Shown one piece after another: positions 1 through 41,507 of a DNA stretch of 41,507 nucleotides (position 1 is its first letter; the number at the start of each line of letters is the position of its first letter). The translations under genes were made by a program, and so were the position numbers. Below the pieces are notes generated by a model. That model was not told the DNA's origin, did not search any database, and was given only the letters and a program-made list of their open reading frames with translations. The DNA is from Syntrophothermus sp. DTU052 (GTDB lineage: Bacteria > Bacillota > Syntrophomonadia > Syntrophomonadales > DTU052): contig LFRU01000090.1 of NCBI GenBank assembly GCA_001512495.1, forward strand, positions 17,999 through 59,505, given 5' to 3'.

Positions 1-927
1 CTCGCTCAAGCTGTAGAGGAGCTGGCTCAGGGGATGATCGCTGTGGAGTGTTCCAGTTTTCAATTGGAAACCATCAATAGATTTCACCCCCGATGCAGCG
101 GAGTTATAAACGTCACTCCGGATCACCTGGACCGGCACCGCACCATGGAAAACTATGCGGAGATTAAGTCCCGGGTCTTTATGAATCAGGATCCGGATGA
201 GTATACGGTATTAAATCTTATGGATCCCTGGATTGTAAAGTTTAAGCCGCCATGCCGAACCTTATTTTTTGCCACCGACCGCATTCTGGAAAGGGGCGTA
301 TGGATTGAGGACGGTAAGATAATAGTATCCCTGGAAGGCCGGCGAGAAGTGATATGCACCCTGGCGGAGGTCAAGCTGCGGGGACGCCATAACCTGGAGA
401 ATACCCTGTGCGCGGTTGGAGTAACCCGGGCCGTAGGAATCCCCCCGGATGCCATTCGGCGGGCCCTGGTTGCCTTTGAAGGGGTTCGCCACCGCCTGCA
501 GGAGGTGAAGACCGTAGATGGAGTTCTTTATATCAATGATTCCAAGGGGACCAATCCGGATTCAACCATTAAAGCCCTGGAATCATTTTCCGAACCGGTT
601 ATTCTCATTGCCGGAGGCAGAAGCAAAGGCGGCGATTTTGAGAAACTGGCTCATCTCATTACCCAAAAGGTGAAAGCACTGGTATTACTGGGCGAGGCCC
701 GGAGTATAATTAGACAAACCGTTGAGGACGAGGGATTTCAGGAGATTGTGGAGGTCGACTCAATAGAGGAAGCAGTGCTGGCAGCCCACAGAATCGCACA
801 GCCCGGGGAAGTAGTCCTGCTGTCGCCGGCTTGTGCCAGTTGGGATATGTTCAAGGACTACGAAGAGAGAGGAGACCTTTTCTGCCGTGCCGTAATGGCC
901 TTGGGGGAGGATGAGGTATGCGTCTGA
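1..927 (+). CDS. murD: MurD, UDP-N-acetylmuramoyl-L-alanine--D-glutamate ligase (5' end cut by window)
   Basis: The frame is open from base 1, so the gene starts upstream of the window and about the first third (including the ATP P-loop) is missing. MurD adds D-glutamate to UDP-MurNAc-L-Ala in the cytoplasm. Visible family marks are the ECSSFQLE stretch, the central-domain NVTPDHLDRH motif, the SKGTNPDST segment that opens the C-terminal ligase domain, AGGRSKGGDF, and the C-terminal LLSPACASWDMF block. The last 10 bases overlap the next gene, suggesting translational coupling, and the gene lies in normal dcw order before spoVE/ftsW. Identity is secure; only the N-terminus is unseen. Confidence 0.96.
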   Translation, partial: LAQAVEELAQGMIAVECSSFQLETINRFHPRCSGVINVTPDHLDRHRTMENYAEIKSRVFMNQDPDEYTVLNLMDPWIVKFKPPCRTLFFATDRILERGVWIEDGKIIVSLEGRREVICTLAEVKLRGRHNLENTLCAVGVTRAVGIPPDAIRRALVAFEGVRHRLQEVKTVDGVLYINDSKGTNPDSTIKALESFSEPVILIAGGRSKGGDFEKLAHLITQKVKALVLLGEARSIIRQTVEDEGFQEIVEVDSIEEAVLAAHRIAQPGEVVLLSPACASWDMFKDYEERGDLFCRAVMALGEDEVCV

Positions 928-2021
928 AGCAGGGTCCTCCGGACCTGATGCTTTTCCTGGTTGTTGTACTGCTGGTATGCATAGGGTTGATTATGATTTT
1001 CAGTGCCAGTGCAGTAACCTCCGATGTCAAGTACCAGGATGCATTTTTCTTTGTTAAACGGCAGTTGATCTGGGCGATCCTTGGTTTGATGGTCATGCTG
1101 GTCTTAATGAAGGCAAACTACCAGAAACTGCGGGAATTGGGGGTGGCCGGTCTCGTCCTGGCCCTGCTCTGCCTGGTGGCGGTATTGCTGCCGGGAATAG
1201 GCAAGAATGTCAAGGGGGCTGTTCGCCAGATTGATTTGGTGTTTACCAGTTTTACCCCTGCAGAATTGACCAAACTGTGTTTGGCGTTCTTTTTTGCTTC
1301 CAGCCTGAGCTTAAATTACGGGAAAATAAAATCTTTTGTTCAGGGCCTGCTGCCGTACCTGGTACTCATCGGTGTAGTCTGCGGTCTGATTATGCTCCAG
1401 CCCGACCTGGGGACAGCGCTGATTATCGCTGTTACCGCCTACCTGATGCTGATTATGGCCGGGGCCCGGATTAGTCACATGGTGGTTCTGGCCCTGATAG
1501 GCGTGGGACTGGTCGCTCTCGTCATATATCTGGAGCCTTACCGCATGATCAGGTTCATAGCCTTCCTTGATCCCTGGAAGTATGCGAGCGATGAGGGATT
1601 TCAAACCATACAATCTCTTTATGCCATCGGCTCCGGCGGTCTTTTCGGTATGGGGCTGGGACAGAGCCGGCAGAAATTCTTTTACCTGCCGGAGCAGCAT
1701 ACCGATTTTATCTTTGCCATTCTGGGGGAAGAATTAGGATATCTTGGGGTTTTTGTAGTGTTAACCCTATTATTTATATTTGCCTGGCGGGGTTTTCAGA
1801 TCGCATTGAAGGCGCCGGATATATTCGGCAGCCTGCTTGCTGCCGGTATAACCACCATGATTACCGCCCAGGCAGCTATCAATTTGGGAGTTGTTTCCGG
1901 ATCGCTGCCGGTAACCGGGATTCCACTTCCGTTTATCAGCTATGGCGGTTCCTCATTGATGTTTACCATGGCCGGAGTGGGATTATTATTGAGCGTTTCT
2001 CGTTACACTTATGATCGATGA
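918..2021 (+). CDS. ftsW: SEDS-family peptidoglycan glycosyltransferase, SpoVE/FtsW type
   Basis: A polytopic membrane protein of 367 aa with about ten hydrophobic segments, starting with one at residues 9-30. SEDS proteins polymerise lipid II into glycan strands together with a class B PBP. Family marks are the QPDLGTA loop, the EEGF/FQTIQSLYAIGSGG region, GLGQSRQKFFYLPEQHTDFIFAI, and the C-terminal GIPLPFISYGGSS motif. The ATG overlaps the end of murD and follows a GGGGGAGGATGAGG ribosome-binding region. Position between murD and murG matches spoVE of Bacillus subtilis, so the protein may serve division, spore cortex synthesis or both; sequence alone does not separate FtsW from SpoVE. Confidence 0.94.
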   Translation: MRLKQGPPDLMLFLVVVLLVCIGLIMIFSASAVTSDVKYQDAFFFVKRQLIWAILGLMVMLVLMKANYQKLRELGVAGLVLALLCLVAVLLPGIGKNVKGAVRQIDLVFTSFTPAELTKLCLAFFFASSLSLNYGKIKSFVQGLLPYLVLIGVVCGLIMLQPDLGTALIIAVTAYLMLIMAGARISHMVVLALIGVGLVALVIYLEPYRMIRFIAFLDPWKYASDEGFQTIQSLYAIGSGGLFGMGLGQSRQKFFYLPEQHTDFIFAILGEELGYLGVFVVLTLLFIFAWRGFQIALKAPDIFGSLLAAGITTMITAQAAINLGVVSGSLPVTGIPLPFISYGGSSLMFTMAGVGLLLSVSRYTYDR

Positions 2022-2032
2022 GGGAGGGTATG

Positions 2033-3148
2033 ATGAAGGTAATCATGACTGGCGGGGGCACCGGCGGGCACATATATCCCGCCCTGGCTGTCGCCCGGGG
2101 GATTATGCATAAATGGCCCCGAGCAAGAATAATCTTTGTCGGTACCAGGAAAGGTATGGAAAAGGACATTATTCCGGAGAGCGGCTTTGAATTTAAGACT
2201 ATTTCCGCTCAAGGCCTAAACCGGTCTTCCCTGGTTAAAGCGGCTTCCTCCGCCTTGAAGGTCCCGATTGGATTCTGGCAGGCCCGCAGCATTATCAAGG
2301 AGTTCAATCCCGATATTGTTGTGGGTACCGGGGGCTACGTGTCATATCCGGTGGTTCTGGCAGCCAGCATAATGCAGTTCAAGACGGTTATTCACGAGCA
2401 GAATGCCTTTCCAGGGCTGGCGAATCGGGCCCTGGGGAAAAGAGCCGATCGGATCATGTTGACCTTTTCCGAGGCCGCCGCTTATTTCCCGGCGGAAAAA
2501 ACCACGGTGACCGGCCTGCCGGTGAGACCTGAGATTTTGACAGCTACTCGCCGGGATGCTGCGTCTTTTTTTGCGCTGCAGGAGGACAGGTTTACTATTG
2601 TAGTTTTCGGCGGCAGCCGGGGGGCCCAGAGGATAAATGAGGCCGTGGAGGGCTTGGTAGAACCGTTATCAGCGGATGGGGTTCAACTGATATGGATAAC
2701 CGGCGAACAGCACTTTGCCGCCCTCCAGCAGTCGGTGTCCTCATCAGAAAACATCGATAATGTAAGGATATATCCATATCTGTATAACATGGAGCTCGCT
2801 TTGGCTATGGCTGATCTGGTGGTATGCCGGGCCGGAGCCGCGACGCTTTCCGAACTGGCGGTACGCGGCGTTCCCGCGATTCTGGTACCATACCCTTACG
2901 CAGCCGAAAACCACCAGGAAAAAAACGCGCGTTACCTGGAAAAGAAGGGGGCAGCCCTGTTGATTGTCGACGAGTTCCTGGATCGACAGACCCTGGCCGC
3001 CAGGATCAACGAACTGCGAAACAATAAGTTTCGATTACTCCGCATGGCTCAAATGATGAAAAAAGAAGGTCGCCCCCGAGCCTTGGAGGATATCCTTGAT
3101 ATAATAGAAGAGGTAGTAGCATCAAAAAAGGAGATTGACTCACCGTAA
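2033..3148 (+). CDS. murG: MurG, lipid II-forming GlcNAc transferase
   Basis: MurG transfers GlcNAc from UDP-GlcNAc to lipid I at the inner face of the membrane, making lipid II. The 371-aa product has the N-terminal glycine-rich motif TGGGTGGHIYPALAVA, a VGTGGYVSYP segment, HEQNAFPGLANR, a second glycine-rich loop FGGSRGAQRIN, and the donor-site motif CRAGAATLSELAVRGVPAILVPYPYAAENHQ. The frame is open from an ATG at 2018 that overlaps the previous stop, but the AGGGAGGG at 2021-2028 lies 4-5 bases before the ATG at 2033, and starting there gives the usual MKVIMTGGGTGGH N-terminus. It is followed by an 80-100 base gap before murC. Confidence 0.95.
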   Translation: MKVIMTGGGTGGHIYPALAVARGIMHKWPRARIIFVGTRKGMEKDIIPESGFEFKTISAQGLNRSSLVKAASSALKVPIGFWQARSIIKEFNPDIVVGTGGYVSYPVVLAASIMQFKTVIHEQNAFPGLANRALGKRADRIMLTFSEAAAYFPAEKTTVTGLPVRPEILTATRRDAASFFALQEDRFTIVVFGGSRGAQRINEAVEGLVEPLSADGVQLIWITGEQHFAALQQSVSSSENIDNVRIYPYLYNMELALAMADLVVCRAGAATLSELAVRGVPAILVPYPYAAENHQEKNARYLEKKGAALLIVDEFLDRQTLAARINELRNNKFRLLRMAQMMKKEGRPRALEDILDIIEEVVASKKEIDSP

Positions 3149-3243
3149 ACGGTGGAGCAGTAATAGTAACCACTTTTATTAGAATTGCATAAGATACGGT
3201 GTAGCGTTTAATCCGCAGGCACCTCAAAAAGGAGATGGAGCAG

Positions 3244-4629
3244 TTGGCTGTTGACTCGGAAAAGAGGATACACCTCGTAGGTATTGGCGGGGCCGGAATG
3301 AGTGGTATTGCCCGAATTCTGAAGCAAATGGGCAAAGACATAACCGGTTCTGACTTGAACAGCAGTGAAGTCACCAGCCGTTTGGAGAGCATCGGGATAA
3401 CCGTTTTTAATGGTCATTCTTCGGCCAACCTGGACAAGGATACTGATCTCGTGGTTTTTTCATCCGCGGTACCGGGCAGCAACCCGGAAGTAAGAAAGGC
3501 CCACCGGTTGGGCATACCGGTAATCAGGCGCGGAGAGATGCTGGCCCATTTGGTGAATTCCTGTCAGGGTATAGCGGTGGCGGGCGCGCATGGCAAGACC
3601 ACCACTACCTCAATGATTGCCAAGATCCTTGAGGAGCATGGTCTGGATCCCAGCTTCCTAATCGGGGCAGAACTGCAGGATTCCAGTTTTGGCGCCCAAC
3701 TCGGCAGTGGCGAGTATTTTGTGGCCGAAGCCGATGAAAGCGATGCATCTTTTCTGCAGTTGAATCCCTATGTGGCAATAGTAACCAATGTTGAGGACGA
3801 TCATCTGGAATTTTATCGCTCCATGGACCGATTGAAAGATGCCTTCCGCCAGTTCATCAGCCAGGTCAAAACGGGAGGGTTTGCCATTCTGTATCATGAT
3901 GACCCCTTTTTGCGCAGTTTGAAAGATGACTTTCGCCATTTAATCTATTATGGATCCACGCCGGATGCTTGTTACCACTATTCCAACCTGAAAAACAACG
4001 GCTGGGGCTCATCCTTTGCAGTTCACCATCATGGGGAATACCAGGGAACGATAGTGCTTTCAATTCCTGGATATCACAATGTGTTAAACGCCCTGGCTGC
4101 GACCGCAGTGGCCAATGAACTGGGGATTCCTTTTAAGGTGATAAAGGAGGCTCTTCTTTGCTTCAAGGGTGCCAAGAGACGCCTGCAGCTGCTGGGCAAG
4201 GTTGGCGGGATTACCCTGATCGATGACTATGCCCACCACCCAACAGAAATTGCGGCGACCATAGGAGCAGCCCGCCAATTCCATGAAGGCAGGCTGACGG
4301 TGGTTTTCCAACCCCATCGCTATACACGGACCAAAATTCTGCGGGAACAATTTGGTGGGGCCTTCAAGGGTGTGAATCAATTGATAGTTACTGATATTTA
4401 CAGTGCCGGTGAAAAGCCGATCCCCGGCATCACCGGGGATACAATCTGCCAATCGGCTCAAAAACAGGGCTGTAATGCCCTATTTATACCAGAGCCGGAT
4501 GGAATAACTGATTACCTGTTAAAGGAATCCCGGCCTGGAGATGTAATCCTATTTATGGGGGCCGGCGATATATGGAAAATCGGAGAAGAATTTAAGCTGC
4601 TCCTGGAAGGCTCACACCCGTCAGCATAG
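3244..4629 (+). CDS. murC: MurC, UDP-N-acetylmuramate--L-alanine ligase
   Basis: MurC adds L-alanine to UDP-MurNAc, the first peptide step of wall-precursor synthesis. The protein (about 461 aa, normal length) shows the N-terminal VGIGGAGMSGIA nucleotide-binding motif, the ATP loop AGAHGKTTTT, EADESDASF, the NVEDDHLEFY segment, GAKRRLQ, DDYAHHPTEI and FQPHRYTRT. The AAGGAG at 3229-3234 abuts an in-frame ATG at 3235 with no spacing, whereas the TTG at 3244 sits nine bases behind it; I therefore favour the TTG and note the ATG as the alternative. It lies between murG and murA; no murB is found between these genes. Confidence 0.94.
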   Translation: MAVDSEKRIHLVGIGGAGMSGIARILKQMGKDITGSDLNSSEVTSRLESIGITVFNGHSSANLDKDTDLVVFSSAVPGSNPEVRKAHRLGIPVIRRGEMLAHLVNSCQGIAVAGAHGKTTTTSMIAKILEEHGLDPSFLIGAELQDSSFGAQLGSGEYFVAEADESDASFLQLNPYVAIVTNVEDDHLEFYRSMDRLKDAFRQFISQVKTGGFAILYHDDPFLRSLKDDFRHLIYYGSTPDACYHYSNLKNNGWGSSFAVHHHGEYQGTIVLSIPGYHNVLNALAATAVANELGIPFKVIKEALLCFKGAKRRLQLLGKVGGITLIDDYAHHPTEIAATIGAARQFHEGRLTVVFQPHRYTRTKILREQFGGAFKGVNQLIVTDIYSAGEKPIPGITGDTICQSAQKQGCNALFIPEPDGITDYLLKESRPGDVILFMGAGDIWKIGEEFKLLLEGSHPSA

Positions 4630-4647
4630 CTTGGCGGAGGTGGAGTT

Positions 4648-5910
4648 TTGAATAAGCTTTTAATTGGTGGAGGAACGAGAGTCCGCGGCCGGGTTAGAGT
4701 CAGCGGCTCCAAGAATGCGACCCTGCCGATTATGGCTGCCTGCCTCTTGGCTCGTAAAGAGTGTATCTTACATCAGGTCCCGGATCTGGATGATGTAAAG
4801 GTGATGGAAGAGGTCCTGGTCAGCCTGGGCGCCCGAGTAAAAAGGGAAAACGGCACCCTAGTGATTAACCCTGAAAACATAAATTCCTATGAGCTTCCCG
4901 AATATTTGAGCCGAAGAATGAGGGCTTCCAATCTGGTTATGGGTGCACTGCTGGGCCGGTTCGGCAAGGCCCGGGTATCATATCCCGGCGGTTGCGCCAT
5001 TGGCCAGCGTCCCATGGACATTCATCTGAAGGGCTTTCGCGAAATGGGGTACAAGATTGAGGAGTGCTACGGATACATCGAAGGCCAGGCTGCTCAGTTG
5101 TCCGATTGCGAAATAATGCTGGATTTTCCCAGTGTTGGAGCTACGGAAAACCTGATGATGGCAGCGGCCGTATCCAGCGGCAATACAGTGATCCGTAATG
5201 CAGCGCGGGAACCGGAAATCGTGGATATGCAGAACTTTCTCAATCGGATGGGGGCAAGAATCAGGGGGGCCGGTCTTGACGTAATCAGGATTGAGGGGGT
5301 TGGCGAGCTTAATGGAGTAGAGCATGAGGTAATTCCCGATAGAATTGAGGCGGGAACATTCATGGTCCTGGCCGCGGTTTCCAAAGGGGATGTAGTGATC
5401 GAGAATGTAGTGGCTGAGCACCTGGTGCCGGTAACTGCTAAGATACGGGAAACCGGTGCCGAGGTAATCCAGCATAACGGCGGTACCCTGCGGGTGTTGG
5501 GCAAGCGAAAACTGGGACCGGTTGATATAAAGACCATGCCCTATCCCGGCTTTCCCACTGATATGCAGCCGCAGATGATGGTCCTGCTCGCCGGGGTGGA
5601 AGGAACCAGTGTAATAGTGGAAACCATCTTTGAGAATCGGTTTATGCATGTCAACGAGCTGCGCCGCATGGGCGCAGACATTAAAGTCGAAGGGCGGGTC
5701 GCGATAATCAAGGGAAAGAATCGTTTGCGAGGGGCTGCAGTCGAAGCAACCGACCTCAGGGCGGGAGCGGCCTTGGTGATTGCAGCCGTAGGCTGTACGG
5801 AAGAAACGATTATTGACAACGCCTTTCACATTGATCGGGGGTACGAAAAGATTGAAGAAAAGCTGGGAGCCTTGGGAATAAAGGCGGTCCGCATAGCTTC
5901 CGATAACTGA
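4648..5910 (+). CDS. murA: MurA, UDP-N-acetylglucosamine 1-carboxyvinyltransferase
   Basis: MurA transfers enolpyruvate from PEP to UDP-GlcNAc, the committed step of peptidoglycan synthesis and the fosfomycin target. The 420-aa product has the N-terminal [13 protein letters not shown] motif (catalytic Lys 22 and Asn 23), the mobile-loop cysteine at residue 116 in [12 protein letters not shown], the RIEAGTFM motif, FPTDMQPQ (the family catalytic Asp) and the C-terminal [12 protein letters not shown]. The presence of Cys116 predicts fosfomycin sensitivity. It starts with TTG after GGCGGAGGTGG. Its position between murC and divIB is where B. subtilis has murB, an order also known from other clostridia. 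Confidence 0.95.
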
Positions 5911-5998
5911 TGCTCCATACCGACTACAAATGGAAAGATCTTCTCCTGGGGTTTTGTCTGGAGAGAGGGTTCGTTGCTTCCAACCGTCCCGGTAGATC

Positions 5999-6007
5999 TG
6001 ATATAAT
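5999..6007 (+). promoter_or_regulatory. Extended -10 promoter candidate before divIB/ftsQ
   Basis: The string TGATATAAT is a perfect sigma-A -10 hexamer (6002-6007) preceded by the TGn extension. No convincing -35 hexamer stands at 16-18 bp; TTGCTT at 5974 is 22 bp away. It lies in the 124-base gap between murA and divIB, so it could drive the division genes separately from the mur genes. It is a sequence match only. Confidence 0.5.
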
Positions 6008-6034
6008 GCTGGTGATGCCATGGGAGGAGAACGG

Positions 6035-6775
6035 ATGAGAAAACGGAGAAACAGAAACGGCCGCAGTGTCATTATGTTCCTCGCCCTTTGCCTGGCTGTT
6101 GTTGCGGGCTTTTATTACTTCCTTCACAGTTCGGTCTTTTTTATCGAAGACATTGAGGTTACCGGCAACCATATCGTTCCGACCCAGGATATCATTGCTC
6201 TGTCCGGTATTCATACCGGGCAGAACATCTTTGAATTCAAAACCGAGGCCAGCCAAAAAGCAGTTGAAGTAATCCCTTATGTTAGACAAGCCGTAATTAA
6301 GAGAATTTTTCCCAACCGGGTACAGATAAGTGTAGTCGAGAGGGAGTCGTGGGCGTATGTTATACATGATGGTGGTGTATTGGTTATCGACAATGAAGGG
6401 GTATGTCTGGACAAGTTGGAAATGATGGGGGAGACAGACCTGCTGGTCGTTTCCATTGCCGGTATGGAAGATACGGTAGTGGAGGGACAAAAGGTTAACG
6501 AAAACGCAATTGAACTGATAAGGTTTTTATCCGACGCGTTGCCCGATGACCTCATGCAGGAAGTATCCGAGTTTCACTATTCCGCGCCCGGACAGGTTAT
6601 CGTATTTACCCTTGATGGAACCGAGGTCAGACTGGGAGACCGGGAACGCCTCGATGAAAAGATAAGCTACTGGCGGCGGGTGATAAAGAAACAGAAGGAA
6701 GAAGATGATCATAGCGGGTTAGAATATATTGATCTGCGTTTTAAGGGACAACCGGTAATTCAGGAGAAACGCTAG
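6035..6775 (+). CDS. divIB: FtsQ/DivIB cell-division protein
   Basis: A single-pass membrane protein of about 246 aa. A basic tail (RKRRNRNGR) precedes one transmembrane segment at about residues 13-33. A POTRA domain follows (IEVTGNHIVPTQDII ... IFPNRVQISVVERESWAYV) and then the beta domain typical of FtsQ/DivIB, which bridges early and late divisome proteins outside the membrane. An in-frame ATG exists at 6020, but GGGAGGAG at 6022-6029 is correctly spaced for the ATG at 6035. It is followed closely by the DUF881 gene. Sequence is fast-evolving in this family; the call rests on topology, the POTRA pattern and dcw position. Confidence 0.9.
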   Translation: MRKRRNRNGRSVIMFLALCLAVVAGFYYFLHSSVFFIEDIEVTGNHIVPTQDIIALSGIHTGQNIFEFKTEASQKAVEVIPYVRQAVIKRIFPNRVQISVVERESWAYVIHDGGVLVIDNEGVCLDKLEMMGETDLLVVSIAGMEDTVVEGQKVNENAIELIRFLSDALPDDLMQEVSEFHYSAPGQVIVFTLDGTEVRLGDRERLDEKISYWRRVIKKQKEEDDHSGLEYIDLRFKGQPVIQEKR

Positions 6776-6789
6776 TGGGGTGATACCTA

Positions 6790-7515
6790 TTGAAGTTTAA
6801 GGGAGCCCAGATTTCGATGGCCGTTGTATGTCTGGTCCTGGGAATACTGTTGGCGCTTCAATTCAGATCCAATGAGAATAGTCCCCGGTACATGACGAGT
6901 GATCGCTGGACAGAGATTACGGTACAAATGGAAAACCTGCAGCGCGAGCGAGATTTTCTAGCGGAGGAGGTTTTGTCCCTCCGGGAGAAAATCGAGGAAG
7001 CGGCGTCGAAACAGGAGGGGGATGCAGTAAATGTTCTTAGAGAGGAACTGGCCAAAGCAAATATGGCTGCGGGACTGGTGGCGGTAAGAGGAGAGGGAAT
7101 CATCCTAACCCTTAATGACAGTCCCCATATATTACAACCCGGGGAAGACCCCAATGATTATTTGGTTCATGATGAGGACTTATTAAAGTTGGTAAATGAA
7201 CTCTGGGCAGCCGGAGCCGAAGCAATCAGTGTCAATGGAAACCGGCTGGTGGCCAATTCCGAAATCCGCTGCGCCGGTACCACGATCCTGGTTAATGTAA
7301 ACAAGATTGCACCACCGTTTGTAATTCATGCCATTGGGGATCCACAGATTCTGGAAAGCTCGCTGAGGATTAAGGGCGGTTGGCTTGCAACCTTACAAAT
7401 GTGGGGTATTCAAGTTCAGATACAGCCTTCGGAGTCGGTTGAGATACCGGCTTATGAGGGACCTATCAAGTTCCAATACGCAGAACCGGTAAAAAGCGGT
7501 ACAGACAATACCTGA
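6790..7515 (+). CDS. DUF881 family protein (YlxW/YlxX-like)
   Basis: The protein of 241 aa has one N-terminal membrane segment (about residues 7-24), a coiled-coil stretch rich in Glu and Arg (about 40-95) and a C-terminal DUF881 domain (VRGEGIILTLNDSP, NELWAAGAEAISVNGNRLV, IRCAGTTILVN, PFVIHAIGDP). In B. subtilis two such genes, ylxW and ylxX, stand between divIB and sbp; here there is one. The biochemical role is unknown, but position implies a link to envelope growth or division. The start is a TTG eight bases after GGGGTGAT. Confidence 0.88.
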   Translation: MKFKGAQISMAVVCLVLGILLALQFRSNENSPRYMTSDRWTEITVQMENLQRERDFLAEEVLSLREKIEEAASKQEGDAVNVLREELAKANMAAGLVAVRGEGIILTLNDSPHILQPGEDPNDYLVHDEDLLKLVNELWAAGAEAISVNGNRLVANSEIRCAGTTILVNVNKIAPPFVIHAIGDPQILESSLRIKGGWLATLQMWGIQVQIQPSESVEIPAYEGPIKFQYAEPVKSGTDNT

Positions 7516-7591
7516 TGAAAGCCTGAGTTCAGGGAATAAACTGGATGCGGGTGACGCCGGGAATTCTTAATCGTAGAGAGGCGGTATATTT

Positions 7592-7930
7592 ATGTGGTTA
7601 GTGGTTATATTCTGCATGCTCATTGGCCTCATTATCGGCTTTCAGCTGCCGATCTTTATCCCTCTGGTCTATGCCAAATATATGTCGGTCGCCATACTCG
7701 CGATGCTGGACTCGGTTTTTGGCGGAATTAGAGCCTATATGGAGAATGTGTTTGACACCACAGTTTTTGTCAGCGGGTTTGTAACCAATGCCCTGCTGGC
7801 GGCCGGCCTTGCTTATCTGGGCGACCGGTTGGGCGTTGAACTGTATTTGGCTGCCGTAGTAGCCTTTGGAGTAAGGCTGTTCCAAAACCTTGCTATAATC
7901 AGGCGCTATTTTTTAAGGAAATCCTATTAA
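7592..7930 (+). CDS. sbp: Small basic protein Sbp (DUF1290)
   Basis: A membrane protein of 112 aa with three or four hydrophobic segments. It shows the family pattern SVAILAMLDSVFGGIRAYME near the middle and VELYLAAVVAFGVRLFQN near the end, followed by a basic C-terminus (IRRYFLRKSY). Members of this family are found between the DUF881 genes and ftsA in many Firmicutes; no biochemical function is established. The ATG has a well-spaced GAGAGGCGG upstream. Confidence 0.92.
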   Translation: MWLVVIFCMLIGLIIGFQLPIFIPLVYAKYMSVAILAMLDSVFGGIRAYMENVFDTTVFVSGFVTNALLAAGLAYLGDRLGVELYLAAVVAFGVRLFQNLAIIRRYFLRKSY

Positions 7931-8009
7931 TATGCGACATAAAAAAGGAAATTTTGCACTGGTGTGGTAAATAGATGATAAAGCAAGATTGGTGCTGCGG
8001 GGGTCTTAT

Positions 8010-9239
8010 GTGAGAAGGAATATTGTGGTCGGCCTCGATTTAGGCTCCACCAAAATGGCAGTTGCAGTAGGGGAAGTCAATAACGACAATTCTCTTACTC
8101 TGCTGGCACTCAGTCAAATAGACTCATCGGGGATGCGCCGTGGGAATGTGGTTGACATGGAGTCCTCCGCCCGGACTATTGATGAACTGCTGGATGGAGT
8201 AGAACGAATTGCTGGAACCCATATTACAACCACCCGCGTAGGCTTCAACAGTACCAGTGTAGCTACGACTATTAACCGGGCAACTATTGCGGTAACACAT
8301 CCCAATCACGAGATAAACAGTGACGACATCAACCGGGCTATTCAAGCCGCCAGGATGGTTCCCATTTCACCTGACCGCTCAGTGGTGCACATAATACCCA
8401 GGCAGTTTATTGTTGATGGATATGAGGGAGTAGTTGATCCCCTGGGGATGATGGGATCGCGTCTGGAAGTTGAGGTAATAATCGTTACCGCTTTGACCTC
8501 TGCTTTACAGAATATGGTTAAGACGGTTGGCCGTACCGGAACCAAGGTTAAGGAGATTGTCTTAAGCAGTATTTTGTCCGCAGAAGCGGTTCTCCAGCCC
8601 GCAGAAAAGGAAATGGGTGTGGTGCTGGTGGACATCGGAGGGGGTACAAGCGACATTGCGGTCTTTGAACAAGGATCACTGGTTTATGCATCGGTTCTGC
8701 CGGTAGGCGGGGATTACATTACTCGTGACCTGGCGGTAGGATTAAGGACCACCATCGATGAAGCCCGCCGCATCAAAGAGAATTACGGCTATGCTCATGT
8801 GGATTTGGTTCCTGAAGGGGAAATGGTCGATATTTCTAGCATTTACGGCAAGGATAGTCGTCAGGTTTCTGAAAGGGCCATTGCCTCAATTATTCAGCCC
8901 CGGGTAGAAGAACTTCTGGAAATTCTGAATGCGGAACTGCGCCGCACAGGTTTTGACGGCGTGCTGCCGGCGGGGATAGTTTTAACAGGTGGGTGCTCTT
9001 TATTAAAAGGAATTATACCTTTCGGGGAAGAATACCTTAATATGCCCATGCGAATAGGTTATCCGGAGAACGGCGGCCTGGGCATCAATCAGCAGTACGG
9101 CCCTGAGTACGCGGCTGTACTGGGCAATCTGCTGTACGGAGCCCGTGTTCTCAGCAACCTGCAAGGAGAGAAGCAGGATAAGCTTATAAGCGGTTTTATT
9201 TCCAGAATAGGCTACTGGTTTAAAGAGTTGTTCAGTTAA
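8010..9239 (+). CDS. ftsA: FtsA, actin-like divisome membrane anchor
   Basis: FtsA binds ATP, polymerises and tethers FtsZ to the membrane. The product (about 409 aa) has the actin-family phosphate-1 motif VVGLDLGSTKMAVAVGE at its N-terminus, the 1C-domain region, phosphate-2 LVDIGGGTSDIAVFEQG, the adenosine motif GIVLTGGCSLLKG, and a C-terminal amphipathic-looking segment (LISGFISRIGYWFKELFS) that would be the membrane-targeting helix. The frame is open from a TTG at 7989 without a clear ribosome-binding site; GCGGGGG at 7996-8002 fits the GTG at 8010. A weak TTGCAC/GATAAA promoter-like pair lies at 7954-7982. Confidence 0.95.
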   Translation: MRRNIVVGLDLGSTKMAVAVGEVNNDNSLTLLALSQIDSSGMRRGNVVDMESSARTIDELLDGVERIAGTHITTTRVGFNSTSVATTINRATIAVTHPNHEINSDDINRAIQAARMVPISPDRSVVHIIPRQFIVDGYEGVVDPLGMMGSRLEVEVIIVTALTSALQNMVKTVGRTGTKVKEIVLSSILSAEAVLQPAEKEMGVVLVDIGGGTSDIAVFEQGSLVYASVLPVGGDYITRDLAVGLRTTIDEARRIKENYGYAHVDLVPEGEMVDISSIYGKDSRQVSERAIASIIQPRVEELLEILNAELRRTGFDGVLPAGIVLTGGCSLLKGIIPFGEEYLNMPMRIGYPENGGLGINQQYGPEYAAVLGNLLYGARVLSNLQGEKQDKLISGFISRIGYWFKELFS

Positions 9240-9251
9240 GGGGGTTAGAAG

Positions 9252-10298
9252 GTGCTGGAGTTCGACGTTGAGGAACAGCAATTTGCCGACATAAAGGTAA
9301 TAGGTGTAGGTGGTGGCGGCAACAACGCAGTCAATCGCATGATTGAAGCTGATCTGCGCGGTGTAGGATTCATTGTTGCCAATACCGACAGCCAGGCATT
9401 ACGGCTTTCCAAAGCGGAAATCAAAATCCAGATAGGAGAAAAGCTTACCAAAGGGTTGGGCGCAGGCGCCAACCCGGAGATTGGCAAGAAAGCCGCTGAA
9501 GAAAGCAGAGAGGAGATTAAAAAGGCGTTACAGGGTGCGGATATGGTTTTCATTACCGCCGGTATGGGTGGAGGCACCGGAACCGGAGGAGCACCAGTTA
9601 TTGCTGAAATTGCCAAGGAATTAGGGGCTTTAACCGTGGGGGTTGTAACTCGACCCTTCATGTTTGAAGGGAGAAAGAGAAGCAGTCAGGCGGATCAGGG
9701 AGTGGCTGAACTAAAGGCCAAGGTCGACAGTCTCATTACAATTCCCAACGATCGCTTGTTGCAGGTTGTCGACAAACACACCTCAATCAACGACGCATTT
9801 CTCATTGCCGATGATGTGCTTCGACAGGGAGTGCAGGGCATATCAGATCTCATCGCCGTTCCAGCCCTCATAAACTGTGACTTTGCCGATGTCAGGACGG
9901 TCATGCATGAGACGGGAACCGCCTTGATGGGGATTGGAGTCGGCCACGGAGAAAATCGGGCGGTTGAGGCGGCTAGGACCGCGGTTTCCAGCCCGCTTCT
10001 TGAAACCTCCATCGATGGCGCCCGGGGAGTCTTGTTTAACATAACCGGCGATTCCAAACTGACTCTGTATGAGATAAATGAGGCAGCGGAGATAATATCA
10101 CAGGCGGCCGATCCTGATGCCAATATTATCTTTGGCGTTATGATCGATGACAGTCTGGAGGATGAGGTTAGGGTAACGGTTATTGCCACCGGCTTTGATG
10201 GCAAGAAAAAAGAGTCCCACCCTGAAATACCCGAGTTGAAGATGAAATCCTTTGTCTCTCAGGATCTCGAGATCCCTACTTTTCTCAGGCGAAAATAG
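9252..10298 (+). CDS. ftsZ: FtsZ, tubulin-like cell-division GTPase
   Basis: FtsZ polymerises into the division ring. The 348-aa protein shows [15 protein letters not shown] (about 16-30), the tubulin signature GGGTGTG at residues 106-112, the [10 protein letters not shown] segment, and the T7 synergy loop with NCDFADVR. The C-terminal conserved peptide [11 protein letters not shown] is complete. The linker between the globular core (ending near 316) and this peptide is only about 21 residues, shorter than the roughly 50 of B. subtilis. It starts with GTG 13 bases after ftsA, and a terminator closes the unit. Confidence 0.98.
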
Positions 10299-10329
10299 CT
10301 GTAATCAATTCGATAATACATATTTTGTG

Positions 10330-10365
10330 AGGCCTTCTGTCAAAACAGGAGGCTTCTTGCTTTTT
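10330..10365 (+). terminator. Rho-independent terminator after ftsZ
   Basis: A stem of 9-11 bp (10330-10340 with 10345-10355, one G-T pair in the core) with a CAAA loop is followed by TCTTGCTTTTT. It stands 30 bases after the ftsZ stop and separates the division genes from spoIIGA. Confidence 0.8.
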
Positions 10366-10375
10366 CCATAAAATT

Positions 10376-10433
10376 ACAACATATGCAATGTTGTTCTGCT
10401 ATACTTTGGAAGAATGTTTTGCAGACAACATTC
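10376..10433 (+). promoter_or_regulatory. spoIIGA promoter region with two inverted repeats
   Basis: An extended -10 element TGCTATACT lies at 10397-10405. It is flanked by two perfect 7-bp inverted repeats: ACAACAT/ATGTTGT at 10376-10382 and 10388-10394, over the expected -35 region, and GAATGTT/AACATTC at 10412-10418 and 10427-10433, just after the expected start site. The 7-mer ACAACAT occurs three times in 56 bases counting both strands. No close match to the Spo0A box (TTGTCGAA) is present. The dyads could be operators; the regulator is unknown. Confidence 0.4.
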
Positions 10434-10490
10434 ATAGTGATTTAATGGCGAATGGGCTTCACACTCCAGGAGACGGGAGGGTGATAGCAG

Positions 10491-11375
10491 ATGGAGCATA
10501 CCCCGGTTTATATAGATATAATCCTTTTGGTCAACCTGGTTATGGACTTCCTGATCCTGTGGGCAGCCGGCAAGCTTGCCGGTATTGAAATACGTTACGG
10601 GCGTATTCTCACAGCCTCTATTCTGGGTGCCATTTACTCTGCAGGATGTATATTCAGTAATCTGTCGCTCTGGTATGATTTTCCGGTAAAGATTATTATC
10701 TCCGCGATAATTGTCATCCTGGCATACTGGCCGGATACCGGCCGCCTGTTCCTGAAGGCCTGGGCCTACTTTTACGGGGTTAGCTTTGCCATGGCCGGAG
10801 CGGTCCTGGGTTTTTCATACCTGTTTCAGGGCTATCCGTTGGGAACGGTATCCGATTTTTCCTACCTGTGGTTGGGGGGAGGTATAATCTGTGCCGTAGC
10901 CCTGGGAGCTTATGGGGACCGGTTGATGAAGGAGCGGGTCGTGCCCAACCTGCTCAAATGTACAGTGGGAATGCGGTTCGGTTCCGCCTGGTGCCAGGGT
11001 CAAGGGTTCATTGATACCGGTAACAATCTGACCGATCCCTTAACCAACAAACCGGTGGTGGTGGCTGAATACAAACTGGTCAGCAATTGCTTCCCCACTG
11101 AGGTTCGTGAGGTTGTAGATTGCTGCCAGCAGGATGATAACCTTTTTGAAGCCCTGGCCCAGACCAGTTGGGCCCATCGCCTTCGTGTAATTCCTTTTAC
11201 CTCAATCGGTAAAAAACATGGGCTGCTGATTGGGTTGCGCAGTGACGAACTTAAGATTCAAGCCGGAAACCGGTGGTTAACTTATCCCGGAGTGGTCATT
11301 GGCTTGTACCACGATTCTCTCAGCCCGGAAGGAAGCTTTCAGATGCTGGTTCCCGCCGCTTTCGTCCAGCAATAA
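10491..11375 (+). CDS. spoIIGA: SpoIIGA, pro-sigma-E processing aspartic protease
   Basis: SpoIIGA is the mother-cell membrane protease that cleaves pro-sigma-E after the SpoIIR signal arrives from the forespore. The 294-aa product has about five N-terminal membrane helices (residues 6-140) and a cytoplasmic protease domain with the aspartic-protease motif FIDTGNNLTDP, placing the catalytic Asp at residue 175. The C-terminal half carries GLRSDELKI. Length is close to the B. subtilis protein (309 aa). It starts at ATG after GACGGGAGGGTGAT, and its substrate gene sigE follows 30 bases downstream. Confidence 0.95.
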   Translation: MEHTPVYIDIILLVNLVMDFLILWAAGKLAGIEIRYGRILTASILGAIYSAGCIFSNLSLWYDFPVKIIISAIIVILAYWPDTGRLFLKAWAYFYGVSFAMAGAVLGFSYLFQGYPLGTVSDFSYLWLGGGIICAVALGAYGDRLMKERVVPNLLKCTVGMRFGSAWCQGQGFIDTGNNLTDPLTNKPVVVAEYKLVSNCFPTEVREVVDCCQQDDNLFEALAQTSWAHRLRVIPFTSIGKKHGLLIGLRSDELKIQAGNRWLTYPGVVIGLYHDSLSPEGSFQMLVPAAFVQQ

Positions 11376-11405
11376 TCGGCTTGTACAAGTAGGGAGGTAT
11401 ATGGA

Positions 11406-12134
11406 ATGGTAGAGATACTAAAGAGAATCCAGGCTTCGATTAAGTTTTTTCTGGTCAGGGTGCTGTTAAAAGCTCAGGCTTACCGGTATGTGTATTATGT
11501 AGGCAGCACCGAAGTTTTACCTCCACCCTTGTCAGCAGATGAAGAAGGGCTTCTCATAAGTCGGCTGGAAAATGGGGATCTGTCAGTTAAGAGCAGTCTG
11601 ATTGAGCACAACCTGAGGCTGGTCGTTTATATAGCCAAAAAATTTGAGAATACGGGAATCAATATTGAAGACCTGGTCTCCATCGGAACCATCGGTTTAA
11701 TTAAAGCAGTTAACACCTTCGATCCGCAGAAGAACATAAAACTGGCCACCTATGCTTCCCGCTGTATAGAAAACGAGATCCTCATGTACCTGCGCCGCAA
11801 TATGAAGACCAAGATTGAGGTTTCGTTGGATGAGCCCTTGAATATTGACTGGGATGGCAATGAATTACTGCTGTCAGATATTCTAGGGACGGAAGGCGAT
11901 ATGATTTACAAGCAGATTGAGGAAGAGGTGGAAAAGAAGCTGCTTTCCCAGGCGATACTGAAACTGTCTCCCCGGGAAAAGAGAATAATCCAACTGCGTT
12001 TCGGGCTGGAAGACGGCAATGAAAAGACTCAGAAAGAAGTAGCCGATGTTCTGGGAATCTCCCAGTCGTACATATCAAGACTGGAAAAAAGGATTCTGCG
12101 GCGATTGCGCCGAGAGATAAAAAAAACAGAATAG
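11406..12134 (+). CDS. sigE: Pro-sigma-E, early mother-cell sporulation sigma factor
   Basis: A sigma-70 family factor of 242 aa directing early mother-cell transcription. The first 30 or so residues form a hydrophobic/basic pro-sequence ([18 protein letters not shown]) and then [16 protein letters not shown], which aligns with the B. subtilis processing site; by that alignment SpoIIGA would cut near Tyr30-Tyr31. Region 2 shows [16 protein letters not shown] and [20 protein letters not shown], followed by [19 protein letters not shown]. Region 4 ends in [19 protein letters not shown]. The ATG follows AGGGAGG. Confidence 0.97.
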
Positions 12135-12158
12135 TGCCCGCCGAGCCTGCTCATCACC

Positions 12159-12181
12159 GGGGACCGCAAGGTCCCTCTTTT
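12159..12181 (+). terminator. Terminator between sigE and sigG
   Basis: GGGACC and GGTCCC form a 6-bp stem (7 with a G-T pair) around a GCAA tetraloop, followed by TCTTTT. It would end the mother-cell spoIIGA-sigE unit ahead of sigG, which is expected to be transcribed in the forespore. I could not identify a convincing sigma-F promoter in the remaining bases up to sigG. Confidence 0.75.
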
Positions 12182-12286
12182 CCTGCCAATTAGTTCCTCA
12201 CCACCCAGCAACTTCAGAATAAATACATTCTTGAAAGTTAATACTGTTGATGAAAATTCCGCAAAGTGAGAGGACGGGAATACTGC

Positions 12287-13057
12287 ATGATCAACAAGGT
12301 TGAAATCTGTGGTGTAAATACCTCCAATCTCCCGGTTCTCAAGAATGAAGAGATGAAGAAACTCTTTCTGCGGGTGCAGAAGGGGGAAAAGGAAGCCCGA
12401 GAAGACCTGATCAGAGGGAATTTGCGGTTAGTTTTGAGCGTAATTCAGAGGTTCAGCAATCGTGGAGAATATGTGGACGATCTATTTCAGGTAGGCTGTA
12501 TTGGCCTGATAAAGGCCATCGACAATTTTGACCTGGAACAAAATGTGAGGTTTTCCACCTATGCCGTCCCCATGATCATCGGCGAGATCAGAAGATACCT
12601 GCGCGACAACAACCCGGTGAGGGTGTCCCGATCTTTACGAGATATTGCCTACAAAGCCTTACAGGTTCGAGAGCGGCTGGTTGCCGAAAAGTCGAGAGAG
12701 CCCAGTCTCCAGGAAATCGCCGACCAGTTGGGACTGCCCCAGGAAGAAGTGGTGTTTGCCCTGGATGCCATCCAGGAGCCGATTTCACTGTTTGAACCGA
12801 TATACAACGATGGCGGGGACCCGATCCTGGTGATGGACCAGATCAGTGACGAAAAGACCAACGATGATATATGGTTGGAGGAAATATCCATAAAGGAAGC
12901 TCTGAAAAAACTGGGAGAGCGGGAAAAACTGATTCTTTCGCTTCGATTCTTTGAGGGGAAAACGCAGATGGAAGTTGCTGAAGAAATCGGTATCAGCCAG
13001 GCCCAGGTTTCAAGGCTGGAAAAAGCGGCGTTAAAACACATGAAAAAGTACATGTAG
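12287..13057 (+). CDS. sigG: Sigma-G, late forespore sporulation sigma factor
   Basis: Sigma-G drives late forespore genes. The product (about 256 aa) begins with NKVEICGVNTSNLPVLKNEEM, nearly identical to the B. subtilis protein and diagnostic for this factor. Region 2 has GNLRLVLSVIQRFSNRGEYVDDLFQVGCIGLIKAIDNFD; region 3 has DNNPVRVSRSLRDIAYKALQVRE; region 4 has GKTQMEVAEEIGISQAQVSRLEKAALK. A GTG lies in frame at 12266 but has no ribosome-binding site, and family alignment supports the ATG at 12287 (weak GAGAGG about 13 bases upstream). spoIIR follows after 12 bases. Confidence 0.97.
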   Translation: MINKVEICGVNTSNLPVLKNEEMKKLFLRVQKGEKEAREDLIRGNLRLVLSVIQRFSNRGEYVDDLFQVGCIGLIKAIDNFDLEQNVRFSTYAVPMIIGEIRRYLRDNNPVRVSRSLRDIAYKALQVRERLVAEKSREPSLQEIADQLGLPQEEVVFALDAIQEPISLFEPIYNDGGDPILVMDQISDEKTNDDIWLEEISIKEALKKLGEREKLILSLRFFEGKTQMEVAEEIGISQAQVSRLEKAALKHMKKYM

Positions 13058-13069
13058 GAGGGGTTAGAA

Positions 13070-14032
13070 GTGAAAAAGGCGTGGGGCATTGTAATCTTGA
13101 TACTGGTTTTAGGCATTGCTTTTCCCGTTTTCCAGCACCTGCTGAAAAAACAGGAGGCGTTCACCCCCAATAGCCTTATTCGCATTCACATTGTAGCCCA
13201 CAGTGACAGTTCGCTCGACCAGGACATCAAGCTGAGGGTTAGAGATCGTCTGGTTAACTGGCTGTCTCCGCAGTTGGCCGCCTGCAATTCGGCGCAGGAG
13301 AGCCGCATGGTCCTGGCCCAAAACCTCAATGTCATTCAGGAGGAGGCCCGGCGGGAGATTAAGGCCCGGCAGGGAACTTACGGGGCCTCGGTAATGCTGG
13401 GCGAATTCGATTTTCCTGTTCGGAGTTACGGGGAGATCACCCTGCCTGCAGGAAAATACCAGGCCCTGAAAGTGGTGTTGGGAGATGGCAACGGGACCAA
13501 CTGGTGGTGCGTTTTGTACCCGCCGCTCTGTGTGGGGAAGACCACTGAAGCCGAGAAGGATGTACGCTGGTTCGTTTCCAGGTTTGTTTCAAATCTCAAG
13601 AAAAAACCTGAAGCCCATGAAGAAATGAAGCCGCCGCCCCCGCAAAAACCGGGGGCTTTTTTTCGCCACCATTTTCTATCACATGTCCCACAACAGCCAC
13701 ATATTAATAGAAAAGGATACATGGTCTTGCGGGACAACCGCATGACTTGTCAGGGGGGAGGGAAACAAGTGCTCAAAATATCAGATCTGAGAACCCGAGA
13801 GGTGGTTAACGTTCAGGACGGCAGAAAGCTTGGACTCATCAAGGATCTTGATCTTGATGTGGAAAAGGGAAAAATAAATGCATTGGTTCTGCCAGGACCA
13901 AACAGGTTAATAAACTTTTTTACCCGCAGAGATGATATTGTTGTTCCCTGGGAACGGATAGTAAAGATCGGCCGGGATGTGATACTGGTGGAGGTAAACC
14001 CCTATAACGAAATTCATCACCTGAACGAGTAA
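13070..14032 (+). CDS. spoIIR: SpoIIR, forespore signal for SpoIIGA activation; frame reads on into YlmC
   Basis: SpoIIR is secreted from the forespore and triggers SpoIIGA to process pro-sigma-E. Residues 1-190 match the family: a signal/anchor helix (4-22), the SLIRIHIVAHSDSSLDQDIKLRVRD region, YGEITLPAGKYQALKVVLGDG and NWWCVLYPPLC. A normal SpoIIR would end after DVRWFVSRFVSNLKKK (about residue 183). Instead no stop occurs: translation would pass through a terminator hairpin (residues about 189-198) and continue in frame into the PRC-barrel protein YlmC, giving 320 aa. Deleting one A from the A6 run at 13601-13606 would give a stop at 13626-13628, right before the hairpin. The fusion is therefore either a sequence error, a recoding site or a real recent stop loss. 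The start is GTG after TAGGAGGGG. Confidence 0.85.
   Translation: MKKAWGIVILILVLGIAFPVFQHLLKKQEAFTPNSLIRIHIVAHSDSSLDQDIKLRVRDRLVNWLSPQLAACNSAQESRMVLAQNLNVIQEEARREIKARQGTYGASVMLGEFDFPVRSYGEITLPAGKYQALKVVLGDGNGTNWWCVLYPPLCVGKTTEAEKDVRWFVSRFVSNLKKKPEAHEEMKPPPPQKPGAFFRHHFLSHVPQQPHINRKGYMVLRDNRMTCQGGGKQVLKISDLRTREVVNVQDGRKLGLIKDLDLDVEKGKINALVLPGPNRLINFFTRRDDIVVPWERIVKIGRDVILVEVNPYNEIHHLNE
13636..13663 (+). terminator. Strong terminator inside the spoIIR-ylmC frame
   Basis: GCCCCCG (13636-13642) pairs perfectly with CGGGGGC (13650-13656) around a CAAAAAC loop and is followed by seven T residues. This is the strongest simple terminator in the window, and it sits inside an uninterrupted reading frame, about 105 bases before the ribosome-binding site of ylmC. 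Confidence 0.9.
13769..14032 (+). CDS. ylmC: YlmC/YmxH family PRC-barrel sporulation protein
   Basis: Starting at the GTG at 13769, six bases after GGGGGGAGGG, the product is an 87-aa PRC-barrel protein (LKISDLRTREVVNVQDGRKLGLIKDLDLD ... DDIVVPWERIVKIGRDVILVEV). The family is typical of spore formers and its gene stands after sigG in B. subtilis as here; the exact role is unknown. Its own ribosome-binding site and start show that it can be made separately, although the same frame is open all the way from spoIIR. Normal family length (80-90 aa) supports separate translation. Confidence 0.85.
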   Translation: MLKISDLRTREVVNVQDGRKLGLIKDLDLDVEKGKINALVLPGPNRLINFFTRRDDIVVPWERIVKIGRDVILVEVNPYNEIHHLNE

Positions 14033-14057
14033 TTTGTCGTAATTATTATTATTTGCA

Positions 14058-14066
14058 TGATATAAT
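14058..14066 (+). promoter_or_regulatory. Extended -10 promoter candidate for nrdR-nrdD-nrdG
   Basis: TGATATAAT gives a perfect -10 hexamer (14061-14066) with a TGn extension. No good -35 is present at normal spacing. Transcription would start about 95 bases before nrdR, upstream of the two NrdR-box-like sites. A second, weaker possibility is TTGATT at 14092-14097 with the AT-rich first box as -10, which would place the boxes on the promoter itself. Confidence 0.45.
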
Positions 14067-14112
14067 CCGTATTATCCGCTTGATGAAAAGATTGATTTAC
14101 TCGATAATAAAA

Positions 14113-14160
14113 AAAGCATATATTGTATGTTGTTACAATCAATAGTACTATATGTTGAGG
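14113..14160 (+). promoter_or_regulatory. Tandem NrdR-box-like sites before nrdR
   Basis: Two 16-base sites resemble the published NrdR box (ACACWATATATWGTGT): 14113-14128 matches at 12 of 16 positions and 14145-14160 at 11 of 16 by my hand count. Their starts are 32 bp apart, three helical turns, which is the spacing known for NrdR box pairs. The second overlaps the ribosome-binding site of nrdR. Autorepression of the nrdR-nrdD-nrdG operon when dATP is high is the natural inference. Confidence 0.6.
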
Positions 14161-14167
14161 GCAGAAC

Positions 14168-14644
14168 ATGAAATGTCCATTTTGTTCAGAATTGGAAAGC
14201 AGGGTTTTGGATTCGCGCACTACCGATGAGGGTACGGTTATCAGGCGACGGAGAGAGTGTGTTATATGCAGGCGGCGATTTACAACCTATGAGCGCATCG
14301 AGGAGCGTCCTCTTATGGTGGTGAAGAAGGAGGGGAATCGGGAGGCATTTCAAAGAGACAAGCTGATGCAGGGCATTCTTAAAGCAGTAGAGAAAAGGCC
14401 GATTGACATGGATACGGTTGAGGCCATGGTGGGAGAGATTGAGCGCGAGCTTCGAGATGCGTATGACAAAGAGGTGAGCAGTCAGGTAATAGGTGAGAAA
14501 GTAATGGACAGGCTTCGCCTGATCGATGGCGTCGCCTATGTCCGGTTTGCATCGGTTTACCGCCAGTTTACCGATGTGAAGGGATTCGTGGAAACCGTGG
14601 AACAACTGCAAAAATATCAGGATTCCGGGGAGGGGAACAAATAG
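14168..14644 (+). CDS. nrdR: NrdR, ATP-cone/zinc-ribbon repressor of ribonucleotide reductase genes
   Basis: NrdR senses ATP/dATP and represses RNR operons. The 158-aa protein has a four-cysteine zinc ribbon (Cys 3, 6, 31, 34) with the [24 protein letters not shown]-binding segment, followed by an ATP-cone domain (about 49-139: [20 protein letters not shown]). Length and architecture are standard. The gene directly precedes nrdD, overlapping it by one base, so repressor and target are in one transcript. Confidence 0.97.
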
Positions 14645-16662
14645 TGTTTGAGAAAATCAGGAAGCGGGATGGACGCGAGGTACCGTTTGATCCTTCGAAG
14701 ATTACCGAGGCCATATTCAAAGCGGCTCAGGCCCAGGGAGGGCAGAATTACCAGAAAGCTCTTGAACTTACCCTGGAGGTTATGAGGGTGCTGGGGGAAC
14801 AGTATGAGGGAAACGTTTTTTCGGTTGAAGATGTTCAGGACGTAGTGGAAAAGGTCTTAATCGAAAATGGGCATGCCCGCACCGCCAAGGCCTATATACT
14901 GTACCGGGCTCAGAGAACCAGGTACCGCGAAGGTAAATCTGAGTTGATGGATGTAGTAGAGGAGATCCTGAAGGAGACCAACCGAGAAAACGCCAATGTA
15001 GGTAATTCACCCTCAGCCAAAATGCTGCAGATTGCCAGTGCCGCTTCCAAGCAGTATTACCTGGATCGCCTTATCCCTCCGGAATTCTCCAGTGCTCACC
15101 GCCAAGGTGATATCCATATTCATGATCTCGATTTTTACGGCAAGACTCTAAACTGTATACAGATACCTCTTAAAAAGCTTCTCCAGGAAGGGTTTAACAA
15201 CGGGCACGGCTATATAAGGCCTCCCAAAAGGCCGTCGTCGGCCACCGCATTGGCGGCGATTATCCTGCAGAGTTCCCAAAATGACATGTTTGGCGGTCAG
15301 TCTTTTCCCTTCTTTGACCGGGATCTGTCACCCTTTGTTGAGAACGCCAGTGACGAGGAAACCTACCAGGCTATGGAAGCCCTGGTATACAATCTTAACA
15401 GCATGCACTCCCGGGCCGGGGCCCAGGTGCCGTTTTCCTCGCTGAATCTGGGGACCGATACTTCCGAGGCTGGACGGCGGGTGGCCAGAAACCTCCTGTT
15501 GGCTTATGATGCGGGCCTGGGAAGAGGAGAGAACCCCATTTTTCCCAATATCATTTTCCGGGTGCAGGAAGGTGTCAACCTTAATCCCGAGGATCCCAAC
15601 CACGACTTGCTGCTGCTGGCTATGAGGGTGGCGGCGAAAAGAATGAACCCGACATTCAGTTTTATGGATTCATCATTTAATAAACAGTATGGAGATGAGG
15701 TGGCTTACATGGGCTGCCGAACCCGGGTGATAGCCAATGTCCATGGACCGGCAGTTACGGAAAGACGGGGGAATCTATCCTTTACCACCATAAACCTGCC
15801 CCGATTGGCATTGAGAGCCAAGGGCAGCCTGGGAGAGTTTTACCGCCTTCTGGAGTCAACCGTGTGGCTGGCCTGTGAACAACTTCATCACCGTTACCGG
15901 GTTCAGGCTGATCTCAAGGTTAAGGACCTGCCGTTTGTTATGGGGCAGCACCTCTACATGGGATCGGAAGAGCTTGGCCTCTGTGATCGTATTGAGGAGG
16001 CGGTAAAGAACGGAACCCTGTCAGTAGGCTTTATTGGCCTGGCGGAAACCCTGGTCTGCCTTACGGGGAAACACCATGGCGAATCGAACGACTCGCAGGC
16101 CATCGGCATATCCATAGTCCAGTTCATGCGTCAGCTTGTTGATCGGGCAGTTGAACAGTTTAACCTGAACTACACCTTGATTGCCACTCCGGCTGAAGGC
16201 CTTTCCGGGCGTTTTATCGGTATGGACCGCGAACGTTTCGGAGTTATTCCCGGGGTTACTGACGGTCAATACTACACCAACAGTTTTCACATACCGGTCA
16301 GTTACGATATATCATTATTTGAAAAGATGTCCAAGGAGGGGCCCTATCACAAGTACACCAATGCCGGGCATATAAGTTATGTGGAATTCCCGGCTCCTCC
16401 GGTTCACAATGGAGAAGCCATACAGGCCATTGTCAACCATATGAGCAGCTGCGACATGGGGTATGCCGGCATCAACTTCCCCATTGATTTCTGCGAGAGC
16501 TGTGGATTCCTGGGAGTCATCGACGAGGATAAATGCCCCGAATGTGGAGGCGATGAGATAAAACGGGTCAGAAGAATAACCGGGTATCTGTCCACGGTGG
16601 ACCGGTTTAACGATGCCAAGATAGCCGAACTCAAGAATCGCAGACCCCACCGGCTTTCTTAA
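14644..16662 (+). CDS. nrdD: NrdD, anaerobic (class III) ribonucleoside-triphosphate reductase
   Basis: NrdD reduces NTPs to dNTPs using an oxygen-sensitive glycyl radical. The 672-aa protein begins with an ATP cone (KRDGREVPFDPSKITEAIFKA, about 1-95), the allosteric domain. The catalytic barrel includes DIHIHDLDFYGKTLNCIQIPL and MGCRTRV, whose Cys is a candidate thiyl site. The C-terminus has a zinc site (Cys 617, 620, 631, 634) and the radical loop RRITGYLSTVDRFN, with Gly647 as the predicted radical. It starts with GTG overlapping the nrdR stop by one base, and its activase follows. It implies anaerobic DNA precursor synthesis. Confidence 0.97.
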   Translation: MFEKIRKRDGREVPFDPSKITEAIFKAAQAQGGQNYQKALELTLEVMRVLGEQYEGNVFSVEDVQDVVEKVLIENGHARTAKAYILYRAQRTRYREGKSELMDVVEEILKETNRENANVGNSPSAKMLQIASAASKQYYLDRLIPPEFSSAHRQGDIHIHDLDFYGKTLNCIQIPLKKLLQEGFNNGHGYIRPPKRPSSATALAAIILQSSQNDMFGGQSFPFFDRDLSPFVENASDEETYQAMEALVYNLNSMHSRAGAQVPFSSLNLGTDTSEAGRRVARNLLLAYDAGLGRGENPIFPNIIFRVQEGVNLNPEDPNHDLLLLAMRVAAKRMNPTFSFMDSSFNKQYGDEVAYMGCRTRVIANVHGPAVTERRGNLSFTTINLPRLALRAKGSLGEFYRLLESTVWLACEQLHHRYRVQADLKVKDLPFVMGQHLYMGSEELGLCDRIEEAVKNGTLSVGFIGLAETLVCLTGKHHGESNDSQAIGISIVQFMRQLVDRAVEQFNLNYTLIATPAEGLSGRFIGMDRERFGVIPGVTDGQYYTNSFHIPVSYDISLFEKMSKEGPYHKYTNAGHISYVEFPAPPVHNGEAIQAIVNHMSSCDMGYAGINFPIDFCESCGFLGVIDEDKCPECGGDEIKRVRRITGYLSTVDRFNDAKIAELKNRRPHRLS

Positions 16663-16673
16663 GGAGGGACGCG

Positions 16674-17177
16674 GTGAAGATCAGGGTCGGCGGGTTTACC
16701 CGTGAAAGTGTGGTTGACGGCCCGGGAATCCGGGCCGTGGTTTACGCCCAGGGATGTCCCCATCACTGTCCTCACTGTCATAATCCGTCTACCTGGGATC
16801 CCCGGGGAGGATATGAGCTGGATATCGATGAAATCATAGGTCTGGTCAAGGATACCGGCCTCTTGCGGGGAATAACCCTATCTGGAGGCGAACCTTTCCT
16901 CCAGGCGGAACCGATGGCGGAACTCGCCGCCCGTACAAAGGATCTGGGCCTGGATGTGGTGACATATACGGGTTATACTTTTGAGGAACTGCTGGAAATG
17001 AGCCGGAGAGACTCATCGGTGGCCAGGCTTCTTAGCCTGACCGATATCCTGATTGATGGTCCTTACCGGCATGAGGAGCGCGATTTGACCTTGGCTTTTC
17101 GCGGATCGAGAAATCAGCGGATTATCGACGTCAAGATGAGCTTGCGGGAGGGTCGCGTTTATACACTGGACTATTGA
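16674..17177 (+). CDS. nrdG: NrdG, anaerobic RNR-activating radical SAM enzyme
   Basis: NrdG uses SAM and a 4Fe-4S cluster to install the glycyl radical on NrdD. The 167-aa product has the radical SAM motif CPHHCPHC (Cys 28, 32, 35; CxxxCxxC) after VVDGPGIRAVVYAQG, and the LSGGEPFLQ motif near residue 66. It starts with GTG after AAGGAGGGA, 11 bases after nrdD. The transcript then meets the convergent minus-strand gene. Confidence 0.95.
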   Translation: MKIRVGGFTRESVVDGPGIRAVVYAQGCPHHCPHCHNPSTWDPRGGYELDIDEIIGLVKDTGLLRGITLSGGEPFLQAEPMAELAARTKDLGLDVVTYTGYTFEELLEMSRRDSSVARLLSLTDILIDGPYRHEERDLTLAFRGSRNQRIIDVKMSLREGRVYTLDY

Positions 17178-17258
17178 TATTTAATCATTCCTGATCCCGT
17201 ATAAACAGGGAGCAGCCCGAAAGATTATCCTTATTCGGTAAATCCAATATGTTTATTA

Positions 17259-17582
17259 TCAATCCCGGGATTTATCCCTCTCGGGTGGGCCTTGAGCATC
17301 AGCGGCAGCCAGCAACTCTATGGCTTCCGATAGTCTATCCCGGGGTACCATGACCCGAACTTCAGCCAGGGGGCCGATTGACAGACCCTGAACCCGTCCA
17401 ATCCCTTCCCGGGAACGCAGGATGACTGGAATCCCGCAGCTTTCCAGTAAGCTCTTTATGATATCATCCTGGGGAGGATATGCCGTTGCCAGAATATCCC
17501 AGGAGGTCGCTGTCGGTTGTCCGCATGAGGGGCAACGCATCAGATCGTCAGCATAGTGTTTATGACAGTTTGTACAGAGCAT
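17259..17582 (-). CDS. Zinc-ribbon plus DUF2007 small protein
   Basis: This 107-aa protein is the only convincing minus-strand gene here. Residues 1-24 form a zinc ribbon (Cys 3, 6, 17, 20). Residues about 30-92 match the DUF2007 pattern: an N-terminal strand-loop (DILATAYPPQDDIIKSLLES), CGIPVILRS, and EVRVMVPRDRLSEAIELL. DUF2007 is described as a putative signal-transducing, PII-like fold; no function is known. A minus-strand AGGGAGGG stands 6 bases before the ATG. It is convergent with nrdG and divergent from pgeF. Confidence 0.82.
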   Translation of the reverse strand: MLCTNCHKHYADDLMRCPSCGQPTATSWDILATAYPPQDDIIKSLLESCGIPVILRSREGIGRVQGLSIGPLAEVRVMVPRDRLSEAIELLAAADAQGPPERDKSRD

Positions 17583-17602
17583 AATATCCCTCCCTGGTGT
17601 TC

Positions 17603-17630
17603 ATGATAACAGACAATTGTAATGGAACAA
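17603..17630 (-). promoter_or_regulatory. Sigma-A-like promoter for the DUF2007 gene
   Basis: On the minus strand, TTGTTC (17625-17630) and TATCAT (17603-17608) are separated by 16 bp, about 20 bases before the start codon. Sequence match only. Confidence 0.4.
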
Positions 17631-17772
17631 AGCATGCCGTTGTTATTGTACCCGAGAGGCTGTTGACATAAGCATGAAATCATGAGCTGTATGAGGAAAG
17701 GTCGGGGAAGGGGTTTAATGCGGAAACCGGATATCATAGCCGGAGATCCCAGTGGTAAGGAGGCGGGTCTAT

Positions 17773-18588
17773 ATGAATTGGGAATGGAAGCCGCACGGTT
17801 CTCTCAGTTTTCTTGAACTCCCCGGCTGGAACGAGCTGGGGGTGATTGCTGCTTTTACCGCTAGAAATGGAGGGTTCAGCGCCGGGCCTTTCAAATCCCT
17901 GAACCTGGGGCTGCATGTCGGGGATAATCCGGAACTGGTGATGGCCAACCGGGATTTGGTAGGCCGGAGTCTCGGATTTGGACTCGACCGGATGGTCTGC
18001 TGTGAACAGGTGCATGGCAGGGAGGTGGCGGTGGTTAACCGCCGGCACGCCGGACGTGGAGCCTACAGCCTCGATGACGCGCTGAAGGGATGTGATGCCA
18101 TGGTAACCAACACCTCCGGGGTTTTTTTGACCGCCTTTTTCGCCGACTGTTTTCCCCTCTACTTTTTTGACCCGGTTAAAAGAGTGGTTGCCTTGGCCCA
18201 CAGCGGATGGAAGGGTACAGCCCTTCGCATTGCTGAAGCTACATTAAAGGTGATGAAGAGTGAATTCGGCTGCCGCTCAAAAGATATCCTGGTGTTCATC
18301 GGACCGGGGATCGGACCCGAGTGTTTTGGGATTAATGCTCAAAGGAAGAATCAGGTCGAAGGGTTGTTTACTTTTAGTGATAAGATAATTTATTCTTATA
18401 ATGAGAATCGATTCGTCTGGGATCTGGAGCTTACCAACCGGCTCATTCTCAAGGAGAGCGGGATCCCGGAGGAGAACATCGAGTCCTGTCATTTGTGTAC
18501 CAGTTGCCACCAGGACCAATTTTTTTCCTACCGCGCATCCGGGGGTCGCACCGGGAGAATGGCTGCGGTTTTAAGCTTGCTTGAATGA
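17773..18588 (+). CDS. pgeF: PgeF/YlmD, laccase-fold peptidoglycan editing factor
   Basis: A DUF152/COG1496 protein of about 271 aa. The E. coli member PgeF is linked to removal of mis-incorporated L-Ser from muropeptides; other members act as purine nucleoside phosphorylases. Visible motifs are CCEQVHG, the DCFPLYFFDP cysteine loop and HSGWKGTA, which carry the zinc-ligand His and Cys residues, GPGIGPECF, and the terminal GGRTGRMAAV. AAGGAGGCGGG at 17757 is well spaced for the ATG at 17773; an in-frame GTG at 17752 overlaps no such site. A TTGACA at 17663 may be part of its promoter, without a good -10. It holds the ylmD position of the B. subtilis cluster. Confidence 0.92.
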   Translation: MNWEWKPHGSLSFLELPGWNELGVIAAFTARNGGFSAGPFKSLNLGLHVGDNPELVMANRDLVGRSLGFGLDRMVCCEQVHGREVAVVNRRHAGRGAYSLDDALKGCDAMVTNTSGVFLTAFFADCFPLYFFDPVKRVVALAHSGWKGTALRIAEATLKVMKSEFGCRSKDILVFIGPGIGPECFGINAQRKNQVEGLFTFSDKIIYSYNENRFVWDLELTNRLILKESGIPEENIESCHLCTSCHQDQFFSYRASGGRTGRMAAVLSLLE

Positions 18589-18600
18589 GGGTGATTGCCT

Positions 18601-19314
18601 GTGAATGCCAAGATTCTCGTAGTGGATGATGAAACCTATATTGTGGAACTGGTAAAGTTCAACCTGGAGAAAGAAGGGTTTGAGGTCATTGTAGCTCATG
18701 ACGGAATGACCGCGCTGGGTATGGTGGATGAGGAGAACCCGGATCTGGTTATTCTGGATATTATGCTGCCCGTAATGGATGGGTTGGAGGTCTGTCGAAT
18801 GCTGCGGCAGAACCCCCGTTACCGCAACCTGCCTATAATTATGCTGACGGCCAAAGGCGAGGAAGTCGATACCGTTCTCGGGCTGGAAATGGGGGCGGAT
18901 GACTATATAAAGAAGCCCTTCAGTCCGCGGGAAATGGTGGCTCGGGTTAAGGCCAGGTTGAGGGCGAGCAAGCTTCTGCAAACCGAGGATGCTGTACGGG
19001 AAAAGGCTCTGGTATGGAAAGACCTGGTGATAATACCGGAGCGTTACGAGGCTTATATCCGGGACAAAAAACTGGACCTTACGCCCAAGGAATTCGAACT
19101 GCTCCGCATCCTGGCTGCGAGCCGGGGGAGGGTGATGACCAGAGAGACTCTTTTGGAAAAGGTCTGGGGTTATGAGTTTATAGGTGATACAAGAACTGTC
19201 GATGTCCACATAAGGCACCTGCGGATGAAGCTGGGAGATGACAGCTCGGCACCGGAATATATCGAAACCGTCCGCGGTGTGGGCTATCGGTTCAGGGAGA
19301 GTGGTTACGCATAG
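18601..19314 (+). CDS. OmpR/PhoB-family response regulator
   Basis: A response regulator of about 237 aa. The receiver domain has the acidic pocket VVDDE (Asp 9, 10), the phosphoacceptor Asp53 in ILDIMLPVMDG and the conserved Lys in KKPFSPREM. The C-terminal winged helix has LTPKEFELLRIL and RTVDVHIRHLRMKLGDD ... VRGVGYRF, typical of the PhoP/WalR group. The GTG at 18601 is placed six bases after GAGGGTGA; a TTG at 18595 overlaps that site. The kinase gene follows after about 47 bases. Targets cannot be read from the sequence. Confidence 0.93.
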   Translation: MNAKILVVDDETYIVELVKFNLEKEGFEVIVAHDGMTALGMVDEENPDLVILDIMLPVMDGLEVCRMLRQNPRYRNLPIIMLTAKGEEVDTVLGLEMGADDYIKKPFSPREMVARVKARLRASKLLQTEDAVREKALVWKDLVIIPERYEAYIRDKKLDLTPKEFELLRILAASRGRVMTRETLLEKVWGYEFIGDTRTVDVHIRHLRMKLGDDSSAPEYIETVRGVGYRFRESGYA

Positions 19315-19361
19315 ACAAGGCAAACAGCTTATGGGAAGGTTTTTCCAGCGAAAACGGGAAG

Positions 19362-20411
19362 ATGCAGGCTATACTTGCCAGCATGGTGGACGGCCTGGTG
19401 GCGGTTGACAAAGAGGGCCGTATTTCAAAGGTCAACCGTGCAGCCGAGGGCCTTTTCATGCTGCAGGAACGCCACCTGCTGGGACAGACCTTTAGATCAC
19501 TGCTCAACACCTCCGATCTCCATGACACCATAATCGAGGTCCTTCGGACCGGTGTTGAGTTTCGTGCCGAACACAACATTTTCCCCAACCAGGAAAATAT
19601 ATACCGCATCAATATAGTACCCCTCAAGGGAGAAAAGGACGATATTGAAGGGGCTCTGGCGGTATTTCATGATATTACCGACGCCCGCAAGTTCGACCGT
19701 ATGAGAAGTGAGTTTGTCGCCAATGTGTCTCATGAACTGCGGACTCCGCTGACTTCCATAAAAGGGTTCGTTGAGACCCTCCTCGATGGGGCTCTGGAGG
19801 ATAAAATGCTCTGCCGCCGGTTCCTGACTATTATTGACAGCGAAACGGATCGACTGACCCGGTTGATCGATGATCTGCTTACCCTATCGGCCATGGAAAC
19901 TAAAGAGATCGGGGTCAACCTGCAGAATGTAAATCTGGTGGAATCGGTTAAGAATGTTTTTAATATCATGGGTCCTCAGGCCGAAGACAAAAATCTGCGG
20001 ATGGAATTGATTTACTCGCCACAGGCAGCCTGGGTGAAAGCGGATCAGGACCTGATCCGCCAGGTGTTGATCAACCTTATCGACAATGCCATCAAGTATT
20101 CCAGCGATGACGGGAAGATCGTGGTTAGGATTTTTAACGAGAATGGAAAGACGGTTACCAAGGTCAGCGATACCGGGATCGGCATTGCGCAGGAGAGCCT
20201 GCAGCGTGTGTTTGAAAGGTTTTATCGCGTGGACCGTGCTCGTTCCCGGGTTTTTGGTGGAACCGGCCTGGGATTGGCGATTGTAAAACATATTGTTGAA
20301 CTGCATGGAGGCGAGGTCTTCGTAAGCAGTCAGATTGGTGTGGGTTCAACCTTTACCTTCTGCCTGCCGGCGGGAGACCAGGTATGCAGGAGTGCGGAGA
20401 GTGACAATTGA
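19362..20411 (+). CDS. PAS-HisKA-HATPase histidine kinase without membrane segments
   Basis: A 349-aa kinase: PAS domain (about 1-105), dimerisation domain with His124 in FVANVSHELRTPLTSIKG, N box LINLIDNAIKYS, G boxes VSDTGIGIAQESLQRVFERFYRVD and GGTGLGLAIVKHIVELHGG. The catalytic core is of the PhoR/WalK type, but those have an N-terminal membrane/HAMP part that is absent here. The same frame is open further upstream into the regulator gene yet has no ATG, GTG or TTG close by, and the ATG at 19362 has only a poor GGGAAG directly before it. Either this is a soluble kinase or the 5' part has been lost. Confidence 0.9.
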   Translation: MQAILASMVDGLVAVDKEGRISKVNRAAEGLFMLQERHLLGQTFRSLLNTSDLHDTIIEVLRTGVEFRAEHNIFPNQENIYRINIVPLKGEKDDIEGALAVFHDITDARKFDRMRSEFVANVSHELRTPLTSIKGFVETLLDGALEDKMLCRRFLTIIDSETDRLTRLIDDLLTLSAMETKEIGVNLQNVNLVESVKNVFNIMGPQAEDKNLRMELIYSPQAAWVKADQDLIRQVLINLIDNAIKYSSDDGKIVVRIFNENGKTVTKVSDTGIGIAQESLQRVFERFYRVDRARSRVFGGTGLGLAIVKHIVELHGGEVFVSSQIGVGSTFTFCLPAGDQVCRSAESDN

Positions 20412-21361
20412 GTACTCGTCAGCAGAGGATTCAAAGCCGCTTGCGCAGACAGATGATAATAAGAAGCCTCCTGAAGGGCTGCCTGGGCATGACGGTACTG
20501 GTTGGCACCGGGGCGGTTATGCTGTTGCTTTATCATCAGGTCCTGTTATGGCTGGTTGACGTTGAAGTCGCCCAGTACCGCGAATTGCAGGACATAATCA
20601 CGGTCCCGGCCATTCTTGTTAAACAGGAGACGGTGGTAACCGCGCCGACCCGCGGCCGATTTGAGAACCAGGTGATGGAGGGGGAAAGGGTTCGCGGCGG
20701 CTCTGTTGTCGGTTTGTTTTATCCGGAAGGACAGATCAAGCCGGTAACCGTAACCGTACCCCGAGGGGGAATAATAAGCTTTGAGCCTGACGGCTGGGAG
20801 CAGGTCCTGGACGGTTTCTCCCTTGAGGGCGGAGACCGTAATATATTCGATTATACTCCCCGTCAGTTCAATGACGGTGTTTTTCAGTATGAACGCGGGG
20901 AACCGATATGCAAGGTAATTGACAACCTGGTACCGCTGCGCATGGTGGCAAGATTTGAAACCTCGGCCCTGAGCGAACCGCTGGAGATTGACGATACCAT
21001 GCAGTTAATCTACCGGGACGAGATTCTGGGGAAGGCCAGGTGCGAGTCAGTCTGGTCGGGAGAGGACCACCAGACGGTCATTCTAAATCTGGACAGCTTT
21101 AACGAGGACCTGCTGGTGCGGAGAAAAATAGATGTGGATTGTGTAACTGCCGCCTACCAGGGTGTAATCATTGCCGAAAAGGCTCTGGTGAAAAAACCGA
21201 AAGGATATGCGGCTTACCGGATAAAGGAGGGCAAAGTTGAATTGTGCCCGCTTAAGGTACTGAAAATACACCAGGGACAGGCCGTGGTTGAGGGAATCCA
21301 GGTTGGCGATACCATTGTAACCACGCCTCATTTGGTGTCCGAGGGCATGACTTATCGATAA
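20408..21361 (+). CDS. HlyD/membrane-fusion-like protein, single membrane anchor
   Basis: A 317-aa protein with a basic N-terminus, one membrane segment (about 27-48) and an extracytoplasmic part with a barrel-sandwich look: VTAPTRGRFENQVMEGERVRGGSVVG is the lipoyl/biotinyl-like HlyD pattern, and the C-terminus (LKIHQGQAVVEGIQVGDTIVTTP) resembles the last barrel of membrane-fusion proteins. No outer-membrane partner is expected in a Bacillota. Genes of this type occur before yggS/sepF in clostridia; function unknown. The TTG start overlaps the kinase stop by 4 bases (TTGA). Confidence 0.75.
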   Translation: MSTRQQRIQSRLRRQMIIRSLLKGCLGMTVLVGTGAVMLLLYHQVLLWLVDVEVAQYRELQDIITVPAILVKQETVVTAPTRGRFENQVMEGERVRGGSVVGLFYPEGQIKPVTVTVPRGGIISFEPDGWEQVLDGFSLEGGDRNIFDYTPRQFNDGVFQYERGEPICKVIDNLVPLRMVARFETSALSEPLEIDDTMQLIYRDEILGKARCESVWSGEDHQTVILNLDSFNEDLLVRRKIDVDCVTAAYQGVIIAEKALVKKPKGYAAYRIKEGKVELCPLKVLKIHQGQAVVEGIQVGDTIVTTPHLVSEGMTYR

Positions 21362-21379
21362 GGCCCGGGAGGGGGAAAA

Positions 21380-22087
21380 ATGATCCTGGATATAGCCACC
21401 TTGGCAGGAAACGTCAAAGCAGTCCGAGAGAAGGTCAAAAAAGCCGCGCTTAAGGCGGGCACAAACCCCAATGCAGTTCACCTGATTGCGGTCAGCAAAA
21501 CAGTCGGCCTGGAGGAAGTCGACATGGCCTGCCGCCAGGGGTTATCCGATTTTGGCGAAAACCGGGTTCAGGACCTGATGGTGAAACAGAGTCAGTACCC
21601 ACGGGTCCGGTGGCACATGATTGGCCGCCTTCAGACCAACAAAGTTAAGGATGTAATTGGCCGGGCTTTTCTCATTCATTCGCTGGACAGATGGTCACTG
21701 GCAGAGTATATTGAGAGAAGGGCTGAAAAGGAAAGAACCGTGGTATCTACACTGCTGCAGGTTAATGTTTCCGGGGAGAAGTCAAAAGGCGGTGTGGCAC
21801 CAGGGGAAGTACAGGATTTCCTGTACGCTGTCAGCCGCTTAAACCACCTGCGGGTACAGGGACTGATGACCATGGCACCGGAAGTGGATGATCCGGAAGA
21901 GACCAGACCTGTATTCAAGGAACTGCGCAGGATATTCGATATAGTTAAAGAAAGTAAGTATCCACGGGTGGAAATGCGTTATCTTTCTATGGGAATGACC
22001 CAGGATTTCGAAGTGGCCATCGAAGAGGGGGCAAATATGGTCCGAATCGGCCGGGCACTATTTGACCCCGGGTTTAAGGAGGTTTGA
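21380..22087 (+). CDS. yggS: YggS/YlmE PLP homeostasis protein
   Basis: A 235-aa fold-type III PLP-binding protein. The PLP lysine lies in IAVSKTVGLEEV (about residue 38), followed by FGENRVQDLMVKQ, WHMIGRLQTNKVKDV, VNVSGEKSKGG, GLMTMAP and LSMGMTQDFEVAIEEGANMVRIGRALF. The family buffers intracellular PLP and affects amino-acid metabolism. It holds the ylmE position just before sepF, as in B. subtilis. ATG after GGGAGGGGG. Confidence 0.95.
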   Translation: MILDIATLAGNVKAVREKVKKAALKAGTNPNAVHLIAVSKTVGLEEVDMACRQGLSDFGENRVQDLMVKQSQYPRVRWHMIGRLQTNKVKDVIGRAFLIHSLDRWSLAEYIERRAEKERTVVSTLLQVNVSGEKSKGGVAPGEVQDFLYAVSRLNHLRVQGLMTMAPEVDDPEETRPVFKELRRIFDIVKESKYPRVEMRYLSMGMTQDFEVAIEEGANMVRIGRALFDPGFKEV

Positions 22088-22091
22088 GAAA

Positions 22092-22526
22092 TTGAGTTTT
22101 GTTGATAAGCTGTGGCGCTGGTTGGGATTTGCCGAAGTTGAGGAGGAAGAAGTACCCAGTCTGCCGATTGTGGACAACCGGGAAATAAACCGCAAGGCTA
22201 ATCTGATAAGCCTGCAGGGAGCCAAAACCGTAAAAGTGGTGGTCAGTGAACCCACTACCTTCGAAGAGGCTCAGGACCTGGCCGACAGCCTGAAAAATCG
22301 GCGGCAGGTAGTACTGAACCTTAATGGTACCGAAATTGATATTGCCCGGCGTATAATTGACTTCTTGAGCGGAACCACTTATGCCCTTGATGGACAGACC
22401 CAGAAACTGGGAGAAAACATTTTTCTTTTTGCACCCAGCAATGTAGAAATCTCCAGAGAACCCAGAATGCTCATGCGGAGTTCCTTTACCTACTCAAAAG
22501 GTAGCGCTTTGGGGAGAGAAGAGTAA
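22092..22526 (+). CDS. sepF: SepF, FtsZ-bundling division protein
   Basis: SepF binds membrane and FtsZ and organises the ring. The product (about 144 aa) starts with the amphipathic membrane helix SFVDKLWRWLGFAEVEEEE, has a short linker, and a C-terminal DUF552 domain (VVVSEPTTFEEAQDLADSLKNRRQVVLNLNGTE, ARRIIDFLSGTTYALDGQTQKLGENIFLFAP). Although the frame is open from 22062 within yggS, AAGGAGG at 22077-22083 is eight bases before the TTG at 22092, and this start gives the family N-terminus. It overlaps proC by one base. Confidence 0.95.
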   Translation: MSFVDKLWRWLGFAEVEEEEVPSLPIVDNREINRKANLISLQGAKTVKVVVSEPTTFEEAQDLADSLKNRRQVVLNLNGTEIDIARRIIDFLSGTTYALDGQTQKLGENIFLFAPSNVEISREPRMLMRSSFTYSKGSALGREE

Positions 22527-23329
22527 TGGAAACCGGCTTTACGGTAGGCCTTATTGGATGCGGGCAGATGGCCCGGGCTTTGCTCGGCGGCTTTGCTGGA
22601 AGCCGGGGATTGCCGGGGGAGATAACCTTGTTTGATATCGAACCCGCCAAAGCCCGAGTCCTGGCTGAAGATTACGGGGCCCGTGTAGCCGATTCAGGAT
22701 ACACCCTGGTACAGGGTGTTGATGTCGTGATAATGGCGGTTAAGCCGCCCCAGGTAAGAACAGTATTGAAAGAGATTGCCCCGGCTCTCAATGTGGATAA
22801 AGTTCTGGTGTCTGTAGCCGCCGGGGTTACTCTGGCCTCCATACAGGAAAGTATTGACCCCCATATCCCGTTAGCCCGCGTCATGCCTAATGTGCCGTGC
22901 CTTATTGGGCAGGGGGTAATCGGCCTCTCCTTCAGCAGTTCGGCAGCTGATGACAAACGGCAAATGATTCGTCAGCTCTTTGCTGCTGTGGGACTGGTGG
23001 AGGTAATTCCTGAAGAGCACATGGACGCGGTAACCGCAGTATCCGGGAGCGGTCCCGCTTTTGTCTTCCTGGTTGCTGAAGCCTTGACCGATGCTGCAGT
23101 TGACATCGGCCTGCCCCGGGACATGGCCCGGCGTATGGTCAATCAGACCCTGACCGGGTCAGCGCTCATGATGCAGGAAACCGGCGAGCACCCGTCGGTT
23201 TTGCGGGAGAGGGTTACTTCGCCTGGCGGAACCACCATTGCCGGCTTACGAGCGCTGGAAAGCAGGGGAGTTAGAGCGGCCTTCTTCGATGCGGTAAGGG
23301 AAGCGTACAACCGGGCTGCAAGACGGTAA
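22526..23329 (+). CDS. proC: ProC, pyrroline-5-carboxylate reductase
   Basis: ProC reduces P5C to proline with NAD(P)H. The 267-aa protein has the Rossmann motif GLIGCGQMARALLGGF, the VIMAVKPPQV and RVMPNVPCLIGQG segments, and the C-terminal signature GSGPAFVFLVAEALTDAAVDIGLPRDMA ... TSPGGTTIAGLRALE. Length is normal. It shares one base with the sepF stop. A proC gene between sepF and yggT is a common clostridial and cyanobacterial arrangement. Confidence 0.96.
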   Translation: METGFTVGLIGCGQMARALLGGFAGSRGLPGEITLFDIEPAKARVLAEDYGARVADSGYTLVQGVDVVIMAVKPPQVRTVLKEIAPALNVDKVLVSVAAGVTLASIQESIDPHIPLARVMPNVPCLIGQGVIGLSFSSSAADDKRQMIRQLFAAVGLVEVIPEEHMDAVTAVSGSGPAFVFLVAEALTDAAVDIGLPRDMARRMVNQTLTGSALMMQETGEHPSVLRERVTSPGGTTIAGLRALESRGVRAAFFDAVREAYNRAARR

Positions 23330-23357
23330 TTGGTGGTGGGGGAGATGAGTAGATTAT

Positions 23358-23615
23358 ATGGTATATGATGTTGTAAATCTGGCCTTTGAGGTCATGATGT
23401 GGCTGGTGGTCATCAGGTGCATCCTGTCGTTTATCAGGCACAATCCCTATCAACCTATTATCCGTTTCATATATGACATAACCGAACCGATAATGGCGCC
23501 TTTTCGTCGGCTGTTGCCGCCGGCCGGAGGGATTGATTTTTCTCCTATCATTGTGTGGATGGTGCTGATGCTGTTGCGTAATCTGGTACTCGGGATATTG
23601 AACGCAATCTTGTAA
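23358..23615 (+). CDS. ylmG: YggT/YlmG family membrane protein
   Basis: An 85-aa protein with two membrane helices (about 5-25 and 62-83) and the YggT pattern IRCILSFIRHNPYQPIIRFIYDITEPIMAPFRRLLPP between them. The family is tied to division-gene clusters and sometimes to osmotic or cation tolerance; the function is not settled. The ATG is 13 bases behind GGGGGAG, longer than ideal. It holds the ylmG place after sepF. The next 120 bases up to the U32 gene show nothing notable. Confidence 0.88.
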   Translation: MVYDVVNLAFEVMMWLVVIRCILSFIRHNPYQPIIRFIYDITEPIMAPFRRLLPPAGGIDFSPIIVWMVLMLLRNLVLGILNAIL

Positions 23616-23736
23616 AGCCTGCATAATAGCCTGAGTCTATTGAAGTTTTACGAACTGCCGGAAAGGATAAGTCCAACCGCTTTTCCAAATGCTGCTCCAT
23701 ATGGCCTTGGAATATCAGATAGTCAGGAGATAATCT

Positions 23737-25650
23737 ATGCGTGCCAGATGTGAAATTGAATTACTCGCACCGGCCGGCAAATGGACAGTTCTGAAGGAAG
23801 TCCTCCAGGCCGGAGCTGATGCAGTTTACCTGGGAGGTAAAAGGTTCAATATGCGCCTTTTGCGTCCTGATTTTAATTTTACCGACCTTGAATTACAGGA
23901 TGCGGTAGCCCTGTGTCATGATAATGGGGTTCGGCTTTATGTAACTTTAAACAACCTCTATCATGAAGAGGAGCTGCCCGCACTGCATGATTACCTGGAA
24001 TTTCTGAAAGCTATCCAGGTGGATGCGGTTATCATCCAGGATCTGGCCCTGATAGAAGCCTGCCACCGGCAGGGTATTACCATGCATGCCAGCGTTCAAA
24101 TGGGGGTTAACAATCTTGAAACCGCGAGACTCTTGGAACAAAGTGGTGTAAGCCGCGCCGTGCTGTCAAAAAACCTGGCCCTGCATGAGATCAGGGAGCT
24201 CAGAGACCAGAGCAGCCTGGGACTGGAGTATTTTGTCCATGGGGACCTCTGCGTTGCTCATACCGGCCAGTGCCTGATGTCCGGGCTGCTTTTTGGGAGA
24301 ATCGGAAACCGAGGGGAGTGCCGTAAGCCCTGCCGCTGGTCGTACGACCTGGAAACGGCTCAATCGGGAAAGATTGTTACTGACCAGTACCTCCTGGCAT
24401 TCAAGGATCTCTGCCTTTATCACTGCATACCGGAGCTGGTCGCGGCCGGGGTGACCTCCTTTAAGATCGAGGGTCGTATGCGCGAAGCAGAGTACCTGCG
24501 TCTGCTGGTCTCCTGTTACCGGAAGGCCATTGACAGATATCTGGATGGTTCAGAGCCCCCGACGGCCGGTGACCTTGAATACCAGAGACTTTATGGAAAC
24601 AGAATCCGTGATTTCACTTGCGGCAGCCTTTATGGGCGCCCGACTATCAGCGAAATTGGTCTTTCCGGAGAGCGGGAACCTGCCTTTCCCACGGCTCCCA
24701 TCAAGCTTACCCGGCTGCAAAAAGAGGATTACCGCCAATGGAGTGGCCAGGGACAGCAGCTTGACCTCTCAGTGAAGGTCGGCAGCCGGGAGGGATTGAG
24801 GGCAGCCCTGAATAAGGGAGTCAGGACTGTTGTCATCCCCGGAACGATTTACCGGGGCCGCGGCTTCTCCACCCTGCAGGATATTGCAGCAGCCCTACAG
24901 GAAGCAATGGAGGCCGGTACCAGAGCAATCCTCGAGCTGCCCCGAATCATCACCGTCAGTGATCGCTCGAAAGTCAAGGAGATCTGGGACCTGGTTGCAG
25001 CCGCCGGGGTGAACGAAGTAGCCGTACATGATCCCGGTTCGCTTCTGGTCGCATCCCGCTTAGGGATTAAAGCCGGGGCGGCTTACGGTTTCAATCTGGT
25101 CAACAGCCGTGCGGTTGAGCAGGTTAAAGCCTGGGGAGCGGTTTGGGCCTCCCCATCGCTTGAAATCAGCCGCGACCATTTACAGGATATGGCGAGTGAA
25201 GCGCCGCTGCCTCTGGAGGTGGTGGTAAACGGGCCGCTGTGCGGTATGATAAGTGATTACTGTCCGGTGGGTTCAACGGATGGCGGCGATGCTGAATGCT
25301 GTAATTCTCCCTGCGAGAGGGACACCTACTGGCTGGTGGACGGCCTGGGGCAGAATTATCCCCTGGAATGTGATGAACAGTGCCGCTGTTATATTTATCA
25401 TCCCTTTGAGTTGTCCCTGTTTACCGCATTACCGTGGCTGGCCCCGCGGATATCTTCAGCCAGGATTGAAGGAGATGGTTATCCGCCGGAACTCCTGAGC
25501 CAGGTTATAGACATATACCAGTCTGCCATCCAGGACATAAGCAGAGGCGAGTGGAATCAACAAGCAAATTTTAACCGTCTGCTTGACTTGTTTCCTCATG
25601 GTTTGACCACAGGACCATGGGAGGGACCGGGGGCTGACCCGGGTAACTAA
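23737..25650 (+). CDS. U32 family peptidase-like protein (RlhA/TrhP type)
   Basis: A 637-aa U32 protein. The N-terminal half has ELLAPAGKWTVLKEVLQAGADAVYLGG and the U32 signature region FVHGDLCVAHTGQCLMSG with several Cys (RGECRKPCRW); the second half has further Cys clusters (CGMISDYCPVGS, CNSPCERDTYW, CDEQCRCY) that could bind a metal or Fe-S cluster. Members YdcP (RlhA) and YegQ (TrhP) hydroxylate 23S rRNA and tRNA rather than acting as peptidases; the length fits RlhA best. It lies where B. subtilis has ylmH. ATG after CAGGAGA. Confidence 0.85.
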   Translation: MRARCEIELLAPAGKWTVLKEVLQAGADAVYLGGKRFNMRLLRPDFNFTDLELQDAVALCHDNGVRLYVTLNNLYHEEELPALHDYLEFLKAIQVDAVIIQDLALIEACHRQGITMHASVQMGVNNLETARLLEQSGVSRAVLSKNLALHEIRELRDQSSLGLEYFVHGDLCVAHTGQCLMSGLLFGRIGNRGECRKPCRWSYDLETAQSGKIVTDQYLLAFKDLCLYHCIPELVAAGVTSFKIEGRMREAEYLRLLVSCYRKAIDRYLDGSEPPTAGDLEYQRLYGNRIRDFTCGSLYGRPTISEIGLSGEREPAFPTAPIKLTRLQKEDYRQWSGQGQQLDLSVKVGSREGLRAALNKGVRTVVIPGTIYRGRGFSTLQDIAAALQEAMEAGTRAILELPRIITVSDRSKVKEIWDLVAAAGVNEVAVHDPGSLLVASRLGIKAGAAYGFNLVNSRAVEQVKAWGAVWASPSLEISRDHLQDMASEAPLPLEVVVNGPLCGMISDYCPVGSTDGGDAECCNSPCERDTYWLVDGLGQNYPLECDEQCRCYIYHPFELSLFTALPWLAPRISSARIEGDGYPPELLSQVIDIYQSAIQDISRGEWNQQANFNRLLDLFPHGLTTGPWEGPGADPGN

Positions 25651-25703
25651 AGCCGGCAGATATGATTTCTTATGGCCGGATTCAATAGGAGAGGAGGTAA
25701 CCC

Positions 25704-26201
25704 ATGATTTCGCCGATTGAGATCAGAAGACAGGAGTTCAGCCGCAGGCTCAGGGGGTACAGTAAAGAAGAGGTGGATTCCTTCTTGGTCAATATCGCCG
25801 AGGAATTTGAAAGGCTTTACCGGGAGAATGCCGAGCTGAAAGAAGCGGTTCAGCGTGCAGAAATTGATATGGCAAAATACAAGAAACTGGAGGAAACTCT
25901 TAACCAGACCCTGTTGCTGGCGCAGCAGACTGCCGAAGAAATAAAGCTGAATGCTCATAAGGAAGCCCGGATGTTGTTGGATGGTGTCCGCCAGAAGATC
26001 AAGGAGACCTTTGCCGTTTATGAAGAGATGCTGAAAAGGTTGAACATCTACCGTACCGAGATGAAATCATACATAAATGCCCAGGTGGAGTTTATGGAGC
26101 GTCACGACCAGAGATTGGAGGAATTAACCTCTTTCTTTTACAGCCAGGATACTAAAGAGCTGTTGGAGGCAATCTCCAAGGCCGAGAAGGGTGGAGATTA
26201 G
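25704..26201 (+). CDS. divIVA: DivIVA, pole/septum curvature-sensing protein
   Basis: A 165-aa, largely coiled-coil protein. The N-terminal domain (ISPIEIRRQEFSRRLRGYSKEEVDSFLVNIAEEFERLYREN) is the conserved DivIVA lipid-binding motif, followed by long helices to the C-terminus. DivIVA marks curved membrane at septa and poles and positions Min proteins and, in spore formers, the chromosome. The ATG follows GAGAGGAGGTAACCC. Position before ileS matches B. subtilis. Confidence 0.94.
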   Translation: MISPIEIRRQEFSRRLRGYSKEEVDSFLVNIAEEFERLYRENAELKEAVQRAEIDMAKYKKLEETLNQTLLLAQQTAEEIKLNAHKEARMLLDGVRQKIKETFAVYEEMLKRLNIYRTEMKSYINAQVEFMERHDQRLEELTSFFYSQDTKELLEAISKAEKGGD

Positions 26202-26206
26202 GACTG

Positions 26207-26506
26207 GTGATTTCGCCATGGGATGACGGGGTGCGTATGGAGGTTAAGGTTCAACCGCGCTCATCCCGCAATGAGCTGGTTGGTTTTCAGGAGGGTGTGT
26301 TAAAGGTAAAATTAACGGCTCCTCCGGTCGAGGGAGAAGCCAACCAGGCTTTAATCTCTTTCCTGGCTGAAGTTCTGGGCACCAGCAAGAGAAACGTGGT
26401 GATCCTCAGAGGTGAGACCGCCCGTTTAAAACTGGTGGGCGTTCACGGAATATCTCCGGCCGAGGCCGAAAACAAGTTGAAAAGATCCAGGCAGAGAAAG
26501 CGGTAA
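26207..26506 (+). CDS. DUF167 (YggU) family protein
   Basis: A 99-aa protein whose core (MEVKVQPRSSRNELVGFQEGVLKVKLTAPPVEGEANQALISFLAEVLGTSKRNVVILRGETARLKLVGVHG) is a clear DUF167 domain. The family has a known alpha/beta structure but no known function. The GTG at 26207 is 10 bases after GGAG; an in-frame ATG at 26237 directly before the conserved domain is a possible alternative. It follows divIVA by five bases. Confidence 0.88.
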   Translation: MISPWDDGVRMEVKVQPRSSRNELVGFQEGVLKVKLTAPPVEGEANQALISFLAEVLGTSKRNVVILRGETARLKLVGVHGISPAEAENKLKRSRQRKR

Positions 26507-26565
26507 TCCAGGAGACCGTCGTCTTGTCCAACGGGACCGGGCGGATTTTACAAGGAGATGAGTGC

Positions 26566-27201
26566 TTGCAGACTACCGGCAAGAGGATCAAGCAGGTCCT
26601 GGAGAGGCTGCACCAGGAATACCCCCAGGCGGGAACCCGGCTGAAATGGAACAGCGTGTTTGAACTCCTGGTGGCTACCATACTGTCGGCGCAGACTACA
26701 GACAATCAGGTTAATCACATAACAGCCACGCTGTTCAAACATTATAACAAACCTCAGGATTTTGCCGCTCTCACACCGGAAGAGCTGGAACCCTGGATCA
26801 AGGGATGCGGGCTCTATCGAAATAAGGCCGGTTTCATAATTGAAGCCTCCCGGATGATTATGGACCGTTTTGCGGGTAAGGTTCCCGATACCCTGGAGGA
26901 ACTCCTGGAACTGCCGGGAGTAGGGCGCAAGACGGCCAATGTTATATTAAGCGTTGGTTTTGGCAAACCGGGGCTGGCAGTAGATACCCATGTGCAGAGG
27001 GTCACTTCCCGATTGGGGTTTACTACCGGCGACAACCCCGATCACACTGAACTGCGGCTGAAGAGCCTGATACCCCCTGAGGACTGGGGTATGGCCCACC
27101 ACCTTTTTATCTGGCATGGGCGCAGTCTCTGCCGGTCTCGTAAACCCAGGTGCCGCCAGTGCCCGCTGTCTGATCTGTGCCCGGCCGCGGAGATTATCTG
27201 A
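26566..27201 (+). CDS. nth: Nth, endonuclease III (DNA glycosylase/AP lyase)
   Basis: Nth removes oxidised pyrimidines and cuts at AP sites. The protein (about 211 aa) has the helix-hairpin-helix motif LPGVGRKTANVILS with the catalytic Lys, the catalytic Asp in AVDTHVQRV, and the C-terminal 4Fe-4S ligand set CRSRKPRCRQCPLSDLC (C-x6-C-x2-C-x5-C). The frame is open from a TTG at 26524, but AAGGAG at 26552-26557 places the start at the TTG at 26566, giving normal family length. The gap after nth up to the ileS leader (27202-27398) shows no gene. Confidence 0.94.
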   Translation: MQTTGKRIKQVLERLHQEYPQAGTRLKWNSVFELLVATILSAQTTDNQVNHITATLFKHYNKPQDFAALTPEELEPWIKGCGLYRNKAGFIIEASRMIMDRFAGKVPDTLEELLELPGVGRKTANVILSVGFGKPGLAVDTHVQRVTSRLGFTTGDNPDHTELRLKSLIPPEDWGMAHHLFIWHGRSLCRSRKPRCRQCPLSDLCPAAEII

Positions 27202-27398
27202 ACGGAGCAACTCCTCACGGCTGAATCCGGACCGCTAGCAAGTGTCAGCCGCCGGCCGCCGCATATGCACAATGATACCCAACCAGGCCGCTGTTGGCGT
27301 CCCCTACATTTTCCCGACCTGTTTTGGGGGATACCTTTTCCCTGACGACTCATACCATGACATTATCACTGATTAACAACAAAAATCTTAAATCAAAG

Positions 27399-27427
27399 TT
27401 GTATCCTGGTCGCTGATATGTTAATAT
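27399..27427 (+). promoter_or_regulatory. Sigma-A promoter of the ileS T-box transcript
   Basis: TTGTAT (27399-27404) and TAATAT (27422-27427) are spaced by 17 bp. Transcription would start near 27434, at the beginning of the T-box leader. Confidence 0.65.
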
Positions 27428-27433
27428 GAACGT

Positions 27434-27699
27434 TCAGATAGAACTGATGATATCCAAAAGGCTGTGAAGGGGACAAGTAACTTCCCGGGTGGAACCAGCG
27501 AGTCTGGGACGGTGAGAGCCGGGCCGAAGCCAGGATGGTGAAGATCACCCCGGAGCTTTTAACCGAACTCGGGCTGAATAGCCTGATAGTAGGCTTAAAC
27601 GGCTTTTCCCCGTTATAGGAAATAGAGGGAACTGTGGTTAAATAGGGTGGTACCGCGGAAGAACACCTTTCGTCCCTAAATGGGGATGAAAGGTTTTTT
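27434..27699 (+). promoter_or_regulatory. T-box riboswitch (tRNA-Ile) before ileS
   Basis: The leader has the T-box sequence AGGGTGGTACCGCGG at 27644-27658, whose TGGT bulge region pairs with uncharged tRNA ends, and a terminator at 27666-27699 (11-bp stem CCTTTCGTCCC with GGGGATGAAAGG, then six T). Stem I shows the GATGA kink-turn region near 27446, GGTGAGAGCC in the apical part, and the specifier region GGTGAAGATCACC, putting the codon ATC (Ile) at 27544-27546. This agrees with the downstream gene. Uncharged tRNA-Ile would favour the antiterminator and ileS expression. Confidence 0.95.
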
Positions 27700-27726
27700 G
27701 GATTTACGGACTTAAGGAGTGTTGGT

Positions 27727-30507
27727 ATGGCAAAAGGCAGGTATGATCACACCATTAATCTTATGAAAACCGACTTCCCCATGAGAGCAAACCTCCCGGA
27801 AAGAGAACCGGAGATCCTAAAATTGTGGGAAGAAATGGGTATCTATCAGAGAGTCCAGGAGCAGAACCAGGGGCGGCCCAAGTTCATACTCCATGACGGC
27901 CCCCCGTATGCCAACGGGCACATTCACCTGGGGCATGCACTGAACAAGGTATTAAAGGACATAATTATCAAGTTCCACACCGCTACCGGCTATGATGCCC
28001 CTTATGTTCCCGGATGGGACACCCATGGCCTCCCCATCGAACAGCAGGCCATTAAGGCTCTGGGAATTGACCGGCACCATACGGATGTGGTGGAGTTCAG
28101 GCGCTACTGCAAGGAATACGCCCTGAAGTACATGGATATCCAACGCCGGGAGTTTAAGAGGCTGGGGGTAAGGGGTGACTGGGATCATCCTTATCTCACC
28201 CTGGAACCCGGATTTGAAGCCGTACAAATCGGCGTGTTCGGGGAAATGGCCAAAAAAGGGTATATTTATCGGGGGCTAAAATCGGTTTACTGGTGCTGTG
28301 ATTGTGAAACCGCCCTGGCGGAAGCCGAGATTGAGTATGCGGATAAGCAGTCCGACTCCATATACGTAAAGTTTCCCTTTAAGGACTCCAATGACCTGTT
28401 CCCGGTAGAAGATGCCTTTATGGTCATCTGGACCACCACTCCCTGGACTCTGCCCGCTAATACTGGAATCTGCCTTCATCCCGAGTTTGATTACGTTCTG
28501 GTGCAGGTTGGCGGAGAGAAGTATGTTGTGGCCCAGGAACTCCTGGCGAAAGTGGCCCAGGAGGCGGGATGGACCGCTTACCAGGTAGTTACCAGGTTTA
28601 AAGGACGGGATTTGGAGGAGGCGGTCTGCCGCCATCCCTTTATAGACCGGGATTCAATCGTGATCTGCGGAGAGCATGTCACTCTTGATCAAGGAACCGG
28701 CTGTGTGCATACGGCGCCTGGTCATGGAGTCGAGGACTTTGAAATCGGCAAAGCCTATGGACTGCCGGTGATTTCTCCCCTGGATGACAAGGGGGTATTC
28801 ACGCAGGAAGGCGGCAGGTACGAGGGACTGTTCTGCTATGACGCCAACCCGGTTATCATAAAGGACCTGTTTGACCTCAACATGATGTTAAAGGCCGACC
28901 GCATCAGCCACCAGTACCCACACTGCTGGAGGTGCAAGGAGCCCATCGTCTTCCGGGCTACTGAACAGTGGTTTGCATCCATTGAAGCCTTCCGCCAGGA
29001 TATACTAAACAGCATTGACAACGTCAGGTGGATACCGGGCTGGGGAAGGGACCGAATCTACCACATGATCGCGGACCGGGGGGATTGGTGCATTTCCCGA
29101 CAGCGTACCTGGGGGGTACCTATACCCATCTTCTACTGTGATACCTGCGGCAAGACGATCATCAATGATGAGACTATCAGTTACCTGCAGGAGATATTTG
29201 CCGCCGAAGGGAGCGATGCCTGGTTTGCACGATCGGCCGCAGAGCTTCTGCCGCCGGGATTTGCATGCAGCGACTGTAAGGGAACCAATTTCTCCAAAGA
29301 AACTGATACCATGGATGTCTGGTTTGACTCCGGCTCCAGCCACATGGCGGTTCTGGAGACCAGACCGGAACTGCGGTGGCCGGCCGATCTTTACCTGGAA
29401 GGGAGTGATCAGCATCGCGGCTGGTTCAATTCCTCTATCAGCACTTCGGTAGCGGTTCGAGGGGTGGCTCCTTATCGCGGTGTCCTCACCCACGGTTTTC
29501 TGGTTGATGAACAGGGGCGCAAGATGTCCAAGAGCATGGGCAATGTGGTGGATCCCCTTAAGCTGATTGAGGAACTGGGAGCCGATATATTACGGCTGTG
29601 GGTCTCATCGGTTGACTACCGTACAGATGTATCGGCATCGGACAGGATTATGAGTCAGCTGGCGGAAGCCTATCGCAAGATCCGCAACACCTGCAGGTTT
29701 ATTCTCGGCAATCTCTTTGACTTTGACCCGGATAAAGACCGGGTCAGCCCGGAGCAGATGAATGAGCTTGATCGGTGGGCGTTGCTGAAACTTAACAAGC
29801 TGATATCGAGGGTTACCCGGGGCTATCGCAATTATGAATTCCACCTGGTTTACCATTCGATACACAATTTCTGCACGGTGGATATGAGTGCCGTTTACCT
29901 AGATATAATCAAAGATCGACTTTACACCAGCCACAGCCGGAGCCAGGAGAGAAGAGCGGCTCAGACCGTTATGTACGATGTGATTCATTCCCTGGTCAGG
30001 ATACTCTCACCTATTCTGGCCTTTACCAGCGAAGAGATCTGGTCATATCTGAGGCGGGAAGACGATCCGATAAGCGTTCAGTTGGCGGGATGGCCGACGA
30101 TAGATGAGGGTACTCAGGATCCGGAACTGGAAGCCAAATGGGAGCGGATCTTCAAGGTAAGAGAAGTGGTGGCCAAAGCCCTGGAAGAAGCACGCCGCAG
30201 CAAAATTATCGGCCATTCACTGGGTGCCAGCGTGCACCTTGTGGCCAACTCCCAGTGGCTTGAAGACCTGCGGTCGGTTCCCGATCTTGATAAGATTTTC
30301 ATAGTCTCCGGGGTGTCCCTGGAACCGGGTGAGCCTCAGGAAAACGGATATGTGAGTTTGGAAGAGGTTCCGGGAATCTGGGTTAAGGTGCAGCAGGCTA
30401 ATGGCAGCAAGTGTGAGAGGTGCTGGGTTTACAGTCCTACGGTGGGCGAGGATGAAATCCATCCCACGCTGTGCGGCAGGTGTCTCGATGTCATTACCCG
30501 GCTGTAA
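27727..30507 (+). CDS. ileS: IleS, isoleucyl-tRNA synthetase
   Basis: A class Ia synthetase of 926 aa, of normal bacterial length. The N-terminal catalytic motif is PPYANGHIHLGHAL (HxGH at 67-70); WTTTPWTLPANTG and TGCVHTAPGHG mark the editing domain; DRGDWCISRQRTWGVPIP and the KMSKS motif (599-603) complete the catalytic fold; an anticodon-binding helical domain follows. The C-terminal zinc finger uses Cys 896, 899, 916 and 919. Presence of this C-terminal zinc finger fits the mupirocin-sensitive type, by family knowledge. Expression is under the T-box just upstream. Confidence 0.98.
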   Translation: MAKGRYDHTINLMKTDFPMRANLPEREPEILKLWEEMGIYQRVQEQNQGRPKFILHDGPPYANGHIHLGHALNKVLKDIIIKFHTATGYDAPYVPGWDTHGLPIEQQAIKALGIDRHHTDVVEFRRYCKEYALKYMDIQRREFKRLGVRGDWDHPYLTLEPGFEAVQIGVFGEMAKKGYIYRGLKSVYWCCDCETALAEAEIEYADKQSDSIYVKFPFKDSNDLFPVEDAFMVIWTTTPWTLPANTGICLHPEFDYVLVQVGGEKYVVAQELLAKVAQEAGWTAYQVVTRFKGRDLEEAVCRHPFIDRDSIVICGEHVTLDQGTGCVHTAPGHGVEDFEIGKAYGLPVISPLDDKGVFTQEGGRYEGLFCYDANPVIIKDLFDLNMMLKADRISHQYPHCWRCKEPIVFRATEQWFASIEAFRQDILNSIDNVRWIPGWGRDRIYHMIADRGDWCISRQRTWGVPIPIFYCDTCGKTIINDETISYLQEIFAAEGSDAWFARSAAELLPPGFACSDCKGTNFSKETDTMDVWFDSGSSHMAVLETRPELRWPADLYLEGSDQHRGWFNSSISTSVAVRGVAPYRGVLTHGFLVDEQGRKMSKSMGNVVDPLKLIEELGADILRLWVSSVDYRTDVSASDRIMSQLAEAYRKIRNTCRFILGNLFDFDPDKDRVSPEQMNELDRWALLKLNKLISRVTRGYRNYEFHLVYHSIHNFCTVDMSAVYLDIIKDRLYTSHSRSQERRAAQTVMYDVIHSLVRILSPILAFTSEEIWSYLRREDDPISVQLAGWPTIDEGTQDPELEAKWERIFKVREVVAKALEEARRSKIIGHSLGASVHLVANSQWLEDLRSVPDLDKIFIVSGVSLEPGEPQENGYVSLEEVPGIWVKVQQANGSKCERCWVYSPTVGEDEIHPTLCGRCLDVITRL

Positions 30508-30558
30508 ACTGTATTTGAGCCCTGGTATTTACTACTCTTTTTTAAGGGGGTTGGGGGA

Positions 30559-30843
30559 TTGAGTGACGACGGGCAGAGGCTGATTATCACCGTAATCGGG
30601 CGCGACCGCATCGGCATAATTGCCGCTATTTCAAAGATCTTGGCGGAAGCGCGCATTAACATCCTGGACATAAACCAGACCATTATGCAGGGGTTTTTTA
30701 CCATGATCATGGTCGTAGATGCCAAAGAGAGCACTGTTGATACCGCGGAGTTGAACCGGAAACTGGATGAAAAAGGCAGGGAACTGGGGTTGGTGATCAC
30801 TACTCAACATGAAGATGTTTTTCACTATATGCACCGCATCTGA
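30559..30843 (+). CDS. ACT-domain protein (UPF0237)
   Basis: A 94-aa single ACT-domain protein (LIITVIGRDRIGIIAAISKILAEARINILDINQTIMQGFFTMIMVVD), close to the UPF0237 group. ACT domains bind small ligands such as amino acids; no role is established for this group. It begins with TTG after AAGGGGGTTGGGGG, 51 bases after ileS, and ends before a terminator-like hairpin. Such a gene is usually paired with a PFL/UPF0210 gene, as it is here. Confidence 0.9.
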   Translation: MSDDGQRLIITVIGRDRIGIIAAISKILAEARINILDINQTIMQGFFTMIMVVDAKESTVDTAELNRKLDEKGRELGLVITTQHEDVFHYMHRI

Positions 30844-30895
30844 ATGCTCAATTATAACTGCACCCGGTGCCTACCAACGCCATAATTTGGACGAG

Positions 30896-30918
30896 GAATC
30901 GCCATAGGGCGGTTCTTT
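30896..30918 (+). terminator. Terminator-like hairpin after the ACT gene
   Basis: GAATCGCC and GGCGGTTC form an 8-bp stem (one T-G pair) around ATAG, followed by only three T. It precedes a good promoter, so it probably ends the ileS-ACT transcript, though the U-tract is poor. Confidence 0.5.
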
Positions 30919-30932
30919 GTGCTAAAGAGAGG

Positions 30933-30960
30933 TTGACGTTTATACCTTTAGGGTTATACT
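30933..30960 (+). promoter_or_regulatory. Sigma-A promoter for the PFL-family gene
   Basis: TTGACG (30933-30938) and TATACT (30955-30960) are separated by 16 bp, about 35 bases before the start codon. It is one of the best promoter matches in the window. Confidence 0.65.
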
Positions 30961-30993
30961 GTAGTCTAAATTCAGGAAAATGAGGTGCCCTTT

Positions 30994-32361
30994 ATGCCAA
31001 TGACCCTGGCGCCATCCGAGATACTGGAAACGGTTAAGATGCTTCAACTGCAGAACCTGGACATACGCACCATTACCATGGGGATAAGCCTGAGAGGTTG
31101 TCGCAGCGATAGTCTGGAGCAGACCAGGAAAAAGATCTTTGCCGCCATAACCAGCAAAGCGGAAAGGCTGGTTAGAACTGGAGAGGATATCGAAAAGGAA
31201 TATGGAATACCTATAATTAACAAAAGAATATCGGTTACTCCCCTGGCCATCATCGCTGACGGTTTCGGGGTTGAAGAAATGGTTGAGCTGGGATGCTGCC
31301 TGGACGAAGCGGCCAGGCAGTGTGGGGTTAACTTCATTGGTGGTTACTCCGCTCTGGTTCATAAAGGAATGACCGAGGGCGACCTGGCCCTGATAAAATC
31401 CATTCCGAAAACCTTGACCCGGACCGAAAGGGTATGTGCGTCAGTTAATATCGGAACTACCAAAGCAGGAATAAACATGGAAGCCGTTTCGTTAATGGGG
31501 CACATCATTAAAGAGACGGCGGAAATGACCGCGGACCGGGATGGGATCGGTTGTACCAGGCTGGTGGTATTCTGCAATGCGCCTGAGGATAATCCCTTTA
31601 TGGCCGGAGCTTTTCACGGGGTGGGGGAGCCTGCGGCGACTATCAATATCGGGATTAGCGGTCCGGGGGTGATTCTGGAAGTTGTCAGAGGGCTGCCGGA
31701 TGCCGATCTGGGTACCCTGTCCAATGAGATCAAAAAGACGGCGTTCAAGATAACCCGCATGGGAGAGTTGGTGGGCCGGGTGGCCAGCAGCCGCCTGGGA
31801 GTACCCTTCGGGATTGTAGACCTGTCACTGGCCCCTACACCGGCGGTGGGTGACAGTGTGGCCGGCATACTGGAGGCTATGGGATTGGAGAGGTGCGGTG
31901 TTCCCGGAACCACCGCTGCACTGGCTCTGCTCAACGATGCAGTTAAAAAAGGAGGGGCCATGGCATCCTCCTATGTGGGGGGGCTTTCGGGTGCGTTTAT
32001 TCCCGTAAGCGAAGATGCGGGAATGATTGAGGCGGTTGCCGAGGGGTACCTTTCGCTGGAAAAGCTGGAGGCTATGACCAGCGTCTGTTCGGTAGGGCTT
32101 GATATGATTGCTGTTCCCGGCGATACACCGGCCAGTACCATATCGGGAATAATTGCGGACGAAGCGGCTATCGGTATGATAAACCGCAAGACTACAGCGG
32201 TGCGAATAATCCCCGTTCCCAACAAATCAGAGGGGGAATGGGTTGAGTTTGGAGGGTTATTGGGCAGGGCCCCGGTCATGTCTGTTAGCAAAGGTGATTC
32301 TCGTCCTTTTGTTGACCGCAAGGGAAGGATACCGGCTCCAATCCAGGCATTAAACAACTGA
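30994..32361 (+). CDS. PFL family protein (UPF0210/DUF711)
   Basis: A protein of about 455 aa with the UPF0210 pattern: [15 protein letters not shown] near the N-terminus, [57 protein letters not shown], and [39 protein letters not shown]. The fold is related to pyruvate formate-lyase/RNR barrels, but I see no C-terminal glycyl-radical motif. The biochemical role is unknown. GAGGTG is seven bases before the ATG at 30994; an in-frame GTG at 30985 lies inside that site. It has its own promoter and is followed 12 bases later by the degenerate metallo-beta-lactamase gene. Confidence 0.93.
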
Positions 32362-32373
32362 AGGATGTGTAAG

Positions 32374-33057
32374 ATGTTATCCATAGAAGAATACGAGCAG
32401 GTGCTTGCCATCGGCATGTCACAGAAGATATTGGGATATGAGTTTTCGCGGACTTTTGTGTACCTGGTGGATGGGCTGCTGATTGATACCGGTGTGCCAA
32501 AATGGGGCGACCGCTTGGTGAAGGTTATGGCCGATCATGAAATCAAGCTGATTGTGAATACGTATTATTCATTAGAGAATATAGGCAACAACGCTCTCCT
32601 GCAGAGGGCGTTCAGTGTACCGATCAGAGCGCATAAAGAAGCTGCTGAAAATATTAGGCACCCGCGTCCGGAAGGATTGGTGAAGCGCTGGCTGTGGGGG
32701 CAGCCCCCGTCCAGTAAGGTGTCTAAGCTGAAGAATTACATCCGTTTTGAGGACTACTATTTCAAAGTCCTGGAGACGCCAGGGATCGGCCCCGGGCACA
32801 TCTGCCTTTTTGAACCCGAACGGGGTTGGCTGTTCAGCGGCCGTCTGCTAGCTGAAAGTGAATTGAAAAAAGGCCGGGACATAAAAGAACTGGCCAGGGA
32901 ATTGAAGCGCGTGCTGTCCCTCGAACCCAGGACGGTCTTCTGTACCGCTCACGGGGTCTTGACCGACGGCTTATCGGTAATTGAATCAAAGCTCAGGACT
33001 GTGGAGATGGGAATTCGTGATGAAATATGGGATGACGCCTGGTCTTTAAGCAACTGA
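32374..33057 (+). CDS. Metallo-beta-lactamase-fold protein with lost metal ligands
   Basis: About 227 aa with an MBL-fold outline: TFVYLVDGLLIDTGVPKWGD, then the region of motif 2 (LIVNTYYSLENIGNNALL), motif 3 (LETPGIGPGHICLFEPERGWLFSGRLL) and motif 5 (TVFCTAHGVL). In motif 2 the expected T-H-x-H-x-D-H-x-G reads T-Y-Y-S-L-E-N-I-G, so all three His and the Asp are replaced (Tyr64, Ser66, Glu68, Asn69). The motif-3 His is Ile and the FSGD Asp is Arg. Catalysis with a dinuclear centre is therefore not expected; a binding or regulatory role is an inference. AAGGA supports the ATG at 32374 over that at 32365. Confidence 0.75.
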   Translation: MLSIEEYEQVLAIGMSQKILGYEFSRTFVYLVDGLLIDTGVPKWGDRLVKVMADHEIKLIVNTYYSLENIGNNALLQRAFSVPIRAHKEAAENIRHPRPEGLVKRWLWGQPPSSKVSKLKNYIRFEDYYFKVLETPGIGPGHICLFEPERGWLFSGRLLAESELKKGRDIKELARELKRVLSLEPRTVFCTAHGVLTDGLSVIESKLRTVEMGIRDEIWDDAWSLSN

Positions 33058-33117
33058 AGGCAAGCCATTCGACTATTCAACCGCAGTGCATGATCGGGTA
33101 TCGACTTGGTACGATGA

Positions 33118-33126
33118 TGGTATAAT
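33118..33126 (+). promoter_or_regulatory. Extended -10 promoter candidate for the DUF5665 gene
   Basis: TGGTATAAT combines a TGn extension with a perfect TATAAT (33121-33126), about 47 bases before the ATG. No clear -35. Confidence 0.5.
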
Positions 33127-33172
33127 ACTCTTAGAGCCGAGGTGACTAATTACCGCTCTAACGAAAGGATGC

Positions 33173-33508
33173 ATGAAAGACAATCAGGAACCGGTTACAG
33201 CCGGGATCGTTCGACGACTAAGCGAAAAGATTGATGAGCTGTCAGTTAACCTGGAAAAAATGAAACTGGCAGAATACGTTGCGATGATGGAGAACCCTCG
33301 CAGGCTCCTGTACATGAATTTTATGATGGGTTTGGTACGGGGGTTTGGCATGGCTATTGGATTTACCATTCTGGCAGCCCTGGTATTATGGTTTATGCAG
33401 AGGCTGGTGGTTCTCAATCTGCCGTTGATCGGCGATTTCATAGCAGATATTGTCAGACTGGTTCAGCACGAGTTGCAGGTGGGAGGGCCAAATCTGGGCG
33501 GAGTGTGA
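33173..33508 (+). CDS. DUF5665 membrane protein
   Basis: A 111-aa protein with a coiled-coil-like N-terminus (LSEKIDELSVNLEKMKLAEYVAMMENP), then RRLLYMNFMMGLVRGFGMAIGFTILAALVLWFMQRLVVLNLPLIGDFIADIV, containing one long or two short membrane segments (about 52-88) and an amphipathic tail. This pattern is that of DUF5665, a small Firmicutes family of unknown function. AAGGA lies close to the ATG. The next gene starts five bases after its stop. Confidence 0.8.
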   Translation: MKDNQEPVTAGIVRRLSEKIDELSVNLEKMKLAEYVAMMENPRRLLYMNFMMGLVRGFGMAIGFTILAALVLWFMQRLVVLNLPLIGDFIADIVRLVQHELQVGGPNLGGV

Positions 33509-33512
33509 TCTA

Positions 33513-33992
33513 TTGGATAATACCGAACAGCAATTGGTGCAGAAGAGGCTGAGATTACAGGAGGCCATAAAGCGCAAATCGGAAACGGCTTCTATTCCTC
33601 TACGTGAAATGACTGATGAATTGTCGTTATATGATCAGCACTCGGGCGACCTGGGTTCTGAGACCTTTGAGCGCGAAAAGGATGCGGGCATTCAGGAAAT
33701 GTTGGAAGCGGAATTGGCCCGGGTAGATGATGCGCTCAAACGGCTGAGAACCGGTGGGTATGGGATCTGTGAGAGTTGCGGGCAGCCTATTGATCCCAGG
33801 AGGCTGGAGAGACTTCCAGATGCCAATCTGTGCATCTCATGTGCCCGCGGGCAAAGGGATCGTTTCATCCGACCTCCGGAGGAAGAGGTCCTTGATATGC
33901 ATGAGATTGATGCCAGAGGAGACCAGTTTGAGGTCGCCGGTTATGACTTGTTTGATGAGTATGGGCTGGATAGAGACAGTGTACAAGGCTAA
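33513..33992 (+). CDS. yteA: TraR/DksA-type zinc-finger protein (YteA-like)
   Basis: A 159-aa protein: helical N-terminus, the YteA-type segment DELSLYDQHSGDLGSETFEREKDAGIQEMLEAELARVDDALKRL, then GGYGICESCGQPIDPRRLERLPDANLCISC, a C4 zinc finger (Cys 86, 89, 107, 110). DksA relatives bind RNA polymerase through the secondary channel; Firmicutes YteA proteins are poorly studied and some are sporulation-linked. The frame runs from 33450 inside the previous gene, but GGCGGAG is nine bases before the TTG at 33513 and that start gives family length. Confidence 0.9.
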   Translation: MDNTEQQLVQKRLRLQEAIKRKSETASIPLREMTDELSLYDQHSGDLGSETFEREKDAGIQEMLEAELARVDDALKRLRTGGYGICESCGQPIDPRRLERLPDANLCISCARGQRDRFIRPPEEEVLDMHEIDARGDQFEVAGYDLFDEYGLDRDSVQG

Positions 33993-34017
33993 ATATACCG
34001 AGGAAGGGGGTTAACAT

Positions 34018-35211
34018 GTGCGCATAGGAGTATTCTCTGATAGTTATCGACCTTACACCAGCGGAGTCGTCACTTCAATTTGTACTTTTAATGAAGAACT
34101 CAGCAAACTGGGGCACGAAACCTTTATATTTGCCCCCAGCTATCGTAATTATCGGGATGAGGAAGAAAATGTGTTCCGCATCTTTTCTGTTCCTTCGCCG
34201 AGTAACCCCGGTTATACATTAGCGGTTCCGTTATCACCCAGAGTCAATCGCATAGTAAAAACACTGAACCTGGATGTTGTCCATGTCCATTCGCCCTTTA
34301 TTCTGGGGCAGATAGGGGCCAGTTGTTCTCGAAGGCTGGGCATCCCTTTAGTTTTTACCTATCACACGCTTTATGACCAGTACGTGCATTATGTACCGGT
34401 GGCCCAGGAGATTGCCCGGGAATGGGCCAACAAATACATCAGCAGTTTCAGCAACCGCTGTGACCTGGTGATCACCCCTTCTCTGGAGATCAAGAAAATG
34501 ATCCAGAGCAAGGGGATTAAGACCCCCATTGAGGTTATACCCACGGGAGTAGAAACCCGCAAGTTTGAAAAGGGTGATCCCACCTGGCTCAGAAGACGGT
34601 ACAACATTCCTCCTGAGCGCAAGATTTGCCTGTTTGTGGGGAGGCTCTCTCGGGAAAAGAACATCGATTTCCTGCTGCAGGCCTTCCAGAAGATAAAGGC
34701 GGAATACAACGAAACCTGCCTGGTGATAGTCGCTACCGGTCCCCTGGAGAAAGAACTCAAAAAAATGGTAATTAACCTGGGCTTGGCCCTGAATGAGGAT
34801 GTCATCTTCACCGGATTCCTGCCCGAGGAAAACCTGGTGGATGCCTACTGTGGGGCCGATATCTTTATCTTTGCTTCGGTTACGGAAACCCAGGGCATCG
34901 TGCTGGTTGAAGCTATGGCGGCCGGTTTGCCGCTGGTGGTGGTTAAAGCCACCGGGAGCCAGGAAATGGTTGAACATGAGCGCCAGGGCATGGTAGTCGA
35001 TTACGACCTCGACGTATTTGCCCGGCAGGTCCTGCACCTGCTGCGCGACGACGAGTTGCGAAAGAGATTTTCCGCTGCGGCGGTTAAACGTGCGTCGGAA
35101 CTTTCCTCCCGCGCTATGGCACGTAAGATGGAGCAGCAGTACCTCCAGGTGATAGAGCAAGGACATGCCAATCGCAGTCGTCATCTCTTCGCCAAATGGC
35201 GTTCAGGTTAG
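34018..35211 (+). CDS. GT4-family glycosyltransferase (glycolipid/mannosyl type)
   Basis: A 397-aa GT-B enzyme: N-terminal IGVFSDSYRPYTSGVVTSICTFNEEL with the acceptor-side glycine region, VHVHSPFILGQIG, FTYHTLYDQYVHYVP, PTGVET, FVGRLSREKNIDFLLQAFQKI, and the nucleotide-sugar motif ETQGIVLVEAMAAGLPLVVVKATGSQEMVEH containing the E-x7-E pair. The closest general type is diacylglycerol glucosyl- or phosphatidylinositol mannosyl-transferases, so a membrane glycolipid role is plausible but the sugar and acceptor are unknown. The GTG start follows GAGGAAGGGGG. Confidence 0.88.
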   Translation: MRIGVFSDSYRPYTSGVVTSICTFNEELSKLGHETFIFAPSYRNYRDEEENVFRIFSVPSPSNPGYTLAVPLSPRVNRIVKTLNLDVVHVHSPFILGQIGASCSRRLGIPLVFTYHTLYDQYVHYVPVAQEIAREWANKYISSFSNRCDLVITPSLEIKKMIQSKGIKTPIEVIPTGVETRKFEKGDPTWLRRRYNIPPERKICLFVGRLSREKNIDFLLQAFQKIKAEYNETCLVIVATGPLEKELKKMVINLGLALNEDVIFTGFLPEENLVDAYCGADIFIFASVTETQGIVLVEAMAAGLPLVVVKATGSQEMVEHERQGMVVDYDLDVFARQVLHLLRDDELRKRFSAAAVKRASELSSRAMARKMEQQYLQVIEQGHANRSRHLFAKWRSG

Positions 35212-35288
35212 GCGGAGCCGGTTCGGTTATTATTTCTAGTTATTTTTGCTTCACCTTTTGGCATGCTAAATGTGGGGGGTGACGCAAA

Positions 35289-35459
35289 ATGAAGCGCAAA
35301 AGTGCCGGCCTGAATACAGCCGGGCTAGGCGCTTTAGTTACTGCCATCGGAGCCACCTTTTTTAAGCGCAGTAACCTGGGGCGCGGTATCATCGGCTTTG
35401 GTCTGGCGCACATCGTGCTGGGACTGCTGGATCGTCTTCGAACCGGCATCCGAAGGTAG
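35289..35459 (+). CDS. Small basic glycine-rich protein, 56 aa
   Basis: A short gene with a ribosome-binding site (GGGGGGTGA) seven bases before its ATG and a strong terminator ten bases after its stop. The product starts KRKSAGLNTAGLGALVTAIG and continues to a basic C-terminus (LLDRLRTGIRR); Gly and small residues at regular spacing and two hydrophobic stretches (about 11-25 and 33-48) suggest a membrane-associated or packed-helix protein. A CATGCTA string at 35261-35267 resembles a sigma-G -10 element but has no matching -35. I do not recognise a family. Confidence 0.7.
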   Translation: MKRKSAGLNTAGLGALVTAIGATFFKRSNLGRGIIGFGLAHIVLGLLDRLRTGIRR

Positions 35460-35468
35460 CTCCCTCCT

Positions 35469-35493
35469 GCACCGGGGAATCCCGGTGCTTTTT
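35469..35493 (+). terminator. Strong terminator after the 56-aa gene
   Basis: GCACCGGG and CCCGGTGC form a perfect 8-bp stem with a GAAT loop, followed by TTTTT. The remaining bases to the next start (about 120) show no clear gene. Confidence 0.92.
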
Positions 35494-35612
35494 GCTGGTC
35501 CGCATAATTCCGGGGAAAGGCCCTGGGGGGATAGTCTTTTTTCGAACTGGAGGGATGGGAGTAAATAAGGCGGGTACAAATAAAAATCCTGTTACAAGGA
35601 GGGTGGGAAACA

Positions 35613-36335
35613 GTGGTAATTAATGAGTTCATAAGGGTGGTGCGGCCGTCTTGGGGCAGCCTGGTTTATCTCCTGAGGACGGAGGAGGGTATGGTGGCAG
35701 TCGATACCGGAGCGGAAACCGGGGCGGCGTCGACGGTGACTGCGTACGTTCGCCACCGGTTTCAGGAGGAACTAAGATACATATTCCTGACTCACTGGCA
35801 TGGCGACCATACTGGAGCCGCCGAAAAGATCCGGGAACTAACGGGGGCGGAAATAATATGTCACCGGGATGAATCCCGGCTCCTGGCAGGAACGGGTGAG
35901 ATTGAATACTGCTGGAACCGGCCCATGCCCCGAACCGGTTTAACCCCATTTCTCCGGATGGTATCTGCCGCCGGATATGGTTTGATGAAAGCCAACACTG
36001 CTCCCCTGCAGGCGGATATTCTGGTTAAGGACGGAGATATGCCTTTTGGCCCCGAATGGACGGTTATCCATCTCCCCGGGCACACCCCCGGGAGCTGTGG
36101 CCTGTGGTCGGAGCGCCATCGGATATTGTTCGCAGGAGATACCGTTTTATGTGTGGGGAGAAGAACGATTCACCCTCCAGTTTCTTTTCTTATCCAGGAT
36201 CGCAGCAAATTTTACCAATCATGGTGCAGGTTAAACCGGTTAGGGGAAATTAACTGGATACTTCCGGGCCATTTCCGTCCCCTCCGCTGGAACGGGCCCC
36301 TTGACATATTACCTGCGGTGCAGAAATACGCATAA
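35613..36335 (+). CDS. Metallo-beta-lactamase-fold hydrolase
   Basis: A 240-aa MBL-fold enzyme with all ligands: FLTHWHGDHTGAAEKI (HxHxDH), the next His in LPGHTPGSCGLW, the bridging Asp in LFAGDTVL, and the last His in LPGHFRP. VAVDTGAE marks the first strand. This is the glyoxalase-II/RNase-Z-like general group; the substrate cannot be told. Unlike the paralogue at 32.4 kb, its metal site is intact. GTG start after AAGGAGGGTGGG. Confidence 0.88.
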   Translation: MVINEFIRVVRPSWGSLVYLLRTEEGMVAVDTGAETGAASTVTAYVRHRFQEELRYIFLTHWHGDHTGAAEKIRELTGAEIICHRDESRLLAGTGEIEYCWNRPMPRTGLTPFLRMVSAAGYGLMKANTAPLQADILVKDGDMPFGPEWTVIHLPGHTPGSCGLWSERHRILFAGDTVLCVGRRTIHPPVSFLIQDRSKFYQSWCRLNRLGEINWILPGHFRPLRWNGPLDILPAVQKYA

Positions 36336-36344
36336 AACAAGGGG

Positions 36345-36695
36345 ATGATAGAGATCGGCAGGGGATTGCGGGTTACCAGCTTGATATTCCTATTGGTTTT
36401 CACCACGGCAGTTTCCGGCTGTACCAATGTACGGGAGGTGGAGACCTTTACTTCGGTGGAGGAGGTATCCCGCTATTTTATTGACGAGAATGAAGCCATA
36501 AAGGTGGTGGCCGGTAGCCGTGAGGTTGCCGGCTTTCGCAGATCCACCCCGGCTCCCTGCCTTATTCAGGTGGAAAAATACCCTACAGCAGGAGAGCCTT
36601 TCTACGTTATCAGAGTTGCTGAAGACCTGGGGGATCGCCTGGTCATGTATGACCAGTATACGGTAGATGCATACAGCGGAGATATTATCGATTGA
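36345..36695 (+). CDS. Small predicted lipoprotein
   Basis: A 116-aa protein with a basic N-terminus, a hydrophobic stretch (SLIFLLVFTTAV) and a lipobox VSGC with Cys at residue 26, so it should be lipidated and cut by signal peptidase II, whose gene is next. The mature part (about 90 aa) has LIQVEKYPTAGEPFYVIRVAEDLGDRLVMYDQYTVDAYSGDIID, vaguely like a PepSY-type repeat. No family is recognised with confidence. The start is uncertain: AAGGGG abuts the ATG at 36345, and a TTG at 36366 is an alternative. Confidence 0.72.
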   Translation: MIEIGRGLRVTSLIFLLVFTTAVSGCTNVREVETFTSVEEVSRYFIDENEAIKVVAGSREVAGFRRSTPAPCLIQVEKYPTAGEPFYVIRVAEDLGDRLVMYDQYTVDAYSGDIID

Positions 36696-36701
36696 GTAAG
36701 G

Positions 36702-36725
36702 GGCGGTACCGGGGAAAATACCGCC
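36702..36725 (+). terminator. Inverted repeat after the lipoprotein gene, possible weak terminator
   Basis: GGCGGTA (36702-36708) and TACCGCC (36719-36725) form a perfect 7-bp stem with a 10-base loop, but no T-tract follows. Confidence 0.35.
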
Positions 36726-36735
36726 TGTTGAACTG

Positions 36736-36744
36736 TGGTATAAT
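36736..36744 (+). promoter_or_regulatory. Extended -10 promoter candidate for lspA-rluD
   Basis: TGGTATAAT has the TGn extension and a perfect TATAAT (36739-36744), 28 bases before the lspA start. No good -35. Confidence 0.5.
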
Positions 36745-36771
36745 AGAGTTAATTTTTTCGGGGGCGGGTAT

Positions 36772-37230
36772 ATGCGTTTCTTAGCTGTGTTCCTGGGCGT
36801 ATTGGGATTGGATCGAGTGGTTAAATACTGGGTTCAGCAATCTCTGCCCTTAAACCATTCAGTGCCGGTTATTGAACCGGTTCTCTATTGGACTTATATA
36901 AAGAATAAAGGTGCCGCCTTCGGCTTTTTCCAGGGCATGAACGGTTTTCTAATGGCATGTGCAGTATTGGTCATCGGTGGGGCCCTGGTTTACATAATGT
37001 CTCACCGACCCCGGCCCGGCATTGTTACCGCCCTGGCCATGATTACCGGCGGGGCCGCCGGGAATCTTATTGACCGTTTCCTGTTTGGCGGGGTGATAGA
37101 TTATATTGATATCAGGATCTGGCCGATTTTTAACCTGGCCGATATTGCTATTGTAGCCGGGTCCCTGTTGATAATCGTGTATGCGGTATTCTGCAGCCCG
37201 GAGGAGGAAGGAAGCCTGTGGAAAGAATGA
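36772..37230 (+). CDS. lspA: LspA, lipoprotein signal peptidase (signal peptidase II)
   Basis: LspA cuts prolipoproteins before the lipidated Cys. The 152-aa membrane protein has four hydrophobic segments, NKGAAFGFFQGMN, the first catalytic Asp in GGAAGNLIDRFLFGGVIDYI and the second in FNLADIAIVAG. Length is standard. The last 13 bases overlap rluD, and the lspA-rluD-pyrR order is common in Firmicutes. Confidence 0.96.
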   Translation: MRFLAVFLGVLGLDRVVKYWVQQSLPLNHSVPVIEPVLYWTYIKNKGAAFGFFQGMNGFLMACAVLVIGGALVYIMSHRPRPGIVTALAMITGGAAGNLIDRFLFGGVIDYIDIRIWPIFNLADIAIVAGSLLIIVYAVFCSPEEEGSLWKE

Positions 37231-38132
37231 CCCTGGTAGTTGAGGAAGAAGACCACGGGAAGAGGCTTGACCAGTACGTAAGTCAGAAGGCGGAACGGCT
37301 GTCGAGGGTTGCGGCAGCCGAACTTATCAAAAACGGTGAAGTCCAGGTTGAAGGCAGGAGGGTCAAGGCCAGTTACCGGATCAAGAAAGGCGAACTGGTT
37401 TCGGTTCATATACCCCCTCCTCGGGAAACTGAACTTGTACCCCAGGACATACCGCTGGCAGTAGTATATGAGGATCAGGATCTGCTGGTTATCGATAAAC
37501 CGCAGGGAATGGTGGTGCATCCGGCCCACGGCAATTGGGACGGCACTTTGGTCAATGCGTTACTGCATCAGATTAAGGATCTTTCCGGTATAAATGGTGA
37601 GCTTCGTCCTGGAATTGTTCACCGTTTGGACAAGGACACCTCAGGTCTTATGGTAGTGGCCAAGAACGATCAGAGTCACCGCCACCTGGCAGAGCAGATC
37701 AAAACCAATAAGTTGACCAGAGAGTACACGGCCCTGGTTCACGGCCGGATCCGGGAAAACCAGGGGATGATTGAAGCCCCCATCGGACGCGATCCCCGGG
37801 ACCGCAAGAAGATGGCGGTGGTGGCGGGGGGAAAACCCGCCGTTACCGGATACCGGGTCTGGGAACGGTTTGCGAACTACACCCTGGTACGGTGCCGTTT
37901 GGAAACCGGGAGAACTCACCAGATCAGGGTACATATGGCCTATTTGGGTCACCCGGTGGTGGGGGATCCCCTGTACGGACCGCGCAAGAATCCATGGGGT
38001 TTAACCAAGCAGGCCTTACACGCCAGCCTGCTCACCATCATGCACCCGACCAACGGTGAGGTTATGACCTTCCAGTCACCGCTCCCTGATTATTTCAATG
38101 ACCTCCTGCGGGACTTGACTGCTGTCAAATGA
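37218..38132 (+). CDS. rluD: RluD/YlyB-type pseudouridine synthase
   Basis: An RluA-family enzyme of 304 aa. The N-terminal S4 RNA-binding domain (GKRLDQYVSQKAERLSRVAAAELIKNGEVQVEGRRVKAS) precedes the catalytic domain with DLLVIDKPQGMVVHPAHG and the active-site motif GIVHRLDKDTSGLMVVAKND (Asp in HRLDxxTSG), and ETGRTHQIRVHMAYLGHPVVGDPLYG. It modifies large-subunit rRNA in known members. GTG start with GGAGGAAGGAAG; it overlaps lspA. Confidence 0.94.
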   Translation: MERMTLVVEEEDHGKRLDQYVSQKAERLSRVAAAELIKNGEVQVEGRRVKASYRIKKGELVSVHIPPPRETELVPQDIPLAVVYEDQDLLVIDKPQGMVVHPAHGNWDGTLVNALLHQIKDLSGINGELRPGIVHRLDKDTSGLMVVAKNDQSHRHLAEQIKTNKLTREYTALVHGRIRENQGMIEAPIGRDPRDRKKMAVVAGGKPAVTGYRVWERFANYTLVRCRLETGRTHQIRVHMAYLGHPVVGDPLYGPRKNPWGLTKQALHASLLTIMHPTNGEVMTFQSPLPDYFNDLLRDLTAVK

Positions 38133-38141
38133 CAGGTTTTT
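38122..38141 (+). terminator. Weak terminator at the end of rluD
   Basis: CTGTC and GACAG (5 bp) around AAAT are followed by G and five T. The stem spans the rluD stop codon and is short. Confidence 0.4.
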
Positions 38142-38171
38142 ACGGTTGTGATGTCATTCCAATCTTTTTGT

Positions 38172-38200
38172 TTGACTTCAGATAAGTGGTGGGATAAAAT
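38172..38200 (+). promoter_or_regulatory. Sigma-A promoter of the pyr operon
   Basis: TTGACT (38172-38177) and TAAAAT (38195-38200) are spaced by 17 bp. Transcription would start near 38207 and run into the PyrR-controlled leader. Confidence 0.7.
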
Positions 38201-38209
38201 TCATTAAGG

Positions 38210-38861
<652 letters not shown>

Positions 38862-38870
38862 GGTTGAGTT

Positions 38871-38962
38871 CCCTTTAAAACAGTCCCGAGAGGCTGGCAA
38901 GGGAGCGGGGAATACCAAAGGATTTTACACCTTACCAGCCAAATGGGCGGTAAGGTTTTTTT
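38871..38962 (+). promoter_or_regulatory. PyrR attenuator between pyrR and pyrB
   Basis: The PyrR loop AGTCCCGAGAGGCT (38882-38895) lies in an anti-antiterminator hairpin (CCCTT 38871-38875 with AAGGG 38899-38903; CAG with CTG inside). GGCTGG (38892-38897) can pair with CCAGCC (38935-38940) as antiterminator. The terminator CCTTACC-a-GCC with GGC-GGTAAGG (38930-38940 with 38946-38955) is followed by seven T. The mutually exclusive pairs are textbook PyrR control, and this site looks stronger than the one before pyrR. Confidence 0.93.
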
Positions 38963-39034
38963 GTGGGTATCAGTCGGGGATGGTTTGAAACGGTCCTTCC
39001 TGGCACACAGTAATTGAAACAGGGGGTTGATTAA

Positions 39035-39961
39035 ATGGTTTTTGTACATCGGAAAGACCTTCTGGGGTTGGCAGATCTGAGCCGGAGTGACATCGATACT
39101 ATACTGAACACCGCAGTTCCTATGAAGGACGTTCTCACCCGGGATATCAAAAAGGTCCCAACCCTCAGGGGCAAGGTTATCTGTACCGTTTTTTATGAAA
39201 ACAGCACCCGAACCAGGACCTCGTTCGAGCTGGCCGGCAAATACTTGAGCGCGGACACGGTCAACCTGGCAGTAACTACCAGCAGCGTACAGAAGGGAGA
39301 AAGCCTTAAGGATACCATAAAAACCATTGAAGCCATGGGAACCGATGTGATGGTCATCAGGCACTCCATGAGCGGAACACCCCACTATGTGGCCCGCAAT
39401 ACGCAGATGCGGGTGATAAATGCCGGCGATGGTGCTCACGAGCATCCAACCCAGGCCCTTTTGGATATGTTTTCAATCCGCGAGAGAAAGGGGGCCCTGG
39501 AAGGGTTAAAGGTAGCCATTGTCGGAGACATCGAACACAGCCGGGTGGCCCGTTCCAATATCATCGGTCTCAGCAAGTACGGCTGTGAGATCCGGGTGGT
39601 GGGGCCGGCCACCCTGCTCCCGGCGGAAATCGAGGCTCTTGGGGTCAAAAAGTACTATGATGTGGAGGAAGCCCTGGAAGGAGTCGATGTGGTGAACGTC
39701 CTGCGCCTGCAGCTGGAACGCCAGAAGATGGGCTTATTCCCCAGTATTCTTGAATACTCCCAGCGCTTCGGCATTACCCACCAGCGTTTATCCCTGGCGA
39801 AAAAAGATGTTATGGTACTCCACCCCGGTCCTATGAACCGAGGTGTTGAAATTGACAGTCGGGTTGCAGAAAGTGCGGTATCAGTTGTAAATGAACAGGT
39901 CACCAATGGAGTTGCGGTTCGGATGGCGTTACTGTATCTCATGATGGGAGGAGCTGGTTGA
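39035..39961 (+). CDS. pyrB: PyrB, aspartate carbamoyltransferase
   Basis: PyrB makes carbamoyl-aspartate, the committed pyrimidine step. The 308-aa protein has the carbamoyl-phosphate motif [19 protein letters not shown], the [11 protein letters not shown] loop, [30 protein letters not shown] and [11 protein letters not shown]. This is the catalytic subunit type; no pyrI follows. ATG after CAGGGGG. pyrC starts directly after the stop. Confidence 0.97.
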
Positions 39962-41251
39962 GTGAGACTTCTTATCAAGGGCGGCCGTATTGTAGACCCG
40001 GCCAATAACGTAGACATGATCGGTGATGTTTTAATTGAGGGTGGTCTGATAAAAGCGGTATCTCCTGCGATCACAGCCCAGGGCGATGTAGATGTTATGG
40101 ATGCAGCAGGGTTGTTGGTCTGTCCGGGATTCATTGATATGCATGTCCACCTGCGCGAACCGGGACTCGAGTATAAAGAGACTATAGCTACCGGTGTCAG
40201 GGCCGCCGCCGTGGGAGGCTTTACCACCATCTGCTGCATGCCCAACACCGATCCGGTTTGCGATAACCGGGCGGTAGCCTCGTTTATCGTGGAGGCGGCC
40301 CGGAAAGAGGGCTTGGTTAATGTTCACCCCATCGGCTGTATAACCAAGGGGCAGCATGGCGAGGAGATTACGGAAATGGCGGCTCTGGTGGAAGCCGGGT
40401 GTGTGGGAGTTTCTGACGATGGGAAACCGGTTATGAATGGCGAGGTGATGCGCCGGGCTTTGGAGTATGCCCTGATGTTTAACCTGCCGGTAATCTCCCA
40501 TTGTGAGGATGCCAACCTTTCCGAAGGTGGACAAATGCATGAGGGTTATTACTCGACCCTGTACGGGTTGAAAGGGATTCCGGCGGTGGCTGAGGAGAGC
40601 ATGGTAGCCCGCGACATCATGCTTACCCGGATGACCGGCTCCCGGCTGCATATAGCCCATATCAGCACCAAGGGCAGTCTGGAGTTGGTTCGTGAGGCCA
40701 GGGAATCAGGGCTTAATGTTTCCTGTGAGGTGACCCCGCATCACCTCACCCTGACTGACAGAGAACTGGCTGAATACGATACGGATTATAAAGTCAACCC
40801 TCCTCTGCGCTCCCGGGAACACGTGGAGGCTTTAATAGCCGGGCTCCGTGATGGAACTATCGAATGTCTGGCTTCCGATCATGCTCCCCATGAGGAGGAA
40901 GCCAAGGACTGCGAATTCAACCGGGCGGCATTCGGAATATCGGGCCTGGAGACTGCGGTTCCGGTTATATTTACCTACCTGGTTGCAAGCGGAAAGCTTG
41001 ATGTAAGTACATTGGTTAAGGCCTGGACGGTGGGACCGGCCCGGATACTCGGGCTGGACCGGGGCGTACTGACCCCGGGGAAGGTGGCCGATATAACCAT
41101 AATCGACCCCAATGAGAGCCGGCAGGTGGACCCGCAGCGGTTTTTTTCCAAAGGAAAGAACAACCCTTACAAGGGTATGAATCTGAAGGGATGGCCCTGT
41201 GCGACCCTGGTTAACGGTCGGGTAATTGCCCGGAGAGGGCAGTTGGTATGA
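39962..41251 (+). CDS. pyrC: PyrC, dihydroorotase (class I)
   Basis: PyrC closes carbamoyl-aspartate to dihydroorotate. The 429-aa amidohydrolase has the metal motif DMHVHLREPGLEYKETI, GGFTTICCMPNTDPVCDN, ISHCEDANLSEGG, the AHISTKGSLELV and SCEVTPHHL histidines, the catalytic LASDHAPH, and AAFGISGLETAVPV. The GTG directly abuts the pyrB stop (TGAGTG), with GGAGGAG upstream, so translation is probably coupled. Confidence 0.97.
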   Translation: MRLLIKGGRIVDPANNVDMIGDVLIEGGLIKAVSPAITAQGDVDVMDAAGLLVCPGFIDMHVHLREPGLEYKETIATGVRAAAVGGFTTICCMPNTDPVCDNRAVASFIVEAARKEGLVNVHPIGCITKGQHGEEITEMAALVEAGCVGVSDDGKPVMNGEVMRRALEYALMFNLPVISHCEDANLSEGGQMHEGYYSTLYGLKGIPAVAEESMVARDIMLTRMTGSRLHIAHISTKGSLELVREARESGLNVSCEVTPHHLTLTDRELAEYDTDYKVNPPLRSREHVEALIAGLRDGTIECLASDHAPHEEEAKDCEFNRAAFGISGLETAVPVIFTYLVASGKLDVSTLVKAWTVGPARILGLDRGVLTPGKVADITIIDPNESRQVDPQRFFSKGKNNPYKGMNLKGWPCATLVNGRVIARRGQLV

Positions 41252-41507
41252 AGGGTGGTGTTTCACGAAAAAAGGGTACCTGGTTATAGAACCCAAATCA
41301 TAGACAGCCAAGCACCGATTTTGATTGACAGGTACCTACAGGGCAGGAAAGCCCCAATATCATTGACCTTACAAGGCAGGATAAATCCGGTATGTGGTGA
41401 ATACACTAACTAGAGGCAAAGGCCGGAAGCGACGGTTTTCGGATTGGGCCTGGCAGTGGCGGAGCATGGTGTTCCCGGCCTGACCTCACTGGATACGGTA
41501 AATGTTG
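41252..41507 (+). pseudogene. Possible carA remnant after pyrC
   Basis: No intact gene is seen. Bases 41268-41294 read KKGYLVIEP in one frame, like the N-terminus of carbamoyl-phosphate synthase small subunit, with ACG where a start codon would be expected, and then stop. A second frame read from a GTG at 41258 stops at TAG (41411-41413); after the stop, that frame reads EHGVPGLTSLDT near the window end, like the CarA segment that normally lies about 110 residues from the N-terminus. Here the two lie only about 60 codons apart. carA is the usual gene after pyrC. Chance resemblance or a noisy sequence is possible. Confidence 0.3.

Follow-up and report, generated by a model that had tools for sequence, protein, structure and literature searches.

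The copy of spoIIR that lies beside sigG in Syntrophothermus sp. DTU052 raises the question of whether a sporulation gene has lost its stop codon, its frame running through a terminator into the next gene, and of whether the resulting arrangement would be a biological feature. The window, that is, the whole stretch of 41,507 nucleotides analyzed here, corresponds to positions 17999-59505 of contig C46 in a draft genome (G000) of 2.28 Mb that is 99.5% complete and distributed over 113 contigs. On either side it adjoins an N gap in the scaffold (C46 17915-17998 and 59506-59507, flanking window positions 1 and 41507), and the gene at its left edge looks split solely due to such a gap. Rfam returned only a T-box leader (27455-27680) and a PyrR binding site (38868-38963) over the whole window. 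SpoIIR is the forespore signal that triggers the processing of pro-sigmaE by SpoIIGA. Judging from the translations and general knowledge, we take the neighboring genes to be spoIIGA, sigE, and sigG upstream and ylmC and nrdR downstream. As the first-pass annotation had reported, an uninterrupted frame of 320 codons runs in the assembly on the forward strand from a GTG at 13070 to the ylmC stop at 14030-14032. Three features describe it:

13070-14032, forward strand: open frame of 320 amino acids as read from the assembly (frame translation)
13070-13627, forward strand: spoIIR (the copy beside sigG) with a GTG start, the coding part with counterparts in relatives (TIGR02837, PF09551, alignment with G001-G004)
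13769-14032, forward strand: ylmC (YlmC/YmxH, PRC barrel) with its own ribosome-binding site GGGGGGAGGG and a GTG start (TIGR02888; start common to the relatives)

Residues 7-160 of the 320-amino acid frame match the SpoIIR profile TIGR02837 with 160 bits, above the curated cut-off of 151.9 bits and over nearly the full length of the profile (positions 5-163 of 168), which places the frame in the SpoIIR family; PF09551 also matches this part. Residues 236-309 match TIGR02888 with 91.6 bits (curated cut-off 44.2 bits), and this match together with its own start identifies ylmC as a YlmC/YmxH gene. SpoIIR proteins usually stop soon after the domain, a trait that is not strictly defining, and here the frame stays open to 14032.

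We compared the locus with three genomes of the same genus (G001, G002, and G003), one of the same family (G004), and the 63 genomes of the class, 56 of which contained a match. Aligning the spoIIR-ylmC junction with relatives, a check that the first-pass annotation had named, showed the same gene, the terminator, and an in-frame stop between them in all four nearest relatives. Counted from the preceding stop, the spoIIR frames of the three same-genus relatives are 184-190 codons long and that of G004 has 215 codons, and SpoIIR frames in the 62 other genomes of the class do not exceed 251 amino acids, as against 324 here. A protein scan of GTDB contigs found no loci beyond the genomes already compared. 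By these comparisons, the fused frame is private to G000.

The joint between the two genes contains two further features:

13636-13663, forward strand: intrinsic terminator of 7 G-C pairs, a 7-nucleotide loop, and 7 T, lying within the open frame (relatives retain it with compensatory changes)
13657-13733, forward strand: ylmC leader, conserved as DNA, probably a promoter region (0/76 differences to G003, 3/77 to G002)

The GC hairpin of seven base pairs followed by seven T, described previously as lying within the frame, is indeed found there (GCCCCCG-CAAAAAC-CGGGGGC, 13636-13656, with arms at 13636-13642 and 13650-13656; T at 13657-13663). The stem in G003 reads GTCCCCG/CGGGGAC in place of GCCCCCG/CGGGGGC, both arms being altered together with pairing kept. 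Scanning the contig for terminators with strict criteria returned this site alone, hence no base rate can be attached to it. Within the open frame, 13631-13663 would encode the proline-rich peptide KPPPPQKPGAFF, at which ribosomes might slow shortly before the end of the RNA.

Differences to G003 amount to 67 of 480 positions (14%) in spoIIR itself (13070-13549), and likewise to G002, whereas the leader at 13657-13733 is identical to that of G003 even at third codon positions, which argues for constraint on the DNA and not on a peptide. This constraint is probably that of a ylmC promoter and leader. The stretch is almost invariant in the genus (CACATATTAATAGAAAAGGATACATGG) and resembles a promoter region; a search of 13657-13733 for a sigma-70-type site found none, and its spacing does not match the sigmaE consensus. 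The ribosome-binding site and start codon of ylmC are at the same place in G001-G003. In those three genomes, the frame leading out of spoIIR meets stops in the intervening stretch, as do the remaining two frames in the window. With a first-order model of the same stretch, which is lenient because it was trained on that stretch, the probability of encountering no stop over the 47 intervening codons is 0.32, and being in frame with ylmC by chance contributes a further factor of about 1/3. Once the stop is lost, an open path into ylmC by chance is therefore likely enough to be unremarkable.

Where the stop was lost can be read from the codon alignment, which distinguishes two sites:

13601-13606, forward strand: run of six A named by the first-pass annotation; its frame agrees with the relatives and it is not the site of change (codon alignment)
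13620-13625, forward strand: site of the lost stop, GAA GAA ATG AAG in the window against GAG TAA TGA AGC in G002 (codon alignment)

The tails that follow the conserved core are LKKKPEAHEEMKPPP in the window, LKKKAEAHE with two stops in G002, LKKKS with one stop in G003, and LRKKPTQE with two stops in G001. The window reads KKKPEAHE, sharing the proline of KKP with G001 and EAHE with G002, where third positions alone differ (GAA GCC CAT GAA against GAA GCG CAT GAG). Directly after this, the window has CAT GAA GAA ATG AAG C and G002 has CAT GAG TAA TGA AGC, so that one base has been added; a substitution relative to G002 removes the first stop and, with the added base, both tandem stops are gone. 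The TGA at 13626-13628 is the homolog of the second stop of G002. The alignment thus places the change at about 13620-13625, just past the frame of the A run. The motif ATGAAG now occurs twice (13617-13622 and 13625-13630), a pattern that would be compatible with misalignment in replication or in assembly.

The claim that the sequence stands about one base away from the usual gene-terminator-gene layout is borne out, since the relatives show such a layout. Removing one A from the run of six, as had been proposed, does reach the TGA at 13626-13628, but so does the loss of any base from the run up to 13625, and the window taken by itself thus does not point to the run. The run itself does not hold up as the place of repair: relatives share its frame and stop directly after it, and the proposed ending LKPMKK (NLKPMKK) has no homolog in any relative. 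The run is also not conserved (GAAAAAG, GAAGAAAG, and GGAAGAAG in relatives), which speaks against slippage on it. On the codon alignment with the relatives, we reject both slippage and an indel at the A run.

With some confidence, we favor the reading that the spoIIR stop was lost recently, in this genome only, by real mutation. Of the genes on the 66.7-kb contig, about 55 had counterparts in G001-G003 for comparison, and spoIIR alone has a grossly different C-terminal end; no further frame break was seen, except in the gene cut by the N gap. The agreeing ends of these other genes speak against a generally poor, indel-rich assembly. In addition, no long homopolymer occupies 13620-13625, and a substitution is required besides the insertion relative to G002, both of which count for a real change. 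The stops of the four nearest relatives lie at differing tail positions, even within the genus, indicating that the tail end drifts naturally. Against G002 and G003, the body of SpoIIR has a dN/dS of 0.18-0.22 and ylmC one of 0.04-0.08, and we conclude from these low values that both are still constrained genes; given the constraint on the spoIIR body, the change at the stop, if real, would be recent or harmless.

That a single base was misassembled or misread, near 13620-13625 or within the 25 bases before, is a less probable but sizeable possibility, in which the true end would be the TGA at 13626-13628, before the terminator. A single base restores the layout of the relatives, the TGA that would then be read is homologous to the second stop of G002, and the short ATGAAG repeat could mislead an assembler. 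The evidence comes from a single draft genome, which is split into 113 contigs and has N gaps at other places on the scaffold, and this weighs against a real loss; moreover, were the substitution to come first (TAA to a sense codon, leaving TGA in frame), only one base would be left, which an error could supply. An error has to contend with the intact frames of the approximately 55 comparable genes on the same contig, with the lack of a long homopolymer at the site supported by the relatives, and with the substitution that is required in addition. The standings given to real stop loss and to error are judgements and not computed probabilities.

If the stop loss is real, the course of events may be outlined as follows. 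In the ancestor, a stop or tandem stop a few codons past KKK would have closed the tail, as it does in the relatives. The one-base insertion and the substitution at about 13620-13625, a difference seen by comparison, would then have removed the stop as true mutations, leaving a frame that happens to continue across the unchanged terminator and the ylmC leader as far as ylmC. Termination at the U run near 13663, which lies within the frame, would turn most spoIIR transcripts into a nonstop mRNA of about 198 codons, and ribosomes at its end would have their product tagged via tmRNA or freed by another rescue factor; a tmRNA is present in G000, with the tag ANDNYALAA. Rare read-through transcripts may yield some 320-amino acid fusion, and translation of ylmC would begin at its own start codon. 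The copy beside sigG would then probably yield less SpoIIR. The cell would tolerate such reduced output, as its genome carries another, intact spoIIR at a different locus.

This second spoIIR, of 195 amino acids and with a normal stop, is located beside ispE on contig C72 (about 35293-35880) and has a dN/dS of 0.11-0.15 to G003 and G002, a sign of constraint. It is divergent from the copy beside sigG. Two copies are also present in G002, G003, G004, G008, G012, and G016, and a single copy is seen in most of the order's remaining genomes.

A functional nonstop arrangement, in which SpoIIR would rely on tmRNA and ribosome rescue owing to the terminator in its frame, in the manner of brfA of Bacillus subtilis, is highly improbable. 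The anatomy would fit, with a terminator inside the frame and no earlier stop, tmRNA is encoded in the genome, and brfA provides a known case (PMC6881298). The arrangement is, however, absent from all relatives, SpoIIR is not a rescue factor, and the extra codons carry no sign of selection. Just as doubtful is the corresponding regulatory scheme, in which tmRNA tagging would control how much SpoIIR is made from terminator-truncated nonstop mRNA and the second spoIIR would supply a basal signal. A selected SpoIIR-PRC fusion, or two SpoIIR forms through slippage on the A run, is the least credible of all: the frame is open from end to end, but it is private to G000, the terminator and the ylmC leader are conserved as DNA, the ylmC start is conserved, and the shifted reading of a nonconserved A run has no homolog. 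We reject the functional fusion that had been put forward on account of its absence from the 62 other genomes, the DNA-type conservation of the joint, and the conserved ylmC start.

Either one of the two spoIIR copies has thus undergone an ordinary stop-codon loss, or the assembly is wrong by one base at this locus. Although the first-pass annotation described the letters correctly, on present evidence the fused or slipping gene that was claimed is no biological feature, and a new kind of protein or a regulated arrangement is not supported. The frame is a hazard for annotation, as an automatic gene caller would report a SpoIIR-PRC protein of 320 amino acids and may miss ylmC. If true, the stop loss would be a clear natural example in which the terminator of a sporulation gene sits in the gene's own frame and is tolerated through a second spoIIR.

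Compared with its family, this SpoIIR shares the domain match but has no stop before the terminator in this assembly, and a second copy is found beside ispE. The ylmC gene resembles other members of YlmC/YmxH (TIGR02888) in its domain, its own start, and its ribosome-binding site, and it is joined to the upstream frame on paper only. There is also a likeness to brfA of B. subtilis, whose reading frame contains a rho-independent terminator ahead of the stop codon (PMC6881298) and whose product is SsrA-tagged and degraded (PMC6881298; reviewed in PMC8012679). As in arfA- and brfA-type genes, an intrinsic terminator lies within the frame of spoIIR if the assembly is right; an arrangement kept by selection is not what the comparison indicates, with stops before the terminator in 4/4 nearest relatives. 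Whereas brfA and arfA of Escherichia coli, both read from nonstop mRNA, encode ribosome rescue factors in a regulatory arrangement, the arrangement of spoIIR is absent from all close relatives.
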